The notes below the pieces were generated by a model. It was not told where the DNA came from and did no database searches. It saw only the letters and a program-made list of their open reading frames with translations. A stretch of DNA of 64,000 nt from a virus, in the IMG/VR virus record IMGVR_UViG_3300044904_000102, positions 1 to 64,000 of that record, one strand, 5' to 3'. Position 1 is the stretch's first letter, and each line of letters begins with the position of its first letter. Position numbers and translations under genes: made by a program. Below are positions 1 to 64,000 of the stretch, in pieces.

Positions 1-65
1 TTGGCTATAGCGCTGAAGCCATCCAGCGCTTTATTTCGTCTGCGTCTCACGGACAAGCGTCCAGT

Positions 66-362
66 TTGCACTGTTGCCGCCGCAGCCAGTTTTACGTCCA
101 TCGCAGGGTGGAAATTTATGGTCCTTTAGTGCGACTTTTGCAGCTGAGCCGTCACTACCGTGGCTATGACAGTCGCGATCACGACCACAAAAGCTTGGGA
201 TTGGCCGCAAGGCAGCGGGAAGTAAGGGAGCATCGGGGCCAGCAGCGCGAGTTCGCATGTCCTGGATGCTCACAGGTTTTCAAGAAGGATTTGGATTTCA
301 AGGTCCACTGGAAAGAGGCGCATACTCGGAAAAGCCCGGACAGTAGCCAAAACCCCCTATGA
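66..362 (+). CDS. Small C2H2 zinc-finger protein upstream of terminase
   Basis: Function unknown. The C-terminal third carries a classical C2H2 zinc finger: C65 and C68, then H81 and H86 (C-x2-C-x12-H-x4-H), so the protein probably binds nucleic acid or another protein. The first 60 residues are basic and show no domain I recognise. No ATG is in frame; TTG at 66 is the first possible start and GTG at 108 is an alternative, so the N-terminus is uncertain. Its stop overlaps the next gene's ATG (ATGA at 359-362), which suggests translational coupling to the terminase genes. It may extend from beyond the left edge in another start context. Confidence 0.55.
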   Translation: MHCCRRSQFYVHRRVEIYGPLVRLLQLSRHYRGYDSRDHDHKSLGLAARQREVREHRGQQREFACPGCSQVFKKDLDFKVHWKEAHTRKSPDSSQNPL

Positions 363-1081
363 ATAAACCCATCAAAGGACGATGCGGCGCCCAGCTTCGC
401 AGGAAGCCCGGGATATTCTGCGCCAAGTGGCCGATTCAAGGGCGCACGCGCTGCCGACTTCACGGGGGCATGACGCCACGGGGAATTGCGAGCAGCAGCT
501 TCAAAGAGGGCTACTTCTCGCAGGCCATGCCGGGCGCGTTGCGCGGCAAGTTTTTGAGGGCGCAGGCAGACCCAGACCTGCTCTCGCTGGCGCGGCGCGT
601 GGCGCTATTGGATGCGCGGCTGGCCGAAGTGTTACCGCAGACGGCGGAGCCGGGGGGCGACTGGACGGCAGCGGTGCAGGCATTCGACAAGATGGACGCG
701 GCGCAGGCGTCTAAAAACGTGGAAGGCGCGCGGCAGGCATGGGCCGAACTGCGGGTGGCGATCAAGGGTGGCGGGGGAGCCGAGGAGGCGTTGCGGGAGC
801 GGTGGCGCGAAATTGACCGGCTGGTCGAGGGCGCGCGCCGGCTGATTGACTCGATTCAGAAGCATCAGGTGCAGCAGGCGCAAGTCGTCACATTGATGCA
901 GATGAACACGCTCTTCACGGGACTGGCGAATCTGGTGCGCAAGGAATTCGTGCGGCTGACGGCGCAGATGAAAGACGAGCGGGAGAAGAAAGCGATCCAG
1001 GAGGCGCTGCGGAACGTGTCGGTGGGATTTCAGAAGCTGGGGAATGTCACGACGCCGCTGCTGGCGGAAACTGTCCAATAA
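359..1081 (+). CDS. Putative terminase small subunit (HGG-motif protein)
   Basis: Probably the DNA-recognition subunit of the packaging terminase. Seen: an N-terminal Cys/His cluster ending in RCRLHGGMTPRG (residues about 31-42), a signature common in phage proteins encoded directly before the large terminase subunit, followed by about 190 residues of charged helical sequence with coiled-coil character. It overlaps the zinc-finger gene by ATGA and ends one base before the terL start. The terS assignment rests on position and the HGG motif; the helix-turn-helix typical of many small subunits is not obvious. A generic zinc-binding phage protein is the alternative. Confidence 0.6.
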   Translation: MNKPIKGRCGAQLRRKPGIFCAKWPIQGRTRCRLHGGMTPRGIASSSFKEGYFSQAMPGALRGKFLRAQADPDLLSLARRVALLDARLAEVLPQTAEPGGDWTAAVQAFDKMDAAQASKNVEGARQAWAELRVAIKGGGGAEEALRERWREIDRLVEGARRLIDSIQKHQVQQAQVVTLMQMNTLFTGLANLVRKEFVRLTAQMKDEREKKAIQEALRNVSVGFQKLGNVTTPLLAETVQ

Positions 1082-1082
1082 G

Positions 1083-2777
1083 ATGACGAAGACAAAACAA
1101 CCCACAAAGAAGTCAGCTCGCATCAAGCGTGTTGAGGTGCCGCGGCCCGACACATGGGATGTGGGTCCGGTAGGAACTAGCCTGCATACGGCGCCACTCG
1201 TGCGCTCGCCGGTGGCTGAGGTTTGCGAGAACGTAGCCCGCATCCTGCAACCCGACAAATTGGGTGGCGGCATCAACCTCAAGGAACCGGCGTTCGAGAA
1301 GCAGCGCCAGTTCATTGAAGCTTCCAACAAGCGTGTGATCGTGCGTGCGGGACGGCGCGGGGGAAAGACCATGGCGGCGGCGATCCGGGCCGTGCGGAGC
1401 TTCCTGTCGGGGCATCGTGTATTGTATGCAGCACCGGTCATCGAACAGATCAACCGTTTCTGGACGGAAGTCTGCCGGGCGCTGCAAGAGCCGATCGACG
1501 CCGGCATCTACTACAAGAACGAAACCCGGCACATGATTGAGTTGAAGGGCACGGAGCAGGCGATTACGGGGAAAACCGCTTGGGATGCTGATTCGCTTCG
1601 CGGCGATTTCGGGGATCTGCTGATCTTGGATGAGTGGCAGTTGATGAACGAAGATGCGTGGGGCCGGGTTGGGGCGCCGATGCTTCTTGACAACGACGGA
1701 GATGCTGTCTTCATATACACCCCGCCGTCGATCCATTCGCGATCAGTGACGAAGGCCGAAGACCCGCGGCACGCTTCGAAGATGTTCAAGCGAGCTGAGG
1801 AGCAGATGGCGGCTGCGGCCGCTGCGGGCCGGGAGAGCCGCTGGCTGGCCATCAGTTGGCCCTCGCATGACAATCCCACGATCTCAGAAACGGCCCTTGC
1901 GGAGATCACGCAGGACATGACGGCCCTTTCCTACCGGCAGGAGATCATGGCCGAGGACACCACGGAAGTGCCGGGAGCGCTCTGGAGCCAAGCGCTGATC
2001 GACGGCACCCGGGTAGACAAGGCTCCCGCGCTCGTCCGCATCGTCGTGGGGATCGACCCGAGCGGCAGCTCGACGACCGAGGCGGGGATCGTGGCCGGGG
2101 GGATTGACGTCAACGGGCACGGCTATGTGCTGCGCGACGCTTCGCTGCTGGCTCCTTCGCCTGAGCGGTGGGCGGCGGCCGGGGTTGCGGTTTATGATGA
2201 TCTAAAGGCGGACCGGATCGTGGGCGAGCGCAATTACGGTGGCGACATGGTGCAATCGACCATCCGCACAGTTGACCCTAACGTCTCCTACCGAGATGTC
2301 ACGGCGACGCGAGGCAAGCTCGTGCGCGCCGAACCCATCTGTGCGCTTTATGAGAAGGGAATGATCCATCACGTCGGGGAGTTCCCCGAGCTAGAGGATG
2401 AGCAATGTTCGTACGTCCCTGGGGAGAAGTCTCCAAACCGGATGGACGCTCTGGTCTGGTGCATGCACGACCTGATGCTCGAGAGCCAAGCGCTCGGCCT
2501 GATCGACTTCCTGAAGAGCGGGGCGGCGCAGAAGGTGCTGGACACGATGGACAAAACGCAACGGCCGACAACCTTGTTAAAGCCGATGGTGCCGGACCAA
2601 GTTCCGACCTGCCCCGAGTGCCAGAGCGTGCTGGTGATCCGGGCGGCGGGCGGCTGTTTACATTGTAACCAATGCGGTATAACTTGGTCCGACAAGAAGA
2701 CGAAGCCCACGGACGGCCAGGGCATGACGCGGGCGCAATTCCTGGCGGACACAGACTCGAGAAAGCGAGGATTATGA
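1083..2777 (+). CDS. terL: Terminase large subunit with C-terminal zinc ribbon
   Basis: Packaging motor ATPase and headful/cohesive-end nuclease. Seen: Walker A in AGRRGGKT (residues 89-96), Walker B LLILDE (about 179-184), and the RuvC-like nuclease start VVGIDPSGSS in the second half. ATG 1083 is chosen because it follows the preceding stop by one base; an open 13-codon extension upstream has no support. Odd: after the nuclease domain there is a 55-residue tail with a CPEC...CNQC zinc ribbon (about 510-533), not usual for TerL. Closely similar ribbons end two glycosyltransferases of this window. The stop overlaps the next start. Confidence 0.93.
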   Translation: MTKTKQPTKKSARIKRVEVPRPDTWDVGPVGTSLHTAPLVRSPVAEVCENVARILQPDKLGGGINLKEPAFEKQRQFIEASNKRVIVRAGRRGGKTMAAAIRAVRSFLSGHRVLYAAPVIEQINRFWTEVCRALQEPIDAGIYYKNETRHMIELKGTEQAITGKTAWDADSLRGDFGDLLILDEWQLMNEDAWGRVGAPMLLDNDGDAVFIYTPPSIHSRSVTKAEDPRHASKMFKRAEEQMAAAAAAGRESRWLAISWPSHDNPTISETALAEITQDMTALSYRQEIMAEDTTEVPGALWSQALIDGTRVDKAPALVRIVVGIDPSGSSTTEAGIVAGGIDVNGHGYVLRDASLLAPSPERWAAAGVAVYDDLKADRIVGERNYGGDMVQSTIRTVDPNVSYRDVTATRGKLVRAEPICALYEKGMIHHVGEFPELEDEQCSYVPGEKSPNRMDALVWCMHDLMLESQALGLIDFLKSGAAQKVLDTMDKTQRPTTLLKPMVPDQVPTCPECQSVLVIRAAGGCLHCNQCGITWSDKKTKPTDGQGMTRAQFLADTDSRKRGL

Positions 2778-3100
2778 TGGAAGAAATCATGTTCAAGAAT
2801 AGTATGAACGTGGCGAAGGCGGCTTATTCGCCCGAGGCCCGTACGCTGGACGTCTGGTTCAGGAACGGGATGCCATATCGGTATCTCGAAGTGCCGGCTG
2901 AAAGGTTCGAAGGATTGAAGACGGCGGAGTCCCCCGGTTCATATCTGGCGCGCAACGTGCGGCCGTTCCACATGTTTCCGGACCTGTGCGTGAAGCTCCA
3001 ATGTCTGGAATGCAGCAAGATCGTCGAGCCGGAATCCTTGGTCCTGGCGAAAGACGGGTTTGGACATCCGCAAGCATATCACGCAGCCTGTCAGCCGTAA
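2774..3100 (+). CDS. KTSC-domain protein with C-terminal Cys pairs
   Basis: Small protein with a KTSC domain in roughly residues 1-66, recognised by the pattern LDVWFRNGMPYRYLEVP followed by S-x-GSYLARNVR. KTSC domains are found in phage and bacterial proteins and sometimes next to RNA- or nucleic-acid-related domains; the molecular role is not settled. Residues about 70-108 add LECSKIV and YHAAC, a likely zinc-binding part. ATGATG at 2774/2777 overlaps the terL stop, so translation is probably coupled. The 34 codons upstream in this frame lie inside terL and are not used. Confidence 0.8.
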   Translation: MMEEIMFKNSMNVAKAAYSPEARTLDVWFRNGMPYRYLEVPAERFEGLKTAESPGSYLARNVRPFHMFPDLCVKLQCLECSKIVEPESLVLAKDGFGHPQAYHAACQP

Positions 3101-3112
3101 GGGAGAAAGGCC

Positions 3113-3169
3113 ATGGCGATGAATCGGAGAAACTTCCTCGTGATGGATCAGACTTCGAGCGCGTCCTGA
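3113..3169 (+). CDS. Possible 18-residue peptide
   Basis: A very short frame with a reasonable Shine-Dalgarno (GGGAGAAAGG just before ATG 3113). Its stop overlaps the next ATG as TGATG at 3167-3171. No similarity is recognised. It may be only a translational-coupling leader for the following small gene. Low confidence because 18-codon frames arise easily by chance. Confidence 0.25.
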   Translation: MAMNRRNFLVMDQTSSAS

Positions 3170-3345
3170 TGTTGTACGCGAGTGCTTGGCTGGCGGACAT
3201 CTGCAAAGGCTGCGGGTTTATATGGGGAGGGCTTCCTAAAATCGAATTGCGGGGTGATTATGATCTTCCACTGGCTGAAGCAATTCCTGCGCACGCTGGC
3301 GCGGCTCATCATACCGCCGACGCCCTTGGCGCTGGCGAGAATTGA
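3169..3345 (+). CDS. Hypothetical 58-residue protein
   Basis: Starts at ATG 3169 overlapping the preceding short frame's stop (TGATG). Contains ICKGCGFIWGG near the N-terminus, a CxxC pair, and is otherwise unrecognised. It overlaps the better supported zinc-ribbon gene at 3260 by 86 bases in another frame, which lowers confidence that both are expressed. Confidence 0.35.
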   Translation: MLYASAWLADICKGCGFIWGGLPKIELRGDYDLPLAEAIPAHAGAAHHTADALGAGEN

Positions 3346-3601
3346 AGTGAACGCGCGCTGCCCCGTCTGCGCGTATCGGCGCGGGCGGCTGCGTACGGTC
3401 GAGGTTGACGCCTCGAAGACCGACAAGCCGCTGAACGCCACCCTTTGCCAACACACCTGCCTAGTATGCGGCGCCCGGTGGTTCGAGCCGCCCATCGTGA
3501 AGGTTGACCCAGGCTTCGTTGCCCCTGCGATTGCCCGGAACGCGTTGGAAGAGAAAGAAGACCTGGCTCGGCGGTTAGCTTCAGCGCTGCCGTCATCCTG
3601 A
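3260..3601 (+). CDS. Small zinc-ribbon protein
   Basis: 113 residues: a hydrophobic/basic N-terminal helix (HWLKQFLRTLARLIIPP) followed by CPVC and CLVC pairs about 30 residues apart with basic and aromatic residues between, which fits a zinc ribbon. The last 30 residues are charged helix. ATG 3260 is preferred over the upstream in-frame ATG 3182 because it follows GGGGTGATT and because the upstream part reads like shadow sequence. Role unknown; it lies among small accessory genes between terL and the portal. Its stop overlaps the following ATG (TGATG at 3599-3603). Confidence 0.6.
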   Translation: MIFHWLKQFLRTLARLIIPPTPLALARIEVNARCPVCAYRRGRLRTVEVDASKTDKPLNATLCQHTCLVCGARWFEPPIVKVDPGFVAPAIARNALEEKEDLARRLASALPSS

Positions 3602-3711
3602 TGAAGAGGTTGAGTAACATGACATTGCCCCAAGGGTTGATTATCGTAGCGCTCATCGCAGTGATTGTTTTTCTGATCTGCGCAGCTTGGCAGCTTATCA
3701 GGATGTGGTGA
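3601..3711 (+). CDS. 36-residue single-pass membrane peptide
   Basis: ATG 3601 overlaps the previous stop. The product is one strongly hydrophobic segment (LIIVALIAVIVFLICAAW) with basic residues at both ends, i.e. a single-pass inner-membrane peptide. Coupled start and clean hydrophobic core argue it is real. Role unknown; small phage membrane peptides include holin-like and superinfection-related proteins, but nothing specific identifies either here. Confidence 0.5.
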   Translation: MKRLSNMTLPQGLIIVALIAVIVFLICAAWQLIRMW

Positions 3712-3723
3712 GGATTCCGGATC

Positions 3724-3912
3724 ATGCTAAATGACTGGGCGCACAAGATGCTCGATGAGCTCGGCCCGACCTTCTATGGCGAGATCACCTTCACGGTGCG
3801 CGCCGGGGAGGTTCGGAAGGTGGCCAAAGTTGAAACGCATGTTGCGCCTGACATCAAGGGTCAGCGCATGGATAATCTGGTGAACGTGAAACCGAAGGGA
3901 GAAAAACAGTGA
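3724..3912 (+). CDS. DUF2292-like small protein
   Basis: 62 residues. The core YGEITFTVRAGEVRKVAKVETH resembles the short beta-hairpin family DUF2292 (pattern: G-x-[IV]-x-[FL]-x-V-x2-G-x-[VI]-x2-V), known from bacteria and phages with no assigned function. The stop overlaps the GTG start of the following gene, giving coupled translation. Assignment is by pattern recall only. Confidence 0.55.
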   Translation: MLNDWAHKMLDELGPTFYGEITFTVRAGEVRKVAKVETHVAPDIKGQRMDNLVNVKPKGEKQ

Positions 3913-4187
3913 AAGAACAATTGAAGCTGCTCGGTCTTCAGGTACGCGACATGACGACGGGCTTCGTCGGCATCGTGACCTGCGTTGCTTTCGATTTGTA
4001 TGGCTGCATTCAGGCAGTCGTGCAGCCTGCCGTCAGCAAGGAAGGGAAAATCGAGGACGGTAGATATTTCGATACCAAGAGGCTGGTGGTTCTCTGCGAA
4101 AAGCCCGTGATGCCGGTGCCAAACTTCGACATCGTTCCGGGAGGCGAACAGCATCACTTGCCGCCATCACGGCCCGAATTGCGCTGA
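3909..4187 (+). CDS. Conserved phage hypothetical protein
   Basis: 92 residues starting at GTG 3909, which overlaps the preceding TGA. The sequence LLGLQVRDMTTGFVGIVTCVAFDLYGCIQ followed downstream by YFDTKRLVVL matches a small family often seen in tailed phages between packaging and head genes (pattern G-x2-V-x-D-x-[VT]-[ST]-G-F-x-G...GC[IV]Q). Function not known to me. It is the last gene before the structured leader of the portal gene. Confidence 0.6.
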   Translation: MKEQLKLLGLQVRDMTTGFVGIVTCVAFDLYGCIQAVVQPAVSKEGKIEDGRYFDTKRLVVLCEKPVMPVPNFDIVPGGEQHHLPPSRPELR

Positions 4188-4345
4188 GTCTCAAATAAAC
4201 CCTTGACAGTGAGACAGATACAAGCGCATGTTGAAGGCTGACTGATTCCGTTCTCGGCCCTTTCCCAGGGACAGAACGCTGGAGTGCTGAAGCGCAGGAC
4301 CAATAGGCCCGCTCGGCTGCAAGGCTGGGCGGGCCTTTGGATTTG
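4188..4345 (+). promoter_or_regulatory. Structured leader upstream of portal gene
   Basis: 158 bases without a gene. Two stem-loops are visible: 4249-4278 (CGTTCT/AGAACG enclosing CCCT/AGGG) and 4305-4336 (8-bp perfect stem AGGCCCGC/GCGGGCCT, 16-nt loop) ending ten bases before the portal ATG. A TTGACA box lies at 4203-4208 but no good -10 box follows at 16-18 nt. The second hairpin ends in only three T residues, so attenuator, weak terminator or a translation-modulating structure are all possible. Confidence 0.4.
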
Positions 4346-7300
4346 ATGGCCAATAGCACCTCGATCATAATTCGCCCGCTCGGCCAGCTTGTGGCGGCGC
4401 TATCCCGCTACGGCCAGCAACTCTACCAACCTCCGAAAGACACGATCCGCGGCGTCGAGCCGGACACGTGGTATTCGCCCCTCCAACCAGTCAAGCCCAT
4501 TGGGCCGCCCGGGATCGAGCCGCGCGGCTTCCAGTATTATGCCGGGCAAAACCTCCTGTGGACGCCACGCGCGGATGCTGAGTATTCTGCGGCAGACCTG
4601 AAGGAGTTGGCGCGCTATCCGCTGGCGCGAATTGCCATCGAGAACGTCAAAGATGAACTCTGCAAGGCGAGCTGGCAGATCCAGCCGCGCCCTCAGCTGG
4701 GAGAATCGCGCAAGGCGGCGACGAAGCGGGGCCTGGAGGATGTGAACCTTCTCAAGCTGAATAAGTTTTTTGAAATGCCGGACCGCGAGCATACGTGGCC
4801 TGAATGGCTGCGGCCGCTCTTGGAAGACATGCTGGTGATCGACGCCTGGTCTATTTTAATTAGAAAAACTTTCAGCGGAGAGGTGGTCGAGCTTATTGGT
4901 CTTCGAGGGGATTCGATTGTCAGATACATCGACGAGAACGGCTTCACGCCGCTGCCCCCCGAGCCGGCCTATGCGCAATTATGGTGGGGGATCCCGCTCA
5001 TTAACCTCTCGACCGACCAACTAGTTTACAAGCCCCGCAACATCGTGCCCCGCAATACCATTGCCTCTCAGCTTTACGGAATGTCGCCATGCGAGCAACT
5101 GGCTCCTGAAATTGAAATTGGAATAAAGCGACTAGCGTTCATTTCTGCCTATTATTCCGATGGCTCAGTCCCGGGCGCCATGCAAGTTGTCCCCAAGGGC
5201 GTCCCAACCGAGAAGATCGCCGAAGCGATGCAATGGATGAACTCCGAGCTGGCGGGGAATCTGGCGAAGCGGCGGCAGTGGCAACTGATCCAGGGATGGA
5301 AGGACGAGGGCAAGGACGAGCAGATTATCTTTCCGAAGGAGCCACTTCTTGCTGACCTCTTTGATGAGCAGCACACCCGAAGGATCGCCTTCGGCTTCGG
5401 CATTTCTCCGCAACGATTGATGCGGCAGATGAATCGGGCTGCTGCCCAGGCAAGCCAGGAGGCGGCTGACATTGAAGGACTGCTGCCGTATTTCTCATCC
5501 CTCAAAGCGCTGATGGATTTCATCATCCGGCGCAAGATGGGCTTCGATGCTTATGAGATGGTCTTCGATCCCCTGGCTGAGCCCGACCCATCAAAGCAGG
5601 CCGAGACGATCAAGATATACGTGAGCGGTGGCGTGTTGACGCCGAACGAGGGCCGCGAGCGGTTGGGCGAAGAGGCGCGGTCGGAGCCCGAGGCCGACAT
5701 GCTGGGCATCGTGACCGGCACTGGGTTTGTGCCGCTGGGTGGGGCAGGCGGCCTATCTACACCAGCGCCGACACCGCCGAAGTCCGGGGAAGGAGTTACC
5801 GATGGAATTCCTGATAAGGGAAAGGGTGGAGCGGGAGCATCAGGCGGCGACGAAGAGCTTGACGCCGACGGCAAGCCCATTGTCGCCGACGGCCGTGGCC
5901 AGCCCCGCAAGCCTGCCAGCGCCAACAAGCCCAACGGTGGCGCGGCGGCGAAAGCGCAGACGGAAAACCGGCCCATCGGGTTCGCGACGGGCACAGTCTT
6001 AACCGAGTCTGCGCCGCCTGAGCATGGAGTACTTACTATTGCAGCAGCCAGCGGCGAGCATTTCATCAAAGCCAAGCCGCAGCCGCGAGAGGTGCCTGTA
6101 ATTCATCCCGGGCGATTGCTCCCGCCGTCCATCCTGGCGCGCCACAAGATGGAGCGCGACCTCACGAAAATCTTCCGCACCATGCACCGGAAGACGACAA
6201 AGGTTATGGCTGCGGCGCTGGGCCTTCCGCACGGTCACTTGGCAAAGGCCGAGCCGGACGCCGATGCAACCCTCCGGGAGGTCATGGACAGTCTTGCCGC
6301 CGAGTGGGAAACGATTGCCCGGTTGGCGAAGAAACCTCTCACGGATGCGGCCCTGGCGGGAGCTTCTAAGGGGGCGCTTGAACTGGAGATTTCAGCTGAG
6401 GACATGCTGACCGGCATCAACGAGACGGCGCGCAAATGGGCCTCGAACCGGGCGGCCGAGCTGGTGGGGATGCGGCTGACGCCTGAAGGCAAGTTCATCG
6501 TCAACCCGAATCCCAAGTGGGCGATCAGCGACACGACGCGCGACAAACTGCGCTCCGTTATCACGGACGTGTTCGGACAAGAGGGCAAGATCACCCTGCG
6601 TGACGTGGAGAATCGCATCGAGCAGTCGGGCGTTTTCTCGGACGTGCGAGCCTCGACGATCGCGCGCAACGAGATCGCCCGGGCGCAGACGCAGGGCAAC
6701 CTTAAGAGCTGGCGGGAATCCGGGTTGGTGCAGAAGGTGTCATGGGAACTATCGGAGGACCACGACAAAGACGATATTTGCAATGAACTGGAAGGCCAGT
6801 ATGACATCAACGACGTCCCGGACCTGCCGGCTCATGTAAATTGCTGCCTACCTGGAACTGTAGTAACGGCCTGTGGCGGCATTGCGGCGCAGCTTTCGCG
6901 GCGTTACAAGGGGAAGGCCATTGTAATCGGGACCGAGACGGGCGAACACCTCGCCGTGACTCCAAACCATCCTGTACTCACGGGGCGAGGACTTGTCGGA
7001 GCCGGAGTTCTGCGCAAGGGCGATTATGTGTTTCGCAGCGGGACGCCACGACTTGCAGCCCTGATTATTGACCCAGACCACGACAACGTGCCAACCGTGA
7101 TTGAGGAGATAGGCCGTGCGCTTCTGGAAGCGGGAGGCGTGAGTACCGGAGGAATGCCAATTTCCGCCGAAGATTTCCACGGCGACGGAATCGTTGACGG
7201 CGAGGTCAATATTGTATGGTCCGCAGACTTTCTGGAATTGGATAGAGCATCCCGAAAGAAGCGCGGCCATTTTTCGCTCGTAGCTCGTGATATGGCGCAC

Positions 7301-7708
7301 GGCATTGGCTTCCCGGCCTCTCGCCCTGCGGCACAGGTCGGAGAAGGTCCGCTTGCTGCCACGGACAGCAGCGTGGGCAGCCGCAGCCATCGCGCTGCGC
7401 CTCTCGGGACTGCGACGGCTGTTGAGGATGAGCTGCATTTCAGTGAAAGTTCTGATTCTGAACCCGTGACGCTTAAACAACTCGCGAATCGTGAGACTGT
7501 GACAGCCAAAAGTTTTGGCGATATCGACCGAAGACTCGCCGGCCTCATATCGGCGGTAGAGGTCGTTGACATCTCCGAAATTGATTTTGAGGGGCATGTC
7601 GGCAATCTCCAGACAGGAACAGGATTTTATTTCACAGACGGAATTTTAACACACAACTGCCTGTGCAGCATCGTGCTGGCCGAACCGTCCGATGAGGGAG
7701 CGGAGTAG
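4346..7708 (+). CDS. Portal-MuF fusion protein containing an intein
   Basis: Forms the dodecameric portal vertex; the C-terminal MuF-like part is a minor head component. The first ~480 residues read as a phage portal (e.g. WTPRADAEYSAADLKELARYPL, FGISPQRLMRQMNRAAA); a Gly/Pro-rich linker follows, then a MuF domain (about 590-845) with ARNEIARAQT and PAHVN. Residues 833-1104 are an intein; splicing would restore HVNCLCSIV, the conserved H-x-N-C-x-C end of MuF. After splicing about 848 residues remain. ATG 4346 is preferred, TTG 4337 is possible; no strong Shine-Dalgarno is visible. Portal and MuF in one polypeptide is less common than separate genes. Confidence 0.9.
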   Translation: MANSTSIIIRPLGQLVAALSRYGQQLYQPPKDTIRGVEPDTWYSPLQPVKPIGPPGIEPRGFQYYAGQNLLWTPRADAEYSAADLKELARYPLARIAIENVKDELCKASWQIQPRPQLGESRKAATKRGLEDVNLLKLNKFFEMPDREHTWPEWLRPLLEDMLVIDAWSILIRKTFSGEVVELIGLRGDSIVRYIDENGFTPLPPEPAYAQLWWGIPLINLSTDQLVYKPRNIVPRNTIASQLYGMSPCEQLAPEIEIGIKRLAFISAYYSDGSVPGAMQVVPKGVPTEKIAEAMQWMNSELAGNLAKRRQWQLIQGWKDEGKDEQIIFPKEPLLADLFDEQHTRRIAFGFGISPQRLMRQMNRAAAQASQEAADIEGLLPYFSSLKALMDFIIRRKMGFDAYEMVFDPLAEPDPSKQAETIKIYVSGGVLTPNEGRERLGEEARSEPEADMLGIVTGTGFVPLGGAGGLSTPAPTPPKSGEGVTDGIPDKGKGGAGASGGDEELDADGKPIVADGRGQPRKPASANKPNGGAAAKAQTENRPIGFATGTVLTESAPPEHGVLTIAAASGEHFIKAKPQPREVPVIHPGRLLPPSILARHKMERDLTKIFRTMHRKTTKVMAAALGLPHGHLAKAEPDADATLREVMDSLAAEWETIARLAKKPLTDAALAGASKGALELEISAEDMLTGINETARKWASNRAAELVGMRLTPEGKFIVNPNPKWAISDTTRDKLRSVITDVFGQEGKITLRDVENRIEQSGVFSDVRASTIARNEIARAQTQGNLKSWRESGLVQKVSWELSEDHDKDDICNELEGQYDINDVPDLPAHVNCCLPGTVVTACGGIAAQLSRRYKGKAIVIGTETGEHLAVTPNHPVLTGRGLVGAGVLRKGDYVFRSGTPRLAALIIDPDHDNVPTVIEEIGRALLEAGGVSTGGMPISAEDFHGDGIVDGEVNIVWSADFLELDRASRKKRGHFSLVARDMAHGIGFPASRPAAQVGEGPLAATDSSVGSRSHRAAPLGTATAVEDELHFSESSDSEPVTLKQLANRETVTAKSFGDIDRRLAGLISAVEVVDISEIDFEGHVGNLQTGTGFYFTDGILTHNCLCSIVLAEPSDEGAE
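6842..7657 (+). mobile_element. Intein in the MuF domain of the portal protein
   Basis: 272-residue protein-splicing element. Seen: N-terminal block A CCLPGTVV beginning with Cys; block B TPNHPVLT with Thr and His; C-terminal block F/G VGNLQTGTGFYFTDGILTHN followed by Cys(+1). The first of the two N-terminal cysteines is taken as residue 1 because G5-T6 then align with usual inteins and the exteins join as HVN-CLCS. All splice residues (C1, block-B T and H, penultimate H, terminal N, C+1) are present. No LAGLIDADG or HNH domain is read in the sense frame; instead the opposite strand encodes an endonuclease. Probably splicing-competent. Confidence 0.88.
6848..7597 (-). CDS. Antisense homing endonuclease (Vsr/EDxHD-like) inside the intein
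   Basis: 249-residue frame on the minus strand lying wholly inside the intein-coding DNA. Residues about 20-50 (ESSVDIAKTFGCHSLTIREL) look like a helix-turn-helix; 104-178 match the Vsr/DUF559/EDxHD nuclease pattern: SYERKM (E107), CGPYNIDLAV (D131), SVAVEIFGGNWH (E141, H148), then R-x2-K and GWHVVVVWV. A GGAG Shine-Dalgarno lies nine bases before ATG 7597. The last ~70 residues, antisense to intein blocks A and B, are basic and may be non-essential. Such enzymes cut unoccupied alleles and drive homing. Known families: free-standing or split-intein-associated EDxHD nucleases; antisense nesting is the odd point. Confidence 0.8.
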   Translation of the reverse strand: MPLKINFGDVNDLYRRYEAGESSVDIAKTFGCHSLTIRELFKRHGFRIRTFTEMQLILNSRRSPERRSAMAAAAHAAVRGSKRTFSDLCRRARGREANAVRHITSYERKMAALLSGCSIQFQKVCGPYNIDLAVNDSVAVEIFGGNWHSSGTHASRFQKRTAYLLNHGWHVVVVWVNNQGCKSWRPAAKHIIALAQNSGSDKSSPREYRMVWSHGEVFARLGPDYNGLPLVTPRKLRRNAATGRYYSSR

Positions 7709-7710
7709 TA

Positions 7711-7830
7711 ATGCGCCATGCAAACGAAGTGCGGAAAGAACCAAGCATGAGGCCAGCGGCTCCAAAGCGACCGGTCCCGCAGCCGGGAATCACGACGGCG
7801 CTGGGTTTCAACTTTTGCGATTCGAGGTGA
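7711..7830 (+). CDS. Possible 39-residue peptide
   Basis: Short frame starting three bases after the portal stop (TAGTAATG), with a purine-rich stretch GGGAGCGGAG upstream. The product is basic and proline-rich with no recognised domain. It fills the gap between the portal gene and the next membrane gene, which is the main argument for it. Low confidence. Confidence 0.25.
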   Translation: MRHANEVRKEPSMRPAAPKRPVPQPGITTALGFNFCDSR

Positions 7831-7834
7831 CACG

Positions 7835-7990
7835 ATGACGGCTCCATGGAGTTTGATTTGTCTGGTTCTCGCGCTGGTGCTGTTCGCACTTGGCGCCTTC
7901 GCGTGGCCGATCCCGTTCGACGGCTGGCGCGTGAAGATCGTCTCGGCGGGCCTGATGTTCCTGGTCCTGTCGCAGCTGATTCGGGCTTGA
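7835..7990 (+). CDS. Small two-helix membrane protein
   Basis: 51 residues with two hydrophobic segments (LICLVLALVLFALGAFAW and VSAGLMFLVLSQLI) separated by PIPFDGWRVK, which suggests a hairpin in the membrane. Followed nine bases later by another small membrane protein. No function can be given from sequence; the pair sits between the portal and a methyltransferase. Confidence 0.55.
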   Translation: MTAPWSLICLVLALVLFALGAFAWPIPFDGWRVKIVSAGLMFLVLSQLIRA

Positions 7991-7999
7991 GAGGGGAAG

Positions 8000-8155
8000 A
8001 TGCTGCTTCTGATCATCATCTTGATCCTCCTGTTCGGCGTGCCCACCTTCGGCTACTACCGCGGCGGGCCCGCATGGGGAGGCGGCGCGCTGGGATTGAT
8101 CCTCGTCATCGTGCTGATCCTCTGGCTTCTCGGGCAGATTCAATTCGTGCGCTGA
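8000..8155 (+). CDS. DUF3309-like small membrane protein
   Basis: 51 residues with the layout of DUF3309: hydrophobic N-terminus (LLLIIILILLFGVPTF), a central GYYRGGPAWGGG motif, and a second hydrophobic helix GLILVIVLILWLLG. DUF3309 proteins are small bacterial membrane proteins of unknown role; finding one in a phage head region is unusual. AGAGGGGAAG precedes ATG 8000 as Shine-Dalgarno. Confidence 0.65.
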   Translation: MLLLIIILILLFGVPTFGYYRGGPAWGGGALGLILVIVLILWLLGQIQFVR

Positions 8156-8173
8156 AGACGTTGAAAGAATGCG

Positions 8174-8725
8174 ATGGCATCCGCAACCGTAAAACTCGCG
8201 TGGGATTACCGGGGCGTTCGCGTTGCCCCTTCGGGTGGGGATGGCCAAACGTACGAAGCCGCCGCCGCGTGGCTCGCCGAGCTGGGTTGCAATGAAGTCC
8301 AAGACTGGGGATGCGGCACAGCCTGGGCGAGGAAAATCTTCGTGCAGCGCGGGATCAGATACGTCGGGCTCGACATTGCTCCCGGCTTCGCCGATGAGAT
8401 CGTGAATCTGGTGAATTTCGTGGGGCAGACGGACGGCATCGTCATGCGGCACGTGCTGGAGCACAACTACGCGTGGAAAGACATCCTGCGCAACGCGCTC
8501 GCATCTTGCCGCCACCTGGCGCTGGTGATCTTCACGCCGTTCACCAGGGGCGAAGAGTGCCGCCTTGCCTGGAATGCGCGCGAGGGCGTCCCTGACCTGT
8601 CTTTGAACAAGACCGAGTTGACAGGCATCCTCGAGCAGTGGAAAGAGAAGCGGCTCAAAACGCCGACCCAGTACGGAGAAGAAACCATCTTCTTCGTTGG
8701 CGGAGAACGCGATGCCGTACTCTAA
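8174..8725 (+). CDS. SAM-dependent methyltransferase (class I)
   Basis: 183 residues with a Rossmann-type methyltransferase core: motif I VQDWGCGTAWARK (about 42-54), acidic loop YVGLDIAP (63-70), and IVMRHVLEHN (about 87-96) followed by LALVIFTPF, typical of a phage methyltransferase family seen near head genes. Substrate unknown. It overlaps the protease gene by 14 bases. Codons 58-153 (8345-8632) recur as an exact, circularly permuted copy inside the ParB-like gene at 56.8 kb; here the sequence is contiguous and ordered as expected for the family, so this is the donor or ancestral copy. Confidence 0.8.
   Translation: MASATVKLAWDYRGVRVAPSGGDGQTYEAAAAWLAELGCNEVQDWGCGTAWARKIFVQRGIRYVGLDIAPGFADEIVNLVNFVGQTDGIVMRHVLEHNYAWKDILRNALASCRHLALVIFTPFTRGEECRLAWNAREGVPDLSLNKTELTGILEQWKEKRLKTPTQYGEETIFFVGGERDAVL
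8345..8632 (+). repeat. Source copy of a 288 bp permuted repeat
   Basis: Two adjoining blocks, 8345-8512 (168 bp) and 8513-8632 (120 bp), are found base-for-base at 57149-57316 and 57029-57148, i.e. in swapped order with no gap or loss. Identity was checked by reading both copies in full for the 120 bp block and across the junctions and body of the 168 bp block. Confidence 0.95.
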
Positions 8726-10361
8726 CGTCAAGGAAGTCCCGGATTACGTGCCGAAGGAGAATCGTGCCCAATGGCGCGAAGTCTGGAACGGCGCCTACGC
8801 GGCGGCCATCAAGGACGGCAAGGGGAAAAAGGAAGCGGAGCAGTCGGCTTTTGCACAAGCCAACTCAGTTTCAGGGCCGAACGCAAAGAGCGACAAGGAG
8901 ACGATCATGAAATCCTTCTCGAAGTTCATCCCGTTCGCCAAGGTTGATGCGGCGCGCCGCGAGGTGTGGGGAATCGTCACCGCTGAGGTGCCGGACAAAG
9001 ATGATGAGGTCTGCGATTACCTCCTCTCGAAACCGTACTACCAGGCCGTGATCGACGAGATGGGCAAGGCCACGGCCGGGGAGAACTACTTCCCGCTGCG
9101 CTACATGCACCAACTCGAGGCGGTGGGGAAGTGCATCGGCTTCGATTTCCGCGACGCCGACAAGGAAATCTTCATGGGCTTCAAGGTCGTGGACGACCAA
9201 GCCTGGCAGAAAGTCGAGGAGCGAGTGCTCACGGGATTCTCGCATGGCGGCAAGATCGTCGGGATGCATCCGGACCCGAAGTTCGAAGGCTGCAAGCGCT
9301 ACGTCGCGGACCCCTCGGAAATCTCTCTGGTCGATAATCCCTGCCTGGCGAGCGCCCACTTCACGCACATCAAGGCGGACGGCACGGTCGAGCTCTGCAA
9401 GTTCCTGCGGGTCGAGCCCGTGGCGCCCGGCCGGTTGGAGGCCGTCGAGCGCTCCCTTGCGCTTCTCAAGATGCGGCTCTCCCTGGGCAAGTCGGATGAG
9501 TCTCTCGACCAGCGCCGGACAGCCGTTCAGGCGGCGATCCAGGATGATTACAGCGAACTGAGCAATGATCCCGCACAGGTCCAATGGGCATATCTGAGGG
9601 AGTTGTTCGACGATCATGCCATCTTCGGTAAAGAGGGCAAATTGTTTAGCGTGCCCTACACCATCGACGACAAGCAGAACGTCAAATTGGGCGCTCCCAC
9701 GCAAGTCCAGGTCGAATATCTGCCGGCCGGAAAGGCAGCGGGCGCAGCGCTTGTAAAGGTAAAGACGAAGCGCGTGGCAGGAGAAGACCTGCCAGCTTCG
9801 GCCTTCCTGATCGTGCTCGATCCGGACAAGACCGAGACCTGGAACCTGCCAGTGCGATTCTCGTCAGAAAAGAAATCGAAGAGTCACGTCCGGAACGCGC
9901 TCGCACGCTTCAACCAACTGAAGGGCGTGCCGCAGGCGGCGAAGGATGCGGCCTGGAAGAAGTTGGTTGCCCTGGCCGGCAAGTACGACATCGACGTGGC
10001 CACAGAGAAGGCGAAGCTTGCGGCGATCCAGGCGTGGATGCGCAAAGCCGTTCGGACCCACATCAACCAACTCTCGCGCACCGTCAAGGGTGGGAATATC
10101 GGTTATGCGCTCGCGACGCTCGACAATGATCTTGGCCGGCTCGCGAAGGGATTCAGTCAAGTTTCGCAACTCTCGCAGATCGTTGAGGCGCTCGCTTATC
10201 TGGTTTATAGCACGGCGGGAGAATCCGAGATGGAGGGCGACGACTCGCCTCTGCCCGGCCTGCTCGCCGACAATGTGGACGCGATCCTCGACACGCTCTT
10301 GCGGATGGTCGAGGAGGAGTCCGAAGAGGTGCGGGCCGATCTCAGCGCCCGCGTCTCCTAA
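8712..10361 (+). CDS. ChaB-like domain fused to head maturation protease (S78_2/XkdF-like)
   Basis: 549 residues. Residues 1-50 match the ChaB pattern (VPDYVPKENRAQWREVWNGAY). About 75-220 resemble XkdF/peptidase S78_2: VWGIVTAEVPDKDDEV, LRYMHQLEAVGK with a candidate catalytic histidine, and GFSHGGKIVG. This class processes scaffold and capsid during head maturation. Later regions (RRTAVQAAIQDDY, LFSVPYTIDDKQNVKLG) occur with such proteases in other phages. ATG 8712 is preceded by GGAGAACGCG; an upstream TTG (8697) is less likely. Position between portal and capsid supports the role. Confidence 0.75.
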   Translation: MPYSNVKEVPDYVPKENRAQWREVWNGAYAAAIKDGKGKKEAEQSAFAQANSVSGPNAKSDKETIMKSFSKFIPFAKVDAARREVWGIVTAEVPDKDDEVCDYLLSKPYYQAVIDEMGKATAGENYFPLRYMHQLEAVGKCIGFDFRDADKEIFMGFKVVDDQAWQKVEERVLTGFSHGGKIVGMHPDPKFEGCKRYVADPSEISLVDNPCLASAHFTHIKADGTVELCKFLRVEPVAPGRLEAVERSLALLKMRLSLGKSDESLDQRRTAVQAAIQDDYSELSNDPAQVQWAYLRELFDDHAIFGKEGKLFSVPYTIDDKQNVKLGAPTQVQVEYLPAGKAAGAALVKVKTKRVAGEDLPASAFLIVLDPDKTETWNLPVRFSSEKKSKSHVRNALARFNQLKGVPQAAKDAAWKKLVALAGKYDIDVATEKAKLAAIQAWMRKAVRTHINQLSRTVKGGNIGYALATLDNDLGRLAKGFSQVSQLSQIVEALAYLVYSTAGESEMEGDDSPLPGLLADNVDAILDTLLRMVEEESEEVRADLSARVS

Positions 10362-10393
10362 CCCTGAGCTTTCCCGGTCGCTCACTAACGCTT

Positions 10394-10408
10394 GCCGCCG
10401 CGGGCGGC
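10394..10408 (+). terminator. GC-rich hairpin before scaffold-like gene
   Basis: GCCGCC-gcg-GGCGGC, a 6-bp stem with a 3-nt loop, 15 bases before the ATG at 10423 and without a T-run. It may modulate transcription or translation between protease and scaffold-like genes; a chance GC-rich hairpin is also possible. Confidence 0.3.
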
Positions 10409-10422
10409 ACACGGAGGGAAAT

Positions 10423-11058
10423 ATGGAAACTCTCGAAAAGCTGGCGAAGGCCGTCACTGGCCTCGCTTCTCATTTCAAGAAGGCGGCCGAGCTTCACAAA
10501 GCGAAGGCGACCGCGCATACGGCGCTCGCCACGGCCCACAAGGGCCATGCCGAATTCTGCAAGGCCAAGTTCGACGGCATGGATGACGGCGACGCGCACA
10601 AGGCGTACTTCGGCAAGGTGCACGAGATTCACAAGGCGAAGGCGGCGCACCACGACGCGCTTTCGGCTTTGCACAAGGCGCATGCGGAGCACCTGGACAC
10701 GCTGGGCGACGGGCTCGGCGAGGAGAAGACGGCTGCCGCAAAGAGTGCTGTTGTGCCGGCTATCCCGGCAGATCTGAACGCTGCTCCTACCAGCGTCGAG
10801 GACATGGTGAAGTCGACGACCACGGGACTCGTCCAGTCGGCGCTCGAAATGCTCAAGAAGGACCCGACCGTGCAGGACGAGATCCGCAAGATGGTCCTGG
10901 CGGGCGTGACCTCCGCGTTGGGCGACAAGATCAGGCCCGATTCGGTGCGCGGCGTCCTGCCGACGCGACCCGGCCTGGAACTTGTGCCTCGCCCGGGCGG
11001 GTCCGAAATCCCGTTGACGGGATTGGACCCCAAGCTGGCGAAGTTCGTGCAGGCGTAA
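10423..11058 (+). CDS. Putative scaffolding or capsid-assembly protein
   Basis: 211 residues. The N-terminal ~95 residues are a long helical, His/Lys/Ala-rich segment with HK/HT/HKAK repeats (AELHKAKATAHTALATAHKGHAEF); the rest is helical with a Pro/Gly-rich end (RPGLELVPRPGG). The gene lies between the maturation protease and the capsid gene, exactly where scaffold proteins are encoded, and follows a strong ACGGAGGGAAAT ribosome binding site. No family is recognised, so scaffold is inferred from position and helical composition. Confidence 0.55.
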   Translation: METLEKLAKAVTGLASHFKKAAELHKAKATAHTALATAHKGHAEFCKAKFDGMDDGDAHKAYFGKVHEIHKAKAAHHDALSALHKAHAEHLDTLGDGLGEEKTAAAKSAVVPAIPADLNAAPTSVEDMVKSTTTGLVQSALEMLKKDPTVQDEIRKMVLAGVTSALGDKIRPDSVRGVLPTRPGLELVPRPGGSEIPLTGLDPKLAKFVQA

Positions 11059-11157
11059 GCTGCCTGAAACGAGATTGTGCGAGTCGTCTCCGGTCAGCGG
11101 CTCGGAACCCGAACACCCGGTCGCACGTCAAATTCAGATCGGAGAGAGGCACATACT

Positions 11158-12840
11158 ATGAGACTGCAACAGGACCTTTATGCTGCCGCGGCGTTCGCTA
11201 GCCGCGTGCACATGGCGAAGGCGCTGGGCTCGGACTCGGCGCTCGCCAAACTGTGCCTGGAAGCTCAAGCCCTCCCGCCCAAGGAATGGTCGCTTGAAAA
11301 CGACCTCGTCAAGCGGGCGGGGCGCGAGTACATCAAGGCATTGATGAAGGCTGGCGTGACCACCAGCCTCGGATTCAACTTCTATGACCTGCGGGGCCCG
11401 GCGTACCTGATCTTCCCGTTGAACACGCCGTTCATCCAGATGATCCCGAAGACCGGGAAGGTCAACGCCGGAGTCGGCACGGTCGCTCACTGGAAGGCGA
11501 CCCTGAACCCGAACGCCAGCTTCGTCTATGGAGGCGTCAAGGAGGGCCAGCGCAACGCCACCGCGACTCCCGACGAAGCGGACTACTTCGCCACGTACAA
11601 GGAACTCGGCGAGGAAGGCGGGGAAACCTTCACCGCACAATGGGCGGGCGAAGGCTACACAGACAACCTGGCGGACGAGCATTTCCGCAACCTGGCTCGC
11701 CTGCGCCTGCAGGAAGAGATGATCACCCTGTGGGGCAACGCCGGGCCGTCCACCATCCTCGGACAGACCACCGGCAACCTGGGGTTCGCCCTGGGGCAGC
11801 CGGACACCCCGACCGTGGTCGCGGCTGCTGATGCCGGAACGGGGATCGGCACCTCGGCGAACGTTTCTGTCGCCGTGATCGCCATCACCGCCATGGGCGT
11901 GAACCCGGGCGGGCAGGCGGGCTACAACATCCCGCCGACCGTCGCCAAGGGCTTGACCGCCTACACCACGCGGCTCAACGCTGACGGAACGTCGATCAAC
12001 GTCGCCGGCGGAATCTCGCAAATCTCAAATGTCGGCGCCGGCACCACGAACTCCGACGGCAGCGTGTACGCTTCGCTGTCGGCGGTGAAGGGCGCGGTCG
12101 CCTATGCGTGGTATTGGGGCGTCAACGCGAACGCCACGGTGAATACGCTCACGCTGGGCGCCATCACCGCCTGGCCGCACTACACCATCATCGCCAAGCC
12201 CACCGGCAGCCAGACCGGCAACGCAACCGGCTTCACGTCCGACAACAGCTTCCAGACGACCGACCTGGACGGCCTGGGCACGTACACCTTCAACAACGGC
12301 CTCGTCACCGACATGGACGGGGGCACTTTCACGCCGGCCGGCAACGGCCAGGTGAAGGAAGTGGAAGACGACCTGCGCGCTCTGTGGGAACTCTACCAGG
12401 CGCAGCCGGACGCCATCTGGTGTTCCGCCGACGTGCGCGCCTCACTCGAGTCGGCGGTAATCTACAGCTCGACTGGGACGAACAGCTACATCTTCCAGTA
12501 CACCAAGGACGCCCAAGGATCCTTGATGGGCGGCTTCCTGGTGACGAGCTACAAGTCGAAGTACAGCATCAACCCCGAGGGCGGAGCGGCCATCCCGATC
12601 CGGATTCACCCGATGTTCCCTCCCGGCACCCTGCTGTACGACATCAACACGAACCCGTATCCGCATTCGCGGGTACCGGCCGTGCGGCAATTCCTGCTGC
12701 AGCGTGACTACTACGCCATCGAATGGCCCATCGTCACGCGCCAGTGGACCTTCGGCACCTACATCCATGAAGTGCTGGCGCACTACATGCCGTGGATCTC
12801 GGCTCTCCGCACCGGCATCGGCCCATTCGTGAAGCCGTAA
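11158..12840 (+). CDS. Major capsid protein with an inserted Ig-like domain
   Basis: 560 residues after ATG 11158, which follows GGAGAGAGG. The N-terminal half (about 1-235) and the last ~170 residues read as one capsid-like fold; the end ([27 protein letters not shown]) resembles large capsid proteins of siphophages. Between them (about 255-400) is an Ala/Gly/Thr/Asn-rich beta segment ([39 protein letters not shown]) that looks like an inserted Ig/FN3-like surface domain. Assignment rests on position after scaffold, length and character; HK97 fold is inferred. Confidence 0.75.
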
Positions 12841-12873
12841 CATTCACACGGCTTCGTGGCGGCATTTGGTTCG

Positions 12874-12905
12874 GCGGCGGGGCGCACCGCATAGCGCCCC
12901 GCCGC
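12874..12905 (+). terminator. 12-bp GC stem-loop after the capsid gene
   Basis: Perfect inverted repeat GCGGCGGGGCGC / GCGCCCCGCCGC with an 8-nt loop, starting 33 bases after the capsid stop and followed by ATTCTTG. The stem is very stable but the T-tract is poor, so partial termination or mRNA 3'-end protection, giving high capsid over fibre expression, is the likely use. Confidence 0.6.
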
Positions 12906-12935
12906 ATTCTTGATAAGCCTGGCAGGAGGAGTGAG

Positions 12936-15869
<2,934 letters not shown>

Positions 15870-15937
15870 GACATTCAACCTAGCCTGATGATGAGGCAGG
15901 CAACTGGAGTTAGGCCAAGAAAGGGCAAGCCGGTCAA

Positions 15938-16927
15938 ATGAAGCTAGCGATATTTTTCATAAAAAACACTTTTGCGGGCTGGGCCTCACTCGGAGGCTAC
16001 ACCCAAACACTTCGCCGCATGGGGCATGAGGTAATCGAATGCTCCCTGCCCGGCAACCAACCCCATGACATCGTTCCGCTGCGCGCCAAGCTGCCGACCA
16101 TTGCGCAGCTTGCCGCCTGCGACGCGGTGATCAGCTTTTATCACGAGTACACCCAGGCGTGGCTTGCGGCGCTCTACGGGCTGGAATCGTGGTCCGCCAT
16201 AACGGACAGGGTGATCGCGCGCTTCGACGAGTCGATGGACCGCACCGACCTTAACTTGCCCGGGCGCTTGCCGGAGCTGCTGCTCTGGGCAAAACACTGC
16301 TCGTTTCCGGCCGCGCAGGACGCGAAGAAGTACGGCGGGCAATGGCAGCCGTTGGCAGCGGACACGACGATGTTTCAGAACGATGATGCCCTTATCTTGG
16401 CAGGTGGGCGGCCCGAGAAGAAGTACGGCGCCGCCTTCGTCGGGCAGCTCTATGGCCCGCGGCTCGAGTACGCGCGCCGGATGGCGCAACATCCGGAGCA
16501 AATCACGCTCCAATGCGGCCAGGTCGGCGTGCAGGAGCTCGACGGGATGCGCGAGCCGGAATCCACGCATCTGCTCGCGAAGACCTACCGGCAGATCAAG
16601 GTGTTCTTCTGCCTGCCGCCGCTCTCGCGGCTGATCGTCGGGAAGGTCTGCGAGGTGATGGCCTGCGGAACGTTCGTCATGTATCCGCGCCTTCCAGGCG
16701 AGGCCGCGGCGAACCTTTCGGTGTTCGAGGACGGGAAGCACATCGTCTATTACGAGCACGGGTACATCCGGGAGAACGTCAAGCAGATCAAGCGCTGGCT
16801 CGAGCACGACGAGGAGCGCGAGTCCATCGCGCGGGCCGGCTGCAGGAAGGTGCGCGAAGAGCTGAGCCTGGAGCGGATGCTCGATCAGCTCTTGACGCCG
16901 GTCGCGCGGCAGATGGTGACGGTGTGA
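15938..16927 (+). CDS. CgeB-like glycosyltransferase (GT-B, group 1 type)
   Basis: 329 residues. The C-terminal half carries the CgeB/Glyco_trans_1_2 pattern: KVCEVMACGTFVMYPRLPGE, FEDGKHIVYY, and a helical end ARAGCRKVREELSLERML. The N-terminal half is an alpha/beta domain (KLAIFFIKNTFAGWASLGGYTQTL). It probably moves a nucleotide-sugar glycosyl unit to a phage or host acceptor; donor and acceptor are unknown. First gene of a glycosylation cassette; its stop overlaps the next gene's GTG (GTGA). Confidence 0.75.
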   Translation: MKLAIFFIKNTFAGWASLGGYTQTLRRMGHEVIECSLPGNQPHDIVPLRAKLPTIAQLAACDAVISFYHEYTQAWLAALYGLESWSAITDRVIARFDESMDRTDLNLPGRLPELLLWAKHCSFPAAQDAKKYGGQWQPLAADTTMFQNDDALILAGGRPEKKYGAAFVGQLYGPRLEYARRMAQHPEQITLQCGQVGVQELDGMREPESTHLLAKTYRQIKVFFCLPPLSRLIVGKVCEVMACGTFVMYPRLPGEAAANLSVFEDGKHIVYYEHGYIRENVKQIKRWLEHDEERESIARAGCRKVREELSLERMLDQLLTPVARQMVTV

Positions 16928-17640
16928 TCGTCGAGACAAAATACGGTTTCAGCCTGAGCGTGGGCGATGGCAGCTACATCGGCGCGCAGATCCAGCAGCA
17001 CGGCGTTTGGGAGCAGCCGGAGACGGAGCGGGTGCGGTCGCTGATCCGGCCAGGGGACCTCACCGTGGACGCTGGCGCTCATGTTGGCTATTACTGCTGC
17101 TTGATGGCAGGGTGCGGAGCGCGCGTGTTGGCGTTCGAGCCCAGCCCGAAGCTCTTCGCGCTGTTGATCGAGAACGCAGCCCGCTTGCCGCACGTCGCTC
17201 CGCATCAGTTGGCGCTCTCAGACGTTGATGGCGAAACTGATTTCTACCTGCCGTCCGGATATGATGACGGCTTCGGGAGTCTGGGAGCGGCCGACCGCGA
17301 CGACCGCAGCCGTTCGATCCGGGCGCAGACGCGCCGCCTTGAAGAATTCCTGCCTCCGGGGCGCGTGCGCCTCGTCAAGATCGACGTGGAGGGCGCCGAG
17401 GCGCTGGTGATCAGCGGCCTGGGAACGCGGTTCATGGACGTGGACTATTTCCTGGTCGAGTGCATCGACCGGGCCGAGCGAGTCAAACGCCTGGGAAGTT
17501 CGGTTGCGGCCATCAACGCGTACCTGGCCGGGTTCCAGGCGTACGAGCACGATGCGACCGCCGGCTGGAAGCGGGTTCCGGCCGCGCGCAGCACGCAGGG
17601 GCCGAGCGTGCTGTTCGAGAATCCCATGGCGCAGCGATGA
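16924..17640 (+). CDS. FkbM-family methyltransferase
   Basis: 238 residues starting at GTG 16924, overlapping the preceding stop. Seen: TVDAGAHVGYYCCLM (motif I), VLAFEPSPKLFALLIENAA, and VRLVKIDVEGAEALVISGLG, the hallmark of FkbM methyltransferases that O-methylate sugars or small molecules. In a cassette with four transferases it probably caps or modifies a glycan. The long upstream extension of this frame is antisense-free shadow inside the preceding gene and is not used. Confidence 0.85.
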   Translation: MIVETKYGFSLSVGDGSYIGAQIQQHGVWEQPETERVRSLIRPGDLTVDAGAHVGYYCCLMAGCGARVLAFEPSPKLFALLIENAARLPHVAPHQLALSDVDGETDFYLPSGYDDGFGSLGAADRDDRSRSIRAQTRRLEEFLPPGRVRLVKIDVEGAEALVISGLGTRFMDVDYFLVECIDRAERVKRLGSSVAAINAYLAGFQAYEHDATAGWKRVPAARSTQGPSVLFENPMAQR

Positions 17641-17654
17641 AGGGAGCGTAATTC

Positions 17655-19064
17655 GTGATCTCGATTCTGGCGCCAAGCCGCGACCGACCTTCCGGGCTCT
17701 ACGGGATGATCGAGTCTGCCCGCGGGAACGCGCGCAGTCCGGTCGAGGTCGTTTGCCGCATCGACGACGACGAGCCGCAGGCTGCGGCCTACCGCGCCAT
17801 GCAATCGGCGGGGATGATCGACAAGCTCCTGGTGGGCCCGCGCATCGTGATGTCCGACATGTGGAACGTCTGCGTGCGGGCAGCCTCGGGCGACATCCTC
17901 ATGCTGGCGAGCGACGACGTGGTCATGCGCACGCCCGGCTGGACCCAGACGGTGGAGGACGCCTTTGCGGCGTCTGCCGACAAGCTCCTGCTCGTCCATG
18001 GCGACGATCTGGGGCCGGATGGCAAGTGGTTCCCCACCTTCCCGATCATCCATCGGCGCTGGGTGGAAGTGACCGGGCGATTCACCGCTCCGTACTTCTC
18101 CTGTGATTATGCCGACACCTGGCTATGGGAGGTTGCGAAGCAGCTTGGCCGGATTCGTTTCTTCCCCTACGTCACGGAGCACCTGCACTGGATCTTCCGC
18201 AAGTCGGTGGCCGACCAGACGGCGAAGGAGATTCGTGCCCGGGGAAACCGCGATCAGCCGCGGGCGATCTTCGACAGGCTGGCGCCTGAGCGCCGAGCCG
18301 AGGCGGAAAAGCTGCGAGCTTTCATGGTGCGCCCGAAGTGGTCGATCCTGGTGCTGACGCAGCCTTCGCGGAGCGTCCTGCTAAGCCGCATGCTGGCCTG
18401 CCTGCTCCCGCAGATGCGCAAGGCTCCAGGGGCGGAGATCGTGATCGGCTTCTTCAAGAATTCGCTGAGCTTGGGAGATCAGCGCCAGCGGATGACGGAG
18501 GCCGCCGAGGGCGAGTACGTCTCGATCGTGGATGACGATGACCTGGTGGCGCCGGATTTCATCGAGCGCATCCTGCCCTTACTGGACGGCGTCGACCAGA
18601 TCGGGTTCCGCCTGCAGCAATACACAGATGGCGTGCCGGGCAAACCCACAGTCATCTCTCTGCGCAATGAAGGCTGGTTCGACGATGCGCACGCGGAATA
18701 CCGCGACATCATGCAGCTCTGCCCCTTGAAGCGCGAGCTGTCGCTTGCGGTCAAGCGCGAGGGACCGCCCGGGGAGGATGCGCGCTGGGCCTGCGCGCTC
18801 AGCAATCTCGGCATCGTCAGGACGGAGCACTTCATCGACGATGCGATGTACTTCTACTACCTGCGCACGGGGAAGACCGACTCTCCGGGAACGATAGGCG
18901 CCCCGCCTTGGCAACCGCTCAAGGAAGCGCATCACGCAGCCGCGCCGACGGGGCCAGTCCCGAGGATTTCCCAGGCTTGTCCGAAATGCGGCAGCACGTG
19001 CGTCGTGCCCTCGAACGGCCAGATGGTTTGCAACCAATGCCAATATCAGGGGGTGACTGCGTGA
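17655..19064 (+). CDS. Bidomain GT-A glycosyltransferase with zinc-ribbon tail
   Basis: 469 residues from GTG 17655 after AGGGAGCG. Two family-2-like domains: 1-215 (SILAPSRDRPSGLYGMIES, GDILMLASDDVVM) and about 225-420 (WSILVLTQPSRSVLLSRMLA, EYVSIVDDDDLVAPDF with the DxD motif, GEDARWACAL). The second is clearly homologous to the whole of the next gene, so it arose by domain duplication. C-terminal CPKC...CNQC zinc ribbon (442-463) resembles the TerL tail. Likely glycosylates a virion or host surface component. Confidence 0.8.
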   Translation: MISILAPSRDRPSGLYGMIESARGNARSPVEVVCRIDDDEPQAAAYRAMQSAGMIDKLLVGPRIVMSDMWNVCVRAASGDILMLASDDVVMRTPGWTQTVEDAFAASADKLLLVHGDDLGPDGKWFPTFPIIHRRWVEVTGRFTAPYFSCDYADTWLWEVAKQLGRIRFFPYVTEHLHWIFRKSVADQTAKEIRARGNRDQPRAIFDRLAPERRAEAEKLRAFMVRPKWSILVLTQPSRSVLLSRMLACLLPQMRKAPGAEIVIGFFKNSLSLGDQRQRMTEAAEGEYVSIVDDDDLVAPDFIERILPLLDGVDQIGFRLQQYTDGVPGKPTVISLRNEGWFDDAHAEYRDIMQLCPLKRELSLAVKREGPPGEDARWACALSNLGIVRTEHFIDDAMYFYYLRTGKTDSPGTIGAPPWQPLKEAHHAAAPTGPVPRISQACPKCGSTCVVPSNGQMVCNQCQYQGVTA

Positions 19065-19834
19065 TCCTCTCGGCATCCGCGCCACGCTGGAGCATCCTGA
19101 TCGCCACGCAGCCGTCGCGCGCCACATATCTGCGCCGCCTGCTTGCGGTGCTGGCCCCTCAGGTCCTGCTTGATCCTTCGGTCAAGGGTCTCGTCAAGAT
19201 CGTCGTGCGCACGTCGGACCCGATCTTGGGCCTCGGCGACAACCGGCAAATCATGCGGGAAGAGGCGCAGGGGGTGTACAGCAACTTCGTCGATGATGAT
19301 GACTTGGTTGCGCCTGATTACGTGGCCCAGATCGTGACGCTGCTCGATGGCGTGGACTACGTGAGCTATGACTTCCAAGAGTATGCGGACGGCGTGCCGC
19401 GCCCGCCCACCCACGTCTCGCTGCACCATGGGCCGTGGCATCAGGACAAGACCGGACTCTGGCGTGACATCGTGCACTTCTGCCCGATCAAAACCGCGCT
19501 GGCGCTGGCCGCGCCGATGGAGGGCGGCTACGGGGAAGACCAGCGCTGGACGGACAAGATGCGCGCGCTCGGCATCGTCAAAACCGAGCACCACATCGAC
19601 GCGCCGATCCACTTCCTGTACTTCCGAAGCCGGAAGGCGGACGGGGCGAAATGCATGGCCCCGGGCCGGAAGATCACAGCCGTGCAGGAGGCGCCGGTCC
19701 AGCGGGAAGCACCACGGCCTGCATCCCTGGAACATGGGACGGAAATGCTGCCCTGCCCCCAATGCGGGATTGCCGGGCTGCTGATTCCCGCAAACGGTGG
19801 GCTGCATTGCAACCAATGTGGTTCAAATTTCTGA
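19061..19834 (+). CDS. GT-A glycosyltransferase with zinc-ribbon tail
   Basis: 257 residues from GTG 19061, overlapping the previous stop (GTGA). Seen: WSILIATQPSRATYLRRLLA, YSNFVDDDDLVAPDY (DxD), GEDQRWTDKMRALGIVKTEH. It aligns along its length with the second domain of the preceding protein, so the two are paralogues in tandem. The C-terminus ends in CPQC...CNQCGSNF (from residue 232), the same zinc-ribbon type as in TerL and the preceding transferase. Confidence 0.8.
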   Translation: MILSASAPRWSILIATQPSRATYLRRLLAVLAPQVLLDPSVKGLVKIVVRTSDPILGLGDNRQIMREEAQGVYSNFVDDDDLVAPDYVAQIVTLLDGVDYVSYDFQEYADGVPRPPTHVSLHHGPWHQDKTGLWRDIVHFCPIKTALALAAPMEGGYGEDQRWTDKMRALGIVKTEHHIDAPIHFLYFRSRKADGAKCMAPGRKITAVQEAPVQREAPRPASLEHGTEMLPCPQCGIAGLLIPANGGLHCNQCGSNF

Positions 19835-19845
19835 GGGAGGTCGTT

Positions 19846-20064
19846 ATGTCTGCAAAGGTTCGCATTAAAGGTGAGAAGGCGGTACCAGTGGCGGAGCGAC
19901 CCGAGTTTGTTCTGGGGCGGTTCCTTAACCAGCACAATGAAGTGCCGAAACCCCCGAATCCGGCTTGGTGCATTCTGGTCAACGGGGCGGTGGAGACCAC
20001 CTATGCGCTCGGCCAGGAGCGGGCGCTGATCGAGCATTACTTTCAGAAAGGATCTGGGGAATGA
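19846..20064 (+). CDS. Hypothetical protein in glycosylation cassette
   Basis: 72 residues, ATG 19846 with GAGGGAGG upstream. Contains PEFVLGRFLNQHNEVPKPPNPAW and ILVNGAVETTYALGQERALIEHYF. No family is recognised. The stop overlaps the following glycosyltransferase start (ATGA), so it is translated with that gene and may assist it. Confidence 0.6.
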   Translation: MSAKVRIKGEKAVPVAERPEFVLGRFLNQHNEVPKPPNPAWCILVNGAVETTYALGQERALIEHYFQKGSGE

Positions 20065-20837
20065 GTCTGAAAGACAAGTCGCTTAACATCCTCGTGCCGA
20101 TGTACGGCGGCATGGGCACGGTCAACTGGTTCGAGTCGTTCATGCGTCTCGTGATGATGATGATGCACCACGGGGTGAAGTTCAGCTACACGTTCACCTA
20201 CAACGAGTCGCTGATCACGCGCGGGCGCAACCGGCTGGTGGACGAGTATCTGAAGAACCATGAAGAGACGCACGCGCTGTTCGTGGATGCGGACATCGGA
20301 TTCCAGGCTGAAGACGTTCTGTCGATGCTGGAGATGGACCTCGACATCATCGCGGCTCCGTGCGCGAAGAAGTCGATTAACTGGCAGCGGATCGAGCGGG
20401 CGCTCCGCAAGAACGGCCGCCACTTCACGCCGGACGAGATGGCCCGCATCTCCGCGGACTTCGTTTTCAATTACGCGCCGTTTACCGGCCGCCGTGAGAT
20501 CAAGCTCGGCGAGCTGCAGGACATGCAGACCATGGGCACGGGCCTCATGATGATCCGCCGCAACGTCTTCGAGAAGTTCCGGGAGGCTTATCCTGATCGC
20601 TGGTACGAGTCGCGGTCGGACGCGAACGCGCTGCCGGGGCCAATCCATGACTTCTTCAGGGTAGGCGTCAACCCGGACACGCATGAATACGACTCGGAAG
20701 ATTATTTCTTTTGCACAGACGCGAAGGCCATCGGCTTCAAGGTGTGGATGATGCCCTGGATGCGGACATCGCACATGGGAACGTACAAGTTCATCGCCGA
20801 CATGCCGGCCGTGGCCGCGCTGGCGGGAGATTTGTAA
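20061..20837 (+). CDS. GT-A type glycosyltransferase
   Basis: 258 residues. Pattern of a common phage glycosyltransferase: NILVPMYGGMGTVNWFESF, NESLITRGRNRLVDEYL, THALFVDADIGFQ with a DAD metal-binding motif, then TMGTGLMMIRRNVFEKF and SEDYFFCTDAKAIGFKVW. These proteins are thought to modify virion or host glycans. Last gene of the cassette, coupled by ATGA to the small gene before it. Confidence 0.8.
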   Translation: MSLKDKSLNILVPMYGGMGTVNWFESFMRLVMMMMHHGVKFSYTFTYNESLITRGRNRLVDEYLKNHEETHALFVDADIGFQAEDVLSMLEMDLDIIAAPCAKKSINWQRIERALRKNGRHFTPDEMARISADFVFNYAPFTGRREIKLGELQDMQTMGTGLMMIRRNVFEKFREAYPDRWYESRSDANALPGPIHDFFRVGVNPDTHEYDSEDYFFCTDAKAIGFKVWMMPWMRTSHMGTYKFIADMPAVAALAGDL

Positions 20838-20947
20838 AGGCTTCGGGACACGTCCCTTGACCGGGTGGACGATCCAGGAGGGCGGGCGGGACGGTCGGCG
20901 GCGAGACGACGGTCGTCCCGTAACCCCGAGAGAGAGGTAGAACCGAA

Positions 20948-21817
20948 ATGGGCCCTAACGCGATCGACCTTACGACCTTGAACGCGGTCAAGAGCCGGGC
21001 CGAGGTGCAGTCGAGCGCCGCCGACGCCGAGATCCAGGGGGCTATCACGGCCTTCTCGCAATGGCTGCTTGGTTTCACGGGGCAGGCGTCGCTAAACTCC
21101 GTCGCCACCCATGACGACGTTTACGATGGCAACGGCAACGCGCGCCTCATGCTGAACAACTACCCGATCCTGAACGTGGCCAGCGTGACGATGAACGCGG
21201 CGGGCATCCCCGCGTCATCGGCCGCGAATGTTTGGGGCTACTACATCGAGCAGTCCAAGAAGTCCATCGGGCTGCGCGGCGGCGTAGGCAACTACTCGAC
21301 CTTCCCTTACCCGACGCCCCTAACCTATCGCGAGCGCGGGCCCGTGTTCCTGCGCGGCCAGGGCAACATCGAGGTCGTTTACAGCGCGGGCTACCTTCCA
21401 GTCTTGGTGCAGAACGATGTTGAGAACGTGACGGCGGGGACGATCAGCTTGGAAGCCGCGCCCTGGGTGGCCGACGCTGGCGTGACTTACTATCCGTCCT
21501 TGAACGTCTTCGCCAAGGTGTCGAGCGGGTCCGGGATCGGGGAATACGCCGTGTCGAACGGGCTCTACGTTTTCAGCGCGGCCGACGAGGGCCAACTTGT
21601 CGCGGCGAGCTACCAGATCAACCAGGCGCCCTTCAATCTGGAATACGCCGTGCGCTGCGTCGTGGCCTTGAACTACAAGCGCAAGGGCTGGCAAGACCAG
21701 AAATCCCGCGGCGTGACAACCCAAGGCGGTTCGGCAACCACGACGTACAGGGATTGGGATGCACCGCCCGAATATTTGAAGGTGTTCGAGTATTACCAGA
21801 GGAAGGCGATCCGGTGA
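20948..21817 (+). CDS. Head-tail connector (gp6-like adaptor)
   Basis: 289 residues from ATG 20948 after CGAGAGAGAGG. The N-terminus (LTTLNAVKSRAEVQSSAADAEIQGAITAFSQWL) is the helical start of gp6-like connector proteins, and the C-terminal YAVRCVVALNYKRKGWQDQKS is typical. A beta-rich insertion (about 130-235) is longer than in minimal connectors. It joins portal to tail-completion proteins. The 110 bases before it hold only a weak hairpin (GGGACG/CGTCCC, 20863-20918 region). Confidence 0.7.
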   Translation: MGPNAIDLTTLNAVKSRAEVQSSAADAEIQGAITAFSQWLLGFTGQASLNSVATHDDVYDGNGNARLMLNNYPILNVASVTMNAAGIPASSAANVWGYYIEQSKKSIGLRGGVGNYSTFPYPTPLTYRERGPVFLRGQGNIEVVYSAGYLPVLVQNDVENVTAGTISLEAAPWVADAGVTYYPSLNVFAKVSSGSGIGEYAVSNGLYVFSAADEGQLVAASYQINQAPFNLEYAVRCVVALNYKRKGWQDQKSRGVTTQGGSATTTYRDWDAPPEYLKVFEYYQRKAIR

Positions 21818-22422
21818 TCAGGATCACGTTTGACGGGACAGATCGGCGCGTGGCGATGGCGCTTCGGGCGCGAGGGCCGAAGCTTATCGCCGCTGAGAAG
21901 CGAACGCTGAACGAGTTGATGCGGGATCTTCAAATGGTGATTCATCGCAAGCTGTCGGGAGAGGTTCTGAAGTCTCATGGCGGTGGCGGCAGCTTGCTTG
22001 CCTCTGTACGCCAAACCCCCACCGTCGTGGCCGGGAGTTCCATCTCGGGCAGCGTGCAGGCGGGCGGCGGCCTTCTCTGGTGGGCGGTCGTGCATGAGGA
22101 GGGTGGGGAAAAAGAGTATGAAATCCCGAAAGATGGGATTTTCAGGAGCGGTAAGAAAGCCCTGGCGTTCTTCGGAAAAGGAGCGGCGGGCTTGAGTTTC
22201 GGACGGACGGCAATGACAAAACTCTATCATCGGCACGGCATGCTGGGTGGCTCGCTACGGGCAAATAAGTTCGGAGCCTTCGCAGCGGCTGGCGGCATCG
22301 TAGTGCGGCATGTAATTCATCCGCCGCTTCCGAAACGCTCCTTCATGGAGAGCTCGCTTCTCGAGCTGCGAGGGCGAATCATCCAGCGGGTTTATGAGAC
22401 GGCAGCAGGAGCCTTGCGATGA
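21814..22422 (+). CDS. Tail completion / neck protein (HK97 gp10-like)
   Basis: 202 residues from GTG 21814 overlapping the connector stop. The arrangement (helical N-terminus ending in RDLQMVIHRKLSGEVLKSHGG, then WWAVVHEEGGEKEYEIP, and a final FMESSLLELRGRIIQRV) fits gp10-like neck proteins. Position between the connector and the tail terminator supports it. Low sequence conservation in this family keeps confidence moderate. Confidence 0.6.
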   Translation: MIRITFDGTDRRVAMALRARGPKLIAAEKRTLNELMRDLQMVIHRKLSGEVLKSHGGGGSLLASVRQTPTVVAGSSISGSVQAGGGLLWWAVVHEEGGEKEYEIPKDGIFRSGKKALAFFGKGAAGLSFGRTAMTKLYHRHGMLGGSLRANKFGAFAAAGGIVVRHVIHPPLPKRSFMESSLLELRGRIIQRVYETAAGALR

Positions 22423-22904
22423 CGGCGACGGCGTTCGACGATCTGACATATCTCGAGCAAGTTTACGCGGCGCTCTTCGCGCTCCTGCAAGGGGCGACGT
22501 TCGCGGCGGGCATCACGCTCAAGACGGCGATGCGGGCCTTCATGGTCCCGGACCAGGTGGCGCCAGCCGACATGCCAGCGCTCGTGCTGGTCGAGGGCCC
22601 GATGCGCGTCGAGCAGAAGGAAGTCTTCGGACCGGCGAAGTGGACGTTCACGGCGATCGCGGCGCTCTATGTGCGCGCCGAGGGAACGGCTGCGCCGAAC
22701 CAAAGCCCGCTCTCGGTCACGACCGCGAACTCGTTGATTTGGGGGATCAGGAAGGCTTTCGAGACCACGCCCCCTTACCAGAAACAGACGCTTGGAGGTC
22801 TCGTGGTTCACGCTTGGATCGACGGCGAGGTTTTGCCGGACGTCACGAGCGAGCAGATTTTGATCACGGTGCCAATCTACATGCTCGCAGGCCCCGTGAA
22901 CTGA
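22419..22904 (+). CDS. Putative tail terminator / minor tail protein
   Basis: 161 residues, start coupled by ATGA. Read as an alpha/beta protein: ALFALLQGATFAAGITLKTAMRAF, MPALVLVEGP, FTAIAALYVRA, ILITVPIYMLAG. Genes of this size and position, between gp10-like neck and tail tube, usually encode the tail terminator that caps the tube. Assigned by order; no motif is decisive. Confidence 0.55.
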   Translation: MTATAFDDLTYLEQVYAALFALLQGATFAAGITLKTAMRAFMVPDQVAPADMPALVLVEGPMRVEQKEVFGPAKWTFTAIAALYVRAEGTAAPNQSPLSVTTANSLIWGIRKAFETTPPYQKQTLGGLVVHAWIDGEVLPDVTSEQILITVPIYMLAGPVN

Positions 22905-22949
22905 GATCAAGGACCGGACCCGGCCCCGGTACAAGGAGAGAGGACAAAC

Positions 22950-23705
22950 ATGATTATCGAATTCGGAAGCGGAGTGTTATTTGCGAAGCCCGTGGCCGGC
23001 AACCAGCCCACGAACCCGAGCCCGTTCAAGTTCGGGGTGCTGCAAGAGGTCACGGTGGACTTCAAGGCCGATCTGAAGAAGCTCTACGGCCAATATCAGC
23101 TCGCCGTCGCCACGGCGCGCGGCAAGCTGGACTGCACGCTCAAAGGCAAGCTGGCCGTCTTCGATCCGGCCATGCTCAACCAACTCTATTTCGCGCAGAG
23201 CAGCGCGGCCGGGTATTCGCTGATCGTGGACGGCGACCCCCACACGGTCGCCAACACCAACACGGTGACGGTGACGAACGCTGGCCCCATCGCGGACTGG
23301 GGCGTCATCGACGCCACGACCGGCCAGCCATTCTCCTGCATGCCGAACACGGCGGCGGTGACGGTGGCCGGGCAGTACTATCCCAACGTCACGACCGGGA
23401 TTTACAGCTTCTCGGGCGCCGACGGGACGGCCGCGCGGGCCGTGAAGATCAGCTACACCTACGCGGTCAACTCAGGCGCGACGATCACCATCGCGAACCA
23501 ACTGATGGGCTATGCGCCGGAAATCGAGATGCTGCTCTACAACCGTTTCCGGAGCAAGTACATGGCTCTGCAGTTGAACGATGTCACGCTGGGCTCGATC
23601 AACATCCCGACGAAGCTCGAGGATTTCTGGATCGCGGATTTCGACGGCAGCGCCAACGCCGACGCGTCGAACAATCTGGGCCTGCTCATGATGGACTCGT
23701 ATTAA
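22950..23705 (+). CDS. Major tail tube protein
   Basis: 251 residues following AAGGAGAGAGG. Beta-rich with VLQEVTVDFKADLKKLYGQYQ, LDCTLKGKLAVFDPAMLNQLYF and a C-terminal EIEMLLYNRFRSKYMALQLNDVTLGS. This matches tail tube proteins of siphophages and the gene precedes the tail assembly chaperone. A Gly/Thr/Asn-rich middle (about 95-170) may be a surface-exposed insertion. Confidence 0.75.
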   Translation: MIIEFGSGVLFAKPVAGNQPTNPSPFKFGVLQEVTVDFKADLKKLYGQYQLAVATARGKLDCTLKGKLAVFDPAMLNQLYFAQSSAAGYSLIVDGDPHTVANTNTVTVTNAGPIADWGVIDATTGQPFSCMPNTAAVTVAGQYYPNVTTGIYSFSGADGTAARAVKISYTYAVNSGATITIANQLMGYAPEIEMLLYNRFRSKYMALQLNDVTLGSINIPTKLEDFWIADFDGSANADASNNLGLLMMDSY

Positions 23706-23708
23706 CGG

Positions 23709-24218
23709 TTAGCTGGTTGGGAAATTGAGTCTCGCAAAGACAGGATCTCGGAGGAGGGCGGCTGCATCCCGGGCTCGGGCCGCCTCCTCCTCGGAATCAT
23801 AGAGGCCAACATGTTTATAGGTTCCGTTCAACAAAATTCGAACTCTCCACTTCGGCTTCCTGTGATTCTTTGGCCTATGATAACTAACTCCGATAAATCT
23901 CGAACGGCTTGGATTTTTCTTCTTTCTGTTGCGTTGATTCTGGGAATGCGAGGCTTCACGAAGATTAAGCCTGCGGTTATTAAGACCGTTTCCATCGTGG
24001 TGATCAGTCTCCATCCCTCTGGAGACCGCGAGAAGCAAGCGATGCAGATAGACCGTGGTCCCATGTATGCGCGTTACTGCGTACCAATTGCCACAGATTT
24101 TCACACCGCACCAATGATAGGATTTCACCAAGCTGTAATCTATCCTGTCACAGATGGTGAACAATCCTCTCTGCAACTGAATTTTGGCGATGCCATCTAT
24201 AAATGTTACTCTATTCAT
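23709..24218 (-). CDS. HNH-AP2 homing endonuclease
   Basis: 169 residues on the minus strand, wedged between tail tube and tail chaperone genes. HNH core: YLHRLLL, METDHHDGNGLNNRRLNLREAS (about 70-93); AP2 DNA-binding domain: SRFIGVSYHR...WRVRILLNGTYKHVGLYDSEEEAARARDAAAL (about 106-158). This two-domain layout is standard for free-standing phage homing endonucleases. A TATAAT-like box lies 9 bases upstream of its ATG, but no clear -35. AT content is higher than in its neighbours, consistent with recent arrival. Confidence 0.92.
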   Translation of the reverse strand: MNRVTFIDGIAKIQLQRGLFTICDRIDYSLVKSYHWCGVKICGNWYAVTRIHGTTVYLHRLLLAVSRGMETDHHDGNGLNNRRLNLREASHSQNQRNRKKKNPSRSRFIGVSYHRPKNHRKPKWRVRILLNGTYKHVGLYDSEEEAARARDAAALLRDPVFARLNFPTS

Positions 24219-24253
24219 ATTCCATTAATTATAAAGCAAGGAGGGCAAGAAGT

Positions 24254-24673
24254 GTGAATGAAATTGCAAACCTAAAGCCACGGTTTGACGGTGAGAAGGT
24301 TCGCCTGGGCGGCCGGGAGTACATGCTGCCGTCGCTCTCGGTGAAACAGACTCGCCAGCTATGGGAGAAAATCCGGGGATTGAACAAGGGCATCACGGAA
24401 GACAGCCTGCCGGACAAACAGCATGACGCCGTGGAAGTGATTCACGCGGCGCTCTCGCGGAACTATCCGTCCATGACGTTCGACGAGGTGGACGATCTGG
24501 TGGACATGAACAACATGCGCAAGCTCCTGCTGGTCGTGTCCGGGCAGTCGGGGCTCACGGGCCCGGGGTCCGGGCCGGTCGGGGAAGCGGCTCAGCCGTC
24601 GTCAACTGGGCCGACCTCTACGGAACCATCATCACCCGCACCGGCTGGACCTACGAATACCTCGACGACCTGA
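24254..24673 (+). CDS. Tail assembly chaperone, short (G-like) form
   Basis: 139 residues from GTG 24254 with AAGGAGG nine bases upstream. N-terminal beta/helical part (GEKVRLGGREYMLPSLSVKQTRQL, IHAALSRNYPSMTFDEVDDLVDM) is typical of chaperones binding the tape measure. The C-terminal tail (Ser/Thr/Pro/Gly-rich) is simple sequence overlapping a coding -1 frame, as in lambda G/GT. The earlier ATG at 24203 is rejected because it lies in the antisense endonuclease region. Confidence 0.75.
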   Translation: MNEIANLKPRFDGEKVRLGGREYMLPSLSVKQTRQLWEKIRGLNKGITEDSLPDKQHDAVEVIHAALSRNYPSMTFDEVDDLVDMNNMRKLLLVVSGQSGLTGPGSGPVGEAAQPSSTGPTSTEPSSPAPAGPTNTSTT

Positions 24674-24906
24674 GCTTGTGCCGCGCGCTCGAGCTGATGG
24701 ACTTCCTGGGGCGCACGCCGGCGCTGCGCATGGCGCTGGGCAAGGAGAGGGATGCGGCGGGGTGGGAGCCGCCGAACGAACAAGAGGCGCTGCGGAGATT
24801 CTCGGCCCTGCAAGCCGTGATGCCGGGCGTCTCAGGAATACCGCCGCAGCTTCGCGAGGCTATCGCCTGGGCGGAGGCGGAGAAGACCAAGCGGGGCATG
24901 AACTGA
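24254..24906 (+). CDS. Tail assembly chaperone, -1 frameshift (GT-like) form
   Basis: A -1 shift near 24559-24565 joins the short chaperone to a frame running to 24906, giving about 217 residues. The -1 frame has no ATG start of its own near its beginning yet reads as good protein (NWADLYGTIITRTGWTYEYLDDL, ALELMDFLGRTPALRMALG), which is the expected T-like half. It ends two bases before the tape measure start. The arrangement follows the widely conserved frameshift of long-tailed phages. Confidence 0.72.
24559..24565 (+). promoter_or_regulatory. Candidate -1 ribosomal frameshift heptamer
   Basis: GGGCCCG in the phase G GGC CCG, fitting X XXY YYZ, so that both tRNAs can re-pair after slipping to GGG CCC. 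Followed by a GC-rich stretch able to fold. It lies within the region where both frames are open and before the T-like part begins. Other slip points cannot be excluded. Confidence 0.6.
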
Positions 24907-24907
24907 A

Positions 24908-27265
24908 ATGGCGACAGATATCCTTGAAGTCGGGGCAGTCATCAACCTGGGGCAAATCCTGCCGGGGTTGGATACCCTTGCCGCAAAGACGGAAGGCACC
25001 TGCCAGCAGATGACCATGTCGTTTGCCGGCCCCGCGCAGGCGTCATTGGCATTCGGCCAGGGCTTCGCTCTTGCCGTGCCCGAAATCGCCAAACTCCCGC
25101 CCGCAGTGGACACCATCCCTCCAGCCATGGGCCGTGCGGCCGCCTCCAGCACGCAGGCGCGCATGGCAATGATGGGGATGGGACAGGAGATGGGCGTCGC
25201 GCTGCCGCGCTTCGTGCGCTCCTTCCTGACAAGCATCGGGCCTGTGGCCGGCATCATGGCCGCGGCTTTCATACCCGTCGCCATCATCGGAGTGGTCGAG
25301 TGGCTTTCCAAAATTCCCGCCGCGATCGGCAAGGCATCCGACGCGATCATGGGTTATGGAGAGGCGCAGAAAGCCGCGTTCAAGGAAGCCGTTAAAGGTT
25401 CCGACGAGGCGTTCGAGCACGCGAAAACCCTGGAGCAGTCCACGCTGAACCTCGCGCAGTCCGTGGCGACCCTGGGCATCCTGGCGCGGGAGACGTTTTC
25501 CGAGCGGCTCGTCAAGGGGTTCAAGGACTCGGCGGAGGCGACGTCAGACTGGTGGGGCCCGCTCAAGGGCGTGCTCGAGACGGTCAGCGCGCTGAAAGCA
25601 GCCTTTGGCTTGTCGGCCGATGCGGCGACGAAGGCGAGCACCGCGCAGATCGCCCAGCTCACCACGCAAGCGGAACTGCAACGGAAAGCCCATGAAGACG
25701 CCTACAAGCAGCAGGAAGCGGAAATTCAACTCCAGATGATCGGCGCCAAGGGCGCAGAGCTGACCCGGCTGCAAACCGAGCTAATACGAGTCAAGCAAAA
25801 CGCCGACGAGTACGCCCTGAGCAGCGAGGGCAAGCTGACGGAGCGCCAGATCGCGCTGCTCAACGAAAAGTATCGCGTCGAGCGGGAAGGCGTGGGAAAG
25901 AAGGCAGAGATAAAAGGGGAAGGGGAGGCGGGCGCGCTGGCCAAGGCCGAGGTTGATGCCCACAAGAACGTGGCCGACGCCATCATCGCGCAGCAGCTCG
26001 CCCTGGCCCGGGAAGAAGTCGAGATCGACAAGGATAAGTGGCCGAAGCTGATCGCCGCGGAGCGCACGGCAGAAGACGAGATGTACGCGGTCGCCGTCAT
26101 CGCGCTCAACCGCAAGAAGGAACTGGCAGTGCAGGAGGCGGCGCTGCACGGCAAGAGCGGCGCGGCGGAAGCTGCGACCATAAACGCCGAGATCGAGGCG
26201 CTGGCCATCAAGCACCAGACCAAGCTGGACTCGATCAGCGCGGAAGGGGCCAAGCGCGAGATTGCGGACACCCAGAGCGTCGAGGCGGCGTTCCGGGCTC
26301 TTTGGGAGCAGAAGAACAAGGAAATCGCTCAGGGGTTCGATGATGAGCGGCGCGGCCAGGAAGAGAATCTGCGGATGGACGCGGAGCGCGTCTCGATGGC
26401 CGAGATGATTATGAATCGCACGCTAACCTTTGAGGAAGCCGGGAACGCCCGAAAGCTGGCAATGCACAGAGAGGGACTCAAGACGTGGGCTGATACTGAG
26501 CGCAGCAACATCGAAGCCTGGTACGGCGAGCAGAATCGCGTTATGGAGGCGCAACTCACCTATGCCAAGACGATTTATCGCGAGGATGAGCTGGCCTATC
26601 AGCAACTCCTCGACAAAAAGAAAGAGCTTGATCTGGAATATGCCGCGAAGCTCGGCAAGGTGGAAGATACGGTCGAGAAGAGCACGCGCCAAGCCTATCT
26701 CCGCATGCAGAGCGTCGTGAACGGCGCCCTCACCTCCTGGATTATCGGCTACCAATCATTCGGGCAGGCGGTCGTGAAAGTGGAGGAGGAGGTTGCCTCG
26801 GCTGTCATTGAGAATTTACTGAAAGCCATGGAGCAAAGGTTGAAGGCGGCCATTGAACAGAAGGCGATGGCCAAGGAAGACGTTGTCACGGAAGCTGCGG
26901 GAGCCGCTGCGGCCACCTTCCACAATGTCGCGAAGATTCCGTACATCGGCTGGATTCTGGCGCCCGCTGCTGCGGCTGCGGCCTTTACGACGGTAATGGC
27001 ATACGGCGGGTCAATGGATGAGGGCGGGCTAGCGCAGAAGACTGGTCTCGCCATGCTTCATCAAGGCGAGATCGCTATGCCCCCGGAAGTCTCGACGGCC
27101 TTCCGCTCGATGGCGGCCGGCGGTCCTATCGGCGGCGGGCGCACCGTTCATCATCACACGACGTTCAACCTCCACCATAACGGGCCTGATGCGAAGGAAG
27201 TCCTTGAAACGCAACTGGTCCCGATGATCCGGCAGGCGCAGCGGCGCGGGGAGCTGGGCGCATGA
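24908..27265 (+). CDS. Tail tape measure protein
   Basis: 785 residues. Long helical protein with hydrophobic segments (VAGIMAAAFIPVAIIGVVEWL, about 115-135; IPYIGWILAPAAAAAAFTTV, about 675-695) separated by Ala/Glu/Lys-rich coiled coil, and a Gly/His-rich end (GGGRTVHHHTTFNLHH). This organisation and the position after the frameshifted chaperone identify the tape measure, which sets tail length and acts in DNA entry. Length would suggest a tail of roughly 0.1 micrometre by the usual 1.5 angstrom per residue rule. Start overlaps closely with the chaperone stop. Confidence 0.88.
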   Translation: MATDILEVGAVINLGQILPGLDTLAAKTEGTCQQMTMSFAGPAQASLAFGQGFALAVPEIAKLPPAVDTIPPAMGRAAASSTQARMAMMGMGQEMGVALPRFVRSFLTSIGPVAGIMAAAFIPVAIIGVVEWLSKIPAAIGKASDAIMGYGEAQKAAFKEAVKGSDEAFEHAKTLEQSTLNLAQSVATLGILARETFSERLVKGFKDSAEATSDWWGPLKGVLETVSALKAAFGLSADAATKASTAQIAQLTTQAELQRKAHEDAYKQQEAEIQLQMIGAKGAELTRLQTELIRVKQNADEYALSSEGKLTERQIALLNEKYRVEREGVGKKAEIKGEGEAGALAKAEVDAHKNVADAIIAQQLALAREEVEIDKDKWPKLIAAERTAEDEMYAVAVIALNRKKELAVQEAALHGKSGAAEAATINAEIEALAIKHQTKLDSISAEGAKREIADTQSVEAAFRALWEQKNKEIAQGFDDERRGQEENLRMDAERVSMAEMIMNRTLTFEEAGNARKLAMHREGLKTWADTERSNIEAWYGEQNRVMEAQLTYAKTIYREDELAYQQLLDKKKELDLEYAAKLGKVEDTVEKSTRQAYLRMQSVVNGALTSWIIGYQSFGQAVVKVEEEVASAVIENLLKAMEQRLKAAIEQKAMAKEDVVTEAAGAAAATFHNVAKIPYIGWILAPAAAAAAFTTVMAYGGSMDEGGLAQKTGLAMLHQGEIAMPPEVSTAFRSMAAGGPIGGGRTVHHHTTFNLHHNGPDAKEVLETQLVPMIRQAQRRGELGA

Positions 27266-28203
27266 GTCTACAAGTCTATCCGGGAAGTTCGGCCTCAAGC
27301 GCGATCCGCGGCTTGGCTTTCACGGTGATCAAGCGGCCGCTGTTCAACACCATCGTGCAGGACGCGCCGAACTTCTACTGCACCCGCATCGCGCAGACCC
27401 GCAACCCGTACTGGCGCTGGACGCTGAACTACGAGGTGCTGTTAAACGACCCCGCCAACATCGCGAGCGGCAACGCGCCCTGGACCGACCTGCAAGCCCT
27501 TATGGGCTTTTTCATGGACAAGTACGGCCAGCAGGCCGCGTTCCTGTTCGACGATCCGGACGACGACTCGGTCGAGCCCGGCATCACGGCGGCGGGCTGG
27601 AAAGCGGGCACATATTATCCGGTTGATGCGGGCGTGCTCGTCGCGACGCATTGGCAGAAGGCGACCGTGGCCGGGATCTCCGGCAGCAGCGCGCCCGCAT
27701 TCTCGACCTCCGGGGGGCATGTGTCGGAAGGCCCCAGCTCGCCGCAATTGCGCTGGGACGACCAGGGCTCCGGATACACGTCGCTGCCGAATCTCTTCGC
27801 GCAGCTTCCGCTCGTCGAGGACACCTCGACCGGCCTGTGGTATTCGCCGCTGCAAAGGAACCTGGGCGGCTTCGCGGAGGACGTCACCGACCTGAACGGC
27901 GCGGTCACGCTCTACGGCAACGGCGTCCTGCTCACGGGGTACTATGCCGGCACGCTGTCGACGGTTCCGGGCCTCGCCATCCCAGGAGCCTCGTACATGG
28001 GGCAGTACATCGCGTGGACTGCGGGCTATGTGCCGACCGCGCCCGTCACCGCCGCGTTCAAGTTCTATTTCCGCGTGCGCTTCGAGACGGACGCCATCGA
28101 CTTCGAGAAGTTCGTGAGCGACATGTGGACCGTGGGCGGGTCGGAAGGGAAAGGCGGCGCCGGAGCCATCACGCTCGTCTCCGATCGCCCGCCGACTGTC
28201 TGA
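27262..28203 (+). CDS. DUF2460-like distal tail protein
   Basis: 313 residues, coupled to the tape measure by ATGA. Elements of the DUF2460 family: TRNPYWRWTLNYEVLL near residue 48 and FYFRVRFETDAIDFEKFVSDMWTVGG near the end. DUF2460 proteins lie after tape measures and are thought to form the distal tail ring. A beta-rich insertion (about 110-180, KAGTYYPVDAGVLVATHWQKA) enlarges this copy. Confidence 0.72.
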   Translation: MSLQVYPGSSASSAIRGLAFTVIKRPLFNTIVQDAPNFYCTRIAQTRNPYWRWTLNYEVLLNDPANIASGNAPWTDLQALMGFFMDKYGQQAAFLFDDPDDDSVEPGITAAGWKAGTYYPVDAGVLVATHWQKATVAGISGSSAPAFSTSGGHVSEGPSSPQLRWDDQGSGYTSLPNLFAQLPLVEDTSTGLWYSPLQRNLGGFAEDVTDLNGAVTLYGNGVLLTGYYAGTLSTVPGLAIPGASYMGQYIAWTAGYVPTAPVTAAFKFYFRVRFETDAIDFEKFVSDMWTVGGSEGKGGAGAITLVSDRPPTV

Positions 28204-29114
28204 TGCGCACATGCAGAAATGGAACGGGCGCAGACACCACGGCAACGGTTCTTGCCGCGCTCAAAGCCAACAATCAAATTTGGCAGGCGGATCTCTATCT
28301 CGTCGGCGAAGTGGACGATCCGCAGGCCCTTTGGCTCTCGAACTGGGAATCGCCGCTCCTCTGGTCCTTGTGGGGAACGTTCCTGCCGGCCGTCGTCAAG
28401 CGCGGCTCGATCACAAGCGACATCGGCCTGGATTCGAAGAAGCTTGATGTTTCCTGGGCGCCCGCAAATCAAACCTTCACGTCCTCGATCCCGACCACGA
28501 GCCCTTACGAGTTAGCCCGCCTGGGGTTCTACGACAACCGGCGCTTCCGCCTGTGGCGCTGCCTCATGCCGACGCCCGGGGATGCGAACACCTGGGGGGC
28601 ATACGAGTTGTTCGGGGGAGTGATCGGCACGACACAGCCCACGCGCGGCGAGATCAAGTTCAACGTGCAGAGCTACCTCTATGTGCTTGACGAGAAGGTG
28701 CCGCAGGGCGTGATCGAAGTGACGAATTCCCTGGCCAGCTACATCGGGGGGACGCCGCCCGCGGGCTTCTCCTCGATCCCGGAGTTCGTCGTGGCCGACA
28801 CGAGCACGGCGACCGTCATCAATGCCGACTGCACGAGCACGCCAAGCCACATCTTCACGAACGATGTTTTCGACGATGGCTATCTTGTCTTCGCCGGCGA
28901 CGCCACGCTGGCGAAGCTCTTCAGCGTCGTCGCGAAAAACTCGAACTACACAAATGGTGGGCACCAGTTCAACCGGTTTCAAGTCTTCTCGCCGTTTCCC
29001 TGGGTTCCGACGATCGGCGACAAGTTCTATGTGAGCGCGCAGAGCCCAATTGACGCGAGCGACGGAGACTACTACGGATTCATGTATGTACCTTCTCCAG
29101 AAACAGCGGCCTGA
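28203..29114 (+). CDS. DUF2163/BR0599-like tail tip protein
   Basis: 303 residues starting at ATG 28203 in a TGATG overlap. Features such as QADLYLVGEVDDPQALWLSNWESPL, DIGLDSKKLDVSW and a following series of beta-strands resemble the hub-domain family (DUF2163) that follows DUF2460 genes in gene-transfer-agent-like tails. Probable baseplate hub component. The very long upstream extension of this frame is shadow. Confidence 0.6.
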   Translation: MRTCRNGTGADTTATVLAALKANNQIWQADLYLVGEVDDPQALWLSNWESPLLWSLWGTFLPAVVKRGSITSDIGLDSKKLDVSWAPANQTFTSSIPTTSPYELARLGFYDNRRFRLWRCLMPTPGDANTWGAYELFGGVIGTTQPTRGEIKFNVQSYLYVLDEKVPQGVIEVTNSLASYIGGTPPAGFSSIPEFVVADTSTATVINADCTSTPSHIFTNDVFDDGYLVFAGDATLAKLFSVVAKNSNYTNGGHQFNRFQVFSPFPWVPTIGDKFYVSAQSPIDASDGDYYGFMYVPSPETAA

Positions 29115-29115
29115 A

Positions 29116-29565
29116 ATGATGACGCGAGAACAAGCCGTCGCGGTGGCCCGCAGTTTTTGCGGGACGCCGTATGTGCTCGGCGGCCACCTCAAGGGAGCGG
29201 GGGTGGACTGTGCGACCTTGCTCGCCGAGTACCTGATTGAAATCGGCGCTTCTGAGCGGGAGCCTTTGTCGGTTTATTCCCACGATTGGTTCCATCATGC
29301 CTCGGAAGAGCGATACAAGTACGCGCTTCTGAAGCACGCCCGCCAGGTGGTCGAGACGATCTGCCGCGGGACACCCGAAACGAGACCCGGCGACCTGGTT
29401 CTGTTCAAGGTGGCGCGCAGTCGGATCTACAACCACGGCGCGATCGTGACGGGTTGGCCCTACGGCGTTCACGCCTTCGACCCGAAAGTAAGCGAGGTGA
29501 ACCTGCTGCGGCACGCGTTGACGGTGCACACGGAGATGGCGATCTTCACGCCCTGGAGCGATTGA
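29116..29565 (+). CDS. NlpC/P60-type tail peptidase
   Basis: 149 residues. GTPYVLGGHLKGAGVDCATLLAEYL contains the catalytic Cys (C-x-T-L after GVD) of NlpC/P60 papain-like hydrolases; NHGAIVTGW supplies the His. Such proteins in tail modules cut peptidoglycan cross-links during DNA entry. Two possible starts, ATGATG at 29116/29119. Stop overlaps the next ATG (TGATG). Confidence 0.85.
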   Translation: MMTREQAVAVARSFCGTPYVLGGHLKGAGVDCATLLAEYLIEIGASEREPLSVYSHDWFHHASEERYKYALLKHARQVVETICRGTPETRPGDLVLFKVARSRIYNHGAIVTGWPYGVHAFDPKVSEVNLLRHALTVHTEMAIFTPWSD

Positions 29566-32500
29566 TGTTTGGCGGAAAGAATCAGGCGAGCACGCGGCCC
29601 ACGGCCCTCGGCACGATGCTTCAGGCATCGACCTACGGCCTGACCATCCCGGTTATCTATGGGATGACGCGCTCGCCGTTCCTGGCGATCTGGGCGGCTA
29701 ATCTGCGCCAGGGTCCGGGCGGCAAGAAGGGCAAAAAAGGGGGCAAGAAAGGCCAGGCCAATTACGTTGAGAACGTAGATTTCCTGATCGGACATAATCC
29801 GGTCATGGAGATACTTCAGGTGTGGGCGAACTCGACGAAGTACGGATTGGATTTCGTCGAGGTGGACTATGGCGGGACTCCTGCATCCTACACGATCGCG
29901 GATGCGAATTTCGTGGCCTTGATCGCCGTGACGGTCAGGGTCTATGGCTACATCGGGTTCAACGACTATGGGGGAAGCCCCAATGTTTCCCCCGATCCGT
30001 ATCTGTGGGTGCCGCTCTGGAACGAGTTGCAGGCCGGCCCGGATCCCGTGGACGGCATGGGATACCGATCCTGGCCATTCGTCTATCGCTGGCAGCCCAG
30101 CTACGGCAACACGTTCTACATCGACCCGGCACTCTACACAAGCAGCGTCCCTGGGATCGGCTCGATGAAGGTTTATTATGCCCGTACCAATTCAACGACC
30201 AGTTATCAGTTGCCGGCGGCGAAGCTGCGCCTATCGTTTGAAAACGTCCTGGGCTCGGGAGATGAATACGCGGGTTATTCCAGCGAGCAGATTCAATATC
30301 CATGGTATGCAGGCGCAGGCTCTCCGAACATCGACCTGGGCGGCGCCGGGGCGCTGCCGCTCATCAAGAGCGAGATACTTGGCAAGTGGGGCATCTACCC
30401 CTCCGGCGACGGGGACTTCGTCGATATGATTGCGGATATCATAAAGTCCGGGCAGAGTCAGGCGGCCATCGGCGGAGCGACCGGAGTCTCGCCGGTGCAG
30501 CGCGGCGTCAACTGTTACGACTTCCCGGGGGCCATCCAAAAGAAGCTGATATTTGACAGCCGGAATCTGGCCTCGAAGACTTACGACTTCGATCAGCCCA
30601 ACACTGCCGGGAATCTGCTCCTGCTCGTTGCCAACTGCTATGGGGGGGACGTGACAAGCGTTTCGGACTCGCTTGGCAATGCCGGGTGGACTCTGGCTGT
30701 AAACGTTGCTCCCTCCGGGTCGGACATGGGATCGATGTCCGTATGGTACTGCGAAAACTGCCTGGCTGGAGCGAACAGCGTGACGATAGACCCAATAATC
30801 GGGGGGGGAGGAAAAGGCGATTCATGGACCGCACTGATGGAGATAGCCGGGGTGGACACATTTGATGCCGTGGCCTCAGCCTCGGGAGCGCAGCCTGCGG
30901 TGTCCCTGACCACAACAAACGATCCCGGGAAGGTCGGCTTGATCTTCTCAGTCTCTCTCCAGTCAGCGCCCGTGATCAGCTTGCCGAGCCTGTGGCCGGT
31001 GATCGCCAGCATCCTCGATCAGCAATACACTTGCGGCTATTCCTGTCCGATGGTGCAGCAGCGCACCGTGACGACGCCCGGAACCTATGCCTTCCAATGG
31101 CCGAACGCCATGGCGGATATCCACTCGATGCTGATTTTAATCGCGTTCAAGGCCACGGTTCCGCCGACCTACGCGAAGGCCCTGCCGGATATCATCGACC
31201 GCACGATGCTCGACCTGACGCGCCAGCAATGCCGGGTCGGAGGATTGTGGGGATCGCTCACCATGGACTCGCAGCAGGCAGCCCGCGACTGGATCGACAC
31301 GCTTTGCCAGGCCGCAAACTGCGCACCCGTATGGTCCGGCTTCAAGCTTAAGCTCGTTCCGCGTAGCGAAGTGTCGGCGGCGGCAAACGGAGGGATTTAT
31401 TACTCGCCAACCGCGTCGGGGCCCGTGGCGAACCTTTCGACGGAAAACGGGGACTTCATCGCCGCAAGCGGCGAAACTCCAATCTCCGTGGTGCGCGCGG
31501 CGCGAACCGACGTCAACACGGTCTTGCAGATGCAGCACATCATCCGCAGCTCGGACTATGGGCAGGGCACGACGGCGGAGCCGGACGCGGCGGGGATCGC
31601 GCTTTACGGCGTGCGCAAGGGCGATCCGATAGTGAACAACGCCGTGCAGGATGTCGCCGTGGCGCGCGCGCTGCTGCGCATCGCCGTGCGGCGGCAGGGC
31701 TACGTTGAGAATCTGCTTTACAAGTTCACCCTGAACGCACGCTGGCAGTTGCTCGAAGCCATGGATCTGATCACGATCACCGACCCGCTCATGAACATCA
31801 ATCTGCTGCCAGTGCGGCTGACGAAGGCGGAGCAGAACGATCAAACGGAAATCGATTGCGAGGCGGAGCCCTTCGTCTATGGCATTCATGCGCCGCAGGC
31901 GATCACCATCATCGCTCCCAGCCCCTATTCGCCTACCACGGACGCCAGCGCCGGCAACGTCAACACGCCGGTGATCTTCGAGCCTGTGGCCCGCCTGTCG
32001 AACAATCTCAACCAGATATGGTGCGTCGTCTCCTCGCCAAACGCCAGCTATGGCGGCTGCCAGGTCTATGTCTCGACGGACGGCGGGGCATCCTACAAGC
32101 TGCTCGGCGTCTGCCAAGGGAACGCAACGACGGGCGTTTCGACGCTCGATTGGCCCGCAGCGGCGGATCCTGACACGACGAATGATCTTCCGCTCGATCT
32201 TACCGAATCGCTTGGCACGCTCGACAACTATGCGGTGTCGGACGAGGACAACTTCACCTATCCGTGCTGGATGGCCGGGGGCACGGCGCTGATTCCTTAC
32301 GAATTGATGGCGTACGCTCTGTGGACGCTGACCTCAACTTACAACTACACCCTGACGGCCACCGGCGGAGGCACGAACAAACTGCGGCGAGCCGTCTTCG
32401 GTGCACCCGGAGCGGCGGGCGTGGACCACCCTCTGGGTTCACGCTTCGCCTTCCTGGGCGCCCCGGACGGGATCCTGAAAATCTCCATGGATCCCAACTG

Positions 32501-32990
32501 GATCGGGAAGGCCCTGAAGTTCAAGTTCCCCTCGTTCAATACCTTCGGCGGCGGCATCCAATCCCTCTCCGATGCCGTGGCTTATAACTACACGCCGACC
32601 GGCTCGGGCAATTCGGCAAATCTGAACGCCTTGACCTACACGCAGACGCCGGCGAGCGCGTTGACGAACCCAACCCCGACGACGATCCACATGGCGGCCG
32701 TGGCGGAGGCTTTCCCGACCAACACGGCGAGCTATCAGGCGCGCACCTTCACGATCTCGGCGCCGGGAGCGCCAACGACTTACTACATTACTGTGGCGGA
32801 CGCCGGTTATATAGGAGATGCGGGCAGCGCGAGTCCTCTGACGGCTTACTGCGAAACATCGCAAGCGAAGATCGGCCTGGCCGGTTACGTCTTCATCGGA
32901 GCCATCCAGGCATTACCCGCGGGCGGGGGCAGCAATGTGATTCCTGGGGGTTTTCCACTTCCGACGGGGTTTCTGATTAACGGAGCTTAA
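29565..32990 (+). CDS. Large tail tip / central baseplate protein
   Basis: 1141 residues. N-terminal MFGGKNQAS and a Gly/Lys-rich loop ([15 protein letters not shown], about 47-62), then regions resembling phage tail tip proteins ([66 protein letters not shown]). A Cys-containing lectin-like stretch (about 300-500) and a beta-rich C-terminus follow. Equivalent to the last large tail-tip protein before the fibre genes. ATG 29565 is chosen over a far upstream in-frame start that lies within the peptidase gene. Confidence 0.7.
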
Positions 32991-33000
32991 CGAGAGCGCG

Positions 33001-35496
33001 ATGCCAACGGTTAATCCACTAATCAATCTCAACGACGCGACCCCGGCCGCGACGACAGGGAGCCGAAACGTCAACTGGCAAGCCGACGCTTCGAATCCGC
33101 GGAATGTCTCGGCAGAGTCCCCGAACTGGGGCTCGGTCAACCCGCAGACCGGAGCGACATACACCATCGATGAGAGCGACCGCGGCAAGCTGGTCGTTTT
33201 CTCGCACGGGCCCACCGTGGCTGCGCTACTGACGGCCGCCGCGACGCTGGGGGCGGAGTTCCTGTGCGGAGTCGAGAACATCGGCACAGGCTCCGTGACC
33301 ATCACTCCGGCCGCGGGCACGATCGACGGAGCGGCAACGCTGGTGCTGGCGGCGGGTTCGAGCGCGCTGATCTTCTCGGACGGGGCGAACTTCTTCACGG
33401 TACGCGGTGGCGGCGGCGGCGGCTCGACGGGCCCGACCGGCCCGACCGGGCCCACCGGACCGCAAGGTGCCGGCATTCAGGCGGTCTTGATTCAATCGGC
33501 CAGCGTGGATACCGGGGGTGGCAGCGGGAATCCAGAATCCGTGGCCTTTGGTTCTAATAACTCAGCTGGCAACATGATTTTAGCGATGGCGAACGTAAAT
33601 ATGTTCTTCCCCGGCGGGCCGACCTTCCCGTTGCCGACAGACACTCAGGGGAATACTTACGTGAACCTGGGCACGATGAACGCTGGCGCGGTGGGTTTTC
33701 AGGGGACTGTCTGGGCCGCCTTCAACATCAAGGCTGGTGCGAACACTGTCACGCAGCCCAACGGAGTGCTGAACGGGGACTTCGCCTTCACGGTGGCCGA
33801 ATACAACGGCGTGAACGCCTTTGACCTTTTCGTGGATTGCACGGCGACGCGACCGGCTGCTTCGATCGTGCCGACGAACGCGAAGGACCTGATCGTCGCC
33901 ATCGGGGGCGGCACGGGCCTGGCCACGATCACGGACACGAGCGGGTGGGACTGCAAGGTGCTCACCGGCGGGCTGCAAGCCGTCGCGGAGGTTTCCGTAA
34001 CGGCCCTTGGCACCTACAGCGACACGGTGACCATAAACGGAGCTACGCCAAACGCCTTCGGAATATTGGCGCTCAAACTGTCGGCGGGCCAGCAAGGAGT
34101 TCCTGGACCAACGGGGCCCACCGGGGCAACTGGCGCAACTGGTGCAGGCGGCTCGACCGGCTCGACCGGCTCGACCGGCTCGACCGGCGCCACCGGCCCC
34201 ACGGGCCCCACGGGCCCGACTGGACCTGGCGGTGATACCGGACCCGCGGGCCTGACAGGCGGTATTGGCCCTACCGGCCCCACCGGACCAACAGGGCCCA
34301 CGGGAGCCACGGGCGCAGCCTCGACCGTTCCTGGGCCTACGGGCAACACTGGTGCCGTTGGTCCCACAGGACCCATTGGTCCAACAGGCGCCACAGGGGA
34401 TCAAGGCAACGCGGGTTCGACCGGAGGAGGAGCGGTCGAGATTTTCTCGAAAACATACTACACCTCGACGCAGCGTGCCTTTGGCTCAGACTACGAGAAC
34501 ACGAGCGGCTACGGGAAGATCATCGTTGGCGTGTATCCAGCAGGCGCTGGGGTTCCGGTAGTGTCTTGCTACGTTCAGAAGGCGGGTTCCTACGTCAACC
34601 ATGCGGGCCTCGTGAATGCGGCCAACATGGTCAGCTCGTACAGCTCTGGGGCGTCCTCTTATTACTATGACTTCATGTTTTGTGTTCCTAACAACTGTTA
34701 CTATACGGTGCAGTACTCCGGGGCCACGGCTCCCACACTCGCTTCTTGGGTGGAACTCACGTGTTCTGGCGCCTCGGTGAACAACGGCGCGATTTCCGGC
34801 TTGACCGATGTGGGAGGGTCGCGGGGATTCGGTGGCGGGAGCGGAAGCGCGACCAACGTCAGAACCAACTCGTCCGGATCTGCGCTTCTTATTTGCGCGA
34901 TCTTCCAAACCAACGCGAACGCCAGCGGCATACCCTGCGTTTATACCTGCTATTGCGACAACGCCGCCGCCCCGACCACGCCGGTCTATGCCATCACCGC
35001 CGTCCCCACCGCCAGCTACTTCACGACGGTTTGGATGCTGGTGCCGAACGGGTACAAATATCAGATTACGGAAGTTGCCAACGTCTCGTATCCGCCCGCC
35101 ATCATCCACTGGTACGAGTTCGTGATGCCGTTCAACGCTGTGCAGTCATCCGACCTGGCGACAGCACCGGCTCAAAGGGTCCTCTGCGTGACAAACGTAG
35201 GTAGTAACACCCTGATTCAGTATCCCACCTATCTTAACAACCAGTTGAAGGATCTGTTCGTCAGCGTGACGATGGCTCAGACTGCTACGAGTAACGCTTG
35301 GGCTAATAGTAGTGCTATGGTGGGGTACAACTCTAGTTTTGTGCCTGTTCAATCGATGGAGTGGATTATGGATTCGCATCCCAGCACCGCCACGGCGGCG
35401 TCTCTTATTTGGTCGATGCTTTACGAGTTTTACTGGATGGGGTACCAAAGTGGTTCCGTCACGCTGTCCCACTGGTTCGAGTACCAACTTTCTTGA
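33001..35496 (+). CDS. Tail fibre with collagen-like repeats
   Basis: 831 residues. N-terminal ~140 residues beta-rich, including a stretch typical of phage fibre heads ([38 protein letters not shown]); short collagen segment (about 141-157); beta domain (160-365); long Gly-X-Y region rich in GPTGPTG and STGSTG (about 368-480); C-terminal domain (about 485-831) rich in Tyr, Ser and Asn, likely receptor-binding. Position after the tail tip supports a tail fibre. Trimer formation is expected from collagen repeats. Confidence 0.75.
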
Positions 35497-35504
35497 GGAT
35501 TGTC

Positions 35505-36698
35505 ATGAGCGTATGCCTAAACATGATCGTGCGAAACGAGGCACCGCGTATCGCGCGCGCGCTTGCTTCGGTGCGCCCTCTGATCGACGGATGGGTGATC
35601 GTAGACACTGGCTCGACGGACGGCACGCAGAAGTTGGTGACAGATTTTCTGGCCGAGTTGCCCGGGGCGCTTTACGAAGAGCCGTGGCAAGATTTCGAGA
35701 CAAATAGAAATTCGGCGCTTGCGAACGCGAAAGCCTTTGCCGGGCCGGATGATTTCATTTTGTTCATGGACGCGGACGATGTCCTTGTGAGCGTTGATCC
35801 CGAGCCCGTGTTCACGCGAGGGCCGGGAGCGGACTGCTACGAAATCGAGGAGCATGACGCTAACCTGCGATTTTGGAGACCGTGCATCGTGCGCGCCTCG
35901 CTGCCCTGGCGCTGGGTGGGCAAGACCCATGAGTGCCTATGCTGCGATGCGGCGACGCGGACCGAACGGTTGCGTGGCATCTACCGGCAACGGGGATCCA
36001 AGACGCCGGAGCAAAGCCGCGCCAAGCTCGAGCGGGATCTTTCCATCCTGACGGAAGCCGTGCTCCTCGCGCCGCAGGACGCGCGCTCGCGATTCTATCT
36101 CGCGCAGACCTACAAGGACCTGGGGCAGCGCGAGGCAGCCTTGATAAACTACGAGGCGCGGGTGCGCATGCCAGGCTGGGAAGAAGAAAGCTGGTGGGCG
36201 CAATACGAGACGGCCATACTGCTCGAGCAGCTTCAAAGACCAGCGGCGGAAGTTCTGATGGGATATCTGGGCTGTTATGAGCGGCGACCGACGCGGGCGG
36301 AGCCGCTGGTACAGACGGCGCGTTATTGCCGGGTGGCGAAAATGCACCACGCGGCGCTGCTATTCTCGCAGCAGGCCATCCAGATCAAGCGTCCCGCCGA
36401 CCGGCTCTTCGTGGATGAAAATGTTTATCAGTGGCGGGCGCTGGACGAGTTCTCGATCAACGCTTACTGGTCCGGGCTTTACCAATCATCGGCGGCGACC
36501 TGTCGAATGCTTTTGGGCGGGATCGCTCCGGAGAGCGAGCACGGGCGAATCGCTCAAAACCTGAAGTTTGCCGAGGATCGGCTGCGCGAGCGAGCGCTCG
36601 TGACGGGGCATGACAGGGCGGCCACGTTGTCTAAATCGGGGCTCCCGGAGGCTCCAAAGGGTATCGCGGCGGGGGAGCCTCCCGCGAGCGGAATTTAG
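35505..36698 (+). CDS. GT2 glycosyltransferase with TPR-like C-terminal half
   Basis: 397 residues from ATG 35505. N-terminal GT-A family 2: SVCLNMIVRNEAPRIARALASV, WVIVDTGSTDGTQ, DFILFMDADDVLV (DxD). The second half has tetratricopeptide-like helical pairs (ARSRFYLAQTYKDLGQREAALINYEAR). This domain pair is common in phages beside tail fibres and in bacterial surface glycosylation. Possibly glycosylates the adjacent fibre or host receptor; acceptor unknown. Confidence 0.82.
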   Translation: MSVCLNMIVRNEAPRIARALASVRPLIDGWVIVDTGSTDGTQKLVTDFLAELPGALYEEPWQDFETNRNSALANAKAFAGPDDFILFMDADDVLVSVDPEPVFTRGPGADCYEIEEHDANLRFWRPCIVRASLPWRWVGKTHECLCCDAATRTERLRGIYRQRGSKTPEQSRAKLERDLSILTEAVLLAPQDARSRFYLAQTYKDLGQREAALINYEARVRMPGWEEESWWAQYETAILLEQLQRPAAEVLMGYLGCYERRPTRAEPLVQTARYCRVAKMHHAALLFSQQAIQIKRPADRLFVDENVYQWRALDEFSINAYWSGLYQSSAATCRMLLGGIAPESEHGRIAQNLKFAEDRLRERALVTGHDRAATLSKSGLPEAPKGIAAGEPPASGI

Positions 36699-36724
36699 CG
36701 CGTGGCGCGGCGCGCCTATGGGCT

Positions 36725-37375
36725 TCATGTTGGCAGTTCCGGGACGTAAATGATCTTATCTTTGGTTGCGATGGCAAAATGATCAGATTTGCTGTGATCT
36801 CCGGCTCTCGTGCGGAAGTGGACGCCACCGCCCATCTTGACGTAGCCAGCGCGGACTTCAATTTTCAGGATACCTGCTTCCCGCAAGATCACCAGATCGC
36901 AAGGGGCATTTGGACTCATCGCGCGATAAACAGCAAAACCCCTGGTCATCAGATCCACTGCCACACGCAATTCGGAAACGGATCCCGAAGTCGATGTCGA
37001 GAGCCCTGGATACAGAGGCTTAAGATTGGAGTGAGAGCGCGTGTTGCCACGACAAGTGGCACTGCAATATTCCGCTCGGGGAGTGCCGATGAATTCATTT
37101 CCGCAACCTGCACATTTTCGTGTAATCAGGCGTTTTTGATAGATCCTCTGTTTCGATTGTTCCTCGGTGGGGATAGGGCAGCGTGGGACCCTTGGGTGAA
37201 GAACGCTATACAATTCCCTCTTGCGCTTATTCCTTGCGATCTGCGCGTTCCTCCTACATCTAAGGCTACAGTATTTGACACTGCAACAGCCTCGACTGTA
37301 CGAACCCCGCGAAGCTGGGATTGGACTCTTGCAACGTGCACAAAATCGGGAATGGCTTACAATAGGTGCGGTCAT
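36725..37375 (-). CDS. Putative homing endonuclease, zinc fingers plus PD-(D/E)xK-like domain
   Basis: 216 residues on the minus strand between a glycosyltransferase and a membrane-protein gene. Two Cys clusters (FCARCKSP...CCSVKYCSLRC and KCAGCGNEF...YCSATC) are treble-clef/zinc-finger like; the C-terminal domain SELRVAVDLMTRGFAVYRA, CDLVIL, LKIEVRAG fits a PD-(D/E)xK nuclease. ATG 37375 is preferred to 37426 because GGAG precedes it by six bases. Antisense, AT-richer than its neighbours and wedged between phage genes, it looks like a free-standing mobile endonuclease. Confidence 0.7.
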   Translation of the reverse strand: MTAPIVSHSRFCARCKSPIPASRGSYSRGCCSVKYCSLRCRRNAQIARNKRKRELYSVLHPRVPRCPIPTEEQSKQRIYQKRLITRKCAGCGNEFIGTPRAEYCSATCRGNTRSHSNLKPLYPGLSTSTSGSVSELRVAVDLMTRGFAVYRAMSPNAPCDLVILREAGILKIEVRAGYVKMGGGVHFRTRAGDHSKSDHFAIATKDKIIYVPELPT

Positions 37376-37476
37376 GGGCTGCTCCTTCAGTCTGTGACTT
37401 GGGCCTGTGGGAGCGGCAGCTCTCATGGGCCCTATAAATATGATACTAGCCCTCTTTTCCGGGGTGAGACAGAGCC

Positions 37477-37959
37477 ATGACCTTCAAACACTTCTTGCGG
37501 CGCGTGGATTTCATCACCAATGATGCCTTCAGACTGATCGGTGATTTCATAAATGTAGTGACGGGCGACATGCTCTTCGAGATATTCGCCTGGTTTGCGG
37601 TCTTCGTGATCGTGATCGGAACAGTCCTTCGCTCTTCCGCACACAACATGCCCGTATCGCAGCAGGGCGGCATGGCCCAGGCAATGCAGATAGGCGCGAT
37701 GACCGCGCGCGAGGAGGAATACGAGAAGCGACTCGACAGGGTTGACGCGGAGATCGACACGCTCAGAGCGGCCGACGATGCGATCCGGGTTGCGCATGCG
37801 AGCCTGGCCGCGGGGCAGAAAGAAATCGAGAAAACGCTTGATCGGCTGACCGGCGCGATTCTGCTGGGCGTCCTTGCCGTCTTCGGACGCCTGGGGCATT
37901 CCATCTGGACGCAGATCCTCGACAAGCGCAGACAACGCGGCAGGTCGCGCAACACATGA
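37477..37959 (+). CDS. Membrane protein with coiled coil (lysis region)
   Basis: 160 residues from ATG 37477. Hydrophobic segment LFEIFAWFAVFVIVIGTVL (about 32-50), a charged coiled coil (REEEYEKRLDRVDAEIDTL, QKEIEKTLDRL), and a second hydrophobic stretch GAILLGVLAVFGRLGHSIW near the end. Located at the start of the lysis-like region; may be holin-associated or spanin-like, but neither is proven by sequence. Confidence 0.5.
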   Translation: MTFKHFLRRVDFITNDAFRLIGDFINVVTGDMLFEIFAWFAVFVIVIGTVLRSSAHNMPVSQQGGMAQAMQIGAMTAREEEYEKRLDRVDAEIDTLRAADDAIRVAHASLAAGQKEIEKTLDRLTGAILLGVLAVFGRLGHSIWTQILDKRRQRGRSRNT

Positions 37960-37976
37960 ACGCCGGAGGATGACGC

Positions 37977-38237
37977 ATGGGATTCTCGCTCAAGACGATA
38001 ACCGACAAATTGCAGGGAAGGACGACGATGTTCCTCGTCGCCTTCTTCGGCATGGGTCATGCGCTCGCCTTCCTGCACCGGCTCGACACCACATATATCA
38101 CGTTTCTAACGGTCTTCATGGGATATGTGGTCGGCAAGGGATATTCCGATGATAAGCACGAACAGAACATGGCCCTGATCAACCAGCAGGGCGGGCCTCC
38201 AATTGGCGGCCAGCCACCAGGCGGGGTGAATCCATGA
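37977..38237 (+). CDS. Putative holin
   Basis: 86 residues with two closely spaced hydrophobic segments (MFLVAFFGMGHALAFL, YITFLTVFMGYVVG) and a polar Gly/Pro-rich C-terminus. Size, topology and position directly before a putative cell-wall enzyme fit a holin. The stop overlaps the next start (ATGA). Confidence 0.6.
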   Translation: MGFSLKTITDKLQGRTTMFLVAFFGMGHALAFLHRLDTTYITFLTVFMGYVVGKGYSDDKHEQNMALINQQGGPPIGGQPPGGVNP

Positions 38238-38737
38238 ACCTGCAATTGAAGCGATGCGAACGAAGCGAGGACGACAAGGCGACCATCGGCAATCTCTTTG
38301 TGGACGGCACTCGAGAGTGCTGGACGCTGGAAGACAAGGTGCGGGAGATTCTCAACCAGCCAGTCGAGACCTGGAAGATCGCCGGCGTGACGGCTATTCC
38401 CTGCGGCATATTTCCGGTCGTGATCGATTTCTCGCCGAAGTTCAACCGCATGATGCTGCACATCCTGAACGTGCCCGGCTTCTCCGGAGTCCGCATCCAC
38501 AGCGGCAACAGGGACACAGACACGGAAGGCTGTGTGCTGGTCGGGCAAATGCATCCCGGGCACGTGGATTTCATCGGCGGTTCGCGCTTGGCGCTCGACG
38601 CCCTGACGCGAAAGATTGAGCCGGTCCTAGGCCTGGAGCGGCGCATTGTGAACGCGGACGGCTTTGTGCTAGAGTATGACCAAGTCAGACCGCCGCAGGA
38701 CGTGGTGATCTCGATCACGAACGAATTCACGATCTGA
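38234..38737 (+). CDS. DUF5675-family protein, candidate cell-wall enzyme
   Basis: 167 residues. The motif GVRIHSGNRDTDTEGCVLVG resembles the H-x-G...GC signature of L,D-transpeptidase-like folds, and the family DUF5675 is often encoded beside phage holins. A role in peptidoglycan cutting or processing is inferred. No classical muramidase or amidase is seen elsewhere in the lysis region, so this may be the endolysin-like protein. Confidence 0.6.
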   Translation: MNLQLKRCERSEDDKATIGNLFVDGTRECWTLEDKVREILNQPVETWKIAGVTAIPCGIFPVVIDFSPKFNRMMLHILNVPGFSGVRIHSGNRDTDTEGCVLVGQMHPGHVDFIGGSRLALDALTRKIEPVLGLERRIVNADGFVLEYDQVRPPQDVVISITNEFTI

Positions 38738-38745
38738 GGTAAGTC

Positions 38746-39516
38746 ATGAGCACCGGTACCGCCCTTCCGACTCCGCCCAAGGTGGTGGTGAACGAAGCGC
38801 AGGTCATAGAGAAAGACATCAAAGTGGCCTGGGCGTTTGGCGTTTCGCATCTCATGTTGATAGGCCTGCTGGCGCTGGCGCTGGTGGGCTGCTGCTTACT
38901 GTGGGCGAGCAAGTCGGCTGATCGGGCAGACGCACGGGCCGCCCTTGCGAATGCCCTGTCTGCGCAGAAGGACAAAGATAACGTCGCGATCCAGAAGACA
39001 AACGCTGACATTCAGGCGCAGTGGGCGCGCGACAGGGCCGAGCTTCAAGGCGAGGTTTCCTCGCTGGCTTCCGCCGTCGCGAAGCGGGACAACACTTTCC
39101 AGCAGCACGCGACAACCATCCCGAATCTTGCTCCTCCAGCCCTGGCGCTGGAATGGGGGAAGGCGGCCGGCGAGCCGGCGCCAAGCGTGGACGTGTCAGG
39201 AAACGCCATCGTGCCCTTGCCCTTGGCGCAGAAGAGCGTGATCGCCCTCGAGCTGGTGCCCGTGCTTCAGCAGGATAAGAAAGACCTGCAAGCGGCCGCC
39301 GGGAAAGATGCGCAAATCATATCGAACGATTCCGCCGCGCTCGGCAAAGAACAGGCCGCCCATGTTTCCGACAACGGCGCCTGCACGGCGGACAAGAACA
39401 CCCTGAAAGCCGACCTGGAGCAAGTGAAGGCGGATGCGCGCAAGAGCAAGATCCGTTGGTTCCTATACGGAGTGGGCGCCGGCATCGGGGCCACCATCGC
39501 GTTCGTCCTGAGATGA
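38746..39516 (+). CDS. Membrane-anchored coiled-coil protein (spanin-like)
   Basis: 256 residues. One N-terminal transmembrane segment (VSHLMLIGLLALALVGCCLLW, about 29-50), a long Ala/Lys/Gln-rich periplasmic-type coiled coil, and a short hydrophobic C-terminus WFLYGVGAGIGATIAFVL. Organisation recalls inner-membrane spanins but two membrane segments are visible. Follows the putative cell-wall enzyme. Confidence 0.5.
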   Translation: MSTGTALPTPPKVVVNEAQVIEKDIKVAWAFGVSHLMLIGLLALALVGCCLLWASKSADRADARAALANALSAQKDKDNVAIQKTNADIQAQWARDRAELQGEVSSLASAVAKRDNTFQQHATTIPNLAPPALALEWGKAAGEPAPSVDVSGNAIVPLPLAQKSVIALELVPVLQQDKKDLQAAAGKDAQIISNDSAALGKEQAAHVSDNGACTADKNTLKADLEQVKADARKSKIRWFLYGVGAGIGATIAFVLR

Positions 39517-39562
39517 TTCGCCGCGCGCAGGCGCGGGAGAACGGAAGAAGGAGCCGGGAATC

Positions 39563-40138
39563 ATGGTGATCGCCGTGATAAGGAACGACCAGTGGCAGCG
39601 CCTTCTCGATCGGCTCGACAGGCTCGCCAAGCTCGCCCAAGAAACCCTTGAGGTCAACAAGGCCATCCTGAAGGCTCTGACCGAGCCGAACAGGATCGCC
39701 AGCATCCGGTTCGGTGGAGGAAAAACCAACATGTCTCTTACTTTGCCAGTCGGGCAAACCGACAAATATTATCTGACCCTGCAGGACGCCGCGGGAGATT
39801 ATCTGACCGCGCTCGATCCCGGGGAAACCGTGGCGGTCGTGTCTGCAGACCCCGCAACGATTCTCATCACGCCGGATGCAACGCCGGCGCAGGACCCTGA
39901 TCAGGGCGCTCCGGCCACCGTGGCCAGCGGAACGATCAGCATCCCGATTCCGCCTGGCGCGCCCAACAAGCCGATCACGATCACGGCCACCTTCACGCTT
40001 TCGGATGGCACGACCGTGGACGCGACGGTGAGCGACACCGTGACGGCCTCGAACGCAGGCGGCCGCAAGGCCGGGATCCTGTTCGGGACGCCGACGCCGT
40101 TGCAAAGCTCTTCGGCGAACGTCCCGCCCGCAGCCTGA
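39563..40138 (+). CDS. Ig-like beta-sandwich protein
   Basis: 191 residues. The first 45 residues are amphipathic helix (LLDRLDRLAKLAQETLEVNKAIL); the rest is beta-rich (NMSLTLPVGQTDKYYLTLQDAAG, PITITATFTLSDGTTVDATVSDTVTA) and reads as one Ig-like or BIG2-type domain. No signal peptide. Possibly a virion decoration or accessory protein; function not known. Confidence 0.55.
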   Translation: MVIAVIRNDQWQRLLDRLDRLAKLAQETLEVNKAILKALTEPNRIASIRFGGGKTNMSLTLPVGQTDKYYLTLQDAAGDYLTALDPGETVAVVSADPATILITPDATPAQDPDQGAPATVASGTISIPIPPGAPNKPITITATFTLSDGTTVDATVSDTVTASNAGGRKAGILFGTPTPLQSSSANVPPAA

Positions 40139-40228
40139 TCGGGAAGTTCAACCGCGAAACGGCACGCGAGATCGAGCCGCGACACTCCGGAGAGACGGAG
40201 GCAAATTCTCGCAATGAAGGAGCTCGAC

Positions 40229-40621
40229 ATGAAAAAGACTTTTCTCGCCATCGCGTTTCTGGTGCTTGCCTTGTTCGTAGTCCCTTCCTTCGCGCAGGCG
40301 CAGCAGCAGAAAGCGACGAAGCAACTAAGCTTGACCGTTGCGGCGCAGCTTGCGATCACAACCGCTTCGCCTTTGCCGGCCGCAGCCGTGGGAGTGGCCT
40401 ATAGCCAGCAGCTTGTTTCCACCGGAGGCACCGGCGCCATAACGTGGGGGCTGACGGTGGGTGCGGCGTTGCCCGCGGGCATGACGCTTTCGACGGCAGG
40501 ACTGCTTGCAGGAACGCCGACGACAGGCGGGACATTCGTGTTCTCCGTGACGGCAACGGATTCAGGAGGACAGACTAGCAGTCTCCAGATTGATCCAAGT
40601 AAGGTCGTAGCCTCGAAATGA
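40229..40621 (+). CDS. Secreted putative-Ig (He_PIG-like) protein
   Basis: 130 residues. ATG 40229 is preferred because GGAG precedes it and it gives a clean signal peptide (MKKTFLAIAFLVLALFVVPSFA-QA). After an AQQQ...LSLTVAAQLAI linker comes a short He_PIG-like repeat: LPAAAVGVAYSQQLVSTGGTG, LPAGMTLSTAGLLAGTPTTGG. Exported by the host Sec system. It shares its mature N-terminus (QAQQQ-x-T-x-QL-[ST]-L-x-V) with the next gene, so both derive from a common ancestor. Confidence 0.65.
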   Translation: MKKTFLAIAFLVLALFVVPSFAQAQQQKATKQLSLTVAAQLAITTASPLPAAAVGVAYSQQLVSTGGTGAITWGLTVGAALPAGMTLSTAGLLAGTPTTGGTFVFSVTATDSGGQTSSLQIDPSKVVASK

Positions 40622-40965
40622 AGCTGAAATTCCTTGGCGCGGCGCTGCTGTGCTTGGCAGCCGTGGTGCAGGCGCAGCAGCAAACGGTAACGGCGCAGTT
40701 GACGCTCGCCGTCAATCATTGGGTGGAGCTAAGCTGGACGGCTTCACCCACTCCGGGAGTAGTCGGTTATAAGCTGTATCGAAGCAAGACTCCCGGCGGC
40801 CCGTACCTGCTGGCGAACGGCACGATCATCAAGGGCGTTCGCTTCAACGACGTATCCGTGCTCGCAGGCGAGAAATGGTGCTACGTTGTTGCCGCCGTCG
40901 CCTCCGATGGAATCACTGAGAGCGATCACTCGAACGAGGCTTGCGCAACGCTTCCAACGCCGTGA
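40618..40965 (+). CDS. Secreted FN3-domain protein
   Basis: 115 residues coupled by ATGA to the previous gene. Signal peptide (MKLKFLGAALLCLAAVVQA-QQQ), then an FN3-like domain: VELSWTASPTPGVVGYKLYRSKTPGGPY, WCYVVAAVASDGITESDHSNEA. Secreted FN3 proteins encoded by phages may bind the host surface or be carried on virions; here the signal peptide suggests export during infection. Confidence 0.7.
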   Translation: MKLKFLGAALLCLAAVVQAQQQTVTAQLTLAVNHWVELSWTASPTPGVVGYKLYRSKTPGGPYLLANGTIIKGVRFNDVSVLAGEKWCYVVAAVASDGITESDHSNEACATLPTP

Positions 40966-40988
40966 AAGACTAATTTGTAAAGCCGAGG

Positions 40989-41006
40989 AACGGCTGCAGG
41001 GCCGTT
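40989..41006 (+). terminator. Terminator-like hairpin at the end of the structural block
   Basis: AACGGC-tgcagg-GCCGTT followed by TCTTCCC, 24 bases after the FN3 gene stop. Six-bp stem with a weak T-tract. It marks the boundary between the late gene block and the AT-rich regulatory stretch. Confidence 0.5.
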
Positions 41007-41059
41007 TCTTCCCGCGCATCAATCCATCAAAAGCCGCTAAAATCCTCAAATTCCCCCTA

Positions 41060-41184
41060 AGTGTTTGATTACACGCCGAATATAGTTGTGCGAATAGTAC
41101 CTTGGTACTATTCCAATTCTCTTTGGGTTATGTAATACTATTTCATAGTAAGAAGGGATTGAATTCCAAGGGGAGGAAACGACG
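41060..41184 (+). promoter_or_regulatory. AT-rich regulatory stretch with two operator-like palindromes
   Basis: Markedly AT-rich compared with the rest of the window. Contains the 20-bp palindrome AATAGTACC-TT-GGTACTATT (41093-41112) and the inverted repeat TACTAT-TTC-ATAGTA (41136-41150). Both include the half-site TACTAT/ATAGTA, and a related AGTATCTTAAGGTACT occurs at 43821-43836 before a ribbon-helix-helix gene. This looks like the control region of the early block, with promoter boxes I cannot place with confidence. AGGGGAGGAAACG before ATG 41185 is the ribosome binding site. Confidence 0.6.
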
Positions 41185-41553
41185 ATGATCAGCAGATGGT
41201 TTTACCTCACAGGGCTCGCGGTATTCGTCTCATGTGCGGCGTTAACCAAGGCCCAAGAAGCTCCAGCCACAGTTCACATCGTCTCGGCAAGGCTGGAATC
41301 GCGGCAGGAGGTTGTCGCGCAGGGCCAGATGAAGGGCTTCATGGACATGCGCTTTCAGTTCACGCTCTACACTGCCAAAACTGGCAACGTGGTCTATGGT
41401 CTGGAATCGGCGGACATCCGCAGGCCGCAAGTTGGGAAGGATTACGAGGTCCGGCAGGCTACGGCGACCAAAATGGTGCTGATGATCCCAGGCAAGAAGC
41501 ACGCCGACTCGATCACCTTCTCCATCCGATCGGTTTCTGAAGTCGAGAAATAA
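41185..41553 (+). CDS. Secreted hypothetical protein
   Basis: 122 residues with a signal peptide (WFYLTGLAVFVSCAALTKA-QE). The mature part is beta-rich (VHIVSARLESRQEVVAQGQMKGFMD, FQFTLYTAKTGNVVYGLE). No family recognised. First gene after the palindrome-containing region, so probably among the earliest expressed. Confidence 0.6.
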   Translation: MISRWFYLTGLAVFVSCAALTKAQEAPATVHIVSARLESRQEVVAQGQMKGFMDMRFQFTLYTAKTGNVVYGLESADIRRPQVGKDYEVRQATATKMVLMIPGKKHADSITFSIRSVSEVEK

Positions 41554-41572
41554 AAATAGCAGGAGGCGAATC

Positions 41573-41791
41573 ATGGCAAGGAAAGCAATCTATGAAGGTG
41601 GCGCAATGCTGGTTTGGCCGCTGCGGATACCTGCGGCAATGAAGAAGCAGCTTGAGGATCTGGCGAGGGCCGACCAGCGCGAGGTCACCAACTACGTACG
41701 GGTGGTCCTGGCGAATCACATTCGTGCGGCAGAGAAAGGCCGCGTAGAGGCCGAGAAAGGCAAGACCAAAGTCATGCGGATGGACGGCTGA
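41573..41791 (+). CDS. Ribbon-helix-helix-like small protein
   Basis: 72 residues after AGGAGGCGAATC. Pattern of an Arc/CopG-type fold: a short strand (LVWPLRIPAAMKKQLEDLAR) followed by helices (DQREVTNYVRVVLANHIR). Likely binds DNA as a dimer and may act on the palindromes nearby; that link is inference. Confidence 0.6.
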   Translation: MARKAIYEGGAMLVWPLRIPAAMKKQLEDLARADQREVTNYVRVVLANHIRAAEKGRVEAEKGKTKVMRMDG

Positions 41792-41819
41792 ATGTTCAAA
41801 CGGAAAGGGGGAAAAGACA

Positions 41820-42023
41820 ATGTTTAATCCAGATAACGAACGAACGGTTGTGATGGCTGGAGGAAGATACCTTGGGACAACCCGGGAAGGCGGCGAGAGT
41901 TTGGTTTGGTTTAACGATCCCATCGGCTCGACGCTGGTGGTCCCGGAAGAAGGGCTGACCGAGGAGATCGTCAGGCAACGGCTTGCAGAATCCGACGCAA
42001 AATGGCAGCCCAAGGCGGCGTGA
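41820..42023 (+). CDS. Hypothetical 67-residue protein
   Basis: Preceded by GGAAAGGGGG. Contains VVMAGGRYLGTTREGGESLVWF and a helical end (LTEEIVRQRLAESDAKW). No family is recognised. Follows the RHH-like gene in the same direction and precedes tnpB. Confidence 0.5.
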   Translation: MFNPDNERTVVMAGGRYLGTTREGGESLVWFNDPIGSTLVVPEEGLTEEIVRQRLAESDAKWQPKAA

Positions 42024-42040
42024 ATTAGGGGGGGGATCAC

Positions 42041-43291
42041 ATGGAAACAGACAACTCAGAACAGATTGAGGCCGCGTGCGTCGAGATGACCGCCCTGCTG
42101 ATCAATAGCTGGATTCGGACGGATCAGGACTCCGAGTTTCGGCCGCTGGCCATGCCGCCCAGAAAACCCATGCGTAAGACGTTCAAATATCGGCTATTCA
42201 CGACACGCCTCCAAGAAGCGGCCTTGGAAGAACAGCTTGGTGAGGCTTGCCGCCTCTACAACGCTGCGCTCCAAGAGCGTCGGGATGCCTACAAGACCTG
42301 CCGCAAGTCGCTTAACTATTATGACCAAGCCAACCAGCTTCGGGAGATACGTGCGGCCAAGAATAGCGGTCTGACGAATTACTCCTGCTCTCAGGACGTG
42401 CTTCGCCGTGTGGATAAGGCGTTCAAAGCGTTCTTTCGCAGGGTAAAGCTTGGCCAGAATCCCGGCTATCCGAGATTCAAGTCCCGCCGCAGGTTCGACA
42501 GCATCACCTTTCCCTCCTACGGAGATGGTATTCGGCTGAAGGAGAAGATGCTCAGGGTGCAGGGAATCGGGAACATCAAGGTCAAGCTCCACCGACCTCT
42601 TATTGGAACTGTCAAGACTGCCACGCTCAAGCGGGAATGTGAGAAGTGGTTTGTGTGCTTCTCCGTGGAGTATCAAGCCCAACCGCTTCCTCCTCTTTCC
42701 AACGAGATTGGGATTGATGTGGGTCTGGCGGATTTCGCCACCCTGTCCAACGGCAAGTCGATTCCCAACCCCCGATTCTACAAACTCGCCGAGCCGAAAC
42801 TTCGGCGTGCTCAGCGCAAGGTTGCTCGGCGTAAGAAGGGTTCCAACCGTCGCCGCAAGGCGGTAGCCCTGCTTCAGAAAGTACATGCTCGAATCAAAAA
42901 TCAGCGCAACGAGTTTCAGCACAAGTTCTCGTTCTGGCTGGTCAGGAACTTTGGGACGATTGCGATAGAGCATCTGAACGTCAAGGGCTTGGCGGCTGGT
43001 ACGCTTTCCAAGTCGGTTCACGATGTGGCTTGGGCTGCCTTTTTCTCCAAGCTTGCGTACAAAGCTGAAAATGCTGGTCGCAGGCTGATAGCGGTAAACC
43101 CAAGCGGAACGAGCCAGACATGCCTGTGCGGGGCGAAGGTGCGGAAGACGCTCTCGGATAGGGAGCACGTCTGCACGACCTGCGGACTGATTGCGCCTCG
43201 TGATGTGGTGTCTGCTCAAGTAATACTCCAACGGGCTCGGATAAGCCCTTCAAGTGTTAACGCAAGCGTAGTAGAGCTAAGCGTAGCTTGA
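42041..43291 (+). CDS. tnpB: TnpB-family RNA-guided nuclease 1
   Basis: 416 residues. TnpB core begins at MRKTFKYRLF (residue 44). Catalytic triad of the RuvC fold visible: D226 in GIDVGLADFATL, E310 in IAIEHLNVKGL, D388 in APRDVVSAQV; zinc ribbon C361-x-C363...C378-x2-C381 (TCLCGAKVRKTL, VCTTCG). No tnpA is nearby. ATG 42041 follows a G-rich Shine-Dalgarno but adds 43 residues not seen in TnpB; ATG 42152 or 42170 are alternatives. The gene is followed at once by an omega-RNA-like hairpin. Likely active as a guided endonuclease of an IS200/IS605-related element. Confidence 0.9.
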   Translation: METDNSEQIEAACVEMTALLINSWIRTDQDSEFRPLAMPPRKPMRKTFKYRLFTTRLQEAALEEQLGEACRLYNAALQERRDAYKTCRKSLNYYDQANQLREIRAAKNSGLTNYSCSQDVLRRVDKAFKAFFRRVKLGQNPGYPRFKSRRRFDSITFPSYGDGIRLKEKMLRVQGIGNIKVKLHRPLIGTVKTATLKRECEKWFVCFSVEYQAQPLPPLSNEIGIDVGLADFATLSNGKSIPNPRFYKLAEPKLRRAQRKVARRKKGSNRRRKAVALLQKVHARIKNQRNEFQHKFSFWLVRNFGTIAIEHLNVKGLAAGTLSKSVHDVAWAAFFSKLAYKAENAGRRLIAVNPSGTSQTCLCGAKVRKTLSDREHVCTTCGLIAPRDVVSAQVILQRARISPSSVNASVVELSVA

Positions 43292-43324
43292 GAAGCCGTC
43301 GCCTTTAGGCGACGGAGAAGTCAC
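43292..43324 (+). ncRNA. Omega-RNA 3' hairpin of tnpB 1 (predicted)
   Basis: Directly after the tnpB stop: 8-bp stem CCGTCGCC-ttta-GGCGACGG (43296-43315) followed by AGAAGTCAC. This matches the right-end organisation of IS200/IS605 elements, where the omega RNA scaffold ends just before a guide copied from flanking DNA. The guide would start at about 43325. The 5' boundary, expected inside the tnpB 3' end, cannot be seen. Confidence 0.6.
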
Positions 43325-43422
43325 CAGCTCTCGGACCGTTGCCAGCGCAACCGACGGCCTGAGAGCCGTGCCGGAGCGGGATCTCCGGCAGACGATAAAT
43401 CAAAACAAGGGAGGAAACACAC

Positions 43423-43638
43423 ATGGACGTAATCAACTTTTTGGCAAGCGGGATCATTTTCTTCTTGTGCGTGGTGCTCTTCATCTTCTTCATCGTACGC
43501 GTCGTTAAGTTGGCCTCGCGGACGGTGGACCGGCAGCAGGCGGTGAAGGCCGCACGGCCTGCGGCGCCTCCTGTGCATCGTTGCACAGGCGCGCGATTCT
43601 GCATCGTCTGCGGCTATCCGATGGGCAAACAATACTAG
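43423..43638 (+). CDS. Small membrane protein with C-terminal Cys motif
   Basis: 71 residues. N-terminal transmembrane helix (FLASGIIFFLCVVLFIFFIV) then a basic linker and RFCIVCGYPMG, a CxxC that may bind zinc. Ribosome binding site GGGAGGAAAC. Upstream 43325-43422 holds the predicted omega-RNA guide/flank but no gene. Confidence 0.55.
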   Translation: MDVINFLASGIIFFLCVVLFIFFIVRVVKLASRTVDRQQAVKAARPAAPPVHRCTGARFCIVCGYPMGKQY

Positions 43639-43795
43639 CACCCCGCGCCGTGGCGGAATCCACCTACTTTTTTGTCTTCAAATGAAGAGGCGGCCGAGCA
43701 GGGGATGGGCCCGCTCGACCGCCAAAGGGGGAAACACGCATTGTTGATACCACCGATTGCACACCGGCTGCAACCGAAAAATAATCCTATCCCCC

Positions 43796-43840
43796 AGAGA
43801 TTAATCTCTTGACTTCGCTTAGTATCTTAAGGTACTTTAT
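43796..43840 (+). promoter_or_regulatory. Promoter/operator region before an RHH gene
   Basis: Two palindromes flank a -35-like TTGACT (43809-43814): AGAGATTAATCTCT (43796-43809, perfect 14 bp) and AGTATCTTAAGGTACT (43821-43836). TACTTT at 43833-43838 could be a weak -10 (18-bp spacing). The second palindrome overlaps the promoter and resembles the sites at 41093-41112, which suggests autoregulation by the ribbon-helix-helix product. The rest of 43639-43795 holds a GC-rich imperfect hairpin (GGCGG-CGAGC / GCTCG-CCGCC) and no gene. Confidence 0.5.
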
Positions 43841-43856
43841 GCGGCAAGGAGAAAAC

Positions 43857-44006
43857 ATGCCAAGCAAAACAGTATTTCTGAATTTCCCACTGGATCCCGA
43901 ATTGCGGAAAGCATTGAAGATTGCAGCCGCAAAACGGGGCGCCAAAATGCACGTTCTCATCACGGAAATTCTGGAGCGATTTGTCAAAGAGGATTCCAAG
44001 AAGTAG
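43857..44006 (+). CDS. CopG/Arc-like ribbon-helix-helix protein
   Basis: 49 residues after AAGGAGAAAAC. TVFLNFPLDPELRKALKIAAAKRGAKMHVLITEIL shows the strand-helix-helix order of RHH DNA-binding proteins. It lies just downstream of two palindromes, so autoregulation is likely. The upstream in-frame start at 43809 falls inside the promoter and is not used. Confidence 0.72.
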   Translation: MPSKTVFLNFPLDPELRKALKIAAAKRGAKMHVLITEILERFVKEDSKK

Positions 44007-44070
44007 CGAGCGGACGGCTGAACCCCGCCAGGGGTGAGAGCGCCCAACACGCCCAAAGGGGAGAACACAC

Positions 44071-45330
44071 ATGGACAATGAATTGGCAGTACGCGAATCG
44101 AATGTAGAGTTAGCAATCACTCCGGTTATGGATCTTGCAACTGCGAAGGCAAGACTGGCGCAGTTCCAAGAATTTGTCGCTGAGTACATGGTGCCCGAAG
44201 AGGATTTTGGCACCATTCCAGGGACGGCGAAACCGACGCTTCTGAAACCGGGAGCAGATAAACTCTGTGAACTGTACGGCCTGAGCGATGAGTATGAGAT
44301 TTTATCGGAATACTCGCGCGAAGACTGGACAATGATCCCGCCGCTTTTTGATTACACCATCCGAGCTCTTCTGCGGAGCAAACGGTCGGGGGCCCTCGTG
44401 GCGACGGGCATGGGCTCCTGCAACAGTTACGAGGGCAAGTACCGCTGGAGGGATCTAAAGCGGGGCTGCCCAGAATGCGGGCAAGCCACCGTCATCAAGG
44501 GAAAAGAAGAGTACGGCGGTGGCTGGCTTTGCTGGAAGAAAGACGGGAAGTCGAACGGCTGCGGGGCGAAGTTCGCTGATGATGATCAGAAGATTACGGA
44601 GCAGACGGTGGGCCGAATTGAAAACGAAGACATCGCCACGTTGAAAAACACAATCCTCAAAATGGCCAAGAAGCGGGCGAAAGTTGACGCCACGCTTTCA
44701 GCAACCCGTTCCTCTGGCATCTTCACCCAGGACATGGAAGACATCACGCCGGATGCCGGGGAGAAAGCGAAGCCCCGCGCAATCCAACAACCACAGCGGA
44801 AGAAGGCAGAGGTACAGCCGGAACCCGAGCGCACCGTCCAACTTGTGAGCGACGCGGAGCGCGAGGAAATCTTCAAAGTCGCCAAGGAGGCCGGATTCCC
44901 GGGCAAGGCGGAAGTCAGCGCGTTCTTGCTCGGCCAATTCGGATGCAAGACCACGGCGGAAGTCACGGCGGCGCAATATCCGAAGGTTCTTGATGCCGTC
45001 CGTGCATGGAAGCCCCCGGAGTCCGTTAAAGCAGATACGGCAGCCAAGGGGAAGGACAAGAAGAAAAAGCCAGAAGCCGCAGCACCCAAGGCGAACGCGC
45101 CGCCAGCACAAATCATCAACGACGACGAGAAGGGAAGGGTTTGGCAGTCTGCCCGGACATACCTTTGGACGCGGGGGACGGGCCATCCTGACGACCCATT
45201 GCATGTTTTCCTGATGCGGCCGCCGCTCGAGTGTGATTCCGTGGCGAAGATCCCGAAGCATGCTTATGCCGCCGTCATGAACCAACTGCGGCAGGGCCCG
45301 CAGTCGGTGGGCCTGGAGATCGTGAAATGA
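44071..45330 (+). CDS. Conserved phage zinc-binding protein (recombination-region)
   Basis: 419 residues. The N-terminal ~220 residues are a conserved phage module I have seen as hypothetical: FVAEYMVPEEDFGTIPGT, KPGADKLCELYGLSDEYE, then a Cys4 zinc site (GCPECG...GGWLCW...GCGAKF) and LKNTILKMAKKRAKVDATLSAT. A Lys/Pro-rich linker and a helical C-terminal part follow. It lies two genes upstream of the RecB-like exonuclease, so a role in recombination or replication is inferred only. Confidence 0.55.
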   Translation: MDNELAVRESNVELAITPVMDLATAKARLAQFQEFVAEYMVPEEDFGTIPGTAKPTLLKPGADKLCELYGLSDEYEILSEYSREDWTMIPPLFDYTIRALLRSKRSGALVATGMGSCNSYEGKYRWRDLKRGCPECGQATVIKGKEEYGGGWLCWKKDGKSNGCGAKFADDDQKITEQTVGRIENEDIATLKNTILKMAKKRAKVDATLSATRSSGIFTQDMEDITPDAGEKAKPRAIQQPQRKKAEVQPEPERTVQLVSDAEREEIFKVAKEAGFPGKAEVSAFLLGQFGCKTTAEVTAAQYPKVLDAVRAWKPPESVKADTAAKGKDKKKKPEAAAPKANAPPAQIINDDEKGRVWQSARTYLWTRGTGHPDDPLHVFLMRPPLECDSVAKIPKHAYAAVMNQLRQGPQSVGLEIVK

Positions 45331-46487
45331 AAATCTCTCCGCTCTGCGGTGAGTGTATGGCGACGAAACTTCGTACAAAAGACGACGTGCACGGCCAGGT
45401 GATACACACAGTGACTTGCACAGTCAAAGTCAAGGTGCCCAAGGCGCTTGCGGCGGGGCTCGAGGCTCTGCACGAGAAGGCGGCTGGGGCGGTGAAGGAG
45501 ATGCTCGCTCATCGGGATCGTAGCTCCACGAAGCATTATCCCACAATCCCGAGCGTCATCGCCAAAAGCCTGGTCGCCAAATATCAGCGCAACGCCAAAT
45601 GCCGGCACGTCGCGCACCTGGTCCTTCCATTGGTGGGAGACAAGGGGAAGCAAATCAAGTTGGAGGCTGGGGGGATACGCATTCCCGCTCTTTTCAAGAA
45701 GGCGGTTCTTCCCGTTGTGTGGCTGCGGCCGGTAGTCGGGTTCGTGCGCAGCGCCGAATTCTTTCGTCGCGGATCGGATTGGTTCGCTTCGATCTGCTAC
45801 AACACGGCCGCCGAACCGGCTTTCCGGCCCACGGGCATGGTAGGAGTAGACCGCAACTCGGTCGGTCACGTTGCCACTTTGGCAGATCTGGAGAACGGAA
45901 AGGTTTTGCATTTGGGCTATAGCCCGGCTGCCACAAAGACGGTCTGGCGCGGCCGCCGGGGCAATCTGCAAGCTTCCGGGAGACGGCGCCTTCTCTTTCG
46001 GATTAAGCGCAAGCAGTCGAGGCGCACCACGCACGAGAACCACAAAGTGTCCAAGCAAATTGTGGACTATGCTGCACGCCATCGCCGCGCGGTGGTGGTC
46101 GAGCAGTTGGAAGGCATCCGGCGGGGGAAGTGCCGCCGATACGTCGAGCGCTCCCAATGGGCCTTCTTCCAACTCCTCACCTTCCTCCGCTACAAGGCGG
46201 CTTTGCGCAGCGTAATGGTCATCGAAGTCGACCCTGCGTACAGTTCGCAGGAGTGCTCTCGATGCCACCAGAGATCCAAGCCGGACGGGAAAAAATTCCT
46301 GTGCGGCTTCTGCGGACACAACGACCACCGAGACGCTAACGCGGCTTTCGTCCTCGCTCAGAGGGCGGAGCCTATCGGTGGAGTGGCGCGGAAGTCAGAG
46401 CGTCCGCGTCGGGGCCTATTGGTGGTCCCCTCTCCGGGAAGCATGGAGCGTGCCGAAGGGTCGGCGAGGCTGATGGCGTGCCCATGA
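45327..46487 (+). CDS. tnpB: Compact TnpB-family RNA-guided nuclease 2
   Basis: 386 residues, coupled by ATGA to the preceding gene (ATG 45357 is an alternative). Catalytic triad present: D175 in MVGVDRNSVGHVATLAD, E259 in AVVVEQLEGI, D336 in HNDHRDANAA; zinc ribbon C310-x2-C313 (ECSRCHQRS) and C326-x2-C329 (LCGFCG). The region before RuvC-I is only ~170 residues, and the sequence is far from tnpB 1, so this is an independent acquisition. No tnpA nearby. Its 3' end runs into an omega-RNA-like hairpin that overlaps the next gene. Confidence 0.85.
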   Translation: MKISPLCGECMATKLRTKDDVHGQVIHTVTCTVKVKVPKALAAGLEALHEKAAGAVKEMLAHRDRSSTKHYPTIPSVIAKSLVAKYQRNAKCRHVAHLVLPLVGDKGKQIKLEAGGIRIPALFKKAVLPVVWLRPVVGFVRSAEFFRRGSDWFASICYNTAAEPAFRPTGMVGVDRNSVGHVATLADLENGKVLHLGYSPAATKTVWRGRRGNLQASGRRRLLFRIKRKQSRRTTHENHKVSKQIVDYAARHRRAVVVEQLEGIRRGKCRRYVERSQWAFFQLLTFLRYKAALRSVMVIEVDPAYSSQECSRCHQRSKPDGKKFLCGFCGHNDHRDANAAFVLAQRAEPIGGVARKSERPRRGLLVVPSPGSMERAEGSARLMACP

Positions 46488-47161
46488 GCAAACGGAATCC
46501 CAGGGCTTGCCCTGGGAGCATCAAGCGTGAGTTCGACCCTGCACCGCACATTTATCGACTGGGTGGCCGGTCGATCCCGAGCACGACCCAGGTGATCGGG
46601 GCGGTCGGCCTGTCTCCCGATTTCAGCAAGGTCAACCGGAGCATTCTTGAACATCGGCGGCAACTTGGGACTGCGCTCTCTGCCTGCCTTCATTTCCTGC
46701 AGCAGGGCGATTTAGACTCAAACACGATAGATCCAGAAGTGACACCGCTGCTCGAAGCGCACAAGCTGTTCGTGGCCGATACGGGCTTCACGCCCGACCG
46801 GGATGGCATCGAGCTCCGGCGCTGGCCGACCGTGCGCGGCATGGCGTGGGGCATGTGCCTTGATGTCAAGGGATTGATCGCGAAAGAGCCTTGGATCCTG
46901 GACTGGAAGATCAGCGAGGGGACCGCAAAATATGCCTGGGCGATCCAGACGGCGAGCTACGAGATGGGTATTCCCGCCCCGCTCATTCCGCCTTTCCGAT
47001 ATCGTCGCGCCAGCGTGCAGCTCTTCGAGAATGGGCGCTACAACTTCAAGGAGTGGGATTGCAAGGGCGACAGGGACGAATGGCTCTGGAGCCTGGGGCT
47101 TGTTTGGAAGCGCATCAACCGCGGCGAAGCGCCGTGGGATGAATCAAGACGGCCAGCATAG
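46484..47161 (+). CDS. RecB/Cas4-like PD-(D/E)xK exonuclease
   Basis: 225 residues. Nuclease motifs in order: CLDVKGLIAKEPWILDWKIS (D...DxK, about 125-144) and AIQTASYEMG (the QxxxY of RecB-family nucleases, about 153-162). N-terminal FDPAPHIYRLGGRSIPSTTQVI is the usual lead-in. Likely a 5'-3' or end-processing nuclease of phage recombination. ATG 46484 overlaps the tnpB 2 stop (ATGA); the first 14 codons coincide with the predicted omega-RNA hairpin, so the original gene may have started differently before the insertion. Confidence 0.78.
   Translation: MSKRNPRACPGSIKREFDPAPHIYRLGGRSIPSTTQVIGAVGLSPDFSKVNRSILEHRRQLGTALSACLHFLQQGDLDSNTIDPEVTPLLEAHKLFVADTGFTPDRDGIELRRWPTVRGMAWGMCLDVKGLIAKEPWILDWKISEGTAKYAWAIQTASYEMGIPAPLIPPFRYRRASVQLFENGRYNFKEWDCKGDRDEWLWSLGLVWKRINRGEAPWDESRRPA
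46494..46524 (+). ncRNA. Omega-RNA 3' hairpin of tnpB 2 (predicted)
   Basis: GGAATCCCAGGGC-tt-GCCCTGGGA (stem 46498-46506/46509-46517) followed by GCATCAA, very like the GAATCCC...GGGA...TCAA right ends of IS200/IS605 elements. The guide would begin at 46525, inside the first codons of the recB-like gene. 5' boundary not visible. Confidence 0.6.
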
Positions 47162-47184
47162 ACTGGCAGAAAGGGTGAATCACA

Positions 47185-48195
47185 ATGGGACTGCTTATCC
47201 AGAACATACCGACCGGGACGGGGGAATTGATCAGGGTCGAAACCCTGCCGCTGGTCGTCGAACCGAACCAATCGTTCGAGGACGCCAAGCAATTGCTGGA
47301 GCAGATGGTGGCAAGCGCTGGCTCCCTCGCCAACTCGATCACCACGGAAGAGGACTACAACCGGGGCATGAAGATGCTCCAAGGGCTGAAACTTTTTCTC
47401 AAGAACATCGACGAGGGCGTGAAGCCCGCCAAGGACCGCATCAACGAGGGGAAGGACCGGCTCATGAATTTCATTCACGAACTGGATGTGCCGGCGAAGA
47501 AACTCCAGGCAGATCTCGCCAAGGAAACCGGGCGCTTCAAGGTGTGGCAAGAGGAGCAAGTCCGCAAGGAGAACGAGCGGCTGGCGCGCGAGGCCGAAGC
47601 CGAACGCCAGCGCAAGCAGCACGAGGCGGACCTGGACGCGCTGCGGGCCGAGATCGAACTGGCGGTGCAGACGGCTGACGAAGCGAACGGACGGAATCAA
47701 ACAGAGACCGCCGCCGAAATCAAGACGGGCTTGAGACCGATCGTCACGACTCTGAGGATTCCCCAGGCGATCGAGAATCCGATTCAGGTGGCAACGCAAG
47801 TGCGTCAGATCGTAGCCCTGGCGCTCCAACACGAGTCGGCCCGGATCGCGGCGGCGCAGGCGAAGGCCGAGGGAGACAAGAAAGCCGCAGCGGCCATCCT
47901 AAAAGCGTCTGCGAAGCTCGAGGCCCCGGTGGTCGAGGAAGTCCGCGCGGAGCAAGTCATGGTGGCGCCGGTCATGGTGCGGCATCCGGACCTGTTTCAG
48001 GCGAAGGGCGCCTCGGTGTCCCAAAACTGGCGCGTCAAGGCTGTGTTCGATCCGGCGCGCGTCTGCCGCGAGCACCCCGAACTGTGCGAGCCGTCGCAGA
48101 GCAAGCTGAACGACCTGGCCAAGCGGCTCAAGGCCAAGCCGAACGTCGGCGGCGTTGAGTGGGAGCAAATTACAAAAACCATTGGAGTGAGGTGA
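47185..48195 (+). CDS. Coiled-coil phage protein (DUF1351-like)
   Basis: 336 residues. A helical N-terminal region (SFEDAKQLLEQMVASAGSLAN), long charged coiled coil (VWQEEQVRKENERLAREAEAERQRK) and a C-terminal globular part (VSQNWRVKAVFDPARVCREHP). The layout resembles DUF1351-type proteins found beside phage recombination nucleases; function unsettled. Lies directly downstream of the RecB-like gene. Confidence 0.55.
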   Translation: MGLLIQNIPTGTGELIRVETLPLVVEPNQSFEDAKQLLEQMVASAGSLANSITTEEDYNRGMKMLQGLKLFLKNIDEGVKPAKDRINEGKDRLMNFIHELDVPAKKLQADLAKETGRFKVWQEEQVRKENERLAREAEAERQRKQHEADLDALRAEIELAVQTADEANGRNQTETAAEIKTGLRPIVTTLRIPQAIENPIQVATQVRQIVALALQHESARIAAAQAKAEGDKKAAAAILKASAKLEAPVVEEVRAEQVMVAPVMVRHPDLFQAKGASVSQNWRVKAVFDPARVCREHPELCEPSQSKLNDLAKRLKAKPNVGGVEWEQITKTIGVR

Positions 48196-48198
48196 ATC

Positions 48199-48365
48199 AT
48201 GAAGAGCTGGCAGATAGCAAGCAAGTGCAAGGTCTGTACGGGGCTGCGCTCTCAAAAAAAGTTGAGCGCTCTCGCCTCTGGAAGCGAGACGAGATTCACG
48301 CCTACCTTCTGGCGGATAAGGGAATCAACTATAGGGCTTGCTCTTGCCGGCGAAGAGGGCTATAA
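48199..48365 (+). CDS. Small protein apparently made by -1 frameshift at A AAA AAG
   Basis: The ATG 48199 frame starts MKSWQIASKCKVCTGLRSQKK. At 48255-48261 is A AAA AAG in the correct phase, the same heptamer that drives frameshifting in E. coli dnaX. After a -1 step the sequence continues VERSRLWKRDEIHAYLLADKG and ends at 48365, reading as better protein than the zero frame, giving 55 residues with CxxC and CSC. Without the shift the frame runs to 48456 as Pro/Gly-rich low-quality sequence. Programmed frameshifting, a decayed gene or a sequencing indel in the seven-A run are all possible. Confidence 0.45.
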
Positions 48366-48456
48366 GGTTTGGGCGCGTCCAAGGTCGCCAGACCAAAAGG
48401 CGTGCCCAGGGGGGGCCAAGCCGGGGGCCAATCACCCCGGCTCCCCCACTCCCTGA
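48199..48456 (+). CDS. Zero-frame version of the small protein
   Basis: 85-residue frame, identical for the first 21 residues to the frameshifted form and then low in recognisable structure, ending in a Pro/Gly-rich tail that overlaps a hairpin at 48419-48442. Listed because it is what a plain gene caller would report; I consider the frameshifted reading more likely to carry the functional sequence. Confidence 0.3.
   Translation: MKSWQIASKCKVCTGLRSQKKLSALASGSETRFTPTFWRIRESTIGLALAGEEGYKVWARPRSPDQKACPGGAKPGANHPGSPTP
48418..48442 (+). promoter_or_regulatory. Hairpin leader upstream of replication gene (copy A)
   Basis: AGCCGGGG-gccaatca-CCCCGGCT, perfect 8-bp stem, 31 bases before ATG 48473. 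The 14-mer from 48418 to 48431 recurs at 58652-58665 in an equivalent hairpin. No T-run follows. Confidence 0.45.
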
Positions 48457-48472
48457 TTGGAGGGACAGACGC

Positions 48473-49225
48473 ATGAGCGTTCAAGCATTAAGCTGGGTTA
48501 TTGAAAAATCCCGACAACGAGGAAGTAACTTCGTCGTGCTGCTGATGATCGCGAACCATGCCCACTCAGACGGAACGAATGCCTATCCTAGTTATGAGCG
48601 GCTTGCGAAAGAATCCCGGCTCTCGGCACGATCGGTGATGCGCATCGTCGATGCTCTGATTGCATCTAAGGAACTCCAGACCGAAAGAGGGGTGGGACCC
48701 CACGGGACCAACGTTTACTCATTGCCTTTAATCCCTGTAGAATCAACAGATATAGATGGGGTGTCAAATCTGACATATGACAAACCCGGCCCAAAGCCGG
48801 TACCGCATTTGGGCCCGAAATGTCACCCGAACCGTAAGGAACCAAATAAACCACCAGTAAGTTCTCCTAGCAAGCCCTCGCCGACTAAGTTTCTACCTCC
48901 GACCGAGGGAGAAGTACATGCCTATATGGTAGAGCAGCAGCTTGAAAATCCAGCGGACGAGGCAAAGGCTTTCATTGCTCATCATGAGACCCGCGGCTGG
49001 ATTCCAAGCGGCCAGCGGACGCAAATGAAAAGCTGGCAGGCGGCGGTGCGAACTTGGAAGCATTTTCAGCGAAAGGGAGGGCCAAGAAATGGATTCAAAA
49101 ACAGAACAGCTGACGGAGTTGAGTACACGAAGAAAAATCTCAAGGCTTTTGTCGAGCGCCATTCCGAAGTGGCTGGCGATCTTTTCCGAGAACCACCTCC
49201 GGCCGGTGGGTCCGATGCTACCTGA
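48473..49225 (+). CDS. Winged-helix replication protein
   Basis: 250 residues. N-terminal winged helix-turn-helix of phage replication proteins: VQALSWVIEKSRQRGSNFVVLLMIANHAHSDG, PSYERLAKESRLSARSVMRIVDALI. The middle is a Pro/Lys linker; the C-terminal part (EGEVHAYMVEQQLENPADEAKAFIAHHETRGW) resembles DnaD-type or replication-initiator tails. Probably binds the origin and helps recruit the loader and DnaB encoded next. Ribosome binding site GGAGGGACAG. Overlaps the next gene by 137 bases. Confidence 0.75.
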   Translation: MSVQALSWVIEKSRQRGSNFVVLLMIANHAHSDGTNAYPSYERLAKESRLSARSVMRIVDALIASKELQTERGVGPHGTNVYSLPLIPVESTDIDGVSNLTYDKPGPKPVPHLGPKCHPNRKEPNKPPVSSPSKPSPTKFLPPTEGEVHAYMVEQQLENPADEAKAFIAHHETRGWIPSGQRTQMKSWQAAVRTWKHFQRKGGPRNGFKNRTADGVEYTKKNLKAFVERHSEVAGDLFREPPPAGGSDAT

Positions 49226-49490
49226 GATTTGGCTGCGCGCGCTTGGCGACCTGACGGTCGAGAAGTTCGAGCGCGCCTGCGAGGCGCACCTTCAGCAGAG
49301 CAAGTTTTTCCCGACCGTGGCCGACATCCGGCAGATCGCCGAAGAGCAAGTAACCGAGCCGCGACTCGATCAGACGCCGACCGGGCGCAAACTGTTCGCG
49401 CGCTACAAGAAGCAAAACGAGGAAGAAGAAAAACGACGGCTCGCCGGGACGGACGGCCCGGCCCTTGATGGCAAGCCAAAACTCCACTAA
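49089..49490 (+). CDS. Putative helicase-loader-type replication protein
   Basis: 133 residues. LPEIWLRALGDLTVEKFERACEAHLQQSKFFPTVADIRQI matches a helical domain found in phage replication proteins next to DnaB, thought to act as loader or replisome organiser. ATG 49089 has a strong GAAAGGGAGG and lies 137 bases inside the previous gene; the domain starts before the next Met, so this start is needed. Overlaps dnaB by 23 bases. Confidence 0.65.
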   Translation: MDSKTEQLTELSTRRKISRLLSSAIPKWLAIFSENHLRPVGPMLPEIWLRALGDLTVEKFERACEAHLQQSKFFPTVADIRQIAEEQVTEPRLDQTPTGRKLFARYKKQNEEEEKRRLAGTDGPALDGKPKLH

Positions 49491-50889
49491 ACAAGCTCCG
49501 GCTCCGGCCGACGACCGGACGATGCCGAACAACGCTGAGGCGGAAAAAGCGCTTCTGGGCTCCGTTATATTGGACCCGGGAGCGCTCGACATCGCCCTCG
49601 AGCTCGGCGTGGCCCCGGAAGACTTCTATCTGCAAAGGCACCGGCTTCTCTTCCAACGCATGATCGACCTGGGCGAGCTGCGCCAGGCGATCGACTTCGT
49701 CACGCTCGGAGAAGAGTTGTCGCGTGACGGCATGATCGAGGTGGCCGGGGGGGCCGGATACATCGCCAGCCTGACGGACGGGGTGCCGGTCGGAACGACT
49801 GCGGCGGTCGGCGAGTACTGCCGCATCGTCAAGGAAAAGGCCACGATCCGGAAGGTCATCAACGCTTCGAAGCATTTGATCGCGCGATCGCTTGAGGGTG
49901 CGGATGACGCAGCAGCGCTGGTCGAGCTGGCGCAAAGCCAATTCTTCGAGCTGGCCGACCAGCGGATCTCTGCGGGCTTCGTCTTGGTGCGGGAAATCGT
50001 GCGGCGAAGTTTCGGAACGATCGACGCGCTGTTCGAACGGCGTGGCGCGGCGGACGGCGTCGAGACGGGCTTCGTCGATCTCGACGGCTTGATCGGCTGC
50101 CTGGGCAACGATCAGTTCATTGTGATCGCAGCAAGGCCGTCGCAGGGCAAGACGGCCCTGGCCTTGAACATTGCGGCACACGTGGCCTTGCAGCAAAAGA
50201 AGGGCGTCGGTTTCTTCTCGCTGGAAATGTCGGAGTCGCAACTCATCTTGCGCCTGCTCTGCGCCGAGGCCCGGGTGGACACCCACAAACTGCGGACCGG
50301 CTTCGCCTCGCGGGAAGATTGGGGCCGGATGACGGCGGCGCTCGGGCGGCTGGCGGAGGCGCCTCTCTACATCGACGATTCGTCGGCCCTGGGTCTGGGG
50401 GAGATGCGGGCGAAGGCGCGCCGGCTGGTCGCCGAGAAAAAAGTGTGCCTGATCATCGTGGACTTCCTGCAGCTCGTGAAGGGCGAGGGGGAGAATCGGA
50501 CCCAGGAGGTCAGTTCCGTGTCCCGGGCGCTTCTCGCGATGGCGAAGGAGTTGCATGTGCCGGTCATCGGCCTGTCCCAGATGAGCCGGTTGATCGAGCA
50601 GCGCAGCAGCGGGAAGCCGCAACTGTCCGACCTGCGGGAGTCGGGCTCGATCGAGCAGGACGCGCACGTGGTGATTTTCATCTTCCGGCTTCCGCGGCGG
50701 GCAACGGAGGATGAGGGAGAAGGGCTTGGGCAGGTGGGCACGGTGACCGGACTCGACGTGGCGAAGCAACGCAACGGGCCCACCGGGGAGCTGTCGCTGG
50801 TCTTTCTCAAGCCCTATGTGAAGTTCGAGAACGTGGCACCGGAAAGCATGTTCGACGGGAAGGCTGCGGCTGCCGGGCAAGATCGCTAG
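49468..50889 (+). CDS. dnaB: Replicative DNA helicase (DnaB family)
   Basis: 473 residues. N-terminal DnaB domain: NNAEAEKALLGSVILDPGALD; RecA-like helicase core: Walker A IAARPSQGKTALALNIA, Walker B CLIIVDFLQLVKG, and motifs GLSQMSRLIEQRSSGKPQLSDLRESGSIEQDAHVV. Unwinds the replication fork as a hexamer. ATG 49468 (or TTG 49465) lies inside the loader gene's end. Complete in length. Confidence 0.95.
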   Translation: MASQNSTKQAPAPADDRTMPNNAEAEKALLGSVILDPGALDIALELGVAPEDFYLQRHRLLFQRMIDLGELRQAIDFVTLGEELSRDGMIEVAGGAGYIASLTDGVPVGTTAAVGEYCRIVKEKATIRKVINASKHLIARSLEGADDAAALVELAQSQFFELADQRISAGFVLVREIVRRSFGTIDALFERRGAADGVETGFVDLDGLIGCLGNDQFIVIAARPSQGKTALALNIAAHVALQQKKGVGFFSLEMSESQLILRLLCAEARVDTHKLRTGFASREDWGRMTAALGRLAEAPLYIDDSSALGLGEMRAKARRLVAEKKVCLIIVDFLQLVKGEGENRTQEVSSVSRALLAMAKELHVPVIGLSQMSRLIEQRSSGKPQLSDLRESGSIEQDAHVVIFIFRLPRRATEDEGEGLGQVGTVTGLDVAKQRNGPTGELSLVFLKPYVKFENVAPESMFDGKAAAAGQDR

Positions 50890-50917
50890 AAGGCGGCCGC
50901 GCGCCAGGAGAGATAAT

Positions 50918-51511
50918 ATGCTCGCGATGAATCAGCAGTTGAAGGTGCGGCTTGGCAAGGTCCGGCTCAAGACGGACTCGGAAGGCGGGAAGTGGGCGAC
51001 GCTTGTTCTGACCATGAAGGTCGATGGGAAGTCGATCCTGGACGGCCCGCTTAGCAATGCCTCTCGGCTGATGGCCGAGGACACGGAGCTTGACTCGATC
51101 ACGACGGAGCAGAAGCTGGTCAACGTCCGCGTGACGTTTCAGGCAGGCACGGGGAGGGGGCCGGGGCGGGCGTTCGACCCGAAGGAGCTTTCGGGCTTCA
51201 CGCTGAACCGGGAGACGGCGACACAGGCCGGGACGATCAAGCGAGACCGGGGGACGGGGGTCGAGCTCGAGTTCGGCTTCACCGTGCCGCTCAACGATGC
51301 GGGCGCCTGGGCCATCGCGAACTTCGGCGACGACCTGGTGATGACCCTCGACCAACTCCAAGGCGAGCTACCGCTGGCAGAGGCGGGCCCGGATTCACAG
51401 GAAGCCAGGAACGAGCGGATCGTCGAAGCCGAAGCAGGGGACGCGACGGCTGCCACTGAGCCGCCTGCAAAGCAAGCGAAGAAGAAGCGGGGGCGGAAGG
51501 CGAAGAAGTAA
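50918..51511 (+). CDS. Hypothetical protein after DnaB, Lys-rich tail
   Basis: 197 residues, mainly beta (LKVRLGKVRLKTDSEGGKWATLVLTMK, LVNVRVTFQAG, VELEFGFTVPL) with a strongly basic C-terminus (KQAKKKRGRKAKK). Not recognised. Position after DnaB and basic tail would fit a DNA-binding replication accessory, but no OB-fold single-strand-binding signature is convincing. Confidence 0.5.
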   Translation: MLAMNQQLKVRLGKVRLKTDSEGGKWATLVLTMKVDGKSILDGPLSNASRLMAEDTELDSITTEQKLVNVRVTFQAGTGRGPGRAFDPKELSGFTLNRETATQAGTIKRDRGTGVELEFGFTVPLNDAGAWAIANFGDDLVMTLDQLQGELPLAEAGPDSQEARNERIVEAEAGDATAATEPPAKQAKKKRGRKAKK

Positions 51512-51528
51512 ACAGGAAGGGGGAAGCG

Positions 51529-52365
51529 ATGGCGAATTTTTCAGCGGAAAAGGCAGCATTCATGGCGGTTCCGGAAACCTGCCGAATAGTCGACGATAAG
51601 CACGCGGAGGTCGAGGACGCGCTCTCCATCTATCAACAGGCTGAGCGGGACGCAAGAGATAAATTGCGCGCGGGCCTGATCGGAGCTTATGAGGAAGTAG
51701 GGAAGTTAGAAGACGATCTCGCGACCGCGAACACTCGGATTGAAGAATTGGACGTGGAATTGGATCACGCGCGAGATAGGATCAAGGAACTTGAAGCTGA
51801 TCTTCAGCATAACCAGCAGATAGAGGTTCAGGCAGCAACGACGTCAGACACGATCCAAACAGGGGGAACCAATGACTTTATCGAAGGGTGGTTTGACGCC
51901 GCTTGCGAACCTGTCAATCCGGGCGGGCATATCGGGTGGGGCTGCCTGTTGAAGCTGGACGGGCAGCCGGTATGGAGTATGAGCGGCTACGTTCCGGCGT
52001 CACCGGAGACTTCAAACAACGTCGGTGAGTACACGGCGGCGCTCAAACTGCTGCGCGAGATCGGCCGGCGCCAGCGGGCGGACCTGCGCGGGCCGGTCAT
52101 CATGCGTGGGGATTCTAAGCTGGTCATCATGCAGCTCAAACGGAAGTGGAAAGTCCACGGAGGGCTGTACGTGCCGATCTATCAGCAGGCCGTAGCAGCC
52201 CTTGCCGTCGTGTCGGGACTGGCAGGAGGCTGCGTGCAGCTCGAGTGGATAGGGCGCGATTTCAATGGGGAATGCGGCGTGCTTTCAAAGAGTGAACTTC
52301 ACCGGCGCGGCGTCGTGTTCCGGCTGCAACCGGAAGCGCCGCCGAGAGAGGAGGCGCGAGCATGA
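51529..52365 (+). CDS. Coiled coil fused to RNase H-like domain
   Basis: 278 residues. Residues 20-105 are a charged coiled coil; 118-255 form an RNase HI-type fold: GWFDAACEPVNPGG (D123), SNNVGEYTAALKLL (E167), IMRGDSKLVIMQLKRKWKVH (D195). The usual final acidic residue in N-x2-AD-x-LS is changed to NGECGVLS (no Asp), so activity may rest on other residues or be lost. RNase H proteins remove RNA primers; the N-terminal coiled coil is unusual. Stop overlaps the next start (ATGA). Confidence 0.72.
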   Translation: MANFSAEKAAFMAVPETCRIVDDKHAEVEDALSIYQQAERDARDKLRAGLIGAYEEVGKLEDDLATANTRIEELDVELDHARDRIKELEADLQHNQQIEVQAATTSDTIQTGGTNDFIEGWFDAACEPVNPGGHIGWGCLLKLDGQPVWSMSGYVPASPETSNNVGEYTAALKLLREIGRRQRADLRGPVIMRGDSKLVIMQLKRKWKVHGGLYVPIYQQAVAALAVVSGLAGGCVQLEWIGRDFNGECGVLSKSELHRRGVVFRLQPEAPPREEARA

Positions 52366-52748
52366 GAACCATTACGGAATTCATGGATTGGTGTGAGGGC
52401 GCGGAGGAACAGTTCGGCGACGTGACCCTCCCAATTGGTCAAATGTTCCTCCGCTATGTGCTGACGCTGGTCGGCTATGAAGGGGAAGACCTCGCCGCCA
52501 GCACGGAGGGTGAGGGATCGCTCATCATTCGCTTTACTCCGGACACGGTGCTCCGGGTACGGGTTTCTGAAAAAGGGCCGGAGGGCAGCGCCGAAGAGTT
52601 GGACGTATTCGGATTGAGGCGGATAACATCGGGGCTTTGGCAGTTGTTCCCGTCCATGAATCTTCCCGGCCTGGTGCATGCCTGGGCGTCGATCTACAAC
52701 GTGCCGGAGCCGGCGCCCTGGGGCAAACGAATCGTGCTGATGGGATAA
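52362..52748 (+). CDS. Hypothetical 128-residue protein
   Basis: Coupled by ATGA to the RNase H-like gene. Acidic, mixed alpha/beta (RTITEFMDWCEGAEEQFGDVTLPIG, ELDVFGLRRITSGLWQLFPSMN). No domain recognised. Probably part of the replication operon by spacing. Confidence 0.5.
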   Translation: MRTITEFMDWCEGAEEQFGDVTLPIGQMFLRYVLTLVGYEGEDLAASTEGEGSLIIRFTPDTVLRVRVSEKGPEGSAEELDVFGLRRITSGLWQLFPSMNLPGLVHAWASIYNVPEPAPWGKRIVLMG

Positions 52749-52784
52749 GGTCTCCGGCCTTGCCGGAAGGGGGAAGGGTAAGCG

Positions 52785-53153
52785 ATGAATTCGATCAACA
52801 TCATGCCTTTGAGCAACGCGACCATCGTGGAGCGGCCCGCACCGCCACCGGGCAAGAAGTGTTGCGCCTGCGGCTGCGGGGGTTTTCTGCCGACCACGGC
52901 GAAATGGAACGTCTTCAAGGGGCACGGCGCATTCGCGCGAAAGAAAGCGCAAGAGGCCAGGCCCGCAAGCCATCATCTGGCGGCCTCGATCACGGAATTG
53001 CTGCGAGAAATCGGCTGGCGCGAGCGCCGCCAGACCGAGCTTGAGCAGGAGGTCGGCGTGAACCGACAGAAGCTGGTCATGCTCCGGCAATCACTTCAGG
53101 CGTTGCAAGCCATCCAGGGCGGCGGACCGCCGCAGGAAGTGAGGGGGGAATGA
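52785..53153 (+). CDS. Small Cys-rich protein with helical tail
   Basis: 122 residues. KKCCACGCGGFLPTTAKWNVFKGHGAFA (about 24-51) is a Cys/His cluster found in small phage proteins and probably binds zinc; residues 65-110 form a charged helix (RERRQTELEQEVGVNRQKLVML). Role unknown. GGAAGGGGGAAGGG precedes the start. Confidence 0.5.
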   Translation: MNSINIMPLSNATIVERPAPPPGKKCCACGCGGFLPTTAKWNVFKGHGAFARKKAQEARPASHHLAASITELLREIGWRERRQTELEQEVGVNRQKLVMLRQSLQALQAIQGGGPPQEVRGE

Positions 53154-53187
53154 AACTACGGATGACGGGAGCCGAAAGGGAGAACCT

Positions 53188-53973
53188 ATGACTGGTAATG
53201 AAATTCGTCGGCTTGTCGGTGATTGGACTGCCCATACTTTCCGGCAGGCTGCGAATGAGGCTGGCTGGCTCGTCAAAAAGGTCGGCGTTGAAAATTTATT
53301 CAGTGATCGTATAGGCGCTCGCGACATGATTTGTCGTCACGATTCCGCCTGCGGCTGGCTACTACGGGCTTGGCCAGACATGGCGATGCACGCGCGGTTG
53401 CATGACGGAATCTTCGAGGCCAATGTTGAGTCAAAGTCGATGGAAACTCCCCATGACAACGCTTCGGTGGAATTCGTGCAGGTGTGTATCTTGCTTCCTG
53501 CAGCGCAACTTGGTGTCCCGATCTACTACCTATTTGGAAGACCACGCCCTAGCCAGGGACATCTTGAGGCTTGGATCATTTCTTTGGAAAAGCTGCGGCC
53601 GTGGAGAATCGATCTGACGCAACGCAGCCAGGGGTTTGGGCTCAAGCTAGAGGATAAGGCCAAACTGTATTATCCAGGCGTGAATGTCCTACTTCCCAAG
53701 GAAGTGGAAAAGCATACGCTCGCGGGCCGGACGGGCGCGCCGCCGGGTAGCCGCACGCCATACATGCTCATTCCCAAAACACAGATTATGGACAAGGGTC
53801 AGCCTTATGATGACTGGCTGAAAGCTAATTCAGACGGAACTTTCACGCCCAAGCAGCGGATTGCGTGGTATGGCAGGGGCAAGGGGGAAGAAGCGGAAGC
53901 CCGTCAGAACTGGGGGCATCGCATGACCTTCAAGGAGTGGCAAGAGAAGAATCACATCAAGGGAGGATGGTGA
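53188..53973 (+). CDS. Possible PD-(D/E)xK nuclease-like protein
   Basis: 261 residues. WPDMAMHARLHDGIFEANVESKS (about 62-84) has the D...E-x-K spacing of small PD-(D/E)xK nucleases, followed by VEFVQVCILLPAAQLGVPIYYLF, typical of the core strand/helix. The C-terminal half is basic and unrecognised. Directly upstream of a DNA methyltransferase, so a modification-related pair is possible but unproven. Confidence 0.5.
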   Translation: MTGNEIRRLVGDWTAHTFRQAANEAGWLVKKVGVENLFSDRIGARDMICRHDSACGWLLRAWPDMAMHARLHDGIFEANVESKSMETPHDNASVEFVQVCILLPAAQLGVPIYYLFGRPRPSQGHLEAWIISLEKLRPWRIDLTQRSQGFGLKLEDKAKLYYPGVNVLLPKEVEKHTLAGRTGAPPGSRTPYMLIPKTQIMDKGQPYDDWLKANSDGTFTPKQRIAWYGRGKGEEAEARQNWGHRMTFKEWQEKNHIKGGW

Positions 53974-55058
53974 TGGAAAAGAGCGACAAGCTCGTACTGC
54001 TGCCGCCGCGTGAACTGGGGCCTAACCTTATTCAGGGCTTGGCGCGTTTGCGTGAAGAAGCGCCTAAGATCATTGACGTGGAAGTCTTCAAGCGACGCAT
54101 GTTGGTGGTAGAAGAGGCAAGAACTTATGCCAAGCAGTTTGGACGTGAAGAGGGAAAATATATACCGCCATACTTCGCGACTCGCCTGACGCTGGAGCGG
54201 CGCCTGGGGGAGCTGCTGGCCAGAACGGTCCATCCTGGGCAGCCACAAAAAAGAATTCTCATCCCGGATGAGAATACTTTACCTGAAGGCATTACCTGGA
54301 ACCTCTCCAGCGCCGCCCAGGCTCTCGCGAAGACGCCGAAGCGCTGGTTTAACAAGCTGATCATCGACATCCTAAGCGGTGAGCGGCGATTGAATGTGAA
54401 GGAGATTTATCTTGAAGCGAGGCGCATCGGGGCGGGCGTAACGGCTATCGAAACGGAGAGTGATGGCGTGATCCTGGGGGACTTCCGCGAAGTTGGAAAG
54501 GATATTCCCGATAACTCGGTCGCCTTGATCTTCACCGATCCGCCGTATGACCGCGCCAGCCTGCCACTTTACGGTGAGGTTGCGAGCCTAGCTAAGCGGG
54601 TACTGCTGCCCGGTGGAAGCCTGATCGTGTATGGGCCCAACTACGCCTTACCTGAAGTCATGAACCTGTGCGGCGAGCATTTGAGCTACTGGTGGACGTT
54701 GGCCTTTCTGCTTCCGGGCGATAACGCCTTGATGCGGGAGTTTGGCGTGCGGGTGGGATGGAAGCCGCTCGTCTGGTTTACCAAGGGGGGCCGCTTTAAT
54801 AAACAGCAGCTCTTGTTTGATGTCATCCAAGGCGGAGCTAAGGAAAAAACTGAGCATGAATGGCAGCAGCAAATCGGGGCGGCGGAATCACTAATTAGGT
54901 TATTGACGGCCGAAAACGACTTGGTGCTTGACCCGATGTGCGGATCAGCGACCACGCTTCTCGCAGCGCGGCGCTGTGGTCGGCGTTATTTGGGAATCGA
55001 AGTTAAGGCAGAGACGGTAAGTTTGGCGCGCGAGAGGATGGCAAATCATAAAATCTGA
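53973..55058 (+). CDS. DNA methyltransferase (DPPY, N6-adenine/N4-cytosine type)
   Basis: 361 residues from ATG 53973, which follows GGGAGG by seven bases and overlaps the previous stop. The N-terminal ~160 residues are helical (LTLERRLGELLARTV, KTPKRWFNKLIIDILSGER); motif IV FTDPPYDRASLPLYGEVA (about 190) precedes motif I VLDPMCGSATTLLAARRCGRRYLGIEV near the end, the beta-class order. Likely protects phage DNA from host restriction. Target unknown. Confidence 0.88.
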   Translation: MEKSDKLVLLPPRELGPNLIQGLARLREEAPKIIDVEVFKRRMLVVEEARTYAKQFGREEGKYIPPYFATRLTLERRLGELLARTVHPGQPQKRILIPDENTLPEGITWNLSSAAQALAKTPKRWFNKLIIDILSGERRLNVKEIYLEARRIGAGVTAIETESDGVILGDFREVGKDIPDNSVALIFTDPPYDRASLPLYGEVASLAKRVLLPGGSLIVYGPNYALPEVMNLCGEHLSYWWTLAFLLPGDNALMREFGVRVGWKPLVWFTKGGRFNKQQLLFDVIQGGAKEKTEHEWQQQIGAAESLIRLLTAENDLVLDPMCGSATTLLAARRCGRRYLGIEVKAETVSLARERMANHKI

Positions 55059-55106
55059 ACTGATGGCGCCGGTCCCGGTCCCGGCCTCACCAGAAGGGAG
55101 CAGTCG

Positions 55107-55694
55107 ATGACACGAGAACAGCAAGCAAAAAAGTTGACCGAGCAGGCGAAGGAATCCTACAAGCGGATTGGCCGGGAGTGGACGATGCTCGCGGGGATCT
55201 TCGCCAAGGTGATCGACGGCAAATTGTGGGACATTGAATACGATTCGTTTGAAGACTGGCTTGACGCGGTCGGGGATAAGAAGGAATCACAAGCCCGCGC
55301 GATGGCGAACACCTACCGGGAACTATCCCAAACCGTGGCGGAAGAGGTACTGAGCCAGATGACGTTCACGAACGCCTGCGACTTTGCGAAAGTCCCCGCC
55401 GCACGCCGGACGGTCGAGATGGAGCTGGGGGCCGCGGAACTGCCGAACAACCAATACCGGAAGCAACTCAACATGGCCGTGCCGGGGCTGGCGCTGGAAG
55501 AGCGAAGCTACAAAGGCTTCTTCTTGGAGAAATCGCAGATGGATGTGGTGAATCAGGCTCTCACCCTGTGCCGGGAGCGGGAGAGCCTGGCAACGGACAC
55601 GGCGGCGCTCGAATACATCTGCTCACAGTATCTCATCGGAGAGGGAGCGCTCGTGCCGGCGCTCGTCCTGGCGGAAAGCGTGAAAGTGCAATGA
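55107..55694 (+). CDS. Hypothetical 195-residue helical protein
   Basis: Helical, with SYKRIGREWTMLAGIFAKVIDGKLWDIEYDSFEDWLDAV near the start. Similar proteins occur near phage ParB-like genes in some genomes, but I cannot name a family. GGGAGCAG precedes ATG 55107. Its stop overlaps the next ATG. Confidence 0.5.
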   Translation: MTREQQAKKLTEQAKESYKRIGREWTMLAGIFAKVIDGKLWDIEYDSFEDWLDAVGDKKESQARAMANTYRELSQTVAEEVLSQMTFTNACDFAKVPAARRTVEMELGAAELPNNQYRKQLNMAVPGLALEERSYKGFFLEKSQMDVVNQALTLCRERESLATDTAALEYICSQYLIGEGALVPALVLAESVKVQ

Positions 55695-55921
55695 GCAAAA
55701 CGAACGCGGCGATCCGGGCGCTGGACGATGAAATCTTCGCGGTCATGATGCGGCATCGCTTTGCCGGAGTCAAAGACCAGGGCATGGACCGAGTGTCCTG
55801 GTATGCGGAATGTTCCTGCGGGGCTTACATTCTCTGGCGGTGCATGACGGACACAGGGATTCAAACGCATTTCCGTCACCTTGCGGAGCAGATCGCGATA
55901 AGGCTGCGGGAGTTGGGCTGA
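55691..55921 (+). CDS. Hypothetical 76-residue protein
   Basis: Coupled by ATGA. Contains VSWYAECSCGAYILWRCMTDTGIQTHFRHLAEQI, with CSC and CxH spacing that may bind zinc. Unrecognised. Confidence 0.5.
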   Translation: MSKTNAAIRALDDEIFAVMMRHRFAGVKDQGMDRVSWYAECSCGAYILWRCMTDTGIQTHFRHLAEQIAIRLRELG

Positions 55922-55941
55922 TAGGGTAAGAAAAAGTCACG

Positions 55942-56235
55942 ATGACCAGTCATACCGACCAAATTCGAGCGTTGCTGGACGAAGCGCCTTCGACGGCGTA
56001 TGAGCTGGCGCGCTTGGTCAAGGTGGGCGACCGGGCAATGCTGACGGCGCTCTGGCGCTTGATGCGGCGCGGCGAGGTGCAACTGACCGGGCGAGTCATG
56101 CGCAAGGTGGGGCATGCCAAAGGGCACCAAATCTATGAACTCACATCGGGGGGGCACACGGTCCTGCAAGGCCGACAAAAGGGGGAATCTGAAAATGAGC
56201 ACGCCAATGACGGAAGCCGAGAAGAAGTGGATTGA
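55942..56235 (+). CDS. Winged-helix small protein
   Basis: 97 residues. IRALLDEAPSTAYELARLVKVGDRAMLTALWRLMRRGEVQLTG is a winged helix-turn-helix (about 6-50), a possible transcription regulator. C-terminal tail polar. Followed by an overlapping small gene at 56195. Confidence 0.6.
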   Translation: MTSHTDQIRALLDEAPSTAYELARLVKVGDRAMLTALWRLMRRGEVQLTGRVMRKVGHAKGHQIYELTSGGHTVLQGRQKGESENEHANDGSREEVD

Positions 56236-56407
56236 CAACGCATCGTATCGTGACTTGCTTTACAAGATCCGGTTTGCTCCCGTGGGCGAGCCGATGTTCA
56301 CGGGGGACACCGGAGAGTATTTCGTCAAGGTGCAGCGCGAACGGCGCGCAGCTCCGGGCGGAGACGTGGAGCACGTCCGCGCCTCGAAAGAGATGGGTGG
56401 GCGATGA
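56195..56407 (+). CDS. Conserved small phage protein
   Basis: 70 residues starting at ATG 56195. TEAEKKWIDNASYRDLLYKIRFAPVGEPMFTGDTGEYF matches a small family common in tailed phages of high-GC hosts (W-I-D-x-A-S-Y...RFAPVG-[DE]-P-x-F). Function unknown to me. Overlaps the wHTH gene by 41 bases and the HNH gene by ATGA. Confidence 0.65.
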   Translation: MSTPMTEAEKKWIDNASYRDLLYKIRFAPVGEPMFTGDTGEYFVKVQRERRAAPGGDVEHVRASKEMGGR

Positions 56408-56940
56408 AGCCTCGCTGTGTGACTCACAACCGGACGCTGCGGAAGATTCCGGGCATCGGCTTCGTCTGCAAGGTAAGGGGCTGCCCGACGCGCATCAAGG
56501 TGGACTGGCCGCGCCCGGAGCGCCAGCCGATGGCGCGGCAGGGGAAGGCAAGGCCCTCACGCGTGACGAAAGGCGGCCGAGTGATCCTGTCACGGCATCA
56601 TTATGTCGGGCTCTGCTATGAGATTTGGATTGATACGGGGAAGCAATGCTCGAAGTGCGGGTGGTCACTCCCGGTATTTTCAACCGAGCTGTTCGATCAC
56701 ATCATCAAGCGCTCTCAGGGCGGCGGGGACACGCGGGAGAATCTGCGGCCGCTCTGCGGGCGCTGCCATGACGTGGAAGACAATCAAGGCGGGAAATTAT
56801 CGAGAAAGCAGCAAATCCAAAAAGAGAGGGAAACACAACATGGACACACCAGCAACAAAAGAGCCGGGGGCGGAGAAGATTCCGCCAGACATGATCGTCC
56901 AAAACCTGTTACTGACGAGCCTTCTGTCGTCACCGTTTAA
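56404..56940 (+). CDS. HNH-like endonuclease
   Basis: 178 residues. N-terminal Cys pair (CVTH...FVCKVRGC), then an HNH-type core KQCSKCGWS...FDHIIKRSQGGGDTRENLRPLCGRCHDVED (about 78-123) with two CxxC zinc pairs. The last ~45 residues overlap the ParB-like start by 101 bases and look non-conserved. Could be a phage-encoded nuclease for packaging, or a mobile nuclease. Confidence 0.65.
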   Translation: MKPRCVTHNRTLRKIPGIGFVCKVRGCPTRIKVDWPRPERQPMARQGKARPSRVTKGGRVILSRHHYVGLCYEIWIDTGKQCSKCGWSLPVFSTELFDHIIKRSQGGGDTRENLRPLCGRCHDVEDNQGGKLSRKQQIQKERETQHGHTSNKRAGGGEDSARHDRPKPVTDEPSVVTV

Positions 56941-57583
56941 CCCTCGGGGGAAGTACAGCCGGGACCCCGAAAAACTGAAAGAGCTGGCCGCCGACATCAA
57001 GATGCACGGTGTTCAGCAGGCAATCCTACACCTGGCGCTGGTGATCTTCACGCCGTTCACCAGGGGCGAAGAGTGCCGCCTTGCCTGGAATGCGCGCGAG
57101 GGCGTCCCTGACCTGTCTTTGAACAAGACCGAGTTGACAGGCATCCTCCAGCGCGGGATCAGATACGTCGGGCTCGACATTGCTCCCGGCTTCGCCGATG
57201 AGATCGTGAATCTGGTGAATTTCGTGGGGCAGACGGACGGCATCGTCATGCGGCACGTGCTGGAGCACAACTACGCGTGGAAAGACATCCTGCGCAACGC
57301 GCTCGCATCTTGCCGCGTCCGGCCGGACGGGGCCGGGAAGTACGAGATCGTCTTTGGAACGCGCCGCGTGGAAGCGAGCAAGATTGCCGGGAAAGAGACG
57401 GTCCCGGCCGTCGTACGCGAGCTTTCAGCCGAAGAAGCGATGACGCTCGCGATGGTTGAAAACTTGCAACGGACAGACATTCATTTCAAGGACATGATGA
57501 AGAAAGGGCGACACAAGCCACTTCCTAAAAGATGGGGTGTGGGTTCACGGCCAGGGCCAGCAAAGGAAGCGAAAGTGCGATGA
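56840..57583 (+). CDS. ParB/Spo0J-like nuclease-domain protein interrupted by a 96-codon insert
   Basis: 247 residues from ATG 56840 (GAGAGGGA upstream). Residues 1-63 and 160-220 form a ParB N-terminal domain: SPFNPRGKYSRDPEKLKELAADIKMHGVQQAIL then VRPDGAGKYEIVFGTRRVEASKIAGKETV and AMTLAMVENLQRTDIHF. Residues 64-159 are foreign: a permuted copy of methyltransferase residues 114-153 followed by 58-113. Removing the insert gives an unbroken QQAIL-VRPDG join. The usual ParB helix-turn-helix C-terminus is also missing, replaced by a short basic tail. Folding and function of this fusion are doubtful. Confidence 0.8.
   Translation: MDTPATKEPGAEKIPPDMIVQNLLLTSLLSSPFNPRGKYSRDPEKLKELAADIKMHGVQQAILHLALVIFTPFTRGEECRLAWNAREGVPDLSLNKTELTGILQRGIRYVGLDIAPGFADEIVNLVNFVGQTDGIVMRHVLEHNYAWKDILRNALASCRVRPDGAGKYEIVFGTRRVEASKIAGKETVPAVVRELSAEEAMTLAMVENLQRTDIHFKDMMKKGRHKPLPKRWGVGSRPGPAKEAKVR
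57029..57316 (+). repeat. 288 bp insert: exact, circularly permuted copy of 8345-8632
   Basis: 57029-57148 equals 8513-8632 and 57149-57316 equals 8345-8512, without mismatch. The two blocks adjoin in the source, so the insert equals a closed circle of 8345-8632 reopened between 8512 and 8513. It begins and ends on codon boundaries of the ParB gene, has length 3 x 96, keeps the methyltransferase reading frame, and has no target-site duplication or terminal repeat. Confidence 0.95.
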
Positions 57584-57828
57584 GTTTAGATGTTCCACGT
57601 GAAACCTCGGACGGGAATGGGCACATCTGCCCGGAGTGCAATCATGCCGGGGGCCATCATCTGATGGGCATCGGCTGCACCGTTGTGATCGCGTGGGAGC
57701 GTGAAGAGCAAACGAACGGCTTTGGCCAGGCCGTGCTGCCGCTCGACCTGGTCAAGGCGGAAGAGGACGGGGAGCCGGTCATCCCCGTCCTCTGCCCATG
57801 CGAGCGATACGATGAGGGGGCTCGATGA
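57580..57828 (+). CDS. Zinc-binding small protein
   Basis: 82 residues, ATG 57580 overlapping the ParB stop. ICPECNHAGGHHLMGIGC and VLCPCERYDEG give paired Cys/His typical of a small zinc protein. Unrecognised further. Stop overlaps the next start (ATGA). Confidence 0.6.
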   Translation: MSLDVPRETSDGNGHICPECNHAGGHHLMGIGCTVVIAWEREEQTNGFGQAVLPLDLVKAEEDGEPVIPVLCPCERYDEGAR

Positions 57829-58355
57829 CGAAGAGAAAGCCACTGCCGATGATGAAACATCTGACCTGGCTTGTTAAGACGCTCCTGCGGGCCTACCCTG
57901 ACAAGGTGTTCGTCCTGGGAATCATCGGGGAGTTTGCTCGACTGATCCGCAAGCGGCGCAGCGAGAAGCGTGGGGCATCGAGCACAACCTGCATATCCTG
58001 CGGAGGATGGATTTCAAAAGAGCGGGAAGTCTTGCGGCAGCATACATGCTCAGTGCAGTGCCAGGATTGGTATAGGAGATTGACCCGGGCAATCGATGCT
58101 GCGAAGTACTGCCGATATTGCGGACATGGATATCCAAAGGAACGTCAGAAATCGGTCAGTACGCGCCGGCCAGCCCGGGTACGGGTAAGGAGACAGGCAA
58201 CTGACAGGGACGCAATTAACAGGCGTGGCGCGGCGCGCCAAGGATACCGTATTCACCGACCGACCATCACACCAGGGACTTTGTTGCGCCTGATTCCCAA
58301 CAAGCGCGAGGGCGTGGACCGCGAGGCCGTTGCCGAGGCGCTTGAAAAGAGTTAG
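57825..58355 (+). CDS. Zinc-finger protein with basic C-terminus
   Basis: 176 residues. Cys pairs CISCGGW...CSVQCQDW and YCRYCGHGYP resemble treble-clef fingers (about 56-106), seen also in phage HNH-related proteins. The rest is strongly basic (SVSTRRPARVRVRRQATDR). Possibly DNA-binding; a degenerate endonuclease is an alternative. Confidence 0.5.
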   Translation: MTKRKPLPMMKHLTWLVKTLLRAYPDKVFVLGIIGEFARLIRKRRSEKRGASSTTCISCGGWISKEREVLRQHTCSVQCQDWYRRLTRAIDAAKYCRYCGHGYPKERQKSVSTRRPARVRVRRQATDRDAINRRGAARQGYRIHRPTITPGTLLRLIPNKREGVDREAVAEALEKS

Positions 58356-58427
58356 CATGCTATCCACTTTTGAAACAGTTTGGGCGGTGCACATTATGAG
58401 GCTGGTTAACTCGTGGAAGGGGTACGT

Positions 58428-58697
58428 ATGGACGAGATTGCAGCCCCCGCAAGGCCGCCCAAAGAGAATGGCAGCACGCGGCGTGGCAGACTCCAACACG
58501 CCAGAGGCAAAGATTGCTTGCTCCGTGAAACTCGGGGCCGTGCTGCCAGAAGTAGGGCGTGCGTCGTCGATGAAGGCTGCAAGGATGGGCTGATAATCGC
58601 AAACGGCCACGCCCCAGAAGCAGGGGTGAGGCGCTCCACCGGCGCCAAGCGAAGCCGGGGGCCAAGTGAGTTTCCCCGGCCACCCCTGCCCTGCTGA
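58428..58697 (+). CDS. Possible 89-residue protein
   Basis: Frame from ATG 58428 with GGAAGGGG upstream. The product is basic with a possible Cys motif (ACVVDEGCKDGLIIANG) and a Pro-rich end that covers a hairpin. The codon pattern is not convincing. 58356-58427 shows no other credible gene. Confidence 0.3.
   Translation: MDEIAAPARPPKENGSTRRGRLQHARGKDCLLRETRGRAARSRACVVDEGCKDGLIIANGHAPEAGVRRSTGAKRSRGPSEFPRPPLPC
58652..58680 (+). promoter_or_regulatory. Hairpin leader (copy B)
   Basis: GCCGGGG-(13 nt)-CCCCGGC stem-loop, 51 bases before ATG 58731. Shares the 14-mer of copy A at 48418-48431 and similar flanks (CCCC...CCCTG-x-TGAT), so it is a repeated intergenic element placed upstream of two different genes. 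Confidence 0.45.
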
Positions 58698-58730
58698 TGA
58701 TAAGCCCGGAGCCGGGAAGGAGCCCAATCC

Positions 58731-59012
58731 ATGAACTTCCCTGAGTGTACAGGATGCGGAGTGGAGCACCGGAAAAGTTGCCCCGCGTCGACCACCAGCT
58801 TGGCACAGCAGGGCTTGCGCATACTCATTGCTGCGGGGTGTATGAAAAGCGGCGTTGCTAAACCCGATGATGACGATAGCCTTAAGCAGCCCAGCGAATT
58901 GACCGTAGTTCCGACGACGACCGCAACCTGGTGGTGTTGCTCCGCGGAATTCGGTGAGCATGAACCGACCTGCAAAAACTTCGTGAACCGCCTAAGCGAG
59001 GAGAGGAAATGA
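58731..59012 (+). CDS. Cys-rich hypothetical protein
   Basis: 93 residues after GGGAAGGAGCCC. N-terminal CTGCGVEHRKSCPAST and C-terminal WWCCSAEFGEHEPTCKNF may bind zinc. Unrecognised. Confidence 0.5.
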   Translation: MNFPECTGCGVEHRKSCPASTTSLAQQGLRILIAAGCMKSGVAKPDDDDSLKQPSELTVVPTTTATWWCCSAEFGEHEPTCKNFVNRLSEERK

Positions 59013-59037
59013 CAGTGACGCGGAAAAGGAGCAAAGA

Positions 59038-59460
59038 ATGACGCCGGAAAACGCTTTGAAATGGGCAACGTTATTTCATGAAACTTACGAGGCAAACGCT
59101 CCGCGTTTTGGCTATGAAACCAGGCTAGAGACGCGCCGCTTTGACCCGGATTCTGATAACGGCAAACTCATGCTGCTTGTTTGTTCAAAAGTCGTAGAGG
59201 TGGCCCAGGCCGAGAACCCCGCCCTCCGCGAGCGAGCTGAGAAGGCGGAGGCAGCATGCTTGGAGTGGAGACGAATAGTTGCGGATGTGGTTAATTCTGC
59301 GGCTTCGTCGGGGATGTACACAGGCGTTCTTGTTAAAGACGACGCATACTTAAGACTTTGCACTTTCTACGCCCAGTCTATAACCCACGACCAGCCCTCG
59401 TCCACGGGCGTGCGGGAGTCCCTGAACGAGGGGGGGGAAGGAGCCCCCCATGCAAAGTGA
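59038..59460 (+). CDS. Hypothetical 140-residue protein
   Basis: Helical (ALKWATLFHETYEANAPRFGYE, VVEVAQAENPALRERAEKAEAACLEWRRIVADVV), similar in feel to phage proteins with a conserved EN-A-L-R heptad segment. No function. The 3' end contains the hairpin that presents the next gene's ribosome binding site. Confidence 0.5.
   Translation: MTPENALKWATLFHETYEANAPRFGYETRLETRRFDPDSDNGKLMLLVCSKVVEVAQAENPALRERAEKAEAACLEWRRIVADVVNSAASSGMYTGVLVKDDAYLRLCTFYAQSITHDQPSSTGVRESLNEGGEGAPHAK
59432..59449 (+). promoter_or_regulatory. Shine-Dalgarno presented in a G6/C6 hairpin loop
   Basis: GGGGGG-aaggag-CCCCCC directly followed by ATG 59450. The ribosome binding site is the 6-nt loop and the start codon abuts the stem, so the structure must open, or be read by ribosomes translating the upstream gene, for initiation. 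Confidence 0.5.
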
Positions 59461-59737
59461 GTTTGATTCATTCATGGAAACTGAGTTTGGGGATTATGCA
59501 GACTACTCTTCCGTAGAAAAAGCAGAGGTATTGTTCATAGGTCGCAAGGCTTGGGACGCCGCTCTTGTTGCCGTAGCGAAGGTACGATGCGGGTGGTGTA
59601 ATAGTGGGTACAAGTTGACGTGCGATGGGCAGGGGAGATTTTGGCACCCTAACCCCGAGCCGAATTACAAGCCTGCAGCGTACTGCACGGCGCAAGTTGA
59701 GAATCGCCTGCGCGAGGAGAAGGGTTCTTGTGGCTGA
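59450..59737 (+). CDS. Hypothetical 95-residue protein
   Basis: Starts inside the end of the preceding gene. Contains FMETEFGDYADYSSVEKAEVLFIGRKAWDAALVAVAKVRCGWCNSGYKL, i.e. a helix pair and a CxxC. Unrecognised; FIGRKAWDAAL-type segments occur in several small phage proteins. Confidence 0.5.
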   Translation: MQSEFDSFMETEFGDYADYSSVEKAEVLFIGRKAWDAALVAVAKVRCGWCNSGYKLTCDGQGRFWHPNPEPNYKPAAYCTAQVENRLREEKGSCG

Positions 59738-59751
59738 AGGATTTCACTTCG

Positions 59752-59859
59752 TCCGTCCGCCCACCAACGCGACAGGATAGCGTCAGGGGGACGGAGTAGT
59801 GCTGCGAGTTACATGGGTCCGCTCGCCAGGAGTTGAGACTTGGCGGGCGGGCGGACGGA
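59752..59859 (+). repeat. Inverted repeat, 11-bp arms
   Basis: TCCGTCCGCCC (59752-59762) and GGGCGGACGGA (59849-59859), 86 nt apart, in the gap 59738-59898 that holds no convincing gene. Could fold as a long-range stem in mRNA before the next gene; significance uncertain. Confidence 0.35.
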
Positions 59860-59898
59860 GCGAAACAAGGCGTGAAGGAATTTGCAGGCGAGGCATAC

Positions 59899-60555
59899 AT
59901 GATGATGCGCAGAGCGATAGTCTGTGTTGCCACGGGGGAGCGTTACGGGCGGGGGCTGGACCGGCTCATCGGGAGTCTGGATAAAATGGATCGCCTGAGC
60001 GCCCGGCATTTCTGGCGCACCCTTCCTGCCGAGTGGCCAAGGCATGAGGACAACCCGTATGCCTTCAAGGCGTTCGCCTTAATGGCGTCGGCTGCGACCG
60101 CGGATCTGCTTCTCTGGTGTGATGCGTCCATGCGCGCCGTGCGTCCGCTTGGGCCGCTGTGGGATCGCATCGAACGCGAAGGTTTCTGGATGGGTGGGAA
60201 TCCCGCATGGTCGAATTATCAATGGACGGCCGATAGCGCGTACGCTGATCTGTTCCCGGAACTCACGCTTGAGGAAGCGCGCAAGGTCAATCGTACAATC
60301 CCGCACGGGCAATCCTCGGCTTTCGGGATAAACCTGGACAGCGAGGCCGGAGCGTTCTTTCTGCGGGAATTCTATCGGTTGGCCGACAGCACGCGAGCCT
60401 TCTGCGGCCCAAAGAAAAACCTAAACTGCAACTGCGGGCCGGCTGACGTGATAGGGCACCGGCAGGATCAGACGGTCGCAACTGTTCTTGCCTGGCGGGT
60501 TGGCATACACCTGTCTGACTGCGAGCAGCTGTTGATCGACAGATCGTTCCGGTGA
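59899..60555 (+). CDS. Putative glycosyltransferase
   Basis: 218 residues from the ATGATGATG run at 59899. AIVCVATGERYGRGLDRLIGSL, AFALMASAATADLLLWCDASMRAV (D-x-S metal-binding position) and a later HGQSSAFGINLDSEAGAFFLREFY suggest a GT-A type transferase. Likely another member of the phage's glycan-modifying set. TTG 59833 is a less likely start. Confidence 0.5.
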   Translation: MMMRRAIVCVATGERYGRGLDRLIGSLDKMDRLSARHFWRTLPAEWPRHEDNPYAFKAFALMASAATADLLLWCDASMRAVRPLGPLWDRIEREGFWMGGNPAWSNYQWTADSAYADLFPELTLEEARKVNRTIPHGQSSAFGINLDSEAGAFFLREFYRLADSTRAFCGPKKNLNCNCGPADVIGHRQDQTVATVLAWRVGIHLSDCEQLLIDRSFR

Positions 60556-60601
60556 GACGGCGTGAAACGGAGTCCAATATAACGGAGTCGAGGAGGCGTT
60601 T

Positions 60602-60784
60602 ATGACGGTGAACATCGGGATATATGTGGTGAGCGTCATCGTGGCGGCGCTGATCGGGTTTGCGGTCGGCCGGATCAAGAACGCGAAGAAGCTGGCCGAA
60701 ATCGAGGGATTGCTGACCGGGGCAGAGAGCCACATGGTGAAGGAAGTCAGGGAGATGGCCAGCTATATCAAGAGTAAACTCTAA
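60602..60784 (+). CDS. Small membrane protein with helical tail
   Basis: 60 residues: N-terminal transmembrane segment (IGIYVVSVIVAALIGFAVG) then a charged helix (IKNAKKLAEIEGLLTGAESHMVKEV). Ribosome binding site AGTCGAGGAGGCG. Role unknown. Confidence 0.6.
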   Translation: MTVNIGIYVVSVIVAALIGFAVGRIKNAKKLAEIEGLLTGAESHMVKEVREMASYIKSKL

Positions 60785-60937
60785 CAAGAATCGGCGGCAG
60801 GTGAACGCGGCAGGTTGAGTGGTGATATCTGCTTTCGCTATCGGTTGGATATCGGAAATCTGCTGAGTCCGGCCCGGGGCATGTGTTACGGAGGACGGGC
60901 GCGCCGCCGAGAAGTTTTGAAAGGGAGACTGAAAAGG

Positions 60938-61333
60938 GTGAATAAAACATCGAGCAAGTTCAAGGAATGGATCTTGCCGACGATCGGCATCCTATCGCTG
61001 GGTTACACGTTCGGGATCGATGCCTGCCGGGAGCACAACATCAGGGTGACGACCACTGCGGCCGACCAGGCGACGATCCTACAGCTTCAAAAAGACCTTG
61101 AGGCGGTGAAGGCGAAGCAGGAGAGCAGCTTCGTGCCGCGCGCTGAATTCGACCGGGCGATCAACGATCTGCACGACGACATGCGGCGGTCAGCGGTCGT
61201 GAACGCGCTCAGCATGAACAGGCCGACGAAATCGCGGGGGCTCACCGAACCGTACCTGGGGATGCCTGCGTCTTCGCCTGCCGAGGTGGGCATGAAGCCG
61301 AAGTCCGAAGGCCATTCGGCGCTGACGAAGTAG
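60938..61333 (+). CDS. Membrane-anchored coiled-coil protein
   Basis: 131 residues from GTG 60938 (GGGAG ten bases upstream); an earlier TTG at 60815 would add 41 unlikely residues. One hydrophobic segment (WILPTIGILSLGYTFGI), then coiled coil (ADQATILQLQKDLEAVKAKQE). Unknown function; the gap 60785-60937 holds no other credible gene. Confidence 0.5.
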   Translation: MNKTSSKFKEWILPTIGILSLGYTFGIDACREHNIRVTTTAADQATILQLQKDLEAVKAKQESSFVPRAEFDRAINDLHDDMRRSAVVNALSMNRPTKSRGLTEPYLGMPASSPAEVGMKPKSEGHSALTK

Positions 61334-61348
61334 AAGGGGAAATCAACG

Positions 61349-62071
61349 ATGAGCGATCCGATTCAAAGCCTGTGGTGGGGCCGGCTCTCGGCGATGGAGC
61401 GCCTTTGCGCGGCATCCTATATTGCGAACGGGCACCCGTTTCATCTGTATACGTATGGCCCCGACCCTACCGATCTTCCCGACGGGGTGGAATTGGAGGA
61501 CGCGAACGAAGTCGCCCCACAATCCAGGATGGCAGATTTCCCTTCGGTGGCTCAGTTTTCCGATTTCTTCCGATACAAGCTCTTGCTTGAGAGGGGCGGC
61601 TGGTGGGTTGACATGGACAGCGTTTGTCTGCGGCCGTTTGATTTCGCTGCAGAATACGTCCTGGTGCGGCACATCCGGCAACCTCCGGGCGATTTCGAGC
61701 TGGTGATCTCCAACGGCTACATGAAATTCCCGCCAGGCTCGCCGGTGATGAAGTGGGCTTTGGAGCAATGCCGGATGGCGGATCGCAGCAAGCTGGCCTG
61801 GGAAACATTGGGCCCGAAACTCATAACGCAGGCGATGTGGAAATTCTCGCTCAAGTGGGAGCCAAGCGGCCTGTTCCTGCCGATACCGTGGTGGGAGTGG
61901 GGGAAGATTCTCGAGGCCGCGGCGCCGCCGCTGCCCGAGGATGCGTATGCGGTCCATCTATGGAACACGGAGTGGTCGCGGGCGCGCATGAACAAGGATG
62001 CGACTTATGCGCCCGAAAGTCTTTATGAGCAACTGAAGCGGCGGTACGCTGCCGCGATGGGAAGGTGCTGA
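61349..62071 (+). CDS. DXD-type glycosyltransferase (Gly_transf_sug-like)
   Basis: 240 residues. IQSLWWGRLSAMERLCAASYIANGHPFHLYTYG at the N-terminus and FFRYKLLLERGGWWVDMDSVCLRPFD (about 72-97) with the D-x-D sugar-nucleotide motif identify the OCH1/capsular-sugar family. C-terminal VHLWNTEWSR is also typical. Acceptor unknown. Stop overlaps the next ATG. Confidence 0.82.
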   Translation: MSDPIQSLWWGRLSAMERLCAASYIANGHPFHLYTYGPDPTDLPDGVELEDANEVAPQSRMADFPSVAQFSDFFRYKLLLERGGWWVDMDSVCLRPFDFAAEYVLVRHIRQPPGDFELVISNGYMKFPPGSPVMKWALEQCRMADRSKLAWETLGPKLITQAMWKFSLKWEPSGLFLPIPWWEWGKILEAAAPPLPEDAYAVHLWNTEWSRARMNKDATYAPESLYEQLKRRYAAAMGRC

Positions 62072-62553
62072 TGGCGGCGCCGCTTCAATTCGATCTGCCG
62101 GGCTTCACAACCGAGGGCCAGAAGCTCTTTCGCAAACGCTCGCAGCAATTGATCGGAGCGTTGAATCAGCGCATGAAGAAGAAAGGTTTCAAGGGACGCC
62201 TGGCTCTTGCAAGTGGCCGCGCAGCGCTCGCGAAGGGAGTCGGGAAGCCGTGCCGCTATTGCGGGGAACGCATCAAGATCAAGACGATGAGCCCGGATCA
62301 TCCGACGCCGCTTGCCCGCGGGGGCAATGCGTGGGAGATCGAATGCATCTGCCGGTCCTGTAACGAAATCAAGAGTGAGTTGATGGCCGAGGAATTCCAG
62401 GCGCTTCTCAATTTCATCAAGACACTCTGCCCAGAGGCTCAGGCGGATCTCAAGCGGCGGCTTCACGCGGGGGCCTTTGGAATTCGGATGATGGCGCAGA
62501 GGGCGGGCAGAAAGTATGTCAAGAAGGAGAAGGCTGCCGAGCCTGCCGGATAA
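62071..62553 (+). CDS. HNH endonuclease-like protein
   Basis: 160 residues. KPCRYCGERIKIKTMSPDHPTPLARGGNAWEIECICRSCNEIKSEL (about 58-103) is an HNH motif with two CxxC pairs and DH. Helical C-terminal domain. Function could be nicking during packaging or replication, or selfish homing. ATG 62071 begins at the preceding gene's last base. Confidence 0.75.
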   Translation: MAAPLQFDLPGFTTEGQKLFRKRSQQLIGALNQRMKKKGFKGRLALASGRAALAKGVGKPCRYCGERIKIKTMSPDHPTPLARGGNAWEIECICRSCNEIKSELMAEEFQALLNFIKTLCPEAQADLKRRLHAGAFGIRMMAQRAGRKYVKKEKAAEPAG

Positions 62554-62798
62554 TGGCAATTCTTATTACGAATGAGGGCGGCCTACTCGAGTTCGAGGAC
62601 CGGGAAACGGTCAACCGCGTCTGTGAGCAGTACGAGTTCGAGGGAAGCGTTTTGGAGGGAATCATCGAGAAGGAACTGTGTCGCCTGGGCGAGGAGATGA
62701 TGACCTGCAAGCGAGGGCAGGGGCCGACGGTCTTCAAGTTCTGGCGATTCGTGCTGTGCGGGCCGGGCCAATATACACCGTGCTACTTGGAGGACTGA
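62553..62798 (+). CDS. Hypothetical 81-residue protein
   Basis: Acidic protein with FEDRETVNRVCEQYEFEGSVLEGIIEKELCRLGEE and a C-terminal FVLCGPGQYTPCYLED. No family recognised. Overlaps its upstream neighbour by one base (TAATG). Confidence 0.5.
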   Translation: MAILITNEGGLLEFEDRETVNRVCEQYEFEGSVLEGIIEKELCRLGEEMMTCKRGQGPTVFKFWRFVLCGPGQYTPCYLED

Positions 62799-62799
62799 G

Positions 62800-63087
62800 A
62801 TGCCATGCCGACATGTTGATCTTGGTGATGGAACACACGCAATCGTCTGGTCGAGGGGCGAACGGACGAAGCCGTGCCACTACTGCGGACGCCCAAGTGA
62901 GAAGCTATGCGATTATCCGCTGCGGGGGCCGAAGGCAGGGAAGACGTGCGATATCCCGATGTGCGCGGCCTGCGCGACGCATTATGATTTTGACCGGGAT
63001 TATTGTAAGCCCCATGCCGCGCTCATCAGGTCCGGTGAAATTCCCACCGTCAAGAAGGAGTTGAAAGATGAAGATATCCCGTTCTGA
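62800..63087 (+). CDS. Zinc-binding protein
   Basis: 95 residues. KPCHYCGRPSEKLCDYPL and CDIPMCAACATHYDFDRDYCKPH form Cys/His clusters of a zinc-binding small protein seen in many phages next to HNH and DUF5131 genes. Role unknown. Overlaps the next gene by 20 bases. Confidence 0.6.
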   Translation: MPCRHVDLGDGTHAIVWSRGERTKPCHYCGRPSEKLCDYPLRGPKAGKTCDIPMCAACATHYDFDRDYCKPHAALIRSGEIPTVKKELKDEDIPF

Positions 63088-63469
63088 GGAAGATCGAATC
63101 ATGCCATCACGCGACATGATGATGCCGGAAAGTTTTTATCAGGCTCTTGATCCTGGTATCCGTTTCGCGGTCCGAGTCCTACACGCGGCCGGACATGTGG
63201 AAACGTGTCAGTCGTGTCAGGGCGGGGAAGGACATGCTTACGACCGGCCTACGGTTGACCTGATTGCTGGCAGTGCCGACGCAAAAGGTTTCATGGCTCT
63301 CAGTGCGCTGGTCGATTACGGACTGCCGGTTGCAGATGTTGCGATCCTGTGGCACATCAAAAACGGTTTGCCGTATGAAAAATTGTGGCGGATAACTTTT
63401 ACAAAGACTATGGAGTCACGGGCAGATGAAAAGCCGATATTCACATACGGCTATCGCGCACAGCAGTGA
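63068..63469 (+). CDS. Hypothetical 133-residue protein
   Basis: ATG 63068 or 63101. VRVLHAAGHVETCQSCQGGEGHAYDRPTVDLIAG has a CQSCQGGxGH motif found in a small phage family, followed by an alpha/beta part. Function unknown. Confidence 0.55.
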   Translation: MKISRSEEDRIMPSRDMMMPESFYQALDPGIRFAVRVLHAAGHVETCQSCQGGEGHAYDRPTVDLIAGSADAKGFMALSALVDYGLPVADVAILWHIKNGLPYEKLWRITFTKTMESRADEKPIFTYGYRAQQ

Positions 63470-63477
63470 GGTTGGTG

Positions 63478-63672
63478 ATGGATATGAGTCCTAAAGACTT
63501 CCCTTACCTCTACGTCTGGAAGGCGAACGCCATGCGGACGCTCGATCGGAAGGGTCAGCGCTGCCGGATTATGTCGCGTGGAAGGATGAATTCGGTACAA
63601 GTTGAATTCCAAGATGGTTTCCGGGCCATCGTGAGCGGCAGGGCGCTGCGGAGGGTGAAATCGAATGGGTAA
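63478..63672 (+). CDS. Hypothetical 64-residue protein
   Basis: [10 protein letters not shown]-type start is not present; instead [53 protein letters not shown] is seen, matching small phage proteins with the pattern G-x-RCR-[IV]-x2-RG-x-MNSV-x-V-E-F-x-DG. Starts at 63478 (63466 GTG and 63484 ATG are alternatives). Overlaps the next gene by 8 bases. Confidence 0.6.
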
Positions 63673-64000
63673 CAAATCCAAAATCGAGTGGACGGACGCG
63701 ACGTGGAATCCTGTGACGGGATGCACTAAGGTTTCAGCCGGGTGCAAAAACTGCTACGCGGAGCGCGACTTCCACCGGCCATATCCTGGGCGGGACTTCT
63801 CGGATGTGCGCTGTCATGACGACCGGCTCGACTGGCCGTTCCGATGGCGCGGCTCGAAACAGGCGAAAGCCGAAGGACGGGAATCTCGCATCTTCGTCAA
63901 TTCGATGAGCGACCTGTTTCATGACTCGGTACCGTTTGCATTTATCCGTCACGTCTTTCGCATCATATGGCGGTCGCCACAACACACCTTCCAGATTCTT
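63665..64000 (+). CDS. DUF5131 (phage Gp37/Gp68-like) protein, cut by window end
   Basis: First 112 residues of a longer protein. [31 protein letters not shown] is the characteristic N-terminus of DUF5131, with three cysteines arranged like a radical-SAM-type cluster; [20 protein letters not shown] follows as in the family. Function of the family is uncertain. The gene runs past 64000. Confidence 0.9.

Follow-up and report, generated by a model that had tools for sequence, protein, structure and literature searches.

A candidate mobile intein in a phage portal-MuF gene with its homing endonuclease gene on the opposite strand of the same codons

The intein that interrupts the portal-MuF gene in IMG/VR virus record IMGVR_UViG_3300044904_000102 appears to be a mobile intein whose own coding DNA also holds, codon on codon on the other strand, the gene for its homing endonuclease (HEN). 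We put the probability of this reading, drawn from the window (positions 1 to 64,000 of the record, 64,000 nucleotides) and from related sequences, at roughly 0.9, and these comparisons lend good support to the view that the element is a working mobile intein. Translation of the sense strand would give a portal-MuF precursor in which the two ends of the intein form a Hint domain that excises itself by splicing; the middle would be a mostly disordered linker that need only stay open. Antisense translation starting in block F would yield a helix-turn-helix (HTH)-Vsr/EDxHD nuclease. This enzyme would cut intein-less MuF genes at AHPN^C, and repair from a filled copy would install intein and endonuclease as one unit. 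Both proteins have independent homology and predicted folds.

Table 1. Coordinates of the intein, the antisense gene and their parts in the window.
Feature	Position	Strand	Basis or remark
Portal-MuF host gene, interrupted by the intein	4337-7708	+	Portal fused to MuF-like minor head protein; start codon uncertain
Intein, 272 aa, at MuF motif AHVN^C(L)C	6842-7657	+	Intein_splicing; NCBIfam intein_Nterm; predicted Hint fold
N-terminal splicing region, blocks A and B, TPNH	6842-7030	+	Sense-strand selection; sense third position free (codon-position test)
C-terminal splicing region, blocks F and G, GHVGNLQT ... GILTHN	7571-7657	+	Sense-strand selection (codon-position test)
Cys+1 of the C-extein	7658-7660	+	Sequence
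HEN gene, 249 aa, wholly inside the intein	6848-7597	-	Profiles, model, selection
Shine-Dalgarno GGAG (sense Leu codon CTC of block F and next base)	7607-7610	-	Leu codon bias
HEN start ATG (sense His codon CAT, block F)	7595-7597	-	CAT bias
HTH domain, HEN residues 10-43	7469-7570	-	Model; HTH_38 match
Vsr/EDxHD nuclease domain, HEN residues 102-200	6998-7294	-	Matches to 1cw0 and 3r3p; conservation
Catalytic-motif residue E107	7277-7279	-	Conservation
Catalytic-motif residue D131	7205-7207	-	Conservation
Catalytic-motif residue E141	7175-7177	-	Conservation
Catalytic-motif residue H148	7154-7156	-	Conservation
Dual-coded segment, sense EDFHGD, antisense VAVEIF	7169-7186	both	HEN-synonymous, sense-changing alternatives avoided
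HEN stop TAG (sense Leu CTA, block A)	6848-6850	-	Leu codon bias in relatives

On the sense strand the host gene is a single open frame, contiguous across the insert, with Pfam matches to Phage_portal (9.6e-12), Phage_Mu_F (3.1e-5) and Intein_splicing (1.3e-4). The insert starts with C-CLPGTVV and closes with GILTHN, and the splice motifs of a Cys-type intein that an earlier note on this DNA had claimed are all present: Cys1 at 6842, the block B TxxH (TPNH), THN, and then C at 7658. T39, H42, N271 and C272 are invariant in 43 relatives, and the insertion site is common to most relatives. The intein is predicted to adopt the Hint fold, its best intein match being the Mtu RecA intein (Z 12.7, 106 residues, rmsd 1.8). 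That note had seen no sense-strand endonuclease; searches of the middle of the intein against Pfam and NCBIfam profiles gave no endonuclease match, and sense residues 133-220 are predicted to be disordered (pLDDT < 50). A sense-strand endonuclease in the linker was rejected for want of a profile match, and a conventional mobile intein for want of an in-frame match together with the predicted disorder. A split intein with a separate EDxHD gene was rejected because the sense ORF, 4337-7708, is contiguous and the endonuclease overlaps it; a group I intron with an antisense endonuclease, because the sense frame is open across the insert in 133/133 distinct sequences and the Hint fold is predicted.

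On the other strand, the 249-codon frame described in the earlier note begins with ATG and runs in codon register with the intein frame. Its product matches MTES_1575 (7.6e-7), DUF559 (0.006) and an HTH profile (0.01), the last in line with the HTH-like start read from the letters, as well as the PADLOC homing-endonuclease model (1.3e-4). Structure-profile matches were 3hrl (6.5e-4), 1cw0 (0.014) and 3r3p (0.03). The AlphaFold model resembles Vsr (1cw0, Z 10.8) and I-Bth0305I (3r3p, Z 9.1); by this model the antisense gene has the Vsr/I-Bth0305I fold. The four proposed motif residues are conserved: in an alignment of 83 relatives D131 and E141 never vary, position 107 is E or D in 82/83 and H148 is retained in 65/83, with the full E/D/E/H set in the window's HEN and in 64/83 relatives. 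H148 is replaced in 18/83, including all ten Guernseyvirinae, in which purifying selection on HEN persists. The HTH is doubled or tripled in some relatives.

The strand under selection was read from the codon positions left free in 71 diverse relatives. At sense residues 1-62 and 243-272 the free position is sense position 3, and at 63-242 it is sense position 1, which is position 3 of HEN (column sign tests, p 2e-8, 0.016 and 9e-10). Of the recent changes in the core, 169 were HEN-silent and sense-changing where 67.8 were expected, and 49 were HEN-changing and sense-silent where 66.6 were expected. In the splicing blocks the pattern is reversed, and substitutions are synonymous for the intein. 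Judged from the free codon positions and these substitutions, the antisense frame is a real gene on which purifying selection acts. The view that one stretch of DNA must satisfy two proteins needs refining: selection on the splicing blocks is seen on the sense strand and selection on HEN on the other, and competition between the proteins does not extend along the entire stretch. In the aligned sequences constraint is mostly partitioned, and dual coding is found mainly at sense EDFHGD/antisense VAVEIF, where A139 is GCC in 66 cases and GCT in 1, and V140 is GTG in 62 and GTA in 1. Predicted disorder, at HEN 221-236 (pLDDT < 50) and sense 133-220, agrees with the partition.

An open antisense frame could be a mere shadow, the intein being the sole gene and the frame open because of its in-register position beneath a conserved protein. 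Antisense frames in this register are more often open than those in others and owe a degree of similarity to the sense protein, and the C-terminal 60 residues of HEN are truly shadow. Both frames are kept open in the 133 distinct relatives collected. For loci retrieved by the sense protein an open sense frame is partly a matter of construction; the 59 loci retrieved by the antisense protein alone are free of that, and in 59/59 the intein frame is fully open too. The in-register opposite frame is open over HEN in 111/111 loci and the other two opposite frames in 0/111. The 133 distinct HEN DNAs contain 2129 Leu and 1820 Ser codons, and none of these is TTA, CTA or TCA, which would be stops for the intein frame, where codon usage of neighbouring genes predicts 296 and 191 such Leu and Ser codons. 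The earlier note would have taken a conserved sense linker over an antisense frame broken by stops as a sign of a shadow; among 66 distinct relatives, stops break the sense frame in 0/66 and the antisense frame in 3/66. The register-specific openness, the codon-position result and the avoidance of stop codons led us to reject the shadow as scarcely credible, and it is also opposed by the Vsr/DUF559 homology and fold of HEN, by the HEN-silent, sense-changing substitutions in the middle, by the selected start, Shine-Dalgarno and stop, and by the free-standing relatives of a nested zinc-finger type described below. That EIFGGNWH is invariant in the first set of relatives is partly by construction, as this peptide served as a search pattern, and the conclusions draw on other positions and on relatives reached by other means.

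The putative HEN start, Shine-Dalgarno and stop are written through synonymous codons in blocks F and A of the intein (p from about 1e-9 to 1e-13). The His codon at the start is CAT in 53 relatives and CAC in 5, against 370:342 for other intein His codons (p 6e-10). At the Shine-Dalgarno, which the earlier note had also seen, the Leu codon is CTC in 54/73 cases (635/1953 elsewhere), and a match of at least 5 nt precedes 38/69 HEN starts as compared with 19/268 internal ATGs. Leu at intein residue 2 is TTA or CTA in 20/26 relatives against a background of 14% (p 9e-13), and the HEN stop lies inside the intein in 77/83. A consensus scan of 7400-8400 found no minus-strand sigma-70-like promoter.

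Complete antisense nesting, raised in the earlier note for this virus, is not unique to it: more than 100 related sequences have the same arrangement. Many sequenced isolates are carriers, among them Jerseyvirus, Snoke and P. aeruginosa, Klebsiella, Gordonia and Mycobacterium phages, and the nuclease is annotated in none of these. No free-standing HTH-Vsr relative occurs among the 133 distinct sequences; the contig scan, with EIFGGNWH as its sole pattern, yielded for that reason a single locus, and free-standing forms may therefore exist. Two other endonuclease types are nested likewise. In another MuF intein it is a LAGLIDADG endonuclease, for whose relatives a viral scan found none, and in an intein at a second MuF site it is a zinc-finger Vsr endonuclease. 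Free-standing zinc-finger Vsr relatives exist, with stops in the opposite frame; in the zinc-finger Vsr relatives L205-L207 that frame is open and there are no intein motifs, so openness of the opposite frame alone is insufficient. Antisense nesting thus recurs, apparently with three origins or more, and the sharing of one register by three endonuclease types suggests that antisense coding codon on codon is an accessible route for new genes. We lean slightly towards a general, repeatedly evolved route to mobile inteins, in which unrelated endonucleases settle codon on codon where the linker can be free, many large phage inteins thought to be endonuclease-less carry one opposite, and opposite transcripts may part endonuclease from capsid-gene expression in time.

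The intein is precisely absent from near-identical phages, these being empty alleles of other carrier phages and not of the window's own gene. Between JBD88b (empty) and CF23a there is an 807-bp insert with flanks 95.7% identical, and JBD88b matches BR313c at 40/40 nt across the joined site; further pairs are Rofo (empty) with Fosterous and fEg-Eco19 (empty) with Snoke. The intact extein is thus known without the insertion in JBD88b, Rofo and fEg-Eco19. Such precise presence and absence is as expected of a mobile element. Precise loss, though expected only rarely, could also leave empty alleles. Identity in the left flank of the P. aeruginosa pair does not increase towards the site, giving no clear signature of co-conversion.

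Two further readings accept the antisense gene. It might be real and conserved yet have a function other than homing, for instance as a regulator that binds DNA, as a nuclease that interferes with competing phages or as a domesticated enzyme. The replacement of H148 under continued selection in the Guernseyvirinae fits such a role, and homing enzymes are also able to act in competition between phages. We nevertheless consider it unlikely, given the location inside an intein at one site, the scattered presence and absence with precise junctions, the homing-endonuclease relatives, the two other types nested similarly and the decay of HEN without loss of the intein, which is still open in the 3/66 broken cases and in the mini-intein L077. 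A little less likely still is that the element has by now reached fixation in most lineages, with HEN kept only through its overlap with the intein and mobility no longer driven. Carriers within one phage group are often similar, and a stop is present in the three cases above, as this would have it; yet in the middle it is HEN that is preserved and not the intein, and presence differs between near-identical phages. A mobile intein with an antisense homing endonuclease gene remains our preferred reading.

Conventional mobile inteins, such as PI-PfuI and the VMA inteins, contain an in-frame LAGLIDADG or HNH endonuclease domain. The present element shares with them the predicted Hint splicing domain, a conserved extein motif as its site, presence and absence in near-identical hosts and mini forms that lack HEN. 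Unlike theirs, which is on the same polypeptide and strand, its endonuclease would be a protein of its own, made from the opposite strand. In viruses, split inteins accompanied by free-standing EDxHD endonuclease genes, reportedly described by Dassa et al. in 2009, likewise bring together intein and Vsr-like endonuclease; the present intein is contiguous, and its coding DNA encloses the whole of the endonuclease gene. The new element would be a mobile element with protein splicing in which two genes use the same codons on opposite strands, and would rank with the clearer natural examples of a long overlap between antisense proteins for which selection has been mapped to each strand. No prior description was found in the open-access literature, subscription journals and most preprints being outside the scope of the search. 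The comparison brings to light genes left without annotation in many sequenced phages and opens dual coding to tests in laboratory phages.

The EDxHD homing endonuclease I-Bth0305I is encoded in a group I intron (PMC3943268). HEN resembles it and Vsr in predicted nuclease fold, in the motif E/D/E...H and in being joined to DNA-binding modules, but its gene is antisense within protein-coding DNA, and the number of HTH modules is one to three. Antisense homing endonuclease genes are also carried, in a P1 extension, by group I introns of nuclear rDNA, for example in Porphyra (PMC2585584). There, too, the endonuclease is opposite to the strand of the splicing element; that host is a non-coding RNA, whereas here the same codons are protein-coding on both strands. 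The arrangement is a possible explanation for phage inteins reported to be endonuclease-less. An intein in protein F of the Methylococcus capsulatus Mu-like prophage, and thus in a MuF protein as here, was reported to have no recognisable endonuclease, in an account that leaves out the antisense frame (PMC517821).

The intein interrupting the portal-MuF gene of this 65.7-kb virus record carries a second gene on its opposite strand. The endonuclease gene, including its stop codon, lies entirely within the intein, its codons exactly oppose intein codons, and GGAG is found 10-13 bases upstream of its ATG.

Features of the nested locus and of the second MuF insertion site
Feature	Position or locus	Strand	Remarks
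Portal-MuF fusion gene	4337-7708	+	interrupted by intein in MuF part
Intein	6842-7657	+	within MuF part of portal-MuF gene
Intein Cys1	6842	+	CCLPGTVV; CILPG or CLLPG in relatives
Intein motifs TPNH, block F GHVGNLQT, GILTHN	within 6842-7657	+	
Cys+1 of intein junction	7658	+	
Antisense endonuclease gene	6848-7597	-	249 aa, ATG start
Sense EDFHGD / antisense VAVEIF	7169-7186	both	codon-choice avoidance
Second MuF insertion site, zinc-finger Vsr type	relative loci L013/L199, L200, L202, L204		DDRxC^...HN^CxxC

Both strands encode a genuine protein. Intein profiles match the sense product; in its predicted model the two ends adopt a Hint fold, with the Mtu RecA intein matched at Z 12.7, and there is predicted disorder at residues 133-220. 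The antisense protein matches the MTES_1575, DUF559 and HTH profiles, and a PDB search with a profile of its family returned 3hrl, Vsr and I-Bth0305I. Its predicted model has a mean pLDDT of 85 and aligns with Vsr (Z 10.8) and I-Bth0305I (Z 9.1); model confidence is low only in the C-terminal part, which faces the N-terminal splicing blocks of the intein and in which residues 221-236 fall below pLDDT 50. Eighteen of 83 sequences carry a different residue at the motif histidine, H148; some copies of the endonuclease may therefore be inactive, or the role of the histidine may fall to another residue. The number of tandem HTH units varies from one to three (L078, L081, L062, L072, L073, L087 and other relative loci), and the sense intein linker grows in register with the extra units.

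When the antisense protein was used as the sole query, 59 loci from viral contigs were retrieved, and the opposite frame was open in the same register in all 59. Of 111 loci, every one has the in-register frame open and none has either of the other two opposite frames open. The codons TTA, CTA and TCA are absent from 133 distinct endonuclease DNAs, where about 487 would be expected from codon usage in the neighbouring gene. In nearly all loci the insertion is at the MuF motif AHPN^C...HN^CRC. Sequenced carriers include the phages Snoke, Salmonella Jerseyvirus isolates, Pantoea AH01, Cronobacter ES2, Klebsiella RCIP0015, Edwardsiella MSW-3, Mycobacterium Sejanus, and Gordonia Malisha, Fosterous and Keitabear, as well as P. 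aeruginosa BR313c, Aaphi23 and Vibrio 1.113. In the regions read, no endonuclease is annotated in any of these named phages; the usual labels are head protein, hypothetical protein and NAD+--asparagine ADP-ribosyltransferase.

Because the codons are exactly opposed, the third, free position in one protein corresponds to position 1 in the other. Among 71 diverse relatives, with sense residues counted from 6845, conservation was lowest at sense position 3 for residues 1-62 and for residues 243-272, and for residues 63-242 it was lowest at sense position 1, which is endonuclease position 3 (column sign tests, p 2e-8, 0.016 and 9e-10). Single changes in nine independent close pairs gave, in the core, 169 that are silent for the endonuclease and alter the sense protein (67.8 expected) and 49 that alter the endonuclease and are silent for the sense protein (66.6 expected), with the bias reversed in the splicing blocks; these tests are only partly corrected for shared ancestry, and the independent pairs and the diverse sets are concordant. 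The shared DNA is thus mostly partitioned between the two proteins, without double constraint throughout.

The EDFHGD/VAVEIF segment is genuinely dual-coded: it avoids codons that are synonymous for the endonuclease but would alter the sense protein, with counts of GCC 66 and GCT 1 for A139, GTG 62 and GTA 1 for V140, and ATC 51 and ATT 1 for I142. The segment and the nuclease core are retained in a 183-aa mini-intein (L077/L193) whose antisense gene has lost its HTH half. A role of the sense EDFHGD residues in the splicing domain is probable.

Signals of the endonuclease gene are placed inside the splicing blocks. Its start codon lies opposite the His codon of block F, where CAT occurs in 53 cases and CAC in 5; elsewhere the numbers are 370 and 342 (p 6e-10). 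In 54 of 73 cases the adjoining Leu is encoded by CTC, giving GAG or GGAGG on the opposite strand. Of 69 starts, 38 have a Shine-Dalgarno match of 5 nt or more in front of them, compared with 19 of 268 internal ATGs. The stop often lies opposite the Leu2 codon, which is TTA or CTA in 20 of 26 (background 14%, p 9e-13). The endonuclease therefore spans block F almost to Cys1.

Intein-less alleles occur in near-identical phages. Pseudomonas JBD88b lacks the 807-bp insert of CF23a, with flanks 95.7% identical, and matches BR313c at 40 of 40 bases over the joined site; Gordonia Rofo versus Fosterous and Escherichia fEg-Eco19 versus Snoke are further cases. No co-conversion tract was evident around the insertion. 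Similarity of the splicing blocks correlates with that of the endonuclease core among relatives (rho 0.27, 0 of 999 permutations). Of 66 sequences, 3 have a broken endonuclease frame and none a broken intein frame, and such decay beside an intact intein is what a homing cycle would predict.

The component parts, inteins and Vsr-like (EDxHD) or LAGLIDADG homing endonucleases, are already known. Antisense endonuclease genes occur in rDNA group I introns, where nothing else is coded (PMC2585584), and the Methylococcus capsulatus Bath genome is reported to have a Mu-like prophage MuF intein without a recognisable endonuclease (PMC517821). We found no description in the open-access literature searched of an intein with its endonuclease antisense in the same codons. 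We class the arrangement as a mobile intein with a new architecture, its splicing, antisense expression, cleavage and homing all being predicted.

Antisense nesting recurs, with at least three endonuclease types at two insertion sites. Gordonia phages Nordenberg and Barsten have an intein of a different class at the same MuF site, with an antisense LAGLIDADG-type endonuclease that matches PHROG 5046 (1.6e-15) and shares 32% identity with an annotated endonuclease of Cyanophage PP, which itself matches LAGLIDADG_1. PHROG 5046 is labelled HNH endonuclease; the Nordenberg/Barsten member and its Cyanophage PP relative have a LAGLIDADG-like motif. Between the two phages, changes in the core fall 43 times on sense position 1 and 9 times on sense position 3, with the reverse in both splicing regions, a pattern indicating that this endonuclease is under selection on the antisense strand. 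The MuF gene of L013 (L013/L199) is interrupted by a pair of inteins whose antisense endonucleases differ in architecture; the first is at a separate site, DDRT^C, and its antisense protein is of a zinc-finger plus Vsr/DUF559 type nested likewise in L200, L202/L203 and L204. These three relatives showed 308 endonuclease-silent versus 32 intein-silent changes. In most free-standing zinc-finger Vsr relatives the opposite frame is interrupted by stops.
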